From the IMG/VR virus record IMGVR_UViG_3300050821_001827, positions 1 to 38,084 of that record: a stretch of 38,084 nucleotides of DNA; one strand, written 5' to 3'. How positions within the stretch are numbered: position 1 is the first letter of the stretch; the number at the start of each line of letters is the position of its first letter. The notes below the pieces were generated by a model. That model saw only the letters and a list, made by a program, of their open reading frames with translations. It was not told the DNA's origin and searched no databases. The position numbers and the translations under genes were made by a program. This DNA is from a virus. Positions 1 through 38,084 of the stretch are shown piece after piece.

Positions 1-470
1 ATGGTGACCACAGGTCCGAATTGGTTGATGAGGTTCGTCAGCGCGTAGCGGAATGTATACCCATTCTGGCCGCCCGGGAAACTAAGACCTATGTCGGATG
101 CCCCCAGCACGTTTCCACCATCAATGGCCTGAATCTCGGTGATCCAGTCTGGACCCTGCCGATAGGAGTAGGCCCTGTCTATCGATCCCTTGAACATCAA
201 AATGCTGGGGTATGGCTCTTTGATATATCCGGCTGAGAAAAGGATTTGTTTGTTATCGCTGACAGTGATGAGAGGGTCGTGGTAGAGATCGTTTCGCGTG
301 TCTCTCGAGAGATTGTAGATCTGGAATGTTCCCGTGTTAAAGGTCTGTGTGTTATCGCAGACCACGCTGAATCGGCAGGTCAACGGGAAATTGATCATAT
401 GCGGGTTACCGCTGGCGATCGTTCCATCGTTGCCTTCTGCGAGCATGGAAAATGTCCTTAGAAATTTCAT
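1..470 (-). CDS. Baseplate hub protein, partial (cut by window edge)
   Basis: The frame is open from an ATG at 470 to base 1, at least 156 residues, with no stop, so the C-terminus lies outside the window. It starts MKFLRTFSMLAEGNDG and continues with beta-rich sequence such as FKGSIDRAYSYRQGPDWI and an IQAIDGG segment. This pattern resembles the gp27/gpD-like hub proteins of contractile tails, whose first barrel domain carries such strands. The start overlaps the stop of the plug gene by 4 bp (ATGA). Its place directly after tape measure, Dit-like and plug genes fits a hub. The family call is by pattern and synteny, not by alignment. Confidence 0.6.
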   Translation of the reverse strand, partial: MKFLRTFSMLAEGNDGTIASGNPHMINFPLTCRFSVVCDNTQTFNTGTFQIYNLSRDTRNDLYHDPLITVSDNKQILFSAGYIKEPYPSILMFKGSIDRAYSYRQGPDWITEIQAIDGGNVLGASDIGLSFPGGQNGYTFRYALTNLINQFGPVVT

Positions 471-826
471 GCGGGACTCAGGGGTATCGGTGCCAGAATT
501 TCGGTTTCGACCTGCTGTACTTCGGATGCCGAAAGAATATAAACCTGGCAATTGCCGCTTAGGAAATCCTCGGGGTTCATAGGATCCAGACCGTTGTCGG
601 ATGTCACCGCCATGCCGAAGGGTATCAAATTGCGCCATTGCCGGAGGATATTGGGTCCCTGCGTGAGATTGAATCCCGTCATATTCAGAAGCGGATGGGT
701 GATGTCCACGGTCCATCTTTGGATGCTGGCCCTGTAAATAAATTCCAATTGCAGGTCGGATCCATCCTGAAGCGTCAGCGTCATCAGTTGGTCTGCTGCG
801 TCCGTTAAGTTATTGAGTAATTGCAT
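467..826 (-). CDS. Baseplate plug protein (cyanophage Pam3 gp18-like)
   Basis: This is a 119-aa protein. The ATG at 826 shares one base with the upstream stop (TGATG), so this start is preferred over longer readings into the previous gene. It begins MQLLNNLTDAADQLMTLTLQ and is a compact, probably all-beta protein with LEFIYRASIQRWTVDI and NILRQWRNLIPFGMAV segments. These resemble the small plug proteins sitting between hub and tape measure in simple myovirus baseplates. It lies between the Dit-like gene and the hub gene, exactly where such a plug is expected. Assignment rests on motif memory and synteny. Confidence 0.6.
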   Translation of the reverse strand: MQLLNNLTDAADQLMTLTLQDGSDLQLEFIYRASIQRWTVDITHPLLNMTGFNLTQGPNILRQWRNLIPFGMAVTSDNGLDPMNPEDFLSGNCQVYILSASEVQQVETEILAPIPLSPA

Positions 827-1749
827 CAGGCGTTTCCAATCGCGGGTTGCGTGACGTGTCCGAAGGATGAAAATAGGCTTGAGCTGGCAATGGGAACCGC
901 CATACCTTGGACATTGCCCTGCTGGGATTGAGCCTGGGCGCTGTAGGCATTGCGTCCCGATCTGTTCTGCAAAGCCAGATCCTGACTGTCTCCCGGGGTC
1001 GCTGGCGGCGTCTGGAGGAATCGAACCTCTTTGACGGTGACAGAGAATTCCATCCATTGCTGGGTGCTCTCATCCTGAATCGCCATGAGGTGCTCGATCA
1101 TGACCGATTTGAAATAGTTCATCGGGGTGTTAAGGGTAAAAACCGTGTTATTGAGGCGCAGAGTTTCGAGCTGCTGATAAGCCTTTTGCTGGCGACTGGG
1201 TTTGGCCGAGTTGCCGCCGGGTGCAAAAGAGGTAACGAAAGCCAAGGCATTCTGAGCCCGGCTTATATCGTTATCGACCGTATTCACGACCGATTGCGCC
1301 GATGTAACGCCGGCCTGAATCTTTTGAACTATGGCCGGGGTGTACTTCCCGGTGATGGCTGAAAGCGTCGTAAGCTTGCTTTGGAGCGTGTTTAGGGCTC
1401 CCAGGACCCCACCGTTCGGATTGGCCACAAGTTCGCCTACAAACCCCCGTAGCGTGATCCTGTTGGGCTTCTGGGTAGCCTGGTCATTGATAAAGGCGTT
1501 CTGTTCGGTGTAATGGTCCGTGATGTCGGACTGGCCATTGACCTGGGTATCTCCTTCATAATCGAAAACAAAGCCCCCGATGCCGTTGGCGTTAACGGGC
1601 TTGAGGATGAATTTGTTGACAAGGGTATCGGCCATGCCGCGGGCCGATGCCACCATGTTGATGGGATTGAATCCCCCGGGGGTGAACGTCCCTGTTGTCG
1701 ATGTGGGACCGTCCGGAGTGTAGTTATCCTGAGAGGGGAGGAAACCCAT
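826..1749 (-). CDS. Dit-like baseplate/tail protein
   Basis: A 307-aa protein whose ATG overlaps the tape measure stop by 1 bp (TAATG). Residues about 65-105 contain GQSDITDHYTEQNAFINDQ followed by PNRITLRGFVGEL. This is the typical signature of Dit-like phage tail N-terminal domains (an ITDH...I.D....P..I.L.G pattern). The middle is helical and Ala/Gln rich, possibly contacting the tape measure. The C-terminal half returns to a beta pattern (TPMNYFKSVMIEHL, FSVTVKEVRFLQ). The extreme C-terminus is Gln/Ser rich and probably flexible. It should form the ring joining tail tube and hub. Confidence 0.6.
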   Translation of the reverse strand: MGFLPSQDNYTPDGPTSTTGTFTPGGFNPINMVASARGMADTLVNKFILKPVNANGIGGFVFDYEGDTQVNGQSDITDHYTEQNAFINDQATQKPNRITLRGFVGELVANPNGGVLGALNTLQSKLTTLSAITGKYTPAIVQKIQAGVTSAQSVVNTVDNDISRAQNALAFVTSFAPGGNSAKPSRQQKAYQQLETLRLNNTVFTLNTPMNYFKSVMIEHLMAIQDESTQQWMEFSVTVKEVRFLQTPPATPGDSQDLALQNRSGRNAYSAQAQSQQGNVQGMAVPIASSSLFSSFGHVTQPAIGNA

Positions 1750-2687
1750 TAAGGCACCCCCTGGTTATTGAAGTGGCGGATGGCGCCCAAGTATTCCAGC
1801 TTTTTAAGTTCGTTGGCTTCGGCTCTCATTTGCCCCATGGCTTCTTCTGAGGTCATGCCGTTGGCATTGAAGGTGATATCCCCTCCGTCATAATTCAAGG
1901 TCCGCACTCCCTGGTAATATCCCAGTGCAACGGTATCAAACCAGTGGCGCGCTTCCTCGCCCCACTTCACGGGGCTCGTCTTGTTATAGGCGAGAAAGTC
2001 CATAACTTTATTGAGGACGTCAGCCAGCCGGATCATGGCCGGGATTGTTTTCTCAAGGACAGGAGCGAAGTGGCCTATAACGGCTGAATTAAAGTCAGCA
2101 AGCGCTTTTTGAAATTCCGCTATTGCTTTTTCATTCGAGGCAGTCAAACTTTCGCGCATATTCTCTCTGCGAGCCTGGGGAACATCAAACATAAGGGCTT
2201 GGGGCCCATTGAAGCCAGCCGCTAGGAACCGGCTCATCTGATCCGCCACTGGCCCGCTTTTAAATGCGGCCTGAATGCGGTTGGCCATGTCATAGGCGCT
2301 TCCACTCCAATCAGACACCCCCATGCGAGCGAGCGCCTGGCGTGCTGCCATATCGCCATAGCCGGTTTTAAACCCGGCCTGAAGCTGACTGATGCGCGTG
2401 ATAAAGCTTGTCGCTGTGTCAGCGCCGAGTCCGGCTTCTTTGGCGGTCTGTTGCCATTGCTGAAGGGCTTTATCGCTTATTCCTGTTTCAGCCGTGAATA
2501 CCCGCAACCCTGTAGTCATGCCCATAACGTCCTGGGTTAATCCGACCAAGCTCAGGCTCACGCCGGCCAGGGAAGCTACGGCGGTCGCTGCTGAGAGTGG
2601 GACGTCCCAGAGCGCTTTTGAAAAATCTTTAACCGTGAAAGTGTCTGCTTTGACGCCTAAATTAACGACGAGTTCCCCGAGGCTCAA
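1749..2687 (-). CDS. Tail tape measure protein (short)
   Basis: A 312-aa mainly helical protein. Residues about 28-60 are an Ala/Leu/Val-rich hydrophobic stretch (AATAVASLAGVSLSLVGL), as seen in tape measure proteins. The remainder has long amphipathic helices, e.g. EKAIAEFQKALADFN. The ATG overlaps the stop of the GT frame by 4 bp (ATGA), and it sits immediately after the G/GT chaperone pair, which is the canonical place. At roughly 1.5 angstrom per residue, a known rule for tape measures, it predicts a tail of only about 45 nm. No lytic transglycosylase or peptidase motif is visible. Confidence 0.75.
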   Translation of the reverse strand: MSLGELVVNLGVKADTFTVKDFSKALWDVPLSAATAVASLAGVSLSLVGLTQDVMGMTTGLRVFTAETGISDKALQQWQQTAKEAGLGADTATSFITRISQLQAGFKTGYGDMAARQALARMGVSDWSGSAYDMANRIQAAFKSGPVADQMSRFLAAGFNGPQALMFDVPQARRENMRESLTASNEKAIAEFQKALADFNSAVIGHFAPVLEKTIPAMIRLADVLNKVMDFLAYNKTSPVKWGEEARHWFDTVALGYYQGVRTLNYDGGDITFNANGMTSEEAMGQMRAEANELKKLEYLGAIRHFNNQGVP

Positions 2688-3252
2688 TTGCGCTGCTCCT
2701 TGTTCAGATCAAAAACGGCGCGTTCATAATCGGCTACAAAATTGTCGTACTGATAGGCGGCCATGACTTCATCGGCCGGTGCGCGCATGATTGCCCCCGG
2801 ATCTCCCTGCCACCATCCTGCCTTCGCCAGCCTTAATGAGATGCCGAGAGCCATTGGGAGCCTTGCGCTTATGGTTGTCTTTGGTTTTCGATATGTTTCT
2901 GGGTGGAGTCCGTGGACGCGGAAGAGGTCATCAAAAAAAAAGGGCTGAGGTGGAATTCGATCATTTTCTCTTTGATCTCCATGGAGTCGGCGCGTATGCG
3001 ATCGGCCAGTTTCGGTTCGTCGAAGATCCCTGAGTACATTTTGATGTTGTCGTAGGTCGCCCATGGATAGAGCTCGCGCACGGCCGCCATGCATTCGAGG
3101 GAGGCAATAATCAGAGATCCGGCCTCCGGATCCGCGCGCTTTCCGTGTGTGGCCGTCTTAACAGCGGAGTAGAGCTTTTCGACGAGTTCCCATGGCCCCA
3201 TGCTGAGATGGAGTTTAGAACCGCTCTTGAGGGTAAAGGTGCCCTGCTCCAT
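2684..3252 (-). CDS. Tail assembly chaperone GT, made by -1 ribosomal frameshift
   Basis: The frame that ends at 2684 has no credible start of its own but is open across the end of the G gene. The G frame reads CCT TTT TTT TTG, and the other frame reads CCC TTT TTT TTT GAT over the same nine-T run (2941-2933). This is a -1 relation, as in lambda G-GT and many tail chaperones. A shift gives a fusion of about 189 residues ending in YERAVFDLNKEQRN. The extension contains GWWQGDPGAIMRAPADEV, typical of chaperone T domains. The fusion is expected to bind the tape measure while the tube assembles. The stop overlaps the tape measure ATG. Confidence 0.75.
2869..3252 (-). CDS. Tail assembly chaperone G (unshifted product)
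   Basis: A 127-aa product of the zero frame, beginning MEQGTFTLKSGSKLHLSMGP. It is short and alpha/beta with EKLYSAVKTATHG and IIASLECMAAVRELYPWA segments. It lies between tube and tape measure, matching the lambda gpG position. After the T9 run the frame continues into a Thr/Ser/Gln-rich tail of about 25 residues that looks like filler between the slip site and the stop. The short and shifted products are expected in a ratio set by the slip efficiency. The ATG starts at the stop of the tube gene. Confidence 0.7.
   Translation of the reverse strand: MEQGTFTLKSGSKLHLSMGPWELVEKLYSAVKTATHGKRADPEAGSLIIASLECMAAVRELYPWATYDNIKMYSGIFDEPKLADRIRADSMEIKEKMIEFHLSPFFLMTSSASTDSTQKHIENQRQP
2933..2941 (-). 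other. Slippery T9 run, -1 frameshift site
   Basis: Nine consecutive T on the coding strand, preceded by CCC and followed by GATGACC. P- and A-site tRNAs on TTT TTT can re-pair after slipping one base back, joining the G and T frames. RNA polymerase slippage on the same run is an alternative mechanism, since nine T is long enough for it. Confidence 0.7.
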
Positions 3253-3707
3253 TATTGGATGCTCACCTGGGCGTTGCCGTAGGTAATGCGCCAGATGGCC
3301 ACGCTCTGCTCGGTATCCGATTCGGCGCTCGTCTTGGCGTCGACCTGGCGTTTAAAGAACCCGCCAGTCATGTTGTAAATCTTGCTGGTGATATTACCGT
3401 TTCCGTCACCCACGCGCTTTACGAACATGCCTGTTAAGAGCCTGAATGTCGAAGGGTCAGTAATCCACTGCTGGAGTCGACCGTTCAGATACTGGTCATC
3501 GGTCGCGCCCAGCAGGATGCGGATGGTGACGTCGGCAATGCGGCCCATTTCGTTTTTGGCATAGATGGTGTTCCCATTCTTCCCCGCCTTAACCGCTCCG
3601 AGATCGTTGGGGAACACCACATCAAATGGCGTCATGTCGGCAAGAGTCTGAAAAATGATCCCATCGACTTGTACTGTATCCTGGCCTGTGGCGCTTACGC
3701 TTGGCAT
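3252..3707 (-). CDS. Tail tube protein (DUF3277-like)
   Basis: A 151-aa beta-rich protein starting MPSVSATGQDTVQVDGIIF, with a strong AAGGAGG ribosome binding site 5 bp before the ATG. The segment FPNDLGAVKAGKNGNTIYAKN followed by DVTIRILLGATDDQYLN is characteristic of the small tube proteins that follow a DUF3383 sheath. The C-terminus (SVAIWRITYGNAQVSIQ) ends in beta strands. It is expected to polymerise into the inner tail tube inside the contractile sheath encoded just upstream. Confidence 0.7.
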   Translation of the reverse strand: MPSVSATGQDTVQVDGIIFQTLADMTPFDVVFPNDLGAVKAGKNGNTIYAKNEMGRIADVTIRILLGATDDQYLNGRLQQWITDPSTFRLLTGMFVKRVGDGNGNITSKIYNMTGGFFKRQVDAKTSAESDTEQSVAIWRITYGNAQVSIQ

Positions 3708-3716
3708 AAATCCTCC

Positions 3717-5177
3717 TTACAAATTGATCTGAACGATGACGCTTGACGTATGGATAGCTCCCGCCATCTTGGCCGCGATTTGAACAAGCGGGGCCTGACG
3801 GGCGACCCTGGCGCTCTGCGCCTGCTGCGTCACAGGCTGGCTGTAAACGTAGTAGCCAATGGCAAGAACCGATTGAGCTAGAATCGTGGGGTTTCCGAAA
3901 ACAACGGGAGAGGTCCATGATCCCGGCGCCATGAAACCGTTAGCGACGCCCTGGGCGAGAACCTGCCGATAGGCATTCTTGAGGCCGTCCATGCCCGTTT
4001 CGGTCTGCGGTATTTTTGTAGTGGCTTGGGCCAGGTAGTCGTATCCCGCGACCTGCAGGGCGAACTTGAGCCAGAATTGTCCGTAGATCTGATCAAAGTA
4101 ACCATTGGCTCCGGAGGTGTAAAGATTGCCGATGGGCGTCAATCCCTGTAATCCGAATGGCGGATAAATGTCGATTCCGTTGGCCAGCGCCGTATTCAGG
4201 TCCGTCTGTGTCAGCGTGGTATCCGGAGCGAATCCGACCAATTGCTTCAGGTTCATTGTGGATGAGGTCAGGGATCCCGCGAAGTTGGCTGAAAGGCCGC
4301 GGGACGCATAGGCGGCCGCAAAGTCGATGGTATCCTGCGCGAGCCCGTCGTTGTAATAAAGGCCTCTCACTTGGTTTAGATTCTTTGCCGCAAGGCTTCC
4401 GAGAATGCCGTTTGAGGCGATATCGGGTTTCGAGTTTGAGCAGAAGAAGCCCATCTGGCTCTGGCCTTGAATATAGGCTGGCAATGTAGTAAATGGACCC
4501 GTCGGAATAAAGTCCACAATGACGCCGAAATAATAGACTTCGTTCGCGGTACGGATCATGGCTGTATGGACTGGCTCGAGCCCGCTTGCCGTTCCCCCGC
4601 TGAGGCTGGTGGGTCCTGTGGGTGCGGTTTGCTTGTTTGATGCCACTCCAAAGACCGTCGCTGTTACGAGTGCCGACGCTGGCCCGCTGGCAAGGATAGC
4701 GGCCGCAATCTGGGCAGCGGTCGAAACGCCGGAAGCAATCTGTACTGAGATGGCATTGCTGACTACCGTAACGACTTCAGCCCCGGCGGTGCCGCCAGTG
4801 GTGTACTGGATGGTGATGGAATTGCCAGATACGCCTGTGGCGACAGCCTGGTACTGAAGGTCCTGGATCTGGATGCCAGCGGCTACGGGAATGTTCTGAA
4901 GGCGCGGGATGATCGTGAGGTTTCCTTGGGTCAGCAACGGATTAGGCGACTGAGCAAAGAAGGCGTTGGCGATAGCGGCCGCTTTGGAGTTCGATCCGAA
5001 GTCCTGAGCCACAGCCGTCGGGTTGTTATAGATCGCGTAATCCTGAGCACCTGCCCAGACCGGGACTTCCTGGGAGATAAGGCCCACTGTGTTGATGTTT
5101 GGCACCGCCAGCCCCTGGGGAGCGGTCTGGAGCGAGATCTGGATGATGTTCGATGGACTGAGGTTATTGGACGCCAT
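3717..5177 (-). CDS. Contractile tail sheath protein (DUF3383-like)
   Basis: A 486-aa protein starting MASNNLSPSNIIQISLQTA and preceded by AGGAG. The N-terminal region (VGLISQEVPVW, YNNPTAVAQDFGSNSKAAAI) and middle (TGPFTTLPAYIQ, KNLNQVRGLYYN, YASRGLSANFAG) match the DUF3383 sheath family of simple myoviruses. The C-terminal part (YRQVLAQGVANGFMAPGSW, QSARVARQAPLVQI) fits the conserved sheath core. An inserted Ala/Gly/Thr-rich domain at about residues 105-195 (SGNSITIQYTTGGTAGAEVV) looks like an outward-facing variable domain. The sheath is the main evidence that this phage has a contractile tail. Confidence 0.8.
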   Translation of the reverse strand: MASNNLSPSNIIQISLQTAPQGLAVPNINTVGLISQEVPVWAGAQDYAIYNNPTAVAQDFGSNSKAAAIANAFFAQSPNPLLTQGNLTIIPRLQNIPVAAGIQIQDLQYQAVATGVSGNSITIQYTTGGTAGAEVVTVVSNAISVQIASGVSTAAQIAAAILASGPASALVTATVFGVASNKQTAPTGPTSLSGGTASGLEPVHTAMIRTANEVYYFGVIVDFIPTGPFTTLPAYIQGQSQMGFFCSNSKPDIASNGILGSLAAKNLNQVRGLYYNDGLAQDTIDFAAAYASRGLSANFAGSLTSSTMNLKQLVGFAPDTTLTQTDLNTALANGIDIYPPFGLQGLTPIGNLYTSGANGYFDQIYGQFWLKFALQVAGYDYLAQATTKIPQTETGMDGLKNAYRQVLAQGVANGFMAPGSWTSPVVFGNPTILAQSVLAIGYYVYSQPVTQQAQSARVARQAPLVQIAAKMAGAIHTSSVIVQINL

Positions 5178-5187
5178 TTTAATTCTC

Positions 5188-5772
5188 CTATGCCGCTAAC
5201 GGATTGACCGGCGGCGCCGGGATCTGGATATTGGGCTGATAATCATCCTTGTAAACAAGTGCGCCTGGAAACGTCGAGTAATATTGATCGCTTTCCTTTT
5301 GCTTCTGATTGACGGATTGGGTCTTGATGGTCGTGCTGTAGCGCGTCATCATCTCCGTCTCTTCTAAAAATGAGGCGTCCGTAAATCCGCTGGGATGCCG
5401 TGCGATCATCATGGCGTACTGTTCCTGAATCTGCTGTGAGAAGATCGAGCCGAGCGCCATGGGGATCTCACCGAAGCGGGCACGCGCCTGGTTGCCGCCT
5501 TCCGGGTCATTGTAGGCCATGAGCTGGATTTCGATGACGTGCTGCATGGTCACGCTCTGGAGTTCGATCTGGCCCCCCAAGCCATCTGGGACGAGCTCAG
5601 ACATACGGCAGATTACGTTTGCCGGACCGAGGTAGGAAACCACGCCATAGAGTCCCACTGTCGGGATAATAAATTTCTGGTTTGAGAGCAGGATCTGAGC
5701 GGGCTCCAGGTCCATTTCTTCGATCAAAATATCTCGGATGATTTTGGCGGGCTCGCGGTAAAGGAAGCTCAT
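5188..5772 (-). CDS. Tail completion/terminator-type protein
   Basis: A 194-aa protein, ATGA-coupled to the upstream gene (5772-5769). It starts MSFLYREPAKIIRDILIEE and shows mixed alpha/beta sequence with VTMQHVIEIQLMAYND in the middle. This resembles LIC_12616/tail-terminator-type proteins that cap the tube and sheath. The Pro-rich C-terminus (QIPAPPVNPLAA) is probably disordered. Placement immediately before the sheath in transcription order is typical of a tail terminator or head-tail connector. No specific catalytic motif is present. The family is inferred from position and general pattern. Confidence 0.45.
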   Translation of the reverse strand: MSFLYREPAKIIRDILIEEMDLEPAQILLSNQKFIIPTVGLYGVVSYLGPANVICRMSELVPDGLGGQIELQSVTMQHVIEIQLMAYNDPEGGNQARARFGEIPMALGSIFSQQIQEQYAMMIARHPSGFTDASFLEETEMMTRYSTTIKTQSVNQKQKESDQYYSTFPGALVYKDDYQPNIQIPAPPVNPLAA

Positions 5773-6110
5773 AAACCGGGCCCCTCGATAAGCTGGTAGC
5801 TATAGTATCCGGCCTGGTTCCAGTCGCTTGTTTTCATAACGCGATAGATAATGCTGTTCTCATCTTTGATGACGGTATCGTTTTGGAGCTTGAGATCGGT
5901 CCAGAGCATCCACCACTTAAAGTTGCGTTGTCCTTCGGGTTTGACCAGTAGGGCGCGTTCCGGCATGGGCTCGAGAGTTCCCTCAAACCAAAGATCGGGC
6001 TTGACCTTGGACGTCTCAGCAATATCCCCATCGTTGACGGTCTTGGACACGATCTGAAATTGCATCGTTTCTTCAAAGTGGCTGACGGCTAATGAGAGGT
6101 CTGGCATCAT
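5769..6110 (-). CDS. Head-tail connector/neck protein
   Basis: A 113-aa beta-rich protein, coupled to neighbours by 4-bp overlaps on both sides. Its sequence (WFEGTLEPMPERALLVKPEG, NFKWWMLWTDLKLQND, NSIIYRVMKTSDWNQAGYY) has the pattern of small barrel-like connector proteins. These carry a phrase like 'YRVM...DW...GYY.Y.L' near the end. It sits between a morphogenesis protein and the tail terminator candidate, where stopper or completion proteins are found. The precise role cannot be told from sequence alone. Confidence 0.45.
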   Translation of the reverse strand: MMPDLSLAVSHFEETMQFQIVSKTVNDGDIAETSKVKPDLWFEGTLEPMPERALLVKPEGQRNFKWWMLWTDLKLQNDTVIKDENSIIYRVMKTSDWNQAGYYSYQLIEGPGL

Positions 6111-6619
6111 GACTGTCTCACCTCAGACGAGATGCTCTTACGAAGGAATCCCAAATCAATCAGGGGCTGTTCTCCGTGCTTCCGGGCGATCGTGCTCGGC
6201 GCGTTTTTCTTCCATTTCTCGAAGCCCCGTGAATCAAAGGCATCCAGAATGGCCCGCTCGCAAGCGATACCGAGCTGCGTGAGAACGGCCACAACGTCAA
6301 ATGGCTTTTTATCGATAAATTTTGATCCTGACGATTGCAGATCAATAAACTGCTGAGTCTCTTTAATGATGACATTGCTTTTAAAGAGGATCGGCATTCT
6401 CAAAAATGACCGCTCTGGGATGGCTGGGCTATGCGCCGTTGCCGGTTTCCCGTACTCATGAATGAATCCTATATCCGCATTGGTCTGGCCGCTGTCATCG
6501 CTTCTGGTATTCTTTTGGCCCATGATCCCAACACGCACGACGTACCCGCCGCTATGGAGCAGGCCATCCATAAATTGGTTGAGCTTTTTAAAATCCTCTT
6601 TGACGATCTTGGCTTCCAT
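6107..6619 (-). CDS. Virion morphogenesis/tail completion protein (HK97 gp10-like)
   Basis: A 170-aa protein starting MEAKIVKEDFKKLNQFMDGL. It carries the conserved layout VRVGIMGQK ... ADIGFIHEYG ... IPERSFLRMP, which marks the neck/tail-completion family found in many Mu-like and siphovirus genomes. The C-terminal half is helical with GFEKWKKNAPSTIARK and ends in a 'PLIDLGFLRKSI' phrase, also typical of that family. The ATG overlaps the DUF4054 stop by 1 bp, and the stop overlaps the next gene by 4 bp. It probably helps close the neck or tail top. Confidence 0.65.
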   Translation of the reverse strand: MEAKIVKEDFKKLNQFMDGLLHSGGYVVRVGIMGQKNTRSDDSGQTNADIGFIHEYGKPATAHSPAIPERSFLRMPILFKSNVIIKETQQFIDLQSSGSKFIDKKPFDVVAVLTQLGIACERAILDAFDSRGFEKWKKNAPSTIARKHGEQPLIDLGFLRKSISSEVRQS

Positions 6620-7155
6620 TAGACCACCGGCCCAGGGTCAATGTTCGGCGCTGTTGGCGAGAATCCTGAATCCCAAGGAAAGCGACCGCTGACCACCTGC
6701 ACGTTCCCAACAAGCCTGGGTTCCATCATGGCCAGATAACGCTGGCCGAAGGTGGTCCGGAAGAGGTCCATGAGCACCGCATTCTCCTGAACGCGCGGGG
6801 GAGGGACTTGGTATGAAACGCTGGCCGATCCCACTCCGGCCGCTACGAGCACGCCCTTGGGGCTGTTCCGCACGCCCTTGCCGCGGGGAATGGCTGAGAG
6901 GCCTCCGGCCATCTGCTGGATGTTCAGAACCATCAGGTGCGCGGCCAGATACATCATGGCGATGCCGGCCTCCGTGGAGTTTCCTACCGGGGTGGATGAG
7001 TCCCAGAGCCCCGGGTTGAACATGATGACGGATTCGTTTATGGCGCGCTGGATATCGTTGGGGGTGACAGAATCAAGCCCAGTCCCATAGGTAAACTCCC
7101 TGGGGAACTGGGCCTGAAAGTCAGAGACGAGCGGTGGGAAGTTGGGCGTGGTCAT
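6619..7155 (-). CDS. Head completion/adaptor protein (DUF4054-like)
   Basis: A 178-aa protein. The N-terminal part (FPPLVSDFQAQFPREFTYG, SVTPNDIQRAINESVIMFN) and AGIAMMYLAAHLMVLNIQQ followed by GKGVRNSPKGVLVAAGVGSA match the DUF4054 adaptor family. It then has FRTTFGQRYLAMM and a C-terminal Gly/Pro-rich tail (RLVGNVQVVSGR). Such proteins bind below the portal. It comes after the capsid and a small coiled-coil protein, as in related myoviruses. The start is 4 bp beyond the previous stop. Confidence 0.65.
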   Translation of the reverse strand: MTTPNFPPLVSDFQAQFPREFTYGTGLDSVTPNDIQRAINESVIMFNPGLWDSSTPVGNSTEAGIAMMYLAAHLMVLNIQQMAGGLSAIPRGKGVRNSPKGVLVAAGVGSASVSYQVPPPRVQENAVLMDLFRTTFGQRYLAMMEPRLVGNVQVVSGRFPWDSGFSPTAPNIDPGPVV

Positions 7156-7158
7156 GCA

Positions 7159-7554
7159 TTACTTCTTTCCGCCGCCCTTCTTCTTTTCGGAATTTTCCTG
7201 ATCTTCCTGTTCAGCAGTTTCATATTTAGAGAGCCGTTCCTTGAGTTCTCCAATGGTCCATTCAAGATCCGCCACTTGCTTCGTAAGGGCAGCGATCTTG
7301 TCGCCAACAACAGGAGCCACTTTTTCCGCATCGACAACATCGCGGTGCGCGAGAACCTGATCGGCTTCGGCCTGATCCAGGGCTTCGATGGATTGCCCGG
7401 GGGCGCCCGTCGGCATAAGTTTTCGCTTAATGACTTTGGTGCCTTCAGGGATGGCGCCTTCTTTAGTGCGAACTAGGCGAACGACTTTCCCATCCTTTTC
7501 CATCCCGTCGTGGAGATCCCACGTCCGAGGTCCTCGGTTGAGTAGAACTACCAT
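7159..7554 (-). CDS. Small structural protein with coiled coil and charged tail
   Basis: A 131-aa protein preceded by AGGGAGGAATAGACC. The N-terminal 45 residues (VVLLNRGPRTWDLHDGMEK) are beta-like. A heptad-rich helix follows (IAALTKQVADLEWTIGELKE). The last 20 residues are a mixed-charge tail ending in KKKGGGKK, which may bind DNA or RNA. Directly downstream of the major capsid gene, it may be a minor head protein. I do not recognise the family. Confidence 0.5.
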   Translation of the reverse strand: MVVLLNRGPRTWDLHDGMEKDGKVVRLVRTKEGAIPEGTKVIKRKLMPTGAPGQSIEALDQAEADQVLAHRDVVDAEKVAPVVGDKIAALTKQVADLEWTIGELKERLSKYETAEQEDQENSEKKKGGGKK

Positions 7555-7572
7555 GGTCTATTCCTCCCTTGC

Positions 7573-8643
7573 TTAGGTGTGATCGTAATATCTAAATTCG
7601 GGCACGCGGATGATCTGCACGCCCGTGAATTGTCCGAACGCCACGCCGTTCCAGTTAAAGTTGTCCGCCGTGTTGGGTGCGAGCTGGGTGAGGTCGAGAG
7701 GCACGTCCATACACGCGGTTTCCTCGTCTTTGCGGTAGAGGCAGTAGCGGTATGTCCCGTTTGATGTCCAGACGCCTTTGTTGTTGGTCTGGTCTGCGTA
7801 GGCGACGGGGTAGATGACGAAGTTCGGGTTGCCGGTCACCTTCACGAAGGCCTGCTGGAGGTAATCGATCATCATGCTGCCCGCGACTGGGAATTGCGGG
7901 TTGATCGGCACGGCCAGCCCGTTCCAGTCGCTCTGCGGAATCGCAAAGTGCGTGGGGTATACCGTGCTGTTGCTGTTCGCAAAGTAGTCCTGCATCAGCA
8001 GGCTCACGAGCGTTGCGAACTGGGTATAGTTCAGGGAGCTGATCTGCGCTGTGATGATTGAGAGGTTGATGTTAACGCTCGCGTTGCTCAGGAGGCCCGG
8101 GACGCCTGTCGGGTCGGTGTAGGATCCCAAGAAGGCCATCCGTTGCAGACCGAGCTGCCAGCGCTTAACGAGCGCTTTGTGCTTGCCTTCCTGCACGTTC
8201 CAGTTGTCCGAGCGCAGGGCTTTTTCAAGCTCCATGATCGAATACTGGTACCCACCCACCCACGTCTTGATGTTGTAGGTGATGGGCGCGAGGCCGGTGG
8301 AAACCTGTGAAATCCGGGTGTTCTGCCCGGTTCCCTGCAAGCCGCTTTCAAAATCTCCCGCCGAGTCATACTCGACGTTCGTTTTGATTTCTTCGAGGTA
8401 CGCGCCTTGTCCCATTCGGACTGGGATGTAATCCGCAAAGGGGATCTCATAGTACTTCTGGCGCGAGATTCTGGGCTGGATGAGCGTGGTGGTCTGAATC
8501 GTGTAGCGGTATCCGAGGGTTCCGGAGTCGATGGCGCCGTTTGAGTTAAACAAACTCATTCCGGGTTGCCACTTGATCAGGCCGCCCTGGCTGTTCTTGA
8601 GTTCCTTGACTTTTTCTTCGTAGGACAGGTTTTTAATAAACAT
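7573..8643 (-). CDS. Major capsid protein (DUF2184-like, HK97 fold expected)
   Basis: A 356-aa protein with AAAGGAGATAACCC before the ATG. Recognisable features of DUF2184 capsids are RISRQKYYEIPFADYIPVR, YNIKTWVGGYQYSIMELEKA and QRMAFLGSYTDPTGVPGLLS, plus a C-terminal part with YRKDEETACMDVPLDLTQL. The order protease/scaffold, decoration protein, capsid is standard. No N-terminal delta domain like that of HK97 is obvious, which agrees with a separate scaffold encoded inside the protease gene. The C-terminus ends in FRYYDHT. Confidence 0.8.
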   Translation of the reverse strand: MFIKNLSYEEKVKELKNSQGGLIKWQPGMSLFNSNGAIDSGTLGYRYTIQTTTLIQPRISRQKYYEIPFADYIPVRMGQGAYLEEIKTNVEYDSAGDFESGLQGTGQNTRISQVSTGLAPITYNIKTWVGGYQYSIMELEKALRSDNWNVQEGKHKALVKRWQLGLQRMAFLGSYTDPTGVPGLLSNASVNINLSIITAQISSLNYTQFATLVSLLMQDYFANSNSTVYPTHFAIPQSDWNGLAVPINPQFPVAGSMMIDYLQQAFVKVTGNPNFVIYPVAYADQTNNKGVWTSNGTYRYCLYRKDEETACMDVPLDLTQLAPNTADNFNWNGVAFGQFTGVQIIRVPEFRYYDHT

Positions 8644-8655
8644 GGGTTATCTCCT

Positions 8656-9135
8656 TTACGCGCTGATGCCGACGGCCGAGACCAACAGCACTCGGAGAAC
8701 CTGTCCGGCCACTGCATAGTCCAAGGCGATTCCGCGAGATTTCGCGCCGCCGCCTGTCCCGACAACTAAATTGTTCGTGTCCTGGTAGACCGTCTGACCA
8801 GGGGTGATCGTGGCATTCGCCAGAAGCCAGACAACCGGGCCTCCAAAGATCGCGACTTCCACCTGCTGAAGCAGAGCGAAGGTGCCCGCGGTGGAGGTCC
8901 GTTTAAATGTTCCGATCGCCACATCCGTGATGCCTGCCTGCAGGAAGTTGACGATGTACCCCGAGGTAATGGTTGTGTCGATTTTCGCTGGGGCGCCGGC
9001 GGGAATGGTCACGGCGGGAGAGGCCTGATTAGGGCTCACGATCCCGGCTAAAGAACCCGTTTGAACGATACCGAGATCGGCATCGCCGACCGCTACTTGC
9101 TGACCGAACTGGTTTGTATAAAATGTCGAACCCAT
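8656..9135 (-). CDS. Capsid decoration/cement protein
   Basis: A 159-aa beta-rich, Gly/Ala/Thr/Val-rich protein with an AAAGGAG site before the ATG. It starts MGSTFYTNQFGQQVAVGDAD. Later phrases are GTFALLQQVEVAIFGGPVVW, PGQTVYQDTNNLVV and KSRGIALDYAVAGQVLRVLL, the last being the 'G.AL.....GQ...V.L' ending of DUF2190-type cement proteins. It lies between the scaffold/protease gene and the capsid gene, exactly where decoration proteins are encoded. It probably forms trimers on the outer shell. Good pattern match, no alignment done. Confidence 0.6.
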   Translation of the reverse strand: MGSTFYTNQFGQQVAVGDADLGIVQTGSLAGIVSPNQASPAVTIPAGAPAKIDTTITSGYIVNFLQAGITDVAIGTFKRTSTAGTFALLQQVEVAIFGGPVVWLLANATITPGQTVYQDTNNLVVGTGGGAKSRGIALDYAVAGQVLRVLLVSAVGISA

Positions 9136-9156
9136 GATCTTAGTCTCCTTTTTCCG

Positions 9157-9744
9157 TTATTTAGCGGCCGTTGCCGGTTCCGAACCGAAGCGTTTACGGC
9201 CCTCGGCAAATCCATCGATGTGTTCCGGCAATTCGTTAACGAGATCGCCGTCCCTGCTGTTGGCCAGAGCGTCCACTCGCTGGAAATGCTCCCGGCCACG
9301 CTTGCTCTGTAAATCGTTGCACATGCCGCAGGACTCCAGCTCCTTGTCTTTGTGCTTGCCGTCTTTGTGGTCCATGGCCATATCGTTCTTGAGTTTATTG
9401 TCGCGGGCCTTTTCTTCCTCATCGGCCTTTTTGCGCTTTTTGTCCTCAGTGTCTTTTTCGTCCTCTTCGTCTTTGGCGTTCTTAAGGGCGATCGCTTCTT
9501 TGAGCTGTTTCACGGTGCGCTTGCCGACGCCCGGGACATCGATCACGTCATCATCCGCAGGGCCTTTGTTCTCGAGCTTTTTGCGCTCCTGTTCCTCGAT
9601 GACCTTGAGCGCTTCGATGGCATTGTCGAGGGTATATTCCTTCCCGCCGACTTCTAAAATGGATTTGCTCGACTCGATATCGATAGAGTTTTCCATGGTC
9701 TGGCCTTCTTTTCCCAAAAGCTTCTGAATCCATTTGAATGTCAT
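9157..9744 (-). CDS. Nested in-frame scaffold protein (internal start of protease gene)
   Basis: Within the protease gene an AAAAGGAG motif precedes an in-frame ATG (MTFKWIQKLLGKEGQTMENS) by about 7 bases, a better ribosome binding site than that of the full gene. Initiation there gives 195 residues, mainly the charged helical scaffold region (e.g. DNAIEALKVIEEQERKK). The arrangement copies lambda C/Nu3, where the C-terminal part of the protease is also made separately as scaffold. Whether it is used is inferred from the site strength and the domain boundary. Confidence 0.55.
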   Translation of the reverse strand: MTFKWIQKLLGKEGQTMENSIDIESSKSILEVGGKEYTLDNAIEALKVIEEQERKKLENKGPADDDVIDVPGVGKRTVKQLKEAIALKNAKDEEDEKDTEDKKRKKADEEEKARDNKLKNDMAMDHKDGKHKDKELESCGMCNDLQSKRGREHFQRVDALANSRDGDLVNELPEHIDGFAEGRKRFGSEPATAAK

Positions 9745-10551
9745 TTTATTGGCTCCTTTTGCGTTGTAGATTCGGACGCCCTCGTAGCGAGGATTAGCGA
9801 CAATCGCCAGGTGGGTATACTCCCCGTCCAGCACTTCCCGTTCATACGGCACGTTGTTGTGAATCCCGCCAGGACCCCAACGGGTCACTTTGTAGGCGCA
9901 TGAGACTTTAAATCCGTTACGAATATTCTTAAGTGTGGGCTGATCCCAGACCTGGTATCCGGCGTGGTACATGGCGTCTTTTTCTTCAAACCAAACGGAG
10001 TTGACGATCCCCTGCGCGGTGCCCTTCTCAAAATCTTCCGGACTCACGTCCCGGTGATCCTCGTTTACAATGGGTTTTCCAATAAACGAATTCATCATTT
10101 TGTCGAGCACTTCTTTGCGGACGAGAACCATACCTACGTCCGCATAATTCACCACTCCGGGTTCGATGAAAGAGCATTTCATGGAGAGGGGCCAGGCTCC
10201 GTTTGAGTTCTCTCGATTCTTATGAACAACTTCAACGTCGTGATTTTCATGGCCTTTTGCACTTGGGCCACTGATGCCCTCACCGCAGGTTTTGCAATGC
10301 GTAAAGGCGACGGGATTTTCTTTTGGGCCGCCCGCGTGGGTGACGGAACCAGCGTTATCGAATCCTGCGGGATGCTCACGCTGATAGTGCGAATCCGCTT
10401 CGCTCTTTGTGCTAAATTTCTTTCCTTGGCCGCACTCTGAGCATTCCCAGTGCTTGATTTGATTGTCATCGCCACGAACTTCATAGACATGCTGGGTCAT
10501 TCGGTTTTTGTTTTCTGGCTTCGGTGTGATCGATGCGAATTTTGTTGGCAT
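9157..10551 (-). CDS. Prohead protease (DUF2213-like) fused to scaffold, with two N-terminal zinc fingers
   Basis: A 464-aa reading from the ATG at 10551. A later ATG at 10500 would remove only 17 residues. Residues 37-60 form C-x2-C-x14-H-x4-H, and residues 86-104 form C-x2-C-x11-H-x2-H. The DUF2213 region follows at about 120-265, with MVLVRKEVLDKMMNSFIGKP, VNEDHRDVSPEDFEKGTAQG, SCAYKVTRWGPGG and LAIVANPRYEGVR. The remainder is Lys/Glu-rich coiled coil typical of scaffold. The ATG follows immediately after a terminator-like hairpin with GGAGG in its 3' arm. A nested scaffold start lies at 9744. Confidence 0.7.
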   Translation of the reverse strand: MPTKFASITPKPENKNRMTQHVYEVRGDDNQIKHWECSECGQGKKFSTKSEADSHYQREHPAGFDNAGSVTHAGGPKENPVAFTHCKTCGEGISGPSAKGHENHDVEVVHKNRENSNGAWPLSMKCSFIEPGVVNYADVGMVLVRKEVLDKMMNSFIGKPIVNEDHRDVSPEDFEKGTAQGIVNSVWFEEKDAMYHAGYQVWDQPTLKNIRNGFKVSCAYKVTRWGPGGIHNNVPYEREVLDGEYTHLAIVANPRYEGVRIYNAKGANKMTFKWIQKLLGKEGQTMENSIDIESSKSILEVGGKEYTLDNAIEALKVIEEQERKKLENKGPADDDVIDVPGVGKRTVKQLKEAIALKNAKDEEDEKDTEDKKRKKADEEEKARDNKLKNDMAMDHKDGKHKDKELESCGMCNDLQSKRGREHFQRVDALANSRDGDLVNELPEHIDGFAEGRKRFGSEPATAAK

Positions 10552-10552
10552 G

Positions 10553-10595
10553 AAAAAAAGGGCCTCCGTAGTTTCGTGCCCACGAAGGCCCTTTT
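10553..10595 (-). terminator. Terminator-like hairpin with T7, ribosome site in its 3' arm
   Basis: Coding-strand AAAAGGGCCT and AGGCCCTTTT form a perfect 10-bp stem. An inner TTCGT/ACGAA hairpin lies in the loop, and seven T follow the GGGCC-rich part. The ATG of the protease gene lies one base after the T-run. The 3' arm contains GGAGG, the only plausible ribosome binding site for that ATG. It looks like an intrinsic terminator, an attenuator, or both. Confidence 0.7.
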
Positions 10596-10646
10596 GTCCA
10601 CATCCATTTTTCTGGTTGATCTACATGACACTCACTGTTCGGGGTA

Positions 10647-10675
10647 AAGATACACCGCATTTTTACGGCTGTCAA
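10647..10675 (-). promoter_or_regulatory. Sigma70-type promoter, TTGACA-N17-TATCTT
   Basis: In the 133-bp gap after the Mu F-like gene, TTGACA (10675-10670) is followed after exactly 17 bp by TATCTT (10652-10647). Predicted transcription starts near 10640, giving a leader of about 85 nt that runs into the hairpin at 10595-10553. The rest of the gap holds no gene. It may drive capsid genes, or a short RNA that ends at the hairpin. Confidence 0.6.
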
Positions 10676-10684
10676 GTACCTCGT

Positions 10685-11650
10685 TTATTTTTCGAGGCCT
10701 TCGGGCACCGGAATGTCTACGCACCGGCAGTTGTAATCCTGGCCCGGGTTTCCCCGGCGCGCGGTCTTTTGATCGACGATGGGAGGTTCATCGTAGGAAA
10801 ACACAATCCCGTTTAAATGCCGGTGATCATGGCGCACCCGGTCATCATGCGCGGTGCTCCAGCGATATCTGCGGATGCCGGCGTCCTTAAATCTCTTTTC
10901 GCGGAACTTGGCCAGGAATAGGCTTGTCTCCTGGCGAGCGAGAAATGTGGCCTTGTTCTCCGAAACGCTGTAACGATTCTTGATGGAGGCAATCAATCGA
11001 TCGAAGCGATATCCCTGGGTGGCGTTCAGCTCCACGCGCTGGCGGAGCTGAGTGATTTCCTCGCGCGAGAATTTATCGATCCAGAGCTTCATGTTGTTGG
11101 TGTATTCGTGCTTCATCTCGGTGCGCGCCTGGTCACTGAGCTTCGGGCTGATCTGCAATTGCTCGGCTGCTGATTTAAATCCTCGATCAATTTCGTTGAT
11201 GGATTTCTCCGGGTTCACGGGATGATCGATCACAAGGCTTTCGAGGTGCGAGACAGTTTCGTTTAAAACGCGCAGGAGTTCTTCATGCGTGCCTTTGGCT
11301 TTCATCGCATATGACGTCGCTTCCGCAACAATCCATGAAGGAACACGGCCGGGATCCAGCCTGTAGAGGCGTGAGCGAGCATCAAACAGAGCGCCAATTC
11401 TGCGTAGAGCTTTTGAGATTTGTGCATTGAATTCGCCCGAGAAGATTCCGTTTGAGTATTGGATTCGCCCAGATTTGAGCGCGTCGCGGATGGGGTCATC
11501 GGTTGCGGCGCGTAACTCCGTCTCCTGGCTGTTCGCTTTTTCAATGACCGCCAGTAACGGCGCGAAGAGAATGTCATAGAAAATCCTCCGGAGCTGGCGT
11601 TCTACGTCCGTGAAATAAACCGGGCGCAGGGTCTGAACGAGAGGGTTCAA
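10685..11650 (-). CDS. Phage head morphogenesis protein (Mu gpF/SPP1 gp7-like)
   Basis: A 321-aa protein whose ATG overlaps the upstream stop by 4 bp. The C-terminal 100 residues hold the family signature: FLARQETSLFLAKFREKRF, then YRWSTAHDDRVRHDHRHLNG, then PGQDYNCRCVDIPVPE. The last phrase is the 'PG....CRC.....P' ending of Mu gpF-like proteins. The N-terminal two thirds are helical with VERQLRRIFYDILF. It is a minor head protein expected to be carried in the procapsid near the portal, consistent with the portal gene just upstream. Confidence 0.8.
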   Translation of the reverse strand: MNPLVQTLRPVYFTDVERQLRRIFYDILFAPLLAVIEKANSQETELRAATDDPIRDALKSGRIQYSNGIFSGEFNAQISKALRRIGALFDARSRLYRLDPGRVPSWIVAEATSYAMKAKGTHEELLRVLNETVSHLESLVIDHPVNPEKSINEIDRGFKSAAEQLQISPKLSDQARTEMKHEYTNNMKLWIDKFSREEITQLRQRVELNATQGYRFDRLIASIKNRYSVSENKATFLARQETSLFLAKFREKRFKDAGIRRYRWSTAHDDRVRHDHRHLNGIVFSYDEPPIVDQKTARRGNPGQDYNCRCVDIPVPEGLEK

Positions 11651-11856
11651 TTCGCGGGTGGTGTCTTTGGGAGCACGAGCGGTTTGCCGTTCCCGGTGGG
11701 TTTGAGGATGGGGCTTGATTCATATTGCACAGCAATCGGAATGGCGGCCGCCAGCACTTTGACCGTCATGTCTTTCTGCGCCTGGTTGTCGAGCGGTGCG
11801 TTGAGCATGATCTGCCCTGTTTCCGTATTAAACTCTATCTGGATTCTTCCGATCAT
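11647..11856 (-). CDS. Small hypothetical protein in head cluster
   Basis: A 69-aa protein with a strong AGGGAGGAAAAGACAA ribosome binding site. It starts MIGRIQIEFNTETGQIMLNA and then has KVLAAAIPIAVQYESS and a Pro-rich tail (KPTGNGKPLVLPKTPPAN). It is coupled by a 4-bp overlap to the head morphogenesis gene. I do not recognise the family. A beta hairpin plus one helix is the likely fold. Confidence 0.6.
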   Translation of the reverse strand: MIGRIQIEFNTETGQIMLNAPLDNQAQKDMTVKVLAAAIPIAVQYESSPILKPTGNGKPLVLPKTPPAN

Positions 11857-11873
11857 TTGTCTTTTCCTCCCTG

Positions 11874-12041
11874 TTATTTAAGTGTTCCTTCGGTTTGATG
11901 ACCCCACACGATTGGAAATTTTGCATTATCTTTTATTCGTTGCAATCCATCGATGACAGACTGAACATCTTCAGGGGAATCAAATTTCCATTCAATGATC
12001 ACTATCGACTTCACATGAACTTTATGATCTGAAAAGCTCAT
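11874..12041 (-). CDS. Small hypothetical protein between portal and head genes
   Basis: A 55-aa frame beginning MSFSDHKVHVKSIVIIEWKF. Its ATG overlaps the portal stop by 4 bp (ATGA), and its own stop lies just before the AGGGAGG of the next gene. That leaves no unexplained space, which supports it as a real gene. It looks alpha/beta with an EDVQSVIDGLQRIKDNA helix and ends in a short polar tail. No family recognised. Confidence 0.6.
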   Translation of the reverse strand: MSFSDHKVHVKSIVIIEWKFDSPEDVQSVIDGLQRIKDNAKFPIVWGHQTEGTLK

Positions 12042-13432
12042 TCTTTTTTACCTCCCTGTGGTTTTTCTTCTTTTTCCTCCGGCTGCGCTTCTACCATCAT
12101 CGGCTCAGGCGTCGCCCCTCTTGCGACTTCGGTTTCGATGGGGATCAGCTTTTCTTTCTGCTGAAGCTGCATGTACTCTTGGGGGGTCAACATCCCGGCC
12201 TGCATGTCCTGAAAATATCTGGCGTGCTTTGACGTCTTGATCTGTTCTTCGACTTCGTAAGAAACCACGCGTAGGGGTTTGTAGTCAAACGGCATATCAA
12301 ACGATTCACCCCAGAGGTTAATGGCCACGAGATCAAAGAGTTCTTTGAGCGAAGGCCGCATATGCTCGCGGACTTCGGATTCGACGAGCATGATGTAATT
12401 CTCGAGATCGTCCTCTCCGCTTGAGAACCCCTGCGCTCCGGTTCCGAAGAGTTTATTGATGGGGATGCGCGTGGCGCTGGCAAGCGAGATCCTGTTCTGC
12501 ACGCACATCTCTGCGAGCCCGCTGAAGGTCATCACCTTCTGCTCGTATTTGTCTTTCATGTCCATCACGAGCGCGTTCGAGCTGCTCTTGGCCATGTTCA
12601 TCATCTGCACGCGCTGGATGGCGAGCTGGGTGCCTTTGTTGCTTGAGAGCTGGGAGAGAAACCCTTCAAACTGGAATATGTCGACCTTGGCTTCTTTGAG
12701 CAGATCGTAGATGGCGTTCTGTGTCCGGAGGTAAATGTTGAATGGCTCGAGGAGTTTCTCCATTTCCGAGAGGCCCCAGTCCTGCAACATCCATCGGATC
12801 TGGTACGGCGCCTCTTTTCCGGAGACAGTCAGAATCCGGCTTTTATGAAACCGCTGGCCATAGAAAACGTATTCCTCCGCGTAACGCCTGGATGATTGAA
12901 GCTCCCACCGCGAGGCTGGGTAGAAGCGCAGCGGATGGCCATAGAGCTTGTTGAGATTCAGAGGCGTCGCTGGATCCTGGTCTGTGTTGATGACCATGGC
13001 CGCTCCACCGAAGAGACGCGCCCATTCTTCGAGCGTTTTGACCTGCAGATAAAACTGCATGTCATCGAGCTTTTCTTCAAACTCTTTGATGTCATCTTTG
13101 TCGAGCTCGTCTGATCTGAAGTCCACGCCGCCCTTGAGCGCATCCTGCACCGGCATGTCGATCGTGTTCTGAATCACGGGTTGGCTTTTGTAGGTGAACA
13201 TCAGCGTCTGGTACTGCAAGGTGAGCGGAGCGTAGGCGTTGTTGAAGGCGAGCGAGGCGGTGCTGGCCATGTCGGTGTTGAATGCGCCGGTGGTAAAAAT
13301 CGGGAGGGAATTCCGGACGATGCTGTCCTCTTTGGCGTCGATGCGGTTCTGCAGGTCGCGGGCCTGGACGCCGAGCGAGGCGACTCTGTTTTCCAAGGTG
13401 GTGAGAGAGGCGCTGCCGTTAGTTTTGCTCAT
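12038..13432 (-). CDS. Portal protein (DUF1073/Phage_portal_3-like)
   Basis: A 464-aa protein with a 4-bp ATGA overlap to the gene before. Signature regions are SQPVIQNTIDMPVQDALKGG, LEEWARLFGGAAMVINTDQD, HKSRILTVSGKEAPYQIRW and ATRIPINKLFGTGAQGFSSG. Together they are typical of DUF1073 portals, in which an 'R.P...LFG..P.G....GE.D...Y' phrase precedes the crown helix. The C-terminus is Glu/Lys/Pro rich and probably disordered. It follows the large terminase and precedes head genes. It should form the dodecameric DNA channel. Confidence 0.8.
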   Translation of the reverse strand: MSKTNGSASLTTLENRVASLGVQARDLQNRIDAKEDSIVRNSLPIFTTGAFNTDMASTASLAFNNAYAPLTLQYQTLMFTYKSQPVIQNTIDMPVQDALKGGVDFRSDELDKDDIKEFEEKLDDMQFYLQVKTLEEWARLFGGAAMVINTDQDPATPLNLNKLYGHPLRFYPASRWELQSSRRYAEEYVFYGQRFHKSRILTVSGKEAPYQIRWMLQDWGLSEMEKLLEPFNIYLRTQNAIYDLLKEAKVDIFQFEGFLSQLSSNKGTQLAIQRVQMMNMAKSSSNALVMDMKDKYEQKVMTFSGLAEMCVQNRISLASATRIPINKLFGTGAQGFSSGEDDLENYIMLVESEVREHMRPSLKELFDLVAINLWGESFDMPFDYKPLRVVSYEVEEQIKTSKHARYFQDMQAGMLTPQEYMQLQQKEKLIPIETEVARGATPEPMMVEAQPEEKEEKPQGGKKE

Positions 13433-13614
13433 GGGATTTTGTGAACCATATTCGTTTCATGATCCAATCGGCATAACAGCTTTTTCCCGTGTACTTCTTG
13501 AAGGTGATTCTTGAGGCGATGCTCCGCTAGTTCTATCGTGGGGCAGTAGGTAACCCATGCGCAGAATCCACAGAAGACATTTTGATTATCGTCACTCCAG
13601 CCGTATTCTTTCAT
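13429..13614 (-). CDS. Small zinc-finger protein between terminase and portal
   Basis: A 61-aa protein, ATGA-coupled to both the terminase and the portal genes. It carries FCGFCAWVTYCP followed by TIELAEHRLKNHLQEVHGK, giving a C-x2-C ... H-x3-4-H arrangement like a C2H2 finger. It ends in a CRLDHETNMVHKIP tail. Its function is unknown. The position suggests a packaging accessory or DNA-binding partner, but that is only inference. Confidence 0.65.
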   Translation of the reverse strand: MKEYGWSDDNQNVFCGFCAWVTYCPTIELAEHRLKNHLQEVHGKKLLCRLDHETNMVHKIP

Positions 13615-15140
13615 CGCATGAATTTCTCCCAGCTAGCGGGTTCGAGATCCATCGTTAAAAGCACCGCATCGCGCATGTCATCGTTTTCCGGGTAATTGGT
13701 CGTGAGTTGTTGGACGAGCTTATCAATCTTTTCCCGGGGAATCAAATTTGAAACATGGACCTTCCCGTTCTCGAAATAGTGCGAGCGGTTCTCGAGGTTC
13801 GTGATCTTGTCCGGCACCCATTCCACCCGATGCACTGGCAGATTCGTCTCGGTAATGACGTATGTGGCGTAATCATCAAATCCACCAATGGCCTCAATGC
13901 GGACTTCATTCACCGGGCGTTCCTCCGGGCGGTCTTTGGCCCAAGCTTGCAGTTGCGCTTTGCGTTCGCCCAGCGTCATGCGTTCGGCATCAATGTTCTC
14001 GATCCAAAACTCGGATCCGTCTTTGTGCATCGTTTCAATCACGAGCGCAGTCCCTGTGGGATCGGAGTCGTTTTTCTTTCCGATCGATGGGTCGTTGCCG
14101 ATCCGGATGGATGAGATGCGAACGTCAGCATCGGGGTTATTGAGAAGCGCGTTCAGCTCATGCGGGTCGTACTCCCACGACCGGCCATCGGGCTTGTAAA
14201 GCCATGACCGTTTGATGATCGCCGTGGTTTCATCCCGTGGCTCATTCTGCAATTCGCGCATGGCGATATGCGTGCCCATGCGTGTGAAATCCAGCATGAC
14301 GGATGCGAATGGGTCTTTCCCACCGGCTCCGTGGAGTTCGGGCCAGAGAACGTCTTTGGTGTCGAAATTCTTGACGGCCTTGAAGCGCCTGAACACGATC
14401 TGGTTCCCGTCTTTGCTCTTGCCTTCTTTCTCCATTTTGGCACCGAGATCGTAATCGTTGATAGCGGTCCCGGTGCCGTGAATGCTCCAGCGTTTGGTCT
14501 TGGCGCGTGCGTTGTAAAGCGTCGACCAGAACCACTCATTGACCTTGAGCGTTGCCTCGGGGTTGTTGATGTGCTCTTCGTTGTAGAGATCGTCCGGCAT
14601 GATGTAATCCGGTCGGCGGCCATCGAACATGAGACCGCGCACGCTGGTGCCTGTGGAGACGGCTGTAAATGCGACGTGGTTGGCGAGCTCGAATTGTTGG
14701 TCAGTCCACCTGTTGCCCATCATGTCGCCATAAACGGCGCGGATAACCTCATTCGATTCGATTTCGTTTTTCACCATGCGATTGAGCGCGAGGGCTTTGT
14801 CCTGGGATCCCTGCACGAAGAGATAGTGATTGAAGATCTCGGGTTCATTCAGCGCCTGGTAGATCGATATCCCGAAGTCTCCCACGGCCGTCTTGGCATG
14901 GTTTCTGGGGCCAAAGGTCCACGTAAACTCAAGGCCTCGGATGTCGACCAAATAGCTGTGGAATTCCATGCAGTACGGCAGGTAGAAGATGTGGGGGAAC
15001 ACGACGGCGTTCCAGGCGAGCACGTTCTTTTCGGCGGCGTAATGCCTGGCCATACGGATGCGCGCCGCGAGCTTCCAGATGTACCGCTGCTCTGCCGGCA
15101 TCTCATCGAAGCTGGTATATGCCAGTGCCGCTTCGGCCAT
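13611..15140 (-). CDS. Terminase large subunit (packaging ATPase/nuclease)
   Basis: A 509-aa protein. Residues 76-85 (FGPRNHAKTA) are the deviant Walker A motif, and PDYIMPDDL at about 177-185 is the Walker B. A coupling-type region follows (WSIHGTGTAINDYDL). The C-terminal nuclease part has ISSIRIGNDPSIGKKNDSD with the first acidic residues, GFDDYATYVI, and DDMRDAVLLTMD as the final acidic motif. Length and order match terminases of Mu-like and related headful or cos phages. The ATG shares one base with the previous stop. It powers DNA packaging through the portal encoded downstream. Confidence 0.88.
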   Translation of the reverse strand: MAEAALAYTSFDEMPAEQRYIWKLAARIRMARHYAAEKNVLAWNAVVFPHIFYLPYCMEFHSYLVDIRGLEFTWTFGPRNHAKTAVGDFGISIYQALNEPEIFNHYLFVQGSQDKALALNRMVKNEIESNEVIRAVYGDMMGNRWTDQQFELANHVAFTAVSTGTSVRGLMFDGRRPDYIMPDDLYNEEHINNPEATLKVNEWFWSTLYNARAKTKRWSIHGTGTAINDYDLGAKMEKEGKSKDGNQIVFRRFKAVKNFDTKDVLWPELHGAGGKDPFASVMLDFTRMGTHIAMRELQNEPRDETTAIIKRSWLYKPDGRSWEYDPHELNALLNNPDADVRISSIRIGNDPSIGKKNDSDPTGTALVIETMHKDGSEFWIENIDAERMTLGERKAQLQAWAKDRPEERPVNEVRIEAIGGFDDYATYVITETNLPVHRVEWVPDKITNLENRSHYFENGKVHVSNLIPREKIDKLVQQLTTNYPENDDMRDAVLLTMDLEPASWEKFMR

Positions 15141-15292
15141 CAGAGTTTTTCCGCTTTCCGTAAAAGGCTTTCAAATCGATTAACAATAACTTCGATGCGC
15201 GTTCGCTCTCGCCCTAAATGGATCAATAAATTCTTCAATTCATCCAGGCCTTTTTCTTCCACTCTGACGACGATATTAGGCATATCTGCCAT
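15140..15292 (-). CDS. Small coiled-coil protein next to terminase
   Basis: A 50-aa protein starting MADMPNIVVRVEEKGLDELK. The ATG overlaps the previous stop by 1 bp (TGATG), and the stop overlaps the terminase ATG by 1 bp. The sequence is a short beta strand followed by a long amphipathic helix (LLIHLGRERTRIEVIVNRFE). Function unknown. Tight coupling to TerL suggests co-regulated expression. Confidence 0.6.
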   Translation of the reverse strand: MADMPNIVVRVEEKGLDELKNLLIHLGRERTRIEVIVNRFESLLRKAEKL

Positions 15293-15414
15293 CAGAGCAT
15301 CCTCATGGCGTAGTCTTTCGTGTCGATGGGCTTGCCGCACTGGCAGACGCATTCTTTGTTCCGGGTCTTGTGCCTGGTCCCGTGGATGCACTTACAAACG
15401 TGTTTCTTCTTCAC
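15292..15414 (-). CDS. 40-aa Cys-rich microprotein, GTG start
   Basis: This frame starts with GTG overlapping the TerS stop (GTGA) and ends by a 1-bp overlap with the next ATG. GGAGA lies 4 bp ahead of the GTG. The protein has CKCIHGTRHKTRNKECVCQC, a four-cysteine knuckle likely to bind one zinc ion. It is very basic. Its position between the terminase subunits suggests a nucleic-acid-binding accessory, not proven. Confidence 0.55.
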   Translation of the reverse strand: MKKKHVCKCIHGTRHKTRNKECVCQCGKPIDTKDYAMRML

Positions 15415-15878
15415 AGCTTCTCCGCCATTTTCTTTACCAGATCGAGCGCAATCGCATCTACGGCCGCCTGGACTGAGACAGGGACTTTGCTCGGGTTTGC
15501 AATCGATCCGGTATGGAAGTTCCGGCTCTCAATTCCGAAGTGCTCGCGGTAGGAGGGGTCCCGCTGTTTGGTCAAGAACATGAGCAGGTTATCGGAGCCC
15601 TTCATGGCCCGGATGTAACCCGTCATCTTGAGGTTGTCGGTGGTGCGCTCATAGGCATCGATGACTGCGTTATCAAACTCGGGATCTTCTTTGCGCCAGC
15701 GAGCGATGGTGTCGTAACTCAGTCCGATCTTGTGGGCCGACCAGTACATGGCCCCGCCTTGTTCATACCATCGAATGAATTCGGCTTTCTTTTCTGTCTT
15801 TTCTATGGCCGCTTGAAACGCCTTAACGTTTCGTTTTGGATGTCGACTTTTAGGTTTCTTCGTCGGAGAATTACTCAT
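15411..15878 (-). CDS. Terminase small subunit
   Basis: A 155-aa protein. The N-terminal 20 residues are basic (KKPKSRHPKRNVK). A helix-turn-helix follows (EFIRWYEQGG ... KIGLSYDTIARWRKEDPEF), then GSDNLLMFLTKQRDPSYREH. The last phrase is the typical 'S..L..FLLK...P..Y..' signature of small terminase or DNA-packaging adaptors. It recognises the packaging site and recruits the large subunit encoded about 270 bp downstream. The ATG overlaps the end of a frameshifted small frame by 4 bp. Confidence 0.75.
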   Translation of the reverse strand: MSNSPTKKPKSRHPKRNVKAFQAAIEKTEKKAEFIRWYEQGGAMYWSAHKIGLSYDTIARWRKEDPEFDNAVIDAYERTTDNLKMTGYIRAMKGSDNLLMFLTKQRDPSYREHFGIESRNFHTGSIANPSKVPVSVQAAVDAIALDLVKKMAEKL

Positions 15879-16019
15879 AAGTCAAAATCAGCCCAGCGGA
15901 GCTGAAGCTCGAGGACTCCGCCGGGTGAGGTTTCAGGGAGGAAACCAAGGGGTTTGATAAGCATCGGAATGCCATCAAGATACCCCACTCGGAGAAGCTT
16001 TGCAAGAGTCGATTTTCAT
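15875..16019 (-). pseudogene. Frameshifted or recoded small gene before the small terminase
   Basis: The ATG at 16019 overlaps the previous stop (ATGA), but its frame stops after 13 codons. In another frame the same stretch reads as convincing protein: LRVGYLDGIPMLIKPLGFLP, then GGVLELQLRWADFDL. That frame ends by an ATGA overlap with the TerS start. Removing one base near 16007 would join MKID to LAKLLRVGYLDG and give about 47 residues. It may be a real frameshift, a sequencing indel, a +1 recoding event, or a gene starting at GTG 15988. The good frame is also in frame with the upstream 52-aa gene across its TGA. Confidence 0.4.
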
Positions 16020-16174
16020 TTCTCGTCGATGGAAGGATCTAACAGGGGATGATGGATATGGGCTTCGACATGCTTGAGCCATGCGGTGGTGGTCATGGCT
16101 TTCCAGCGGAAGGCAATAGGGCAGCCTGGGCACCACCAGAGAAACAGCGGATCTACACCATACACCTTTCTCAT
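16016..16174 (-). CDS. Small C2H2-like zinc-finger protein
   Basis: A 52-aa frame starting MRKVYGVDPLFLWWCPGCPI with AAAGGA upstream. The cysteines of WCPGCP and the histidines of WLKHVEAHIHH suggest a C-x2-C ... H-x4-H zinc finger. It lies directly after the RusA gene. Its TGA is followed in frame by 46 further sense codons, discussed as an oddity. Function unknown. Confidence 0.55.
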   Translation of the reverse strand: MRKVYGVDPLFLWWCPGCPIAFRWKAMTTTAWLKHVEAHIHHPLLDPSIDEK

Positions 16175-16181
16175 GAGTCCT

Positions 16182-16565
16182 TTACTTCCACTCCTTGCCG
16201 GAGACTTCGGTCAGCGTCACTTCCACGCGCGGGTTTTGTTTGTCCAGAAGAATTTCATGCTTTGAATCAAGCACCCATTTCTGGTTGTCGTTTTTGATCC
16301 GGTGCATATGCTTGAGCGCATCCATCACGTATTTTTCTGCGGAGCGGATGTTATCGCGGTCGCGCCGTTTGTCCTTTTCAAACCAGCGGAATAAGACCGT
16401 GACGGGCTTCGTAAAGACTGGGACACCGCCCGCGATCACGCAAACGCTGATTGTTCGCATCTGCTTATTTTTGAAGCCCTGCCCGATGAACCATGCGCGG
16501 TTGCAAGCCGCGATGTACTCATTGAGGGATGGGAGGCGTCCCGGGATGATGAAGGTGTGTTTCAT
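16182..16565 (-). CDS. rusA: RusA-like Holliday junction resolvase
   Basis: A 127-aa protein. It starts MKHTFIIPGRLPSLNEYIAA, the standard RusA opening (I.G.P...N). Its core has FEKDKRRDRDNIRSAEKYVM, with the paired aspartates of the RusA active site, then MDALKHMH and IKNDNQKW for the third acidic position. The length is close to that of E. coli RusA (120 aa). It cleaves four-way junctions made during recombination, matching the RecT/exonuclease pair in the same early block, and may clear branches before packaging. The ATG overlaps the preceding stop by 4 bp. Confidence 0.85.
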   Translation of the reverse strand: MKHTFIIPGRLPSLNEYIAACNRAWFIGQGFKNKQMRTISVCVIAGGVPVFTKPVTVLFRWFEKDKRRDRDNIRSAEKYVMDALKHMHRIKNDNQKWVLDSKHEILLDKQNPRVEVTLTEVSGKEWK

Positions 16566-16732
16566 GAAGCGACCTCGACGCTTTTTTTGATCGCCATATC
16601 CGAAAACCGGTGACCGCAACACCTGCAAACTAAGATCAGATCCTTCGGCACGATTTGACAGTCGGTATGGCCTTCATAATAAAAACACCAACCGCAACGA
16701 GCCCAGCCCCGTTTTTGTTCTATGGCGTTCAT
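16562..16732 (-). CDS. Small zinc-ribbon protein
   Basis: A 56-aa protein, ATGA-coupled to both neighbours. It has ARCGWCFYYEGHTDC and LVCRCCGHRFSDMA, i.e. two CxxC knuckles about 24 residues apart, the usual layout of a rubredoxin-like zinc ribbon. Function unknown. It lies just ahead of rusA. Confidence 0.6.
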   Translation of the reverse strand: MNAIEQKRGWARCGWCFYYEGHTDCQIVPKDLILVCRCCGHRFSDMAIKKSVEVAS

Positions 16733-16977
16733 GCGTACCTGAACTTGGGATCCTGCCAATCGCCTTTAAAGCGTGCTGGCATTTTGTGGGGTTCGCAGGG
16801 GACTGATCGATACCGGGTGTCATGCGGAACCAAGCGCAGCTCGGGACACCCATCGCATCCGCGAATCCTACCGCGGATGACGATGATGGATCCCTGTCCG
16901 GCCTGCTTCTCGAAATAGCCGATGCCATCCTTGGCGATTTCTTTCCAGCGATGTCTATGCCAGGTCCACCATTTCAT
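16729..16977 (-). CDS. Small hypothetical protein (Trp/His-rich N-terminus)
   Basis: An 82-aa protein with 4-bp overlaps at both ends. It starts MKWWTWHRHRWKEIAKDGIG and continues with beta-like IIVIRGRIRGCDGCPELRLV and CEPHKMPARFKGDWQDP. A C-D-G-C pair plus a later Cys and His could bind a metal. The family is not recognised. It is tightly linked to the Cas4-like nuclease upstream. Confidence 0.55.
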   Translation of the reverse strand: MKWWTWHRHRWKEIAKDGIGYFEKQAGQGSIIVIRGRIRGCDGCPELRLVPHDTRYRSVPCEPHKMPARFKGDWQDPKFRYA

Positions 16978-17648
16978 TTTCGATAATTCCTTTTCGCTAC
17001 ATAAGCGCAGTAATTGCATTCGGGATTTGCTTCAGGCTCTGGCTCCTGCAAGCAATCAAGCGCGAGTTCAATAACAGCGAGTGCTCGATCTGGTTCTGTT
17101 TTGAATTTGACGGTTTCAAAATCAAATCCCAGTACGCCTTCTTTCACCACTGGCCATGAGTATGTGAAGTAAGCCTCGCCTGTTGTTTTGAGCCCTTGCG
17201 CGTTAAGCAAGAGTTCGTACATATCGGCCTGCAGTGAATTGTAGGCGAGCGTGTATTCCTGCCAATCACGTTTTTTCCCATTCGATTTAAAATCCCAAGG
17301 CGAGACGCTGCAGTCTTGCCATTGGATTAAATCATCGACTTGTCCCCAAATGAGCGCCTTATGGTTTCCAGCTTTGACTGTGGCCTGGAATGTTCGCCAA
17401 CTCATAAACTTCGCCACCATCGCTCGATCAGGGTGTGGCCGCGACAATGGAAAGTCCTGAAGATAGGGCGTCGGATGCCCTGTTTCGACTGCCCAATTCG
17501 AGACTTGCTTCATACCATCATCGATGCCGTTCATGATCGATGCCATGATGCCTTCTGGTCGCTTGAGCTTTGCGTTCATCTGAAGCCACCAGCACTTTGG
17601 ACAACTCTTGAAAATATCCAATGACGACTTCGATAATCCAATTGTCAT
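16974..17648 (-). CDS. PD-(D/E)XK nuclease, Cas4/RecB-like
   Basis: A 224-aa protein. The N-terminus TIGLSKSSLDIFKSCPKCWW is the usual 'LS.S.L..F..CP..ww' opening of PDDEXK_1/RecB-like nucleases. The catalytic region shows GQVDDLIQW, then WDFKSNGKK (D-x-K), then YNSLQADMYELLL (Q..MY). Near the C-terminus cysteines in ALDCLQ and PECNYCAYV, together with the N-terminal cysteine, could hold an iron-sulphur cluster as in Cas4 and AddB. There is no CRISPR array nearby, so a DNA-end processing role in phage recombination or replication is more likely. Confidence 0.75.
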   Translation of the reverse strand: MTIGLSKSSLDIFKSCPKCWWLQMNAKLKRPEGIMASIMNGIDDGMKQVSNWAVETGHPTPYLQDFPLSRPHPDRAMVAKFMSWRTFQATVKAGNHKALIWGQVDDLIQWQDCSVSPWDFKSNGKKRDWQEYTLAYNSLQADMYELLLNAQGLKTTGEAYFTYSWPVVKEGVLGFDFETVKFKTEPDRALAVIELALDCLQEPEPEANPECNYCAYVAKRNYRK

Positions 17649-17800
17649 AATATGGCCCCCCATGTGGCGACATCATCGGTCGGAATATCCGCGACGATAT
17701 CCCCTTCCGCTGTTTTCAATAACAACCGATCCGCCACAACGATGCCCTGGGCGGCGGCCACGTGCTCCACAACACTTCCGTCTTTGAATGTCACTCGCAT
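17645..17800 (-). CDS. 51-aa hypothetical protein
   Basis: The frame starts MRVTFKDGSVVEHVAAAQGI one base after the previous stop and ends in a 4-bp overlap with the nuclease ATG. The sequence is a small beta-rich domain with VVADRLLLKTAEGDIVADIP, like a short barrel. It is fully consistent with the compact gene chain but belongs to no family I recognise. Confidence 0.6.
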   Translation of the reverse strand: MRVTFKDGSVVEHVAAAQGIVVADRLLLKTAEGDIVADIPTDDVATWGAIL

Positions 17801-17801
17801 G

Positions 17802-18089
17802 TTAAGCCTCCGACCGTTTGGTATGCCGCAGTTTTTCCTGCGTTTCGATGACCGTAAACGTGTGTTTAAAACCGTATTCGTCGGTATAAGACAGCACGCG
17901 CTGGCCGCTCTTTTTCATCGCCTGCACGACTTTCTCGGCCTGCTGCACAAGCATGGCTTTTTTGGCCTCGATATCGTTCTGAATGTCGGCGTATCGATCG
18001 GCCTCCGTGGCGGCTTGTGTTCTGGGAACCTCCAGCAATGGGGCCTGGGTGTTCACTCTGTTTGATTCTGCTTTCTTTCCTCTGACCAT
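17802..18089 (-). CDS. Hypothetical protein with helical middle
   Basis: A 95-aa protein. The chosen ATG (MVRGKKAESNRVNTQAPLLE) has a strong GGGAGG site 7 bp upstream, better than an ATG eight codons earlier. A basic N-terminus is followed by a long helix (IEAKKAMLVQQAEKVVQAMK) and a short beta part (SYTDEYGFKHTFTVIETQEK). It overlaps the previous small gene by 37 bp. Function unknown. Confidence 0.6.
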   Translation of the reverse strand: MVRGKKAESNRVNTQAPLLEVPRTQAATEADRYADIQNDIEAKKAMLVQQAEKVVQAMKKSGQRVLSYTDEYGFKHTFTVIETQEKLRHTKRSEA

Positions 18090-18223
18090 TTTATTTCCTC
18101 CCGGTTTTTGCATTTGTGATCGTTACAATTGTGACAGAAAAATATATTGCATGGATGGCATTGCCACCAGGAAACGGCGCCACATTTTTCACAGGCCAGA
18201 GTATCTAAATTTCTTTTATTCAC
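18053..18223 (-). CDS. Cys/His-rich microprotein, GTG start
   Basis: A 56-aa frame whose GTG overlaps the ABA-sandwich stop (GTGA). It contains ACEKCGAVSWWQCHPCNIFF followed by CHNCNDHKC, i.e. four C-x2-C-type pairs that could hold two zinc ions in a B-box or ZPR1-like knuckle. The tail is polar and charged. Overlap with the next gene is 37 bp. It is one of many tiny zinc proteins in this early block. Confidence 0.55.
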   Translation of the reverse strand: MNKRNLDTLACEKCGAVSWWQCHPCNIFFCHNCNDHKCKNREEIKWSEERKQNQTE

Positions 18224-18597
18224 GGCAATTTCAAAAACGCTAAACAGATCGCCATGGGAGCGGTAGCGGCATCGGCGCTTATGGATGGCCCATGGTCGGG
18301 ATTTTGCATACCCAAATACCTTTGAATTTGAACCGAGACGCTCTCAGTGGCATGCCAATAAATCGAAATCGTGTGAAGTTCATCCGCATGAAGAAATTCC
18401 ACAATCTCCCACGCCGCCGCGATGGAATGGCAGTAATCCGGAATGCCACCAACCCTGATCCCCTCCGGTGTAATCCATTCTTGAAACTCTGCGTCAGAAA
18501 TTCCGGCAGGCCCCTCATATCGCATAGTAGCCCTGAAGGTTCCTAGATTCCATCCCAGCTTCCGCGCCACCGCTTCGTTGATTTCTTGATCCGTCAT
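18220..18597 (-). CDS. Phage ABA sandwich domain protein
   Basis: A 125-aa protein that starts MTDQEINEAVARKLGW, then has IPDYCHSIAAAWEIVEFLHA and ends with ADAATAPMAICLAFLKLP. This is the hallmark of the phage ABA sandwich family (N-terminal 'INE.VA.kLGw', PDY...I.AAW...E, C-terminal 'A.TAP.AICLA.Lk'). The ATG overlaps the preceding stop by 4 bp. The biochemical role of the family is not known to me. It is common among early phage genes. Confidence 0.75.
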   Translation of the reverse strand: MTDQEINEAVARKLGWNLGTFRATMRYEGPAGISDAEFQEWITPEGIRVGGIPDYCHSIAAAWEIVEFLHADELHTISIYWHATESVSVQIQRYLGMQNPDHGPSISADAATAPMAICLAFLKLP

Positions 18598-18995
18598 GCT
18601 AAATCCGCTCTCTCTTTTTCGTTCACCGGCAGAAATCCTTTGGGCATTTCCATGTTCTGAAACGACCACGCGTCCCACTCCTGGATCTCCTGCTGGCGTG
18701 TCCGGCAACGGCACCATGGCTGGCCTTTCATATCGGAGCAATTTTCCTCATGGTTTTTTTCCTCTTGTGCATTTTTTGGCCAGAGAATATCACGCTCCCA
18801 GCCATAATAAATTCGATCTATTCTCATCGTTTCTTCAAGAAGAACGGGACTTGTTTTCAGGGAGAAAATCCTTGAAAGTTCTCCCGCCACCAGGTATCGG
18901 CCTTTGGGTAACTCGTTTTCGATCTTGTAGGCTTGCTGCTTCTGTTCTGGCGTTAACATGTGGATGACTATCGCTCGGGCTGTCATGGGATGCAT
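18594..18995 (-). CDS. Hypothetical protein overlapping the replication gene
   Basis: A 133-aa frame. The ATG at 18995 has AAGGAGG 6 bp upstream, much better than any later start, and this means a 161-bp overlap with the end of the replication gene in another frame. The text reads as normal protein (PEQKQQAYKIENELPKGRYL, RIDRIYYGWERDILWP) and ends PKGFLPVNEKERADLA. Cysteines in MKGQPWCRCRTRQQ could bind metal. If the long overlap were not used, translation could start at ATG 18827 (77 aa). No family recognised. Confidence 0.5.
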   Translation of the reverse strand: MHPMTARAIVIHMLTPEQKQQAYKIENELPKGRYLVAGELSRIFSLKTSPVLLEETMRIDRIYYGWERDILWPKNAQEEKNHEENCSDMKGQPWCRCRTRQQEIQEWDAWSFQNMEMPKGFLPVNEKERADLA

Positions 18996-19857
18996 TCGTC
19001 GCCTCCTTGGGCTTTCCGGTTCCGCAAAATTCACATGTGGATCTCTGGCATGGAAAGTTTTTAACACGTAACAAATGGATTTCTTTTTGTTCTTCCCACG
19101 TGAATGGTTTCTCAACTGGCATCGGTGGAAGTGGAGGCAATGCGGGAGTCTCTTGGCGGAACCCAGCCGATAGTTCCATGGTCCCGTTGAAATTTACGTA
19201 ATCCGCCCAGTTATTGAACCACGTAGAGCCCATCTTTGTGTACTGGATTTCCGTGTGGTTGATCCGGATCTGCCTGACATAATTCTCTAAAGCGTTCTGA
19301 ATATCCAGCCAATCTTTCATCGTGGTAACGCTGGCCTTGAAATGCTTTTCAGCCGCTTTTTTCCCTTCCCGCCTTGGGTATTTAGCCCAAATAATCTCAA
19401 AGGCCCCTTTTGGGGGGCCGGGTGGGGTTATGGTTTGGTTGGGTTCGGTTAACTTCGGTTGGGTTGGGTTGGGTTCTGCCGCGCCTTGGTTGTCTGTTGG
19501 TTGACATATGGTTGCCGCTTGGTTGCGAGGTGAAGGACAGTCTGATGATTTCACCCTGTCTTTACGCAGTATTTGCCACTTTTCCCATTTTGGATGTTGG
19601 AGGTACTCAACTCCATCAACCTGATAAAGTGTGAATAATCCGCGCTTGGTGAGCTCGCCCCTCATTTTGGTCATTGATGCATCATCAAAAAGGTCAAACG
19701 GAAAGATGGCGGCCCGGAGATATTTGGGGTGAGCACGCATGCGTCCTTCATCATCCGCATTTACGATGGTGCCAATATAAAGCAGGCGAACGACTGGCTC
19801 GCAATCCCCTAATTCGATGTTTCGGAAGAGTTCAGAGTTGATCATGCGTCTAGTCAT
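18835..19857 (-). CDS. Replication initiation/replisome organiser protein
   Basis: A 340-aa protein. The N-terminal winged-helix part has SELFRNIELGDCEPVVRLLY and NADDEGRMRAHPKYLRAAIF, typical of phage replisome organisers. A Pro/Thr/Asn-rich linker of about 30 residues follows (NPTQPKLTEPNQTITPPG). The C-terminal domain has IIWAKYPRREGKKAAEKHF and STWFNNWADYVNF, as in phage O-like and helicase-loader-binding proteins. A CQRSTCEFC cluster lies further on. It would bind the origin and recruit host helicase, since none is encoded here. The ATG lies right after a T7 run, with AGGGG 9 bp upstream. Confidence 0.7.
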   Translation of the reverse strand: MTRRMINSELFRNIELGDCEPVVRLLYIGTIVNADDEGRMRAHPKYLRAAIFPFDLFDDASMTKMRGELTKRGLFTLYQVDGVEYLQHPKWEKWQILRKDRVKSSDCPSPRNQAATICQPTDNQGAAEPNPTQPKLTEPNQTITPPGPPKGAFEIIWAKYPRREGKKAAEKHFKASVTTMKDWLDIQNALENYVRQIRINHTEIQYTKMGSTWFNNWADYVNFNGTMELSAGFRQETPALPPLPPMPVEKPFTWEEQKEIHLLRVKNFPCQRSTCEFCGTGKPKEATNASHDSPSDSHPHVNARTEAASLQDRKRVTQRPIPGGGRTFKDFLPENKSRSS

Positions 19858-19962
19858 AAAAAAAGGCCCCTGGGCGTACTCCGTGTACTTGATACCCGCG
19901 AAGGTAGGTTCAGCGTTTCGGCCCGAGGGGCAAATGGTTTTATGGTGTTTCTCGCGGGTATC
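19858..19962 (-). promoter_or_regulatory. Structured leader, possible pseudoknot over the ribosome site
   Basis: A perfect 11-bp inverted repeat (19962-19952 GATACCCGCGA, 19901-19891 TCGCGGGTATC) encloses a 50-nt loop. GCCCCT in that loop (19931-19926) is complementary to AGGGGC (19871-19866) just before a T7 run and the ATG at 19857. The second pairing would cross the first, giving an H-type pseudoknot, and would cover the AGGGG ribosome binding site. A small GTAC/GTAC hairpin lies between. Alternatives are a terminator, an operator or part of the origin. The gap 19858-19996 holds no gene. Confidence 0.5.
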
Positions 19963-19996
19963 ATCGGCATGAGTGTGCTAAACATCTGTCAGTTTG

Positions 19997-21352
19997 TCAA
20001 ATCTTCTTGGCTTTTTTGCCCGTTAATTTTTCCCACCGTCGGATAATAACGGAAGCGTACACAGGATCCAGCTCGCATCCGAAGCACCGGCGCTCCGTGA
20101 CTTCGGCGCCGATCAGGGTGGTGCCCGAGCCCAGAAAGGGATCGTAAATAATGCCCCCCCCCTTGGTGCTGTTTTTAATCGCGCGCACGGCCAGCTCTAC
20201 CGGCTTCTGCGTAGGGTGTTCCGTTTTCGAGTCCCGGCCGACTTCCCAGACCGTTCCAGAGCTGTCAAGAGTCGAGAGTCTGAGCGTTTCTTCCACGCCA
20301 ATGCGCGCTGTACGCAGTTTTTTATTAGCTGGCGGTTTGGCCTGGATCCAGAGGCGGTTGCCTTTTCCGTCCTGGATGAGGATCCCGTTCCCGATGATGG
20401 TTGAGATATTACCTCGACGGTTCGTATTGACGCGCCACACAGTGGACTCTGCTGCATCTCCGTAAAATGCCGGTTTGCGATCTCCCTTGCTCGCATAGAA
20501 GCACGGCTCATGCGACCAGTGGTAGTCGGAGTATCCCATCGCAAATCCGCTTTTAGCCCAGATGAGGTATTGCCGCTCGACGATCCCCGCGGCGCGCATG
20601 GCATAGGCGAAGTCCTCGCGGGTTGAGGAGGCGTGCCAGATGTAGAAGGCGGCGGTATCGCTGGTAAAGCGAGTAGCGAGTTTGAAGGCGGGGGCAAGGA
20701 GATTGACCAGCGCATCGTCACGGAGGTCATCCCCTTTGATGATCGCATGCTTTCCGCTCCGCGCCTCGTAGCTGACTCCATACGGAGGATCCGTGAAACA
20801 AAGGTCTGCTCGGCTATGACCCATAAGGCGTTCAACATTTCGCGCGTCGGTGCAGGATCCAACAAGGAGACGGTGATCGCCACACGCCCAGAGATCTCCG
20901 ACTTTGGTGATCGGTTTCCCTGCTGGCGGGATTTCGTCCAAGTCTTTTTCTTCATTGTCTGTTTCCTCCCTGAGTTCGTTTAGTCGTAAATCGAGCCATC
21001 CTTCCGGGACGGCCGCCTGGATGTCCTCCAGGATTCCTTGCAGATCATCCGTAAATTCGCCGGAGACTGCGGGACTGTTGAGCGTGACGTTCAGCGCCTT
21101 TTCCTCGCCTGGCGGGAGATCCACTTCGATCACCTGCACGTCCGTCTCGCCTGCGGCCGCCAGGACCTTAAGGCGTTGATGGCCGCCCACCACGTTCCCG
21201 GTGCGCTTGTTCCAGATGATGTGCTGCACGAGTCCGAAGCGCTTGATCGATTCACCCAGGCCAGACAGTGCCTCTTTGGAGATCGTGCGCGGGTTGTAAT
21301 CCGCCGGGTGCAGGTCTTTGATCTTCATGGTTTTCGTTTTGTGCTGTAGCAT
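19997..21352 (-). CDS. ParB-domain DNA adenine N6-methyltransferase
   Basis: A 451-aa protein. The ATG at 21352 is preferred because AAGGAG lies 6-7 bp ahead. Residues about 9-110 form a ParB/Srx-like domain (IKDLHPADYNPRTISKEAL, GGHQRLKVLAAAG). The methyltransferase follows, with LCFTDPPYGVSYEA (DPPY, motif IV) and, near the end, IYDPFLGSGTTLIGAE plus CFGCELDPVYA (SAM-binding motif I). Motif IV before motif I is the beta class. It probably methylates adenine to protect phage DNA from restriction or mark it. An N4-cytosine-type enzyme is encoded just upstream, separated by 40 bp. Confidence 0.8.
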   Translation of the reverse strand: MLQHKTKTMKIKDLHPADYNPRTISKEALSGLGESIKRFGLVQHIIWNKRTGNVVGGHQRLKVLAAAGETDVQVIEVDLPPGEEKALNVTLNSPAVSGEFTDDLQGILEDIQAAVPEGWLDLRLNELREETDNEEKDLDEIPPAGKPITKVGDLWACGDHRLLVGSCTDARNVERLMGHSRADLCFTDPPYGVSYEARSGKHAIIKGDDLRDDALVNLLAPAFKLATRFTSDTAAFYIWHASSTREDFAYAMRAAGIVERQYLIWAKSGFAMGYSDYHWSHEPCFYASKGDRKPAFYGDAAESTVWRVNTNRRGNISTIIGNGILIQDGKGNRLWIQAKPPANKKLRTARIGVEETLRLSTLDSSGTVWEVGRDSKTEHPTQKPVELAVRAIKNSTKGGGIIYDPFLGSGTTLIGAEVTERRCFGCELDPVYASVIIRRWEKLTGKKAKKI

Positions 21353-21392
21353 TACATTCTCCTTGACCATTGTGGTGGTGCCACCGAAATGG

Positions 21393-22421
21393 TCATATGA
21401 ATTTCAGTTGTGCTTTCTCGCTGGCGATCCGGCGTTCGGCGATGGCCGCATAACCGGGATTGAGTTCGATGCCGAGAAAATGCCGGCTGTATTGGGCGGC
21501 CACGAGAGCGGTCGTCCCCGCACCCATGAAGGGATCCAAGACCACCCCGCCAAGCGGGGCCCCCGCCAAAATACAAGGCTTGATGAGCTCGGGCGGAAAC
21601 GTGGCGAAGTGGGCCTCTGAAAATGGACAAGTGGCAATCGTCCACACGCTCCGCTTATTCCGCATCCCAGAGCATTGCTCTGCCTTTTCCATCGCGTCCC
21701 ATCTGTCATTAAAACCGGCATGCCGGCGACCATGTCCACGCTGCTTGTCTCGATGATGGCGTGGGCCCCTTGCTTGTCCGCGATGTGCTGTTTGTCCTGG
21801 CGGAGCATAACCAGAATGAGCACGATCCATTCGTGCCATCGACACCTCAGAAGCCGGTTCTTTGATTGCATCATTGTCGTAGAAATAGCGTTCAGATTTT
21901 GACATCAAAAAAATGTATTCGTGCGCGGTCGATGGTCTGTCCGTTACGCTCTCTGGCATAGAATTGGGTTTTGACCATATGATGGTCTGCCTGGCATACC
22001 AGCCATCAGCTTGCAAGGCCTGCGCGACACGATGAGGCATGAACAATTGATTCTTTGCTTTTAGTAATACGTCCGAAAGTCGGTTATTGTCTATACCGGC
22101 TGCGGAGGCTCGATTGGTGGCCTGCTTATATCCGGTACGCGTTCCATGCCCTTGCCGTCCATTGGCATTAAAACTATCGCCGAGGGTCAGCCAGAGAGTT
22201 CCATCGGTGCGCAGCACGCGGCGAATTTGCCGAAAGACTTCGACCATCTTGGCCACGTATTCTTCAGGCGTCTTTTCGAGTCCGAGTTGGCCAGCCACTC
22301 CATAATCCCTCAAGCCCCAATACGGCGGCGAAGTCACGCAGGTTTGAATGAAGGCGTCGGGCCATGAGCGCAATACATCCAGACAATCCCCCACATAAAT
22401 GCGGTCGAGATCAGGAGTCAT
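21393..22421 (-). CDS. DNA methyltransferase, SPPY-type (probable N4-cytosine)
   Basis: A 342-aa protein when started at ATG 22421 (MTPDLDRIYVGDCLDVLRSW), which matches the usual family N-terminus. Earlier ATGs would add up to 23 unlike residues. TSPPYWGLRDYG at residues 30-41 is motif IV of the SPPY subclass. DPFMGAGTTALVAAQYSRHF followed by GIELNPGYAAIAERRI is motif I near the C-terminus. The 130 residues between motifs contain the target recognition part and an HRGQARGPRHHRDKQRGHG basic loop. It likely protects phage DNA from host restriction. No cognate endonuclease gene is adjacent. Confidence 0.75.
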   Translation of the reverse strand: MTPDLDRIYVGDCLDVLRSWPDAFIQTCVTSPPYWGLRDYGVAGQLGLEKTPEEYVAKMVEVFRQIRRVLRTDGTLWLTLGDSFNANGRQGHGTRTGYKQATNRASAAGIDNNRLSDVLLKAKNQLFMPHRVAQALQADGWYARQTIIWSKPNSMPESVTDRPSTAHEYIFLMSKSERYFYDNDAIKEPASEVSMARMDRAHSGYAPPGQTAHRGQARGPRHHRDKQRGHGRRHAGFNDRWDAMEKAEQCSGMRNKRSVWTIATCPFSEAHFATFPPELIKPCILAGAPLGGVVLDPFMGAGTTALVAAQYSRHFLGIELNPGYAAIAERRIASEKAQLKFI

Positions 22422-22494
22422 TTCTTTCGGCGCCTCCAAAAACACCAATGGACCCATCGTCCGCCCACCCATACGTCCCCGCGCCAGCAATGCA

Positions 22495-22647
22495 TTAGCG
22501 TACGCACGACCAGATCAAGGCCCCGATCCACCCGAGCCCGGTCCAACCGAGGAAAATATTCAGGATGAAGATCGCCGCCACGTTCCTGTGACCGGACCCG
22601 AGGGCTATAAAGGTCGGTAAGAAGTAAATTACAGCTATTAACCACAT
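22495..22647 (-). CDS. Superinfection immunity protein (T4 Imm-like family)
   Basis: A 50-aa membrane protein starting MWLIAVIYFLPTFIALGSGH and continuing RNVAAIFILNIFLGWTGLGW. This is the signature of the Imm_superinfect family: two hydrophobic helices around a 'GHRN....F..N...GWT..GW' turn. Family members sit in the inner membrane and block DNA entry from later phages. It overlaps the previous gene by 10 bp and lies just before the methyltransferase gene. It is short and easily missed in annotation. Confidence 0.8.
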   Translation of the reverse strand: MWLIAVIYFLPTFIALGSGHRNVAAIFILNIFLGWTGLGWIGALIWSCVR

Positions 22648-22820
22648 TTTCCAGTCCCCTTTTCATTGAGTTTAATTTGGAGTCGTCTTTTCTCCCTCAT
22701 GAGATCATCAATCAGCGATAGGTAAAAGGTCGATTCCCAAGAGGACGTGTCAGTCAGGGCAGTCCACATGGCATGGTCGTTGCGAAGAGCGGCTAAGCGT
22801 TTCTGGGTCACTTCATTCAT
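22638..22820 (-). CDS. 60-aa hypothetical protein
   Basis: The ATG overlaps the preceding stop by 4 bp. The protein starts MNEVTQKRLAALRNDHAMWT and is helical, with TFYLSLIDDLMREKRRLQIK resembling a short coiled coil. It ends in a basic polar tail. Family not recognised. Upstream of the Imm-like gene. Confidence 0.55.
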   Translation of the reverse strand: MNEVTQKRLAALRNDHAMWTALTDTSSWESTFYLSLIDDLMREKRRLQIKLNEKGTGKCG

Positions 22821-23035
22821 TTCCCCGCCGCTATGCGCCAGACTTGAATTGCTTCAAAAGCTGGGATAAACTTTTCATGATCGACAGCCATGTAGCTAAG
22901 AGCATTCTCGGCCGCTTCCAGACGGGCGATTAACTTATGGATTCTGTCGGATTTTGGAAACCGCTCTTTAGCCTCTGCAATTTCTTCGTCGCTAAAATAG
23001 TCGTTCGGTTCTTTCGATAGTTTTCTTGGTTCCAT
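22817..23035 (-). CDS. 72-aa hypothetical helical protein
   Basis: The frame starts MEPRKLSKEPNDYFSDEEIA with GAGGAGA 6 bp upstream. It consists of charged helices (RIHKLIARLEAAENALSYMA) and ends FEAIQVWRIAAGK. Its first 106 bp overlap the HNH gene in another frame. Both frames look translated, so the overlap may stem from HNH insertion near the ribosome site. Function unknown. Confidence 0.6.
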   Translation of the reverse strand: MEPRKLSKEPNDYFSDEEIAEAKERFPKSDRIHKLIARLEAAENALSYMAVDHEKFIPAFEAIQVWRIAAGK

Positions 23036-23433
23036 TTCAATCTCCTCTCTCGATTCTTCCAGTGATAGGTACGGTCATACTCTTTCTTGCAGATGGAGCA
23101 GTCCCTAAAACCTTTGGAGCGAACCTTGTCATATGGGTGTCCTTTAGGGCAATGCGTCTGTCTGGCATGGACGGCTGTCGGAGAATCTCCACGCAAAATA
23201 TTCACTTTTAAATCTACGGCTTCTAAGTGATCGGGATTAATGCAAATGGTATTTTTGCAGAGATGATCTATCGTCAGCCCATTCGGAATAGGGCCTTTGT
23301 GAGCCTCATAGGAAACCCGATGCGCTCCAACTCCACCAAAACGTCCGTATGGAATACCATGACGTGAGATGTGAAAAGGACCTAAGTAGTTCCAGCAGTC
23401 TAACCGCTTCAAATCGTCGTCGGTAAAGGTCAT
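22930..23433 (-). CDS. HNH homing-type endonuclease
   Basis: A 167-aa protein. The ATG overlaps the lipoprotein stop by 4 bp. GAHRVSYEAHKGPIPNGL followed by TIDHLCKNTICINPDHLEAV is a textbook HNH_3 domain (H-N-H residues in DH, N and H), typical of free-standing phage homing enzymes. A second cysteine-containing part follows (HCPKGHPYD, CSICKKEYD), also common in this family. The C-terminal 50 residues are basic and overlap the next gene by 106 bp. It probably promotes its own spread between phage genomes. Confidence 0.85.
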   Translation of the reverse strand: MTFTDDDLKRLDCWNYLGPFHISRHGIPYGRFGGVGAHRVSYEAHKGPIPNGLTIDHLCKNTICINPDHLEAVDLKVNILRGDSPTAVHARQTHCPKGHPYDKVRSKGFRDCSICKKEYDRTYHWKNRERRLKWNQENYRKNRTTILATKKLQRLKSGFQNPTESIS

Positions 23434-23816
23434 GCCGCCTCCTGTAGTTTCTCGACCCAGAATCGCCAATCCCCGATCTTAAATGGCAGTTTTTGATACT
23501 CCGGCTCATGGGATGTTTCATCAGGTTCAATGGTGACTTTCTTCCCTGGATTTATCTTTTTGATGAGATCAACCATCTTTTTGACGGGCGTCATATCGGC
23601 TTCGTCGTCGTGGAAGAAAAGAGACGGCAGGGCAAGATTACCGGGTTGCTTTCCGCAGTTGTCGGCGTCACAGGGCACATCGGGGCCGGTCACTATCGCC
23701 GTGGCTGTCATCGTGTACTTCCCTTCGCATCGGCTGTAATATGGGTTTCTGTAGCATCCCATCAACAACCACAATGCAAAAGCCAGACAGGCGACGCCAG
23801 CGATTAGGCGGATCAT
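23430..23816 (-). CDS. Putative lipoprotein
   Basis: A 128-aa protein with an N-terminal signal (MIRLIAGVACLAFALWLLMG) ending in a lipobox-like LMGC. The mature part is about 108 residues with four further cysteines (e.g. YSRCEGKYTM, VPCDADNCGKQPG), then helical and charged (VKKMVDLIKKINPGKK). It starts within a 4-bp overlap after a 26-aa membrane microprotein. An early-expressed phage lipoprotein suggests superinfection exclusion or receptor masking, but no family is recognised. An o-spanin role is unlikely this far from the lysis genes. Confidence 0.55.
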   Translation of the reverse strand: MIRLIAGVACLAFALWLLMGCYRNPYYSRCEGKYTMTATAIVTGPDVPCDADNCGKQPGNLALPSLFFHDDEADMTPVKKMVDLIKKINPGKKVTIEPDETSHEPEYQKLPFKIGDWRFWVEKLQEAA

Positions 23817-23893
23817 AGCGTCACCGCCAGAATAATCAGCACCACAATTAGGTTTGCCAGCTCAGTCACCACCATGAATGTTTTAAACAGCAT
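23813..23893 (-). CDS. 26-aa membrane microprotein
   Basis: The frame starts MLFKTFMVVTELANLIVVLI and ends ILAVTL. AGGAG lies 6 bp before the ATG, and the stop overlaps the lipoprotein ATG by 4 bp, so translation is coupled. It is one transmembrane helix with almost no loops. It could be a coupling leader, or a partner of the lipoprotein. Confidence 0.55.
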   Translation of the reverse strand: MLFKTFMVVTELANLIVVLIILAVTL

Positions 23894-24146
23894 CGGTCAC
23901 TCCTGGTTTTCGGTTGCTCTTTGAGAAGTCGTTGGCTTTGGGGCATGTGGCGAAATGGCTTACAAAGGCGTCTATTATCCGTCTAGCATTCACTGGATCA
24001 GGATTACGCTGATTGCCTGGATGCGATTGAACCAATTCGTAAACTGGCGGCCTCGGATCGAGCGGGATCTTCTTGCCTTCCGGGGTCGTGCCCCACACGA
24101 TTGGTTTGCCGCATCCTCTACACGGTGACGTTTTCAGGTTTTCCAT
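23883..24146 (-). CDS. Small zinc-ribbon protein
   Basis: An 87-aa protein with GAAAGGAAAAACCA before the ATG. It starts MENLKTSPCRGCGKPIVWGT, continues with PEGKKIPLDPRPPVYEL, and has a later HFATCPKANDF. The C-x2-C plus H/C pair is a zinc-binding layout. This arrangement ('C.gCg..i.w..t..Gk..PlDp.pv..') is common in phage and actinobacterial small proteins. Function unknown. It overlaps the DUF3268 gene by 29 bp. Confidence 0.65.
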   Translation of the reverse strand: MENLKTSPCRGCGKPIVWGTTPEGKKIPLDPRPPVYELVQSHPGNQRNPDPVNARRIIDAFVSHFATCPKANDFSKSNRKPGVTDAV

Positions 24147-24543
24147 TGGTTTTTCCTTTCAGATAAGGTTGGCAAACTTTCACCACTCTGATGCAATCGT
24201 TCACGTCCATCATTCCAATGTGGCATTTACTTCTCGGCATTTTGAGTTGTTCGGCCAGCCAGTAATAGCCTCGCGTCCTGGCGCCCTTTCGGTTGGTTCT
24301 CCCGGTCGCCGCGCGCCGTTGCCATAGAACATCGAAGGCTTTGTGCGCAGCCATTTTAGCGGTACGCAATTCCCGGTTAGCCAGACGCCCCAAGGGTTTT
24401 GTGGTCCCTTTGTGGCATCCCACGTAAGCGTCGCACTCTGGGTATTTGGAACAAACCCAGACGGGCCCATACCCGCGCCCATTGTAAATCAAGGCGCTGT
24501 CGATCAGGATAACCTCGGATCCGCAATAGGGGCATGGGCTCAT
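24118..24543 (-). CDS. DUF3268-like zinc-finger protein
   Basis: A 141-aa protein starting MSPCPYCGSEVILIDSALIY. It continues with YGPVWVCSKYPECDAYVGCH (second cysteine pair), KPLGRLANRELRTAKMAAHK and AFDVLWQRRAATG, then YYWLAEQLKMPRSKCHIGMM. This order is the DUF3268 family. The zinc ribbon resembles topoisomerase C-terminal fingers, which suggests single-stranded DNA binding. It is ATGA-coupled to the winged-helix gene and part of the recombination block. Confidence 0.8.
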   Translation of the reverse strand: MSPCPYCGSEVILIDSALIYNGRGYGPVWVCSKYPECDAYVGCHKGTTKPLGRLANRELRTAKMAAHKAFDVLWQRRAATGRTNRKGARTRGYYWLAEQLKMPRSKCHIGMMDVNDCIRVVKVCQPYLKGKTNGKPENVTV

Positions 24544-24764
24544 GCAAATCTCCGCTGCCCGGATGCTTCCGGAGGAATCATCGTATAGACATTTTCGCCG
24601 GGACGCTTGCTCCGCTGGCATGTGACGGTATAGCCTTCCCGACGCAGCTCCGTAATTCTGGCGCGGTACTCGCTCGCAAACGATGTCTGGAGAAGATCAT
24701 GGAGTCTCAGCGTCCAGTTGTTGTCTCTGAAGAACCGCACCAGCTCTTGCGCTTGAGGTTTCAT
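24540..24764 (-). CDS. Small winged-helix protein
   Basis: A 74-aa protein with a 1-bp TGATG overlap to the upstream gene. The pattern FFRDNNWTLRLHDLLQT, then FASEYRARITELRREGYTV, then RPGENVYTMIPPE is that of small phage helix-turn-helix domains: a recognition helix around R-A-R-I-x-E-L-R, then the wing. It may act as a regulator or as a DNA-binding helper in the recombination block. Confidence 0.65.
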   Translation of the reverse strand: MKPQAQELVRFFRDNNWTLRLHDLLQTSFASEYRARITELRREGYTVTCQRSKRPGENVYTMIPPEASGQRRFA

Positions 24765-25021
24765 CAGAATGGGATATCGTCGCCAGGTAAATAGGGCGGC
24801 GTTGTGGGATCAGGTGGTGCAGGGACTGGATCTTCATTCTCTTTTTCGAGTACCGGGACTCGCTCGAGTATCTTGTCCGCCATATCGAAGGCTTTGTCTG
24901 CCGTCGAATGCAACACCATTTGACCGTCGTTTATCATGGCATGCATTGCCACCGCCGCTAGGATCAGGCGAGTAAGCGCCAGATCCTCACGGTTATCCAT
25001 GAATTTTGGTAGTGTCCTCAT
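24764..25021 (-). CDS. Small protein with SSB-like C-terminal tip
   Basis: An 85-aa protein, ATGA-coupled upstream, with AGGAGG 7-8 bp before the ATG. The first 60 residues are helical (LALTRLILAAVAMHAMINDG, KAFDMADKILERV). A Pro-rich linker follows (PVPAPPDPTTPPYLP), ending in GDDIPF. Bacterial SSB proteins end in an almost identical acidic DDDIPF tip that docks RecO, RecQ, PriA and other repair enzymes. This protein has no OB fold, so it may copy only the docking tip. Family of the helical part not recognised. Confidence 0.6.
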   Translation of the reverse strand: MRTLPKFMDNREDLALTRLILAAVAMHAMINDGQMVLHSTADKAFDMADKILERVPVLEKENEDPVPAPPDPTTPPYLPGDDIPF

Positions 25022-25671
25022 TGGATATCCTCCTGCCACGCCGTCACCCCGCTGATCCCATGCGCTGCTCCCAAGGCTCGCACCATCTTGCCGATCGTTA
25101 CTTCGTCTGCGATCAGGTACTTGCGATCCAGTTTGTTCACGTCGACTTTGAATTTCCAGATTTTGCGGGTAGGCATGCCTTGGATCTTTGGAGCCTCCGG
25201 GGTCTTGGGGGCCACGGCTTCGACATGCAATGGAGCTGCCTTCAGGTTCTTGGCCGCTTCCTTGTCGCCCAATTCCTTAGCCTTGGCGATCTCCTCGGCT
25301 CGCGCTTTTTCGGCCGCAATCCTGGCCTTCTCATTGGCTTTGCGGGCTTCCTCCTGCCGCTTGGCTTCCACATCGCGCCTGTAGGTAATCATTTTCTGGT
25401 CCACAATCGCTTCGGCCCCATCAAAGGGCTTGACGATCATGTTGCAGATTTCCGATAGGTACTTCCACACGCCATGGGCATCCGCCTTCTTTTGAAGGGG
25501 CTTGGCCATGATCTCATCCCGCTTGGTGCGGATGGCCAGCTTAAAGGCCGCCGCCTGCTCATAGGACTCATTGTTTTTGATCGTGATCGCCCGGGCTTCG
25601 TTTTCGAGCACCGTCGCTTTGGCTACAATCAATCGTGCTTCTTTCTCATCGGGTCTTTCGTCGCTTGTCAT
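25018..25671 (-). CDS. Coiled-coil recombination-cluster protein
   Basis: A 217-aa protein starting MTSDERPDEKEARLIVAKAT, with AGGGAGGAATTACCA before it. An earlier ATG lacks such a site. Residues about 15-150 are a long Ala/Glu/Lys-rich coiled coil (NEKARIAAEKARAEEIAKAK). The C-terminal domain (TRKIWKFKVDVNKLDRKYLI, GISGVTAWQED) has the 'W.....d...vP.eYl..d...i...v' pattern often found beside RecT and exonucleases. The family is DUF1351-like by pattern. It may bind DNA ends or load nuclease. Function not established. Confidence 0.6.
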   Translation of the reverse strand: MTSDERPDEKEARLIVAKATVLENEARAITIKNNESYEQAAAFKLAIRTKRDEIMAKPLQKKADAHGVWKYLSEICNMIVKPFDGAEAIVDQKMITYRRDVEAKRQEEARKANEKARIAAEKARAEEIAKAKELGDKEAAKNLKAAPLHVEAVAPKTPEAPKIQGMPTRKIWKFKVDVNKLDRKYLIADEVTIGKMVRALGAAHGISGVTAWQEDIQ

Positions 25672-25776
25672 TGGTAATTCCTCCCTGTTAGTTTGTGAAA
25701 AAATATTCCGTGGCCCGACCACATTCGGACAAATGAGAAGCATGATGTTTCGCTGTTATCGGATTTCTCCGCACGG

Positions 25777-25829
25777 GGCCCTGGCCGGGAGTCGAACCCG
25801 GATTCACCGGCTCTAGAAGTCGCAGGGCC
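25777..25829 (-). other. tRNA-like fold (T-arm plus 7-bp closing stem)
   Basis: Six bases after the exonuclease stop the transcript reads GGCCCTG (25829-25823), then 19 further bases in the middle, a perfect T-arm (CCGGG TTCGACT CCCGG, 25801-25785), then CAGGGCC (25783-25777). The outer 7 bp pair perfectly, as an acceptor stem would. No D-arm is present, the anticodon-like part pairs poorly, and no CCA follows. It may be a tRNA remnant, the tRNA 3' part of an attachment site, or a stabilising 3'-end RNA. The rest of the 164-bp gap (25672-25835) holds only the next ribosome site. Confidence 0.5.
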
Positions 25830-25835
25830 AAATCA

Positions 25836-26465
25836 TTAAGCATATTTCTCTTTCCATCTGGCCGCCCGCTCCCGGGCCTGCCCTTCCGCCAGAATGTCTT
25901 GAAAGGCCGCCTCATCATCGGGGTCATCATGCGGTATGAGTTTGTAAAACCCATCGCTCTGAAGCCGGAGGCCATACCGGTCATAGACGGGAGTCTTTGG
26001 AAATGTCGCATTCCAGAGTTTGGCATAGCCCACAGTCTGCAGGCGCATGCGGGGCTTTCCTTGCTGGCTCGTCTTGTAATCAATGACTGCCCGCTTGTTC
26101 CGAATGAATTTGATCAGGTCCGGGGTTCCTGCGAGCCCCATGGCTGGGCAAACAAGGCGCTGCTCCCATGCCACGATCGGCCCTTTGCATTCGGCATGGA
26201 AGCGTTCAACCGCCCGGACATATCCCTCAATCCGGGGGTCCACTGTAGACCAATCGAGCTCTCCTGCCACAAAGAGGGCCGCGGCCAGATGGACCGCATT
26301 GCCCCGGCCTTGGCAGAAGGCCAGCTTGTCCTGGGGAACGTTGGCGAAGTCATCCCCCAAAACATCCTTGATATACCCGGTCACGCTTTCGTAGCGTTTC
26401 CCCCGCCAATGGTAGGAGTGGGGTTCGGCTGTAAAGACGATCTCATCAAGTGGCAGAGTGTTCAT
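25836..26465 (-). CDS. PD-(D/E)XK exonuclease, partner of RecT
   Basis: A 209-aa protein. The ATG at 26465 has TGAGGT 5 bp ahead and shares one base with the stop of the microprotein before it. An ATG 14 codons earlier lacks a ribosome site. Motifs in order are GNAVH (55-59), GTPDLI (113-118, acidic residue 116), VIDYKTSQ (127-134, D129 and K131) and QTVGYAKLW (143-151). This is the RecB-like/lambda-exo-like fold. It should degrade one strand from double-strand ends, giving substrate for RecT encoded upstream. The tRNA-like fold follows its stop. Confidence 0.8.
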   Translation of the reverse strand: MNTLPLDEIVFTAEPHSYHWRGKRYESVTGYIKDVLGDDFANVPQDKLAFCQGRGNAVHLAAALFVAGELDWSTVDPRIEGYVRAVERFHAECKGPIVAWEQRLVCPAMGLAGTPDLIKFIRNKRAVIDYKTSQQGKPRMRLQTVGYAKLWNATFPKTPVYDRYGLRLQSDGFYKLIPHDDPDDEAAFQDILAEGQARERAARWKEKYA

Positions 26466-26545
26466 TAATACCTCACCATGATCCAGAAGAATGCCACGAC
26501 GGCCCATAGTGCGTTAATCGTCACAATCGCTTGGGGCCAGCTCAT
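26465..26545 (-). CDS. 26-aa membrane microprotein between RecT and exonuclease
   Basis: The frame begins MSWPQAIVTINALWAVVAFF and ends WIMVRY. Its ATG overlaps the RecT stop by 4 bp, and its TAA shares one base with the exonuclease ATG, so it fills the gap exactly. A GGAG lies about 11 bp upstream. It is a single hydrophobic helix. It may be a coupling leader or a true membrane peptide. No known family. Confidence 0.55.
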   Translation of the reverse strand: MSWPQAIVTINALWAVVAFFWIMVRY

Positions 26546-27570
26546 GAGAAATGGCTCCGGTGATGAGCCCTTCCGATTTTGCCGTCATACCCGATTTCCT
26601 GACCCACCAAGATCTCCTTGCCGCATGTCTGGCACTTGGATTCGCGTTTTGAGGTCATTTGCCGCAGGTTTGAGGGAAAGGGTGGCAGAGCCGCTTTACC
26701 CCCTCCGTTCGCTTGTTTTGTGCTTCCTGCGGGGTCTGTAGCCTCTTTGGCAAACACCGCATCCACCGTGGTTTTGCTTTGTTCGATGTCTTTGAGGATG
26801 TCCTGCAGGTGTTCAACCACCTGTTCCTCGGTTTCAAGTTCCGGATGCCGCGCCACATAATCCGCGATTTCGGCTCTTTCTACCGTGATGGCCTCAAAGG
26901 CTTTGAAGATCATTTCCCGAGTTTCAGCGATGTCTGCGGGGGTTGTATCAACCTGTTCCTTTTCTTTGGTGCTTTTCGGCATGGCAATCGGTGGCACCAC
27001 CGTGGTATCGACATAATCCCTGACTTCCTCTACGCCTCCAAGCCCATGCAGAAGATCCGCCGCCACGTCCCGGGCGCAGAACCAGAAGGCCCGCCATGCG
27101 AGCATCCGGTAGGGATCTGTCTGCCATGGCCCTTCTTTCTTCAGAAGTTTGGCATGCTCGGCGTTTTCCATGGAGAAAGTCCGGATCGCTTGCCGCTTGC
27201 CATCCGCTCGCGTAATTCGGCACCAAGCCTCACCGCTGGCCCGGATCTCTTTGATATCGCGTTCCTCGATCCGGCACCCTTTGGCTAAGAGCAGGGCTTT
27301 CCCCATATCTCCATAGATGGTAGGGCGCCCGTTGATGACGCAGATGTTCTGGATGGCCTGCATGGGGGAGAGCCCGACTTCGGCCCCCATCTGAATGGCG
27401 ATGTAGCAGTTCCCGGGCTTGTCCTTAAAGTTCTTGGGTGCCAGGTCTGAGCCTGCGATGAGTTCCGAGAGCTTGATGGCTTCCTGAACCGTTGCCGGCA
27501 TTGTGTTAAAGGCCTGCGTGACGATGGACTTCTCTACCTTTTCTGCGTCTTTGATCTCTGCTTTTGCCAT
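26542..27570 (-). CDS. recT: RecT-family single-strand annealing protein
   Basis: A 342-aa protein with CAGGGAGGATTCA before the ATG. The core at residues about 40-200 has NCYIAIQMGAEVGLSPMQAI followed by QNICVINGRPTIYGDMGKAL, then PYRMLAWRAFWFCARDVAAD. This is the RecT/Bet-like signature. The C-terminal 120 residues are a flexible Glu/Thr-rich linker and a zinc ribbon (SKCQTCGKEILVGQEIG, then histidines in RAHHRSHF). It anneals single strands and acts with the exonuclease downstream. It may also recruit host proteins through the linker. Confidence 0.88.
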   Translation of the reverse strand: MAKAEIKDAEKVEKSIVTQAFNTMPATVQEAIKLSELIAGSDLAPKNFKDKPGNCYIAIQMGAEVGLSPMQAIQNICVINGRPTIYGDMGKALLLAKGCRIEERDIKEIRASGEAWCRITRADGKRQAIRTFSMENAEHAKLLKKEGPWQTDPYRMLAWRAFWFCARDVAADLLHGLGGVEEVRDYVDTTVVPPIAMPKSTKEKEQVDTTPADIAETREMIFKAFEAITVERAEIADYVARHPELETEEQVVEHLQDILKDIEQSKTTVDAVFAKEATDPAGSTKQANGGGKAALPPFPSNLRQMTSKRESKCQTCGKEILVGQEIGYDGKIGRAHHRSHFS

Positions 27571-27584
27571 TGAATCCTCCCTGT

Positions 27585-27764
27585 TTATTGTCGTCCGAAG
27601 TGCTCAATCCAATTGAGAAAGAAAATACCGCAGAATGCCGCCAACATGACGGCACTGCATTTGAGCACGAGCATCACGAATTGCTCGAACCCGCTTTCTT
27701 CCTCATCCATTTCTTCCACGGCCCGGTGCATGCGCTCGATCTCAATGTTGCGATATTCGCTCAT
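27585..27764 (-). CDS. 59-aa single-pass membrane protein
   Basis: The ATG overlaps the preceding zinc-ribbon stop by 4 bp. The first 28 residues are acidic and helical (IERMHRAVEEMDEEESG). One transmembrane helix follows (FVMLVLKCSAVMLAAFCGIF), then a short basic end. It is an early membrane protein next to recT. Function unknown. Confidence 0.55.
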   Translation of the reverse strand: MSEYRNIEIERMHRAVEEMDEEESGFEQFVMLVLKCSAVMLAAFCGIFFLNWIEHFGRQ

Positions 27765-27910
27765 GAGAATTGCCACTTTTCGAGGCAATCCCGGCACCAG
27801 CGTGTACGATCGCGCATCCGGGTCTGAATCCGGACGCCGCCGCATTTTGGGCATGTCGGCTTTTTATAGCCTTTGGGTCTTTGAATTAACGGTTGTTTCA
27901 TTTTTGGCAT
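27761..27910 (-). CDS. 49-aa zinc-ribbon microprotein
   Basis: The frame has a perfect AGGAGGT site 6 bp before the ATG. It starts MPKMKQPLIQRPKGYKKPTC and continues PKCGGVRIQTRMRDR, then WCRDCLEKW. Two CxxC knuckles about 18 residues apart make a zinc ribbon. It is strongly basic. It overlaps the previous gene by 47 bp in another frame and is coupled to the membrane protein downstream. Confidence 0.65.
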   Translation of the reverse strand: MPKMKQPLIQRPKGYKKPTCPKCGGVRIQTRMRDRTRWCRDCLEKWQFS

Positions 27911-28022
27911 TTCTTACCTCCTGTATGTAGACTGGATTTAAGAACAAGGCGGTTTCTTCAATCACCAGTTGTTCCCTCCAAAACATCTCTAGAATCTCAG
28001 CCGGTCTAAGTTCATCTGGCAT
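27864..28022 (-). CDS. 52-aa hypothetical protein
   Basis: It starts MPDELRPAEILEMFWREQLV with GGAGGGG 7-8 bp upstream, and this supports the chosen ATG rather than one inside the preceding gene. It continues as a mixed helix/strand (IEETALFLNPVYIQEVR) with a polar tail. Its last 47 bp overlap the start of the zinc-ribbon gene. No family recognised. Confidence 0.5.
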   Translation of the reverse strand: MPDELRPAEILEMFWREQLVIEETALFLNPVYIQEVRNAKNETTVNSKTQRL

Positions 28023-28023
28023 G

Positions 28024-28497
28024 TTATTTCCCCTCCGCTTTGGCGATGGCATCACATGCCATATTAATTAATTCTCTGACTTCAAAAGACAATGATTCGG
28101 GTTGAAATTTCCAGCCATACTTTTTAAGAGCTAAAACCACATTTAGTAATTCCTCGTGCGCGTTACACGCGCGAACGATGAAGGCGGCGTTGGCTTTGCT
28201 ATCTTTTTCGTTTGAATTTAGAAGCGTTGCTAACTCAACATTATCAGCACCGTGGATAATGTAGCCGTCGAATCCCTTTGAAGGCTCTTCTATTGTCCAT
28301 GGCGTAGCCGTCTGGCCGCTATGCTTTTGCTCTTTGCAACGAGGGCATACCAGATAGATACGGTCGCAATATTCATGCAAACATAGATTGCACCGTTTAT
28401 AGAAGTGTTTATCCTCACATTCGTGACATTGATGTCCGTCTAATGGCGTAGGGTTAAACGGCGTCGGGGTGTGCTGAGTCTTGATTTCGGTTTTCAT
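28024..28497 (-). CDS. First early protein: zinc knuckles inserted in an HTPxPW-type domain
   Basis: A 157-aa protein directly after the early promoter, with AGGGAGG before the ATG. It starts KTQHTPTPFNP, then has a cysteine-rich insert (HQCHECEDKHFYKRCNLCL, EYCDRIYLVCPRCKEQK) able to hold two zinc ions. It then resumes with ATPWTIEEP, NVELATLLN and KANAAFIVRACNAHEELLNV. The last phrase is the classic 'eAnA.fIv.A.na...LL..l' ending of a very common small phage family. I infer that the zinc part interrupts that family's N-terminus. Role unknown. Confidence 0.6.
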   Translation of the reverse strand: MKTEIKTQHTPTPFNPTPLDGHQCHECEDKHFYKRCNLCLHEYCDRIYLVCPRCKEQKHSGQTATPWTIEEPSKGFDGYIIHGADNVELATLLNSNEKDSKANAAFIVRACNAHEELLNVVLALKKYGWKFQPESLSFEVRELINMACDAIAKAEGK

Positions 28498-28518
28498 GTT
28501 TGTTTCCTCCCTGCACAG

Positions 28519-28547
28519 ATTATCGCGCGCGCACGCGAATTTGTCAA
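28519..28547 (-). promoter_or_regulatory. Near-consensus sigma70 promoter for the early block
   Basis: TTGACA (28547-28542), 17-bp spacer, GATAAT (28524-28519). The spacer is mostly alternating G/C and T/G, able to adopt unusual DNA forms. Transcription would start near 28512, about 15 nt before the coding ATG. It is the best promoter in the window and separates the lysis genes from the early genes on the same strand. Confidence 0.75.
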
Positions 28548-28572
28548 GGATTATTTTTACGACGAGGAAAGA

Positions 28573-28785
28573 CTACCAGCCAAATTTGCGTTTTACGTTA
28601 TTGGGGTTTGTGGTGTGAATGGCGGTGTGGATGTCTTGGCCCGGGGTCTTGTTCATGCGGAGGTATTTGCGTTCCCGCTTGGTCAGGTGCGAGAGGCCCT
28701 CTATACCATAAGGAACCTGCGTATCCTTCTTTTCAGACTCAAAAGGTTTGCAGGGGTGCCATCCGCTTCCGTTGTTGCTAAACAT
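28573..28785 (-). CDS. 70-aa hypothetical protein
   Basis: The frame starts MFSNNGSGWHPCKPFESEKK and overlaps the end of the cell-wall enzyme gene by 8 bp. The middle (GLSHLTKRERKYLRMNKTPG) is a basic helix, and it ends NPNNVKRKFGW. It is the last gene before the early promoter. Ribosome site is weak (GAG). No family recognised. Confidence 0.5.
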   Translation of the reverse strand: MFSNNGSGWHPCKPFESEKKDTQVPYGIEGLSHLTKRERKYLRMNKTPGQDIHTAIHTTNPNNVKRKFGW

Positions 28786-29260
28786 CGAGCACTCGTTTTA
28801 TGAGAGACGAGTTGGCGATGTCATCCGGAGTGGTAAAGCGGATGTCATCGGATAAAACCACCTGGCCGCAGGCAAATGAATCTTCGGTGTACTGAGAGCA
28901 GAATTCCAGATTGCCTGAGAGCCACCCGATGGTGAGGACTCCAATAAAAGGGTAGGGTCGGCCGCGCCGGGATTCGGCGTATTTGAAAATGTTGATGAGC
29001 TGGACGTGATCGAGCGGGGTGATGGTTCTGTAAACTTCGACGTAATCGGGCAGTGGTTTTGGGATGGGGTAGAGATCGATCTTGGGAGGCTGTGAGGAAT
29101 ACATCTGGTTTGTGTCATTTGATACAAAGGCGACGTGATAGTATTCGTATCCGTCGCTCGCCACCTGATGGATGAGATTTTCGCCCCATCCGATCAGCCT
29201 ATCCTTCCATGGCGCTTGAGGAACGACGCGCCACAGAAGGACATCTCCTGGCTGAAGCAT
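28778..29260 (-). CDS. Permuted NlpC/P60-like (YiiX/papain-like) cell-wall hydrolase
   Basis: A 160-aa protein starting MLQPGDVLLWRVVPQAPWKD. Longer readings extend into the previous gene and are rejected. The order GDVLLWR (5-11), YYHVAFVS (40-47, His42) and a late LEFCSQYTEDSFA (119-130, Cys121) is the permuted arrangement of YaeF/YiiX-type papain-like amidases, where His precedes Cys. There is no signal peptide. In the lysis block it is the best endolysin candidate. A tail-borne wall enzyme is less likely from its position. Confidence 0.6.
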   Translation of the reverse strand: MLQPGDVLLWRVVPQAPWKDRLIGWGENLIHQVASDGYEYYHVAFVSNDTNQMYSSQPPKIDLYPIPKPLPDYVEVYRTITPLDHVQLINIFKYAESRRGRPYPFIGVLTIGWLSGNLEFCSQYTEDSFACGQVVLSDDIRFTTPDDIANSSLIKRVLDV

Positions 29261-29264
29261 CCCG

Positions 29265-29450
29265 TTAAATGATCTTGAGCACTCGCAGAAGCACGAGCAA
29301 CAAAAGGATCCCGACGAATCCACCCGGTCCATACCCATAGCTATGCGAGTAACCCCAGAAGGGAAGAACCCCAAAGAACCCGAGAAGCAAGAGCACCAGA
29401 ATCAATCCCATGAGATCAATCTGGCCTTTCATGCTTTTGATCGCGTTCAT
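29265..29450 (-). CDS. Small two-helix membrane protein (holin candidate)
   Basis: A 61-aa protein whose ATG shares one base with the preceding stop. Residues about 12-33 (LMGLILVLLLLGFFGVLPFW) and 45-58 (VGILLLLVLLRVLKI) are hydrophobic helices around a Gly/Tyr-rich turn (YSHSYGYGPGG). The size and the adjacent wall hydrolase fit a holin, though short DUF3309-like host membrane proteins look alike. Confidence 0.55.
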   Translation of the reverse strand: MNAIKSMKGQIDLMGLILVLLLLGFFGVLPFWGYSHSYGYGPGGFVGILLLLVLLRVLKII

Positions 29451-29647
29451 CAGGTCGCCGATTTGACTGCGGTGGCCAGTGTCTGAAGGTCCGATTGCAG
29501 GCCCGCAACAACGGCGACAATGGCATTGATCGCAGTGGTCACGCGCGCTTCATCGGCGCTGAGAAGTGCCGGGACCTGGGCAAAGATCGCCGTTCCCGCC
29601 GGAATGAGCTTCGTTTCTACGAACGTTACAACGGCTGCGTAATTCAT
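29450..29647 (-). CDS. 65-aa helical protein in lysis block
   Basis: AGGAGGAAACTC precedes the ATG. The protein (MNYAAVVTFVETKLIPAGTA) is Ala/Val-rich and helical, ending with QSDLQTLATAVKSAT, a short coiled coil. It has no strong transmembrane stretch. It is coupled by 1 bp to the two-helix membrane protein. It may be a structural or lysis accessory. Confidence 0.5.
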   Translation of the reverse strand: MNYAAVVTFVETKLIPAGTAIFAQVPALLSADEARVTTAINAIVAVVAGLQSDLQTLATAVKSAT

Positions 29648-29663
29648 GAGTTTCCTCCTGTTT

Positions 29664-29870
29664 TTATTTTGACGTTACGAATTGCTGCACGGGCTTACAG
29701 TCGCCTATCGCAATCGCCGGGCTGTCTTTCTTGCCGGAGAGTTGATAGACGAATGCGGGGCCTGCGGCCTTGGCAGCGAGATAATCCACGCACGCCTGCT
29801 GCTCCGTGGTGTATACCTTCGTCTGCGGCTGGCCCGATACGACGGTGAGTAACAAATACCAGGTGATCAT
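29664..29870 (-). CDS. Small probably exported protein
   Basis: A 68-aa protein with AAGGAGAAAACG before the ATG. Residues 1-12 (MITWYLLLTVVSG) resemble a short signal or anchor. Two cysteines follow (QQACVDYLAAKAAG and AIGDCKPVQQF), a possible disulphide in the periplasm. The family is not recognised. It lies in the lysis block. Confidence 0.5.
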   Translation of the reverse strand: MITWYLLLTVVSGQPQTKVYTTEQQACVDYLAAKAAGPAFVYQLSGKKDSPAIAIGDCKPVQQFVTSK

Positions 29871-29880
29871 CGTTTTCTCC

Positions 29881-30156
29881 TTATGCTGGCTTGGGCGGCT
29901 GCCCAGCGTTAATTGATTCTACTTTTTCTACAAGCGCCATCGTTGCCTCAAGCCACGTCTTAAACTCCGGAAGGGCGGCCTGATACTTCAGGATGTCTGC
30001 TAGTTCCATGATGTGATGTCTCCTTTCAAGAGTTCCTTCGAGAACTTCTTTCAGTGTTTCGTGCTTCTGGTAAAGCCATGCGCTCAGGGTGATCGCTACC
30101 AGATGGGCGAGATCGTGTAAAAGTTCTTTTGTGTGGATGAGCCACCATGCAATCAC
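29881..30156 (-). CDS. Lysis-block protein, GTG start, with internal start
   Basis: A 91-aa frame starting at GTG inside the stop of the previous gene (GTGA), with AGAGG about 9 bp ahead. It begins VIAWWLIHTKELLHDLAHLV and has one hydrophobic helix (LLHDLAHLVAITLSAWLY). An in-frame ATG at 30009 has a strong AAAGGAG site and would give a separate soluble 42-aa product (MELADILKYQAALPEF...). Short and long forms recall dual-start holin/antiholin genes, but here the short form lacks the membrane helix. Function unknown. Confidence 0.5.
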   Translation of the reverse strand: MIAWWLIHTKELLHDLAHLVAITLSAWLYQKHETLKEVLEGTLERRHHIMELADILKYQAALPEFKTWLEATMALVEKVESINAGQPPKPA

Positions 30157-30581
30157 GAGCCATAATCCTCTTTGTAAATGATCTTGATGGCCGGCTGATC
30201 CGTGATCGCCTGGACAAATCCGATCCATGCCGATTTGCTGTTCCAGATGGCGTCGGCTCCGAAATCTTCGGATTGGCCCAGCGATGTGCATCCATCCAGA
30301 AGCTGCTGTTTGCCGATCGGCTGCGTGGGATCCTTCACCCAATTAGCCCAGTGGATCTCGACGGCCGTGCGGTTCGGGACGATGATGTGAGGCATAATCT
30401 GCTGGAAATTGTTTGACCACATAAAGAGAACATCGTAAACCACGTTGGCCGGAATGAGTGTGTCGGCGTTCTCGAGCGTGACGCATTTGTAGGGATTCGT
30501 GTCGATCATCAGATTTCCGAAGGCGCCGTTTCCGTAGGTGGCGTTGTTGACAATTTGAGTTCGCGTGGTCGTAATAATCAT
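30153..30581 (-). CDS. DUF5675-like protein
   Basis: A 142-aa protein starting MIITTTRTQIVNNATYGNGA. The order KCVTLEN, IPANVVYDVLF, PHIIVPNRTAVEIHWANW, LLDGCTSLG and SAWIGFVQAI matches DUF5675 (CyTLE..., P.G.Y.v, IH.GN....GCi.lG). The conserved His and Cys look like a transpeptidase- or hydrolase-type active site, but activity is not known to me. Members are common in phage lysis modules, as here. Confidence 0.65.
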   Translation of the reverse strand: MIITTTRTQIVNNATYGNGAFGNLMIDTNPYKCVTLENADTLIPANVVYDVLFMWSNNFQQIMPHIIVPNRTAVEIHWANWVKDPTQPIGKQQLLDGCTSLGQSEDFGADAIWNSKSAWIGFVQAITDQPAIKIIYKEDYGS

Positions 30582-30582
30582 G

Positions 30583-30849
30583 TTATGCCCTCCCGAATGT
30601 ACGCACCAGTCGTTCCTCTTCTCGTCGACAGATGGTCATCATAAATTCGATAGCCGTCATTCGGCTGGGCCGCGGAACATGCATATTATTACAGAATCTA
30701 CACCGAATGCGCGATTTACTCGAGACATGAAGGCCAGCGAACAGTCCGATTGCCACGGCCATCATTGCGAGCATGATCATTTCCGCATCCAAGCCCGGAG
30801 TGAAGGCCAGCGCCGCCATGAAAAGCAAAATAAGATAGGGTGTTTTCAT
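30583..30849 (-). CDS. Two-helix membrane protein with CxxC
   Basis: An 88-aa protein with a 4-bp overlap to the gene before. Two hydrophobic helices lie at residues 4-20 and 24-42 (MIMLAMMAVAIGLFAGLHV). RCRFCNNMH on the cytoplasmic-like side could bind metal with a partner. The C-terminus is basic (CRREEERLVRTFGRA). It might be a holin, but the C-terminal domain is unusual. No family recognised. Confidence 0.55.
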   Translation of the reverse strand: MKTPYLILLFMAALAFTPGLDAEMIMLAMMAVAIGLFAGLHVSSKSRIRCRFCNNMHVPRPSRMTAIEFMMTICRREEERLVRTFGRA

Positions 30850-31025
30850 TCTTCTTCCTTGAGCGGTTTGTATTCATTCCCAGAAAGCGAGAGCTGATTC
30901 CATCCGCACATCAGGCATGTCATTCGATAGGTCTGAGACCCTTTCACTGTTTTTAGCCACACCTGGTAATGAAGGTATATTTCGCATTTTGGGCATTTAA
31001 AATCAGACCTGAAATAGTCGCTCAT
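30846..31025 (-). CDS. 59-aa zinc-ribbon protein
   Basis: The frame starts MSDYFRSDFKCPKCEIYLHY and has a second pair in MTCLMCGWNQL, about 23 residues later. The two CxxC knuckles make a zinc ribbon. It is coupled by ATGA to the two-helix membrane protein and lies 3 bp after the previous stop. Function unknown. Confidence 0.6.
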   Translation of the reverse strand: MSDYFRSDFKCPKCEIYLHYQVWLKTVKGSQTYRMTCLMCGWNQLSLSGNEYKPLKEEE

Positions 31026-31028
31026 GGA

Positions 31029-31298
31029 TCATCGCCATGTAAGGTGCGACCAGAACGCTTTAACAGCGAGTCCGATGCTGCCCACCATAATCAGACCAAC
31101 GATCCATTTGCCTCCATTATAAGCGGGCTTCATTGACCGCAAAATTTCCCCTTGTTCATTCAATTCGGTTTCCGTAGTGCGGCGCCATTCATTTAAAGCG
31201 CCTTGATCCCGGTCATAGCGTTCGATGAAATCCTCAAATTTCTGTTTGAGTTGGATCACTAGAATATCGTCCATGCGTCTTTTTTCTTCATCCGTCAT
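31029..31298 (-). CDS. Coiled-coil/C-terminal anchor protein (XhlA/holin-like)
   Basis: An 89-aa protein whose ATG overlaps the 1014-aa gene's stop by 4 bp. Residues 1-60 form a charged coiled coil (FEDFIERYDRDQGALNEWRR). Residues about 65-85 are a transmembrane helix (WIVGLIMVGSIGLAVKAFW) followed by a few basic residues. This layout is that of XhlA/hemolysin-type lysis proteins and of some i-spanins, and it suits the first gene of the lysis block. Confidence 0.6.
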   Translation of the reverse strand: MTDEEKRRMDDILVIQLKQKFEDFIERYDRDQGALNEWRRTTETELNEQGEILRSMKPAYNGGKWIVGLIMVGSIGLAVKAFWSHLTWR

Positions 31299-34200
31299 TG
31301 AAATGTCGCGTTCCCGCCGAACCTCGCGTTACCGCCAAAAGTTCCTATCCCGGTTGACTGAAAAGGCGTTGTCGCTTCAATGGCAGGCCAGCTCGATGCA
31401 AACCCCATCCCGAATATCTGACCGGGATATTTCCCTGCCGCCAATTGGACATTTGTCAGATTCAGCCCTCCCTGATTAGCAACCGAGTTAGGATTGTTGA
31501 TAACCCCAGCTCCGTTCCATCCACTATATGAATAGATGGCGGCATAGGCCGCATCCACAAAGGCTTTATTGGTCGGTGTGGCATTGTTCTGATACCAATA
31601 GGAAAGGCCACTGAAGGCTTCCTGAATCAACTGCTCCTGCTCTGCAATCAGAGGCGGGAAATTCTGCACCGAGCATGAGGGCGTTTTCCAGTCCGTGACC
31701 TGGGTGGCCCCGATGATTGATCCCCCTGATTCGCAGAAGCTGAATCCTCGACCATAATTCAGCGTCGTGTTTTCGGTGTTCATGCCGTAATCATGAATCC
31801 ATTGGGAAGCCCCTTCCGTGAGCGTCGCATAACTTTCACCCAGAGCACTATCGAGAACTGAGGCGTATTTCATACCAGTCGCCTTAATTCCCAGCATGAA
31901 CGGTTGCTGGCCATACCCGGACAAATTGGCGAACCTCAGATAATTCGCGCCGCTGGTCCCAGTAAATGGTCTATCCAGTTGGAAACTCGTGGGACTGATG
32001 TACATGCACATGTAATTCTGCTTCAGCGAAGAATCCGTGAAACTCTGTCCGTAAGCACCCATCGGTGGTTGTGCATCCGAATTGATAACTGGGGCCGTGG
32101 TCATATATCCAAACGTTCCAGTAGAACCGGGCCAAAGAACCGACAACCGTGCGTGAGTGGAATCGGTTCTCACGATCTGAAAGTACGCGCCGTTTATAAC
32201 GATGGCCCCGGCCGTTGCCCCGAAGGAGCTTCCCCCAGATGCGGTGATCGCATCTGACGAATTGATGACGCTGACCGTTCCTGAATCTAACCCTGTGCAA
32301 TAGCTGGACTGGAACCCAGATGCAGTCCCGGTTGAATAGCCGTTCGACATAGTGACTGGGATGGTCGTGTTCCAGGTAAACGAATTGGACCACGAGTTTG
32401 TATCGACGCCGCCATTGGTTCTTTTGCAGGCTACATCACGGGCATAAGTCGTACCCGCTCCCGGCCCGACTCCATTGCGGAAATAGGTCTGCCATGGCAA
32501 TCCCCCCGGACCCGTATTGCTGGATGTGTCAGGATCATAAATCGCACCTAGGAATCCCATGGTCGCTGAATAGCCTGTGTCTCGGGAATCATCGTCGTTG
32601 CATCCTTGGGAATTGACGAGGTTTTGACCCGTATATTCCCATGGTCGCAATTCGCTGACAGCCGGTGTCCCAAACATGGCGGCATAGGCTTCTACTCCGA
32701 TGAATGGCCCACCATAAAAGAGGGGAGCCCCGCCGGGCGATATTCCTCCAGCCCACGTCGGATGAGCCAGCCAATTCACTGTCATCTCGGTAGCCATCGT
32801 TTTAGCCAGAGACAACCCTGAGCGTTCATACATCGAAAGCCATGCCAGATTTTCTCCGTAGAAGTTTGCCCCGCCCAAAGAGCTTGAATTGACGAAGTTG
32901 AAAAACAGACCGTAATCAGAAAACGCATAGTTCTGACTCGTAAAACTTGATCCATCCACTGTTGGAATATCCCGACCACCAATGCTCGCCACGGAGAAAC
33001 AATGCGTATTATCCTCACATCCCGTAAGAACTGTCGCTACCTGCCCAGTCCCACTGAACGGTGATGGTCGCGGCCATCGGTAAACAAAGAACCGTTCAAA
33101 GGATGGAATAATAGCGTAAGAGAGCCCTGTTGCAGTATCCGCGTCGGATGGATAAATGCGACTCAGTGTCATGGACGTATTGGAAACAACCGAAGAAACA
33201 TAGGCGACGAAAACGAATGGGGTCGAGCTGTGCGTTCCTGCAATCCCTACTGCATCCCCTTGGGCGACGTTCGATAACCAAGAAGTCCCGACGCCCGTCA
33301 TTGTGGCTGATCCTGCCGTCATGGTGGCCGTTCCGACAACATATTTAACCGGGCCTGCGGGATAGGCCGCGCCAGCCGTTGAAAGATAGGTCAAGAAGTT
33401 CGTGCCTGATCCCTTGAACTGTAGTTGACCAACAACCGCCCCGGAAGGCCAGCCTTGTGCGCCTAAAAGAGTTGGTTGCCCTGCTACGGTTCCGGAGATT
33501 CCGCGTCCGTCATAACACACATTCAGAGTCAGTCCTGTATTCGAGCAGATACGTACTTCCTCATAGGGTCCGTTATACGTCGCAGTTGAGATAACAATGC
33601 GTGTCGGGAAATTCGATAAGTCCATAACCGACGTTGCTGTTGACGCCACAATGATTGTCATGGATGAAGCACTGATCCCAGTCGTCAGTGTTGTCCCTGA
33701 AACACCGATTGAATTGCCTGTCCCGTTAAACGTGTAGTTGATCGTTCCGGCCTGATTCTGAATGAAATCCGGGCTCGCTATTGTGTAGGTGCTATAGACC
33801 GTCTGGGTAGAATTATAGACCCCATTGCGGATAATCATGGCGGCCATGTGCCGCTCATCCTCCCACCCGTAGGGGTTTCTCCCCAGGCAGATTGTCGGTC
33901 CAAAGAAAGCAGTAAAGTTTGGATCAGTTGGCGTTAATACTCCATTCGAGTCACATGCTACTGCACCAATGGTCTGAGTGCTGACAGACGTATTGGACGC
34001 GCCATCGTGAACTGTGACTTGGATAATGTATGTCCCAGAACTTACGTTCGTGACCGTTGTTGTCGTTCCATGTACAGAACTAAATCCCAGCGTTGATGGC
34101 CCTGATACTTCCAGCCAATCGCAACTAGCAATACCGCTTGTCGCACCTGTAGAACCGGTGCAATCCAAAGAGTTCAGCCAATGACTGCTTGTATCCCAAG

Positions 34201-34339
34201 ACAACCCGTATTGCGGATAATTCAGAATCCAAGCGCGATTATTAACCAAGTTGCCAGCAAGATCGGAATAAATGACGGCTTGAAGTGCCCCAAAAGAAGG
34301 AGTCGCTAAAAGCAAAAGAAGCGAGATCCACTTTTTCAT
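31295..34339 (-). CDS. Large exported adhesin/glycan-interacting protein (1014 aa)
   Basis: Residues 1-19 (MKKWISLLLLLATPSFG) are a classic signal peptide. An Ig-like segment follows (GTTTTVTNVSSGTYIIQVTV). The region about 335-395 (TMTAGSATMTGVGTSWLSNV, then FVAYVSSVVSNTSMTLSRIY) matches modules common in phage tail fibres. The middle (WLSMYERSGLSLAKTMATEM, SQWIHDYGMNTENT) is helical and could be an alpha/alpha-toroid, as in polysaccharide lyases. The C-terminus ends TFGGNARFGGNATFQ, like its two neighbours. An export signal is not expected on a virion fibre. No catalytic residues assigned. Confidence 0.65.
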   Translation of the reverse strand: MKKWISLLLLLATPSFGALQAVIYSDLAGNLVNNRAWILNYPQYGLSWDTSSHWLNSLDCTGSTGATSGIASCDWLEVSGPSTLGFSSVHGTTTTVTNVSSGTYIIQVTVHDGASNTSVSTQTIGAVACDSNGVLTPTDPNFTAFFGPTICLGRNPYGWEDERHMAAMIIRNGVYNSTQTVYSTYTIASPDFIQNQAGTINYTFNGTGNSIGVSGTTLTTGISASSMTIIVASTATSVMDLSNFPTRIVISTATYNGPYEEVRICSNTGLTLNVCYDGRGISGTVAGQPTLLGAQGWPSGAVVGQLQFKGSGTNFLTYLSTAGAAYPAGPVKYVVGTATMTAGSATMTGVGTSWLSNVAQGDAVGIAGTHSSTPFVFVAYVSSVVSNTSMTLSRIYPSDADTATGLSYAIIPSFERFFVYRWPRPSPFSGTGQVATVLTGCEDNTHCFSVASIGGRDIPTVDGSSFTSQNYAFSDYGLFFNFVNSSSLGGANFYGENLAWLSMYERSGLSLAKTMATEMTVNWLAHPTWAGGISPGGAPLFYGGPFIGVEAYAAMFGTPAVSELRPWEYTGQNLVNSQGCNDDDSRDTGYSATMGFLGAIYDPDTSSNTGPGGLPWQTYFRNGVGPGAGTTYARDVACKRTNGGVDTNSWSNSFTWNTTIPVTMSNGYSTGTASGFQSSYCTGLDSGTVSVINSSDAITASGGSSFGATAGAIVINGAYFQIVRTDSTHARLSVLWPGSTGTFGYMTTAPVINSDAQPPMGAYGQSFTDSSLKQNYMCMYISPTSFQLDRPFTGTSGANYLRFANLSGYGQQPFMLGIKATGMKYASVLDSALGESYATLTEGASQWIHDYGMNTENTTLNYGRGFSFCESGGSIIGATQVTDWKTPSCSVQNFPPLIAEQEQLIQEAFSGLSYWYQNNATPTNKAFVDAAYAAIYSYSGWNGAGVINNPNSVANQGGLNLTNVQLAAGKYPGQIFGMGFASSWPAIEATTPFQSTGIGTFGGNARFGGNATFQ

Positions 34340-36408
34340 TTTATTTGGATGAGGCCATTAAACTGAGCTGGTCCGTTGCATTGCATATCGTTAGCTCCAC
34401 TCGATCCGCCCCCGCCCCCTCCACCACTTCCAAAAACTAAAACAGGCGGAGTACAGGTATACGATGGAAGTTGTTGACCCGGCGGATACACATTTATTTG
34501 CGTCACAAATGCAGACGTAGCACCACCCGGCTGAAGCGTGGCGAATGGCTCAAGAAGGTAGTTCCCGACGGGCGTAGTACCCCCTACATTCGTGATAATC
34601 TGGAATGGCGTATAGTTCAGAACGTCCGCATAGTTGTTATAAGTCAGCGTATCATTTGTGCTCAGGTAACTGCTGACCGTCCCGTTCATTCCGAGATCCT
34701 GCTGATATGGCCAATGCACTTGAGCATTCGGAATGGCCCCATCCGGTTCGTCAGTCGCCGTGAAAATAATGTGAATCGTCAAAGACGTAAATCCAGCCGT
34801 ATCAGTATTAACGCTGATATATTGCGGGACGGTCATTGTCGATCCTTGTGCCACATCAAAAGGTCCGTTAGTCCAATACGTCATCGAAGCACCGCCGCCT
34901 GACGCAGCCGGGAGTGTGGTGAATGTCATCGTGCTCGATGTATTCTGGATGAAATCAGCCAGGACTGTATTAAAAAATCCCTGTTCATAGAGATAGAACG
35001 TATACGTCGTTCCTGCTGTGAGATAAGGAAGTGTTGTCCCCACATTCGTGATAACGACGGAATGAGAGGTAGTGCCACTCACGCCGTCGGTCGGGAATGG
35101 ACAGACAAACTGAGCGGTTGTGCTTGTACTAAAGCAGACCTGTGAATTGGTGTTCACGTTCGAAGTCCAATTCACCGTTGCAGAGCTGATATAGGGTGTC
35201 ACAGAAACGCTGGTAAAGTTCGGAAGAGTCGGAGTGGAAATCACGAGGTAAGCGTTCCCTGAATAAGTCCCACCATTGTTATCGGCGACCTGCTCCGTCC
35301 ATGAGAAATCCCCGTTAACTGTCGGGGTTCCCGAAATAAGGCATTGTTTCCCAGAGGTGGTTATAGATAGTCCAGCAGGTACGCTTCCAGAAATTGTCGA
35401 GCATGTATAAGGAGCCGTGCCATTGGCGATGATGAATATTGGCGTGGAGGCGTACACGACTCCCTGTTGGGCGAATGGCATCGTGTTTGTCGCAAAATTC
35501 AGGGCATTTGGAAATTCAGGAGCCCATGACCAAGCAGAGGCTCCGAAACCATCCACTCCACTGATCGAAAATGCCGTGGCATTCGATGTCGTGCTGGTCA
35601 CAATCTGATCCTCGAAAATCTGTCTTTTAGTAGCGTCTTGCAGTACCGCATTCCACCCACCACATCCGGGGTATCCCGGGGAGACACCGATATTGGCAAG
35701 AGTGAGATCTCCTATAGTCGTTGGAAAGTTTCCCGTTGTTCCGCCACCATTTACTATTCCATTCCATGACAGAACGGAAGGTTGTGTAGACCGGATAACG
35801 CCAAGGCCCGTATAGTTCAGCGATTGCGCCCATATGAATTGACTGTCCGGATGGATAGTCGTGATTGTGTCTGTAGCGGTTGTAGAAGCTGGAATAAGGG
35901 CATACCAAATACCGCCGCGCACAATGTTTCCATCTAAGGCCCCGCTTCCTCCTGAGCTGACAAGTGTCCAGGTGGAATGGAGCGTATCGCTAACATCAGT
36001 AGCAAGCACCGTCGGATCAAGACGTCCGATGCGTTGGAATGTCCAGACTACCGTATTGTCTGTCGTAGTGCCGGAAGTATTCCATGAGGGCGCACTAGAG
36101 CCGGAGGTGCCACCCGTAGTAACCTGCTGGATATTTCCATTGCTGTCAATGACCTGCGTTCCGGGAGAATAGGCGGCGTTCGCCGCCCAGAAAGGAGGGA
36201 TCAATACCTGATTCTCAAAAAATACCGTTGAGCTTGAAGGAAATCCACTGTACGAGACAGCAGTCGAGGTTGAACTCGCGCCGCTGGAAGTTCCGGCATA
36301 ACAGGCAATGCCGTTTCCTTTTGGGGTGTTATTACAGACCGAAACTACGGCAGGGAAGTAGGCGTAAGCAGGAGATGTGCAGAGTAAAAAAAAAAGTAAT
36401 CGTTTCAT
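34336..36408 (-). CDS. Exported multi-domain adhesin-like protein (690 aa)
   Basis: Signal peptide MKRLLFFLLCTSPAYA with an A-x-A cleavage site. Next comes a carbohydrate-binding-like module (PPFWAANAAYSPGTQVIDSN, then TTDNTVVWTFQRIG). A He_PIG putative Ig domain follows (VPAGLSITTSGKQCLISGTP), then a fibronectin type III domain (ISSATVNWTSNVNTNSQVCF, LTAGTTYTFYLYEQG). The end has seven glycines in a row and then DMQCNGPAQFNGLIQIK. Ten consecutive T in codons 5-8 invite slippage. It overlaps neighbours by 4 bp on both sides. It likely acts outside the cytoplasmic membrane, possibly on the surface of infected cells. Confidence 0.65.
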   Translation of the reverse strand: MKRLLFFLLCTSPAYAYFPAVVSVCNNTPKGNGIACYAGTSSGASSTSTAVSYSGFPSSSTVFFENQVLIPPFWAANAAYSPGTQVIDSNGNIQQVTTGGTSGSSAPSWNTSGTTTDNTVVWTFQRIGRLDPTVLATDVSDTLHSTWTLVSSGGSGALDGNIVRGGIWYALIPASTTATDTITTIHPDSQFIWAQSLNYTGLGVIRSTQPSVLSWNGIVNGGGTTGNFPTTIGDLTLANIGVSPGYPGCGGWNAVLQDATKRQIFEDQIVTSTTSNATAFSISGVDGFGASAWSWAPEFPNALNFATNTMPFAQQGVVYASTPIFIIANGTAPYTCSTISGSVPAGLSITTSGKQCLISGTPTVNGDFSWTEQVADNNGGTYSGNAYLVISTPTLPNFTSVSVTPYISSATVNWTSNVNTNSQVCFSTSTTAQFVCPFPTDGVSGTTSHSVVITNVGTTLPYLTAGTTYTFYLYEQGFFNTVLADFIQNTSSTMTFTTLPAASGGGASMTYWTNGPFDVAQGSTMTVPQYISVNTDTAGFTSLTIHIIFTATDEPDGAIPNAQVHWPYQQDLGMNGTVSSYLSTNDTLTYNNYADVLNYTPFQIITNVGGTTPVGNYLLEPFATLQPGGATSAFVTQINVYPPGQQLPSYTCTPPVLVFGSGGGGGGGSSGANDMQCNGPAQFNGLIQIK

Positions 36409-37172
36409 TGGATGAACACTTTCACACCGCTCATATTCACCTTACCGCCAGTAATACTGAAATGACTCGCTGGAGTTGATCCGCCTCCGCCTGAACCCGG
36501 ATTAAAACTACCCATGACGGTAACGGCTTCTTGCATAGTGGTCCATGACCATGTTGGATTAGACGCTAAAGCTAACGTCTCAATCAAATAAGAGCCGGCA
36601 CCAGCGGGGATAGACAAAGTAAGAGGCGTTGAGAATCCAGAGTTTATAGTTAAATTTGAATTATCCGCCGCCGGACTCCAGCACGTCACCAATAAAGACC
36701 CCACATTCGTTGGCGTAATAGATCCCGGCTGAACAGTCTGAAGATTGCTTGTTATGGCCCCTCCTGACTGATCCAGGACGCTTGATGTTGCCGCTCCTGC
36801 CGCAACGTATAAGACAAGAGTTGGATAGCACGTTTGCCCTCCGCCGCACGAAACTGTAAATGTCTGGCTCCCGGAATTGGTCGGGCTGGACGAATAAAAA
36901 AGGCTCGCGCGCTGAGATCCCGAATAATTGATAGTCGTTGTCGCGGTGTATACATTGCCATTGCTGTCAGTGACGGTATCGAGTGGTGTCGCTCCGGCGT
37001 TTGCGTAATCGTCAACGCAAACAACATTAAGATTCCCTGCGCTTGCGTTTATGGCTCCGGTCGTGATAGAGGAAGTGGCTAAACCACCCACCGCCGTAGA
37101 AGTCACAATGGTGTAAGTCGCGTGAGCTGTGGAGGCACATCCCAGAAGAATGACGAATAATAAACGTTTCAT
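36405..37172 (-). CDS. Exported Ig/jelly-roll-like protein (255 aa)
   Basis: MKRLLFVILLGCASTAHA is a signal peptide with an A-x-A site. The LLGC inside could alternatively be a lipobox. The mature part is one beta domain (DTVTDSNGNVYTATTTINYS, RASLFYSSSPTNSGSQTFTV, VGSLLVTCWSPAADNSNLTI) resembling secreted concanavalin/Ig-like domains that carry a 'vTDs.GN.Yt' phrase. A GSGGGGST linker and the ending SITGGKVNMSGVKVFIQ follow. It shares the leader MKRLLF and the C-terminal pattern with the next gene. ATGA-coupled on both sides. Confidence 0.6.
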   Translation of the reverse strand: MKRLLFVILLGCASTAHATYTIVTSTAVGGLATSSITTGAINASAGNLNVVCVDDYANAGATPLDTVTDSNGNVYTATTTINYSGSQRASLFYSSSPTNSGSQTFTVSCGGGQTCYPTLVLYVAAGAATSSVLDQSGGAITSNLQTVQPGSITPTNVGSLLVTCWSPAADNSNLTINSGFSTPLTLSIPAGAGSYLIETLALASNPTWSWTTMQEAVTVMGSFNPGSGGGGSTPASHFSITGGKVNMSGVKVFIQ

Positions 37173-38084
37173 CGGACTCGCCTCGCCGATAACCGCCCGA
37201 CCGCATTCGGGGTGGCGACACTGAACCCACCAGAATATTTCAGGTAATACGTCTTTGTTGATGTCAACGAAACCCTGAAAGCAGGGATGGTTAAAGACGT
37301 GTCTGTCGCCGCCGTAGGGCCAAGACCTTTGATGTAACTATCCCCTTCAACCAGTCCTGCCGAAGAATTTCCCGTTGTCGAAGATATACCTACAGCCATC
37401 GTTGTTACTGTCGCGCTGTTAGCCTGAGAACCAAGAACAGCCGATACGTCCCAGTCTCCTGTGGATAGAGATATCGAGACGAGATCTCCGAAGTTGCCAG
37501 TGCCAGGAAACGCCGTCGAATTTACGGCAGAGGAAGAAATGTATTCTCCGACAATTCCAGCAGAGGCATTCGCCGTCACTATATTTCCGACGATACCGCC
37601 GGGAATCGTTGCACTTCCGAGCTGAATTGAATTGCCATACGTATCGAGAGAATAATCCGTAGCTGATCCCGCGAGCGTCGAGGACGCTATGGAGAGTAAA
37701 ATATCCCCGGCATTGATCGATATGACTGTTGATGTCGTAACAATCAGAGGACCTATCGTCACCGAACTCGTTCCCACGACTGACCCGGGGATACCTCCAA
37801 AGGCTGAGGCGTTGTTATATTCGATCTGCTGGTTAATGCCACCGGGAGAGCCACCACCACTTCCGCCTGTTCCAGTAGATAGCCCGACCGTAAAATTCGT
37901 GCTTGTGAATACTAAATAATTGCCTGCAACGGGTGTTACGCTTGCGCTGATGACGGAATAGGTTGACCCAGAGATTGTCAACTGAATCTGACCATTTCCA
38001 GTGCCGCCCACATTCAACTGCCCAGCGACGGTCCCAGAACTGACGTAGAATGTCGCCCCGGCCTGCAACGTATTCTGATTATTG
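37169..38084 (-). CDS. Tail fibre/receptor-binding protein, 5' end outside the window
   Basis: The frame is open to the window edge (at least 304 residues). A TTG at 38068 is in frame, but NNQNT codons precede it, so the true start lies outside. The N-terminal part is beta-helix-like (GATFYVSSGTVAGQLNVGG). GGINQQIEYNNASAFGGIPG is a classic tail-fibre linker. The C-terminal 120 residues (DWDVSAVLGSQANSATVTTM, TYYLKYSGGFSVATPNAVGR, then LSARRVR) match the receptor-binding domain of many phage fibres. It has no visible export signal here. Its 4-bp overlap starts the chain of exported proteins. Confidence 0.7.
   Translation of the reverse strand, partial: NNQNTLQAGATFYVSSGTVAGQLNVGGTGNGQIQLTISGSTYSVISASVTPVAGNYLVFTSTNFTVGLSTGTGGSGGGSPGGINQQIEYNNASAFGGIPGSVVGTSSVTIGPLIVTTSTVISINAGDILLSIASSTLAGSATDYSLDTYGNSIQLGSATIPGGIVGNIVTANASAGIVGEYISSSAVNSTAFPGTGNFGDLVSISLSTGDWDVSAVLGSQANSATVTTMAVGISSTTGNSSAGLVEGDSYIKGLGPTAATDTSLTIPAFRVSLTSTKTYYLKYSGGFSVATPNAVGRLSARRVR

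Follow-up and report, generated by a model that had tools for sequence, protein, structure and literature searches.

A small phage protein with an SSB-type C-terminal tip on a helical carrier in a RecT/exonuclease gene block

The window, that is, the whole stretch of DNA that was analysed, corresponds to a 38,084-base virus record of IMG/VR, linear and possibly a fragment, which encodes a terminase, a portal, a major head protein and a tail sheath. It contains a recombination gene block whose members follow one another on the same strand in the order RecT, PD-(D/E)XK exonuclease, coiled-coil accessory protein, 85-aa protein and 74-aa protein, the RecT and exonuclease genes lying upstream of the 85-aa gene and reading in its direction. 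The features of the block are the following:

26542..27570, minus strand: RecT-like annealing protein (phrog_561, E = 1.7e-29)
25836..26507, minus strand: PD-(D/E)XK exonuclease (phrog_298, E = 2.3e-21)
25018..25671, minus strand: coiled-coil accessory protein of the PHROG 10477 'exonuclease' group (phrog_10477, E = 4.7e-14), its start reassigned to an ATG preceded by GGGAGG
25029..25034, minus strand: AGGAGG ribosome-binding site of the 85-aa gene
24764..25021, minus strand: 85-aa protein, with helical hairpin, Pro-rich linker and GDDIPF tip (translation, ribosome-binding site, overlaps)
24860..24991, minus strand: predicted helical hairpin, residues 11-54 (AlphaFold, family HMM)
24785..24859, minus strand: Pro/acid-rich linker, predicted to be unstructured, residues 55-79
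24767..24784, minus strand: SSB-type C-terminal tip GDDIPF, residues 80-85 (translation, ordering control)
24540..24764, minus strand: the next gene, encoding 74 aa, whose start overlaps the stop of the 85-aa gene (TGATG)

In the RecT of the window the usual annealing-protein C-terminus is replaced by a Cys/His-rich segment, CQTCGKEILVGQEIGYDGKIGRAHHRSHF, which has the appearance of a zinc-binding element.

Judged from its ribosome-binding site and its overlaps with both neighbours, the 85-aa ORF is a real and convincing gene: the AGGAGG stands 7 nt upstream of its ATG, this ATG overlaps the stop of the upstream gene (ATGA), and its own stop overlaps the ATG of the downstream gene. Its translation is MRTLPKFMDNREDLALTRLILAAVAMHAMINDGQMVLHSTADKAFDMADKILERVPVLEKENEDPVPAPPDPTTPPYLPGDDIPF, and confirms the GDDIPF end that a previous sequence-only reading had likened to the tip of SSB. 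The same reading had described a helical part followed by a Pro-rich linker, without an OB fold and set beside RecT and an exonuclease, and on all these points it was borne out. Modelling by AlphaFold with a 46-sequence alignment predicts a hairpin of two helices (residues 11-32 and 37-54) with no strands, and residues 55 to 85 are predicted to be unstructured; the ORF has no OB fold and no match to PF00436 at E<=1, and the phrog_561 and phrog_298 genes are found just upstream. Searches of the PDB and BFVD with the protein returned nothing significant, and a match to PHROG 3471 (E = 0.018) was dropped because that group offered no usable members. The only close relative of the record comes from practically the same phage, as a nearly identical contig with 1 mismatch in 14.5 kb, which therefore carries no information on conservation, and no independent homologue of the protein with the tip was found among the phages, plasmids, viral contigs and GTDB contigs searched.

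The helical carrier resembles, by sequence comparison, small phage proteins with the pattern GMTLRDYFAAxAM...AYxxADAML, called the 'Large blastP family' by the authors of phage phiGT1 and exemplified by Sulfitobacter phage phiGT1_48. The family was first retrieved with a hand-written consensus, and all later profiles were built from actual family sequences. With a 91-member profile the 85-aa ORF comes first among all ORFs in the six frames of the window (E = 0.001), and a 45-member profile from which the window protein was excluded scores it at 16.1 bits (E = 0.003 among 7,490 ORFs), a score reached by none of 20,000 shuffled versions of its core, whose maximum was 10.2. Alignment by hhalign with ten family members gave a P-value of 0.0066 and a probability of just 5.8%, so the kinship is remote. 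The hairpin is best described, with E-values of about 0.001-0.003, as a probable distant and diverged member of this large phage family. It shares with the phiGT1_48-type proteins the two-helix layout and the core A-A-x-A-M plus A-x-x-x-A-D-x-x-L, as well as an occasional location beside RecT, ERF or exonuclease genes; it differs in having acquired a tail of 31 residues that bears the tip, and in keeping only in part the N-terminal signature GGPAFP / RD[YW]FA[AG], at which LPKF and TRLILAA of the window protein align. Among the relatives, one adjoins RecT in KLEP18-1, another lies between erf and the exonuclease gene in ct2t2046, and a third precedes a PD-(D/E)XK nuclease in BUCT711; with a limited query set, an annealing, exonuclease or accessory gene was found within about 3 kb of 14 of 80 viral members.

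Tails of at least 8 residues occur in 8 of the 91 members, and the only tip-like end is that of Rhizobium phage RHph_N2 (YYDEDRPF, a loose version ending DEDRPF). Since the other 90 members lack an SSB-type tip, the tip is a graft on the carrier and not a conserved function of the family. The sequence-only reading had stated that homologues keeping the helical part without the DDIPF end would speak against it, and at the level of the family this is what was found. Its interpretation is partly supported: a helical carrier that lacks an OB fold does bear an SSB-type tip within a RecT/exonuclease block, but in the form in which it was given it is not supported by the carrier family.

The possibility that such an end arises by chance was addressed by counting all 60 orders of the residue classes of [DE][DE][ILVM]PF at the C-termini of 7,298 stop-to-stop ORFs (at least 50 aa) from 110 viral loci that had not been chosen for tips. 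The SSB-type order occurred 8 times, in 7 SSBs and in one 148-aa protein beside RecT, and the other 59 orders together occurred once. Hence the order of the tip residues is strongly non-random at viral C-termini, and the resulting rate, about 2e-6 per ORF per ordering, which amounts to the order of 1e-4 over the roughly 60 genes of a window, makes it unlikely that the GDDIPF of the 85-aa protein arose through chance. A second copy was sought in the viral and GTDB collections by an 8-mer scan and by a two-block DNA pattern (ADx[IM]L, linker and acidic-x-PF tip). Neither scan found a second carrier-plus-tip protein; they returned only SSBs, one ERF and unrelated or out-of-frame ORFs.

SSB-type tips are present on other phage proteins. 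Eighty viral ORFs, in 31 sequence clusters, end in GDDIPF-TGA, none of them a relative of the carrier; 14 match the SSB profile and 66 do not, many of the latter being other ssDNA-binding proteins. In a representative set of 37 non-SSB tip proteins (35 from the GDDIPF set plus those of L054 and L252), PHROGs identified several ssDNA-binding families, RecT, Erf, a DNA helicase and an exonuclease of phrog_298. Examples, whose tips read GDDIPF, GDDVPF or GDEVPF, are:

L137:936-1892: RecT with a GDDIPF tip
L252:4724-5605: ERF with a GDDVPF tip
L257:2315-3157: ERF with an SSB-type tip
L176:1486-2700: exonuclease with an SSB-type tip, of the same PHROG (phrog_298) as the exonuclease of the window
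L199:157-1851: DEAD/ResIII helicase with an SSB-type tip

In the sequenced Rhizobium phage RHph_I1_23 the ERF ends in GDEVPF and is encoded downstream of a tail-less carrier gene, and the genome has no PF00436 SSB. Three other loci hold carrier, annealing-protein and tip genes as separate neighbours, while carrier and tip are fused in the window: a 148-aa protein ending GDEEVPF, RecT and a carrier-family gene in L054; carrier, RecT and a 141-aa protein ending GDDIPF in L163; and ERF, carrier, an exonuclease-like gene and a 79-aa protein ending GDDIPF in L174. Curated SSB matches were found in 0 of 37 non-SSB-tip contigs versus 4 of the 50 contigs with a carrier and 9 of the 25 with an exonuclease, a difference that is no more than suggestive of mutual exclusion between non-SSB tips and SSB, the contigs being fragmentary and the groups unmatched.

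Two further proteins deserve mention. The 148-aa protein of L054 (L054:1805-2251), directly upstream of RecT, has no PHROG match, and its middle part resembles an ExoX-like C-terminal segment of L146 and L252. A 131-aa non-SSB protein ending ESDDDIPL (L009:6931-7326), which lies near exonuclease and accessory genes, was set aside because its end is not kept in the homologues of L047 and L048.

In related exonuclease/accessory modules the place after the accessory gene, occupied here by the 85-aa gene, is often held by SSB: a true SSB ending DDDIPF follows the accessory gene directly in L012, L013 and L021, L026 likewise has a neighbouring SSB, and in L006, L008, L033, L034 and L036 the SSB gene is no more than about 2 kb away. 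The whole record of the window has no PF00436 match at E<=1, and, the record being possibly a fragment, an SSB may be encoded elsewhere. The 85-aa protein has in common with SSB (PF00436) this neighbourhood and an extreme C-terminus with acidic residues and Ile-Pro-Phe after a disordered linker (the SSB-Ct, DDDIPF); it differs in having a helical hairpin in place of the OB fold, and from its sequence it would not be expected to bind ssDNA. The relatives of the window exonuclease belong to phages of Shewanella, Pseudomonas and Xanthomonas, which weakly points to a proteobacterial host. Proteobacterial SSBs typically end in DDDIPF, so the GDDIPF tip would fit the partners available in such a host.

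Participation of SSB tails in phage recombination has precedents. Loading of the annealing protein Sak4 onto SSB-coated ssDNA requires the last six residues of the SSB of phage HK620, NDYPPF (PMC5928155); there, as in the window, a phage-encoded SSB-type tip is next to an annealing protein, but the HK620 protein that bears it is a true SSB coating ssDNA. The C-terminal domain of Red-beta binds SSB as well as lambda exonuclease; its K253A substitution abolishes SSB binding and nearly abolishes recombination in vivo (PMC8303780). RecT owes its host range, or tropism, to recognising the last seven residues of SSB (PMC10711431). The recombination mediators lambda Orf/NinB and YbcN (PMC4118853) are likewise small phage recombination accessories that exploit the SSB tail; however, Orf and YbcN bind SSB, whereas the window protein would present the tail itself. 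A search confined to the open-access literature found no phage protein described as a stand-alone carrier of an SSB tail.

The reading we tentatively place first, as one that may well hold, is that the 85-aa protein would be a recombination adapter, lending to the RecT/exonuclease machinery the docking peptide of the SSB tail. The helical hairpin, recurrent beside annealing and exonuclease genes, would presumably dock onto the phage recombination machinery; the flexible Pro-rich linker would display the tip; and the tip may fill the pocket normally taken by the tail of host SSB, either in host SSB-interacting proteins of the RecO, RecQ, PriA and ExoI type or in an annealing protein that recognises SSB tails. 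Though lacking an OB fold, the adapter would in this way do the docking that a phage-encoded SSB does at the same place in related modules. That the gene is instead a degenerate SSB, which lost the OB fold and kept the tail, is very improbable in spite of its position after the accessory gene, since the predicted fold is a helical hairpin and the score of the N-terminal part against a different phage family was reached by no shuffle; identity as an SSB or SSB remnant was rejected for this assignment of the helical part to the GMTLRDYFAA/AYxxADAML family. An acidic, Pro-rich end that merely happens to read GDDIPF, with no role towards SSB partners, would explain why the tip is neither conserved among the carrier relatives nor found in a second lineage in the viral and GTDB scans, and when many windows are read a rare coincidence could surface; but the rate given by the permutation control, the disordered linker that precedes the tip as in SSB, and the location in the right gene block make such a coincidence improbable.

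Two other readings accept the tip as functional. It could act as a decoy, titrating ExoI, RecQ, RecO, PriA or other host SSB-interacting proteins off SSB, with the effect of protecting phage DNA ends or of blocking host repair or defence. A carrier with no recognisable DNA-binding domain could indeed let the tip compete in trans, and the GDDIPF end, the ordering control and the predicted hairpin with disordered tail serve the decoy as well as the adapter; yet a single tip would have to compete with tetrameric SSB on DNA, and the location among recombination genes would be unnecessary. Recruitment was ranked first because elsewhere the tips belong to proteins working on phage DNA, such as RecT, ERF and exonuclease, and the decoy seems rather unlikely. 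The tip could also serve inside the phage, binding its own RecT at the SSB-tail site and tuning how RecT is loaded or takes over from the exonuclease, with no part for the SSB partners of the host. Recognition of SSB tails by RecT/Red-beta proteins (PMC10711431, PMC8303780) is in favour of such an internal regulator, as is the order in which the 85-aa gene comes after the RecT, exonuclease and accessory genes, but the RecT of the window ends in its Cys/His-rich segment with no recognised Red-beta-type C-terminal domain, and this alternative is a minority one that we regard as unlikely.

In bacterial DNA repair the tail of SSB is the docking hub, and it accounts for part of the host range of phage annealing proteins. 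A tail carrier that stands alone among RecT and exonuclease genes would demonstrate that docking is separable from the coating of ssDNA, and would offer recombineering systems a candidate part for host adaptation. In a broader sense, it is conceivable, although we hold it with reserve, that for phages the SSB tail is a transplantable handle, which those with no canonical SSB of their own graft onto other proteins; the recipients would be annealing proteins, exonucleases, helicases or, as here, a tiny dedicated adapter, and the recruiting role of SSB would be separated from its DNA-coating role.

Downstream of the recombination block, the adjacent ORFs 19997-21370 and 21393-22490 read as DNA methyltransferases, the former with a DPPYG motif and a ParB-like N-terminus and the latter with a TSPPYW motif. 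A DUF3268 zinc-finger protein is encoded at 24118-24621 (E = 5.6e-42) and is weakly similar to Lar restriction-alleviation proteins.
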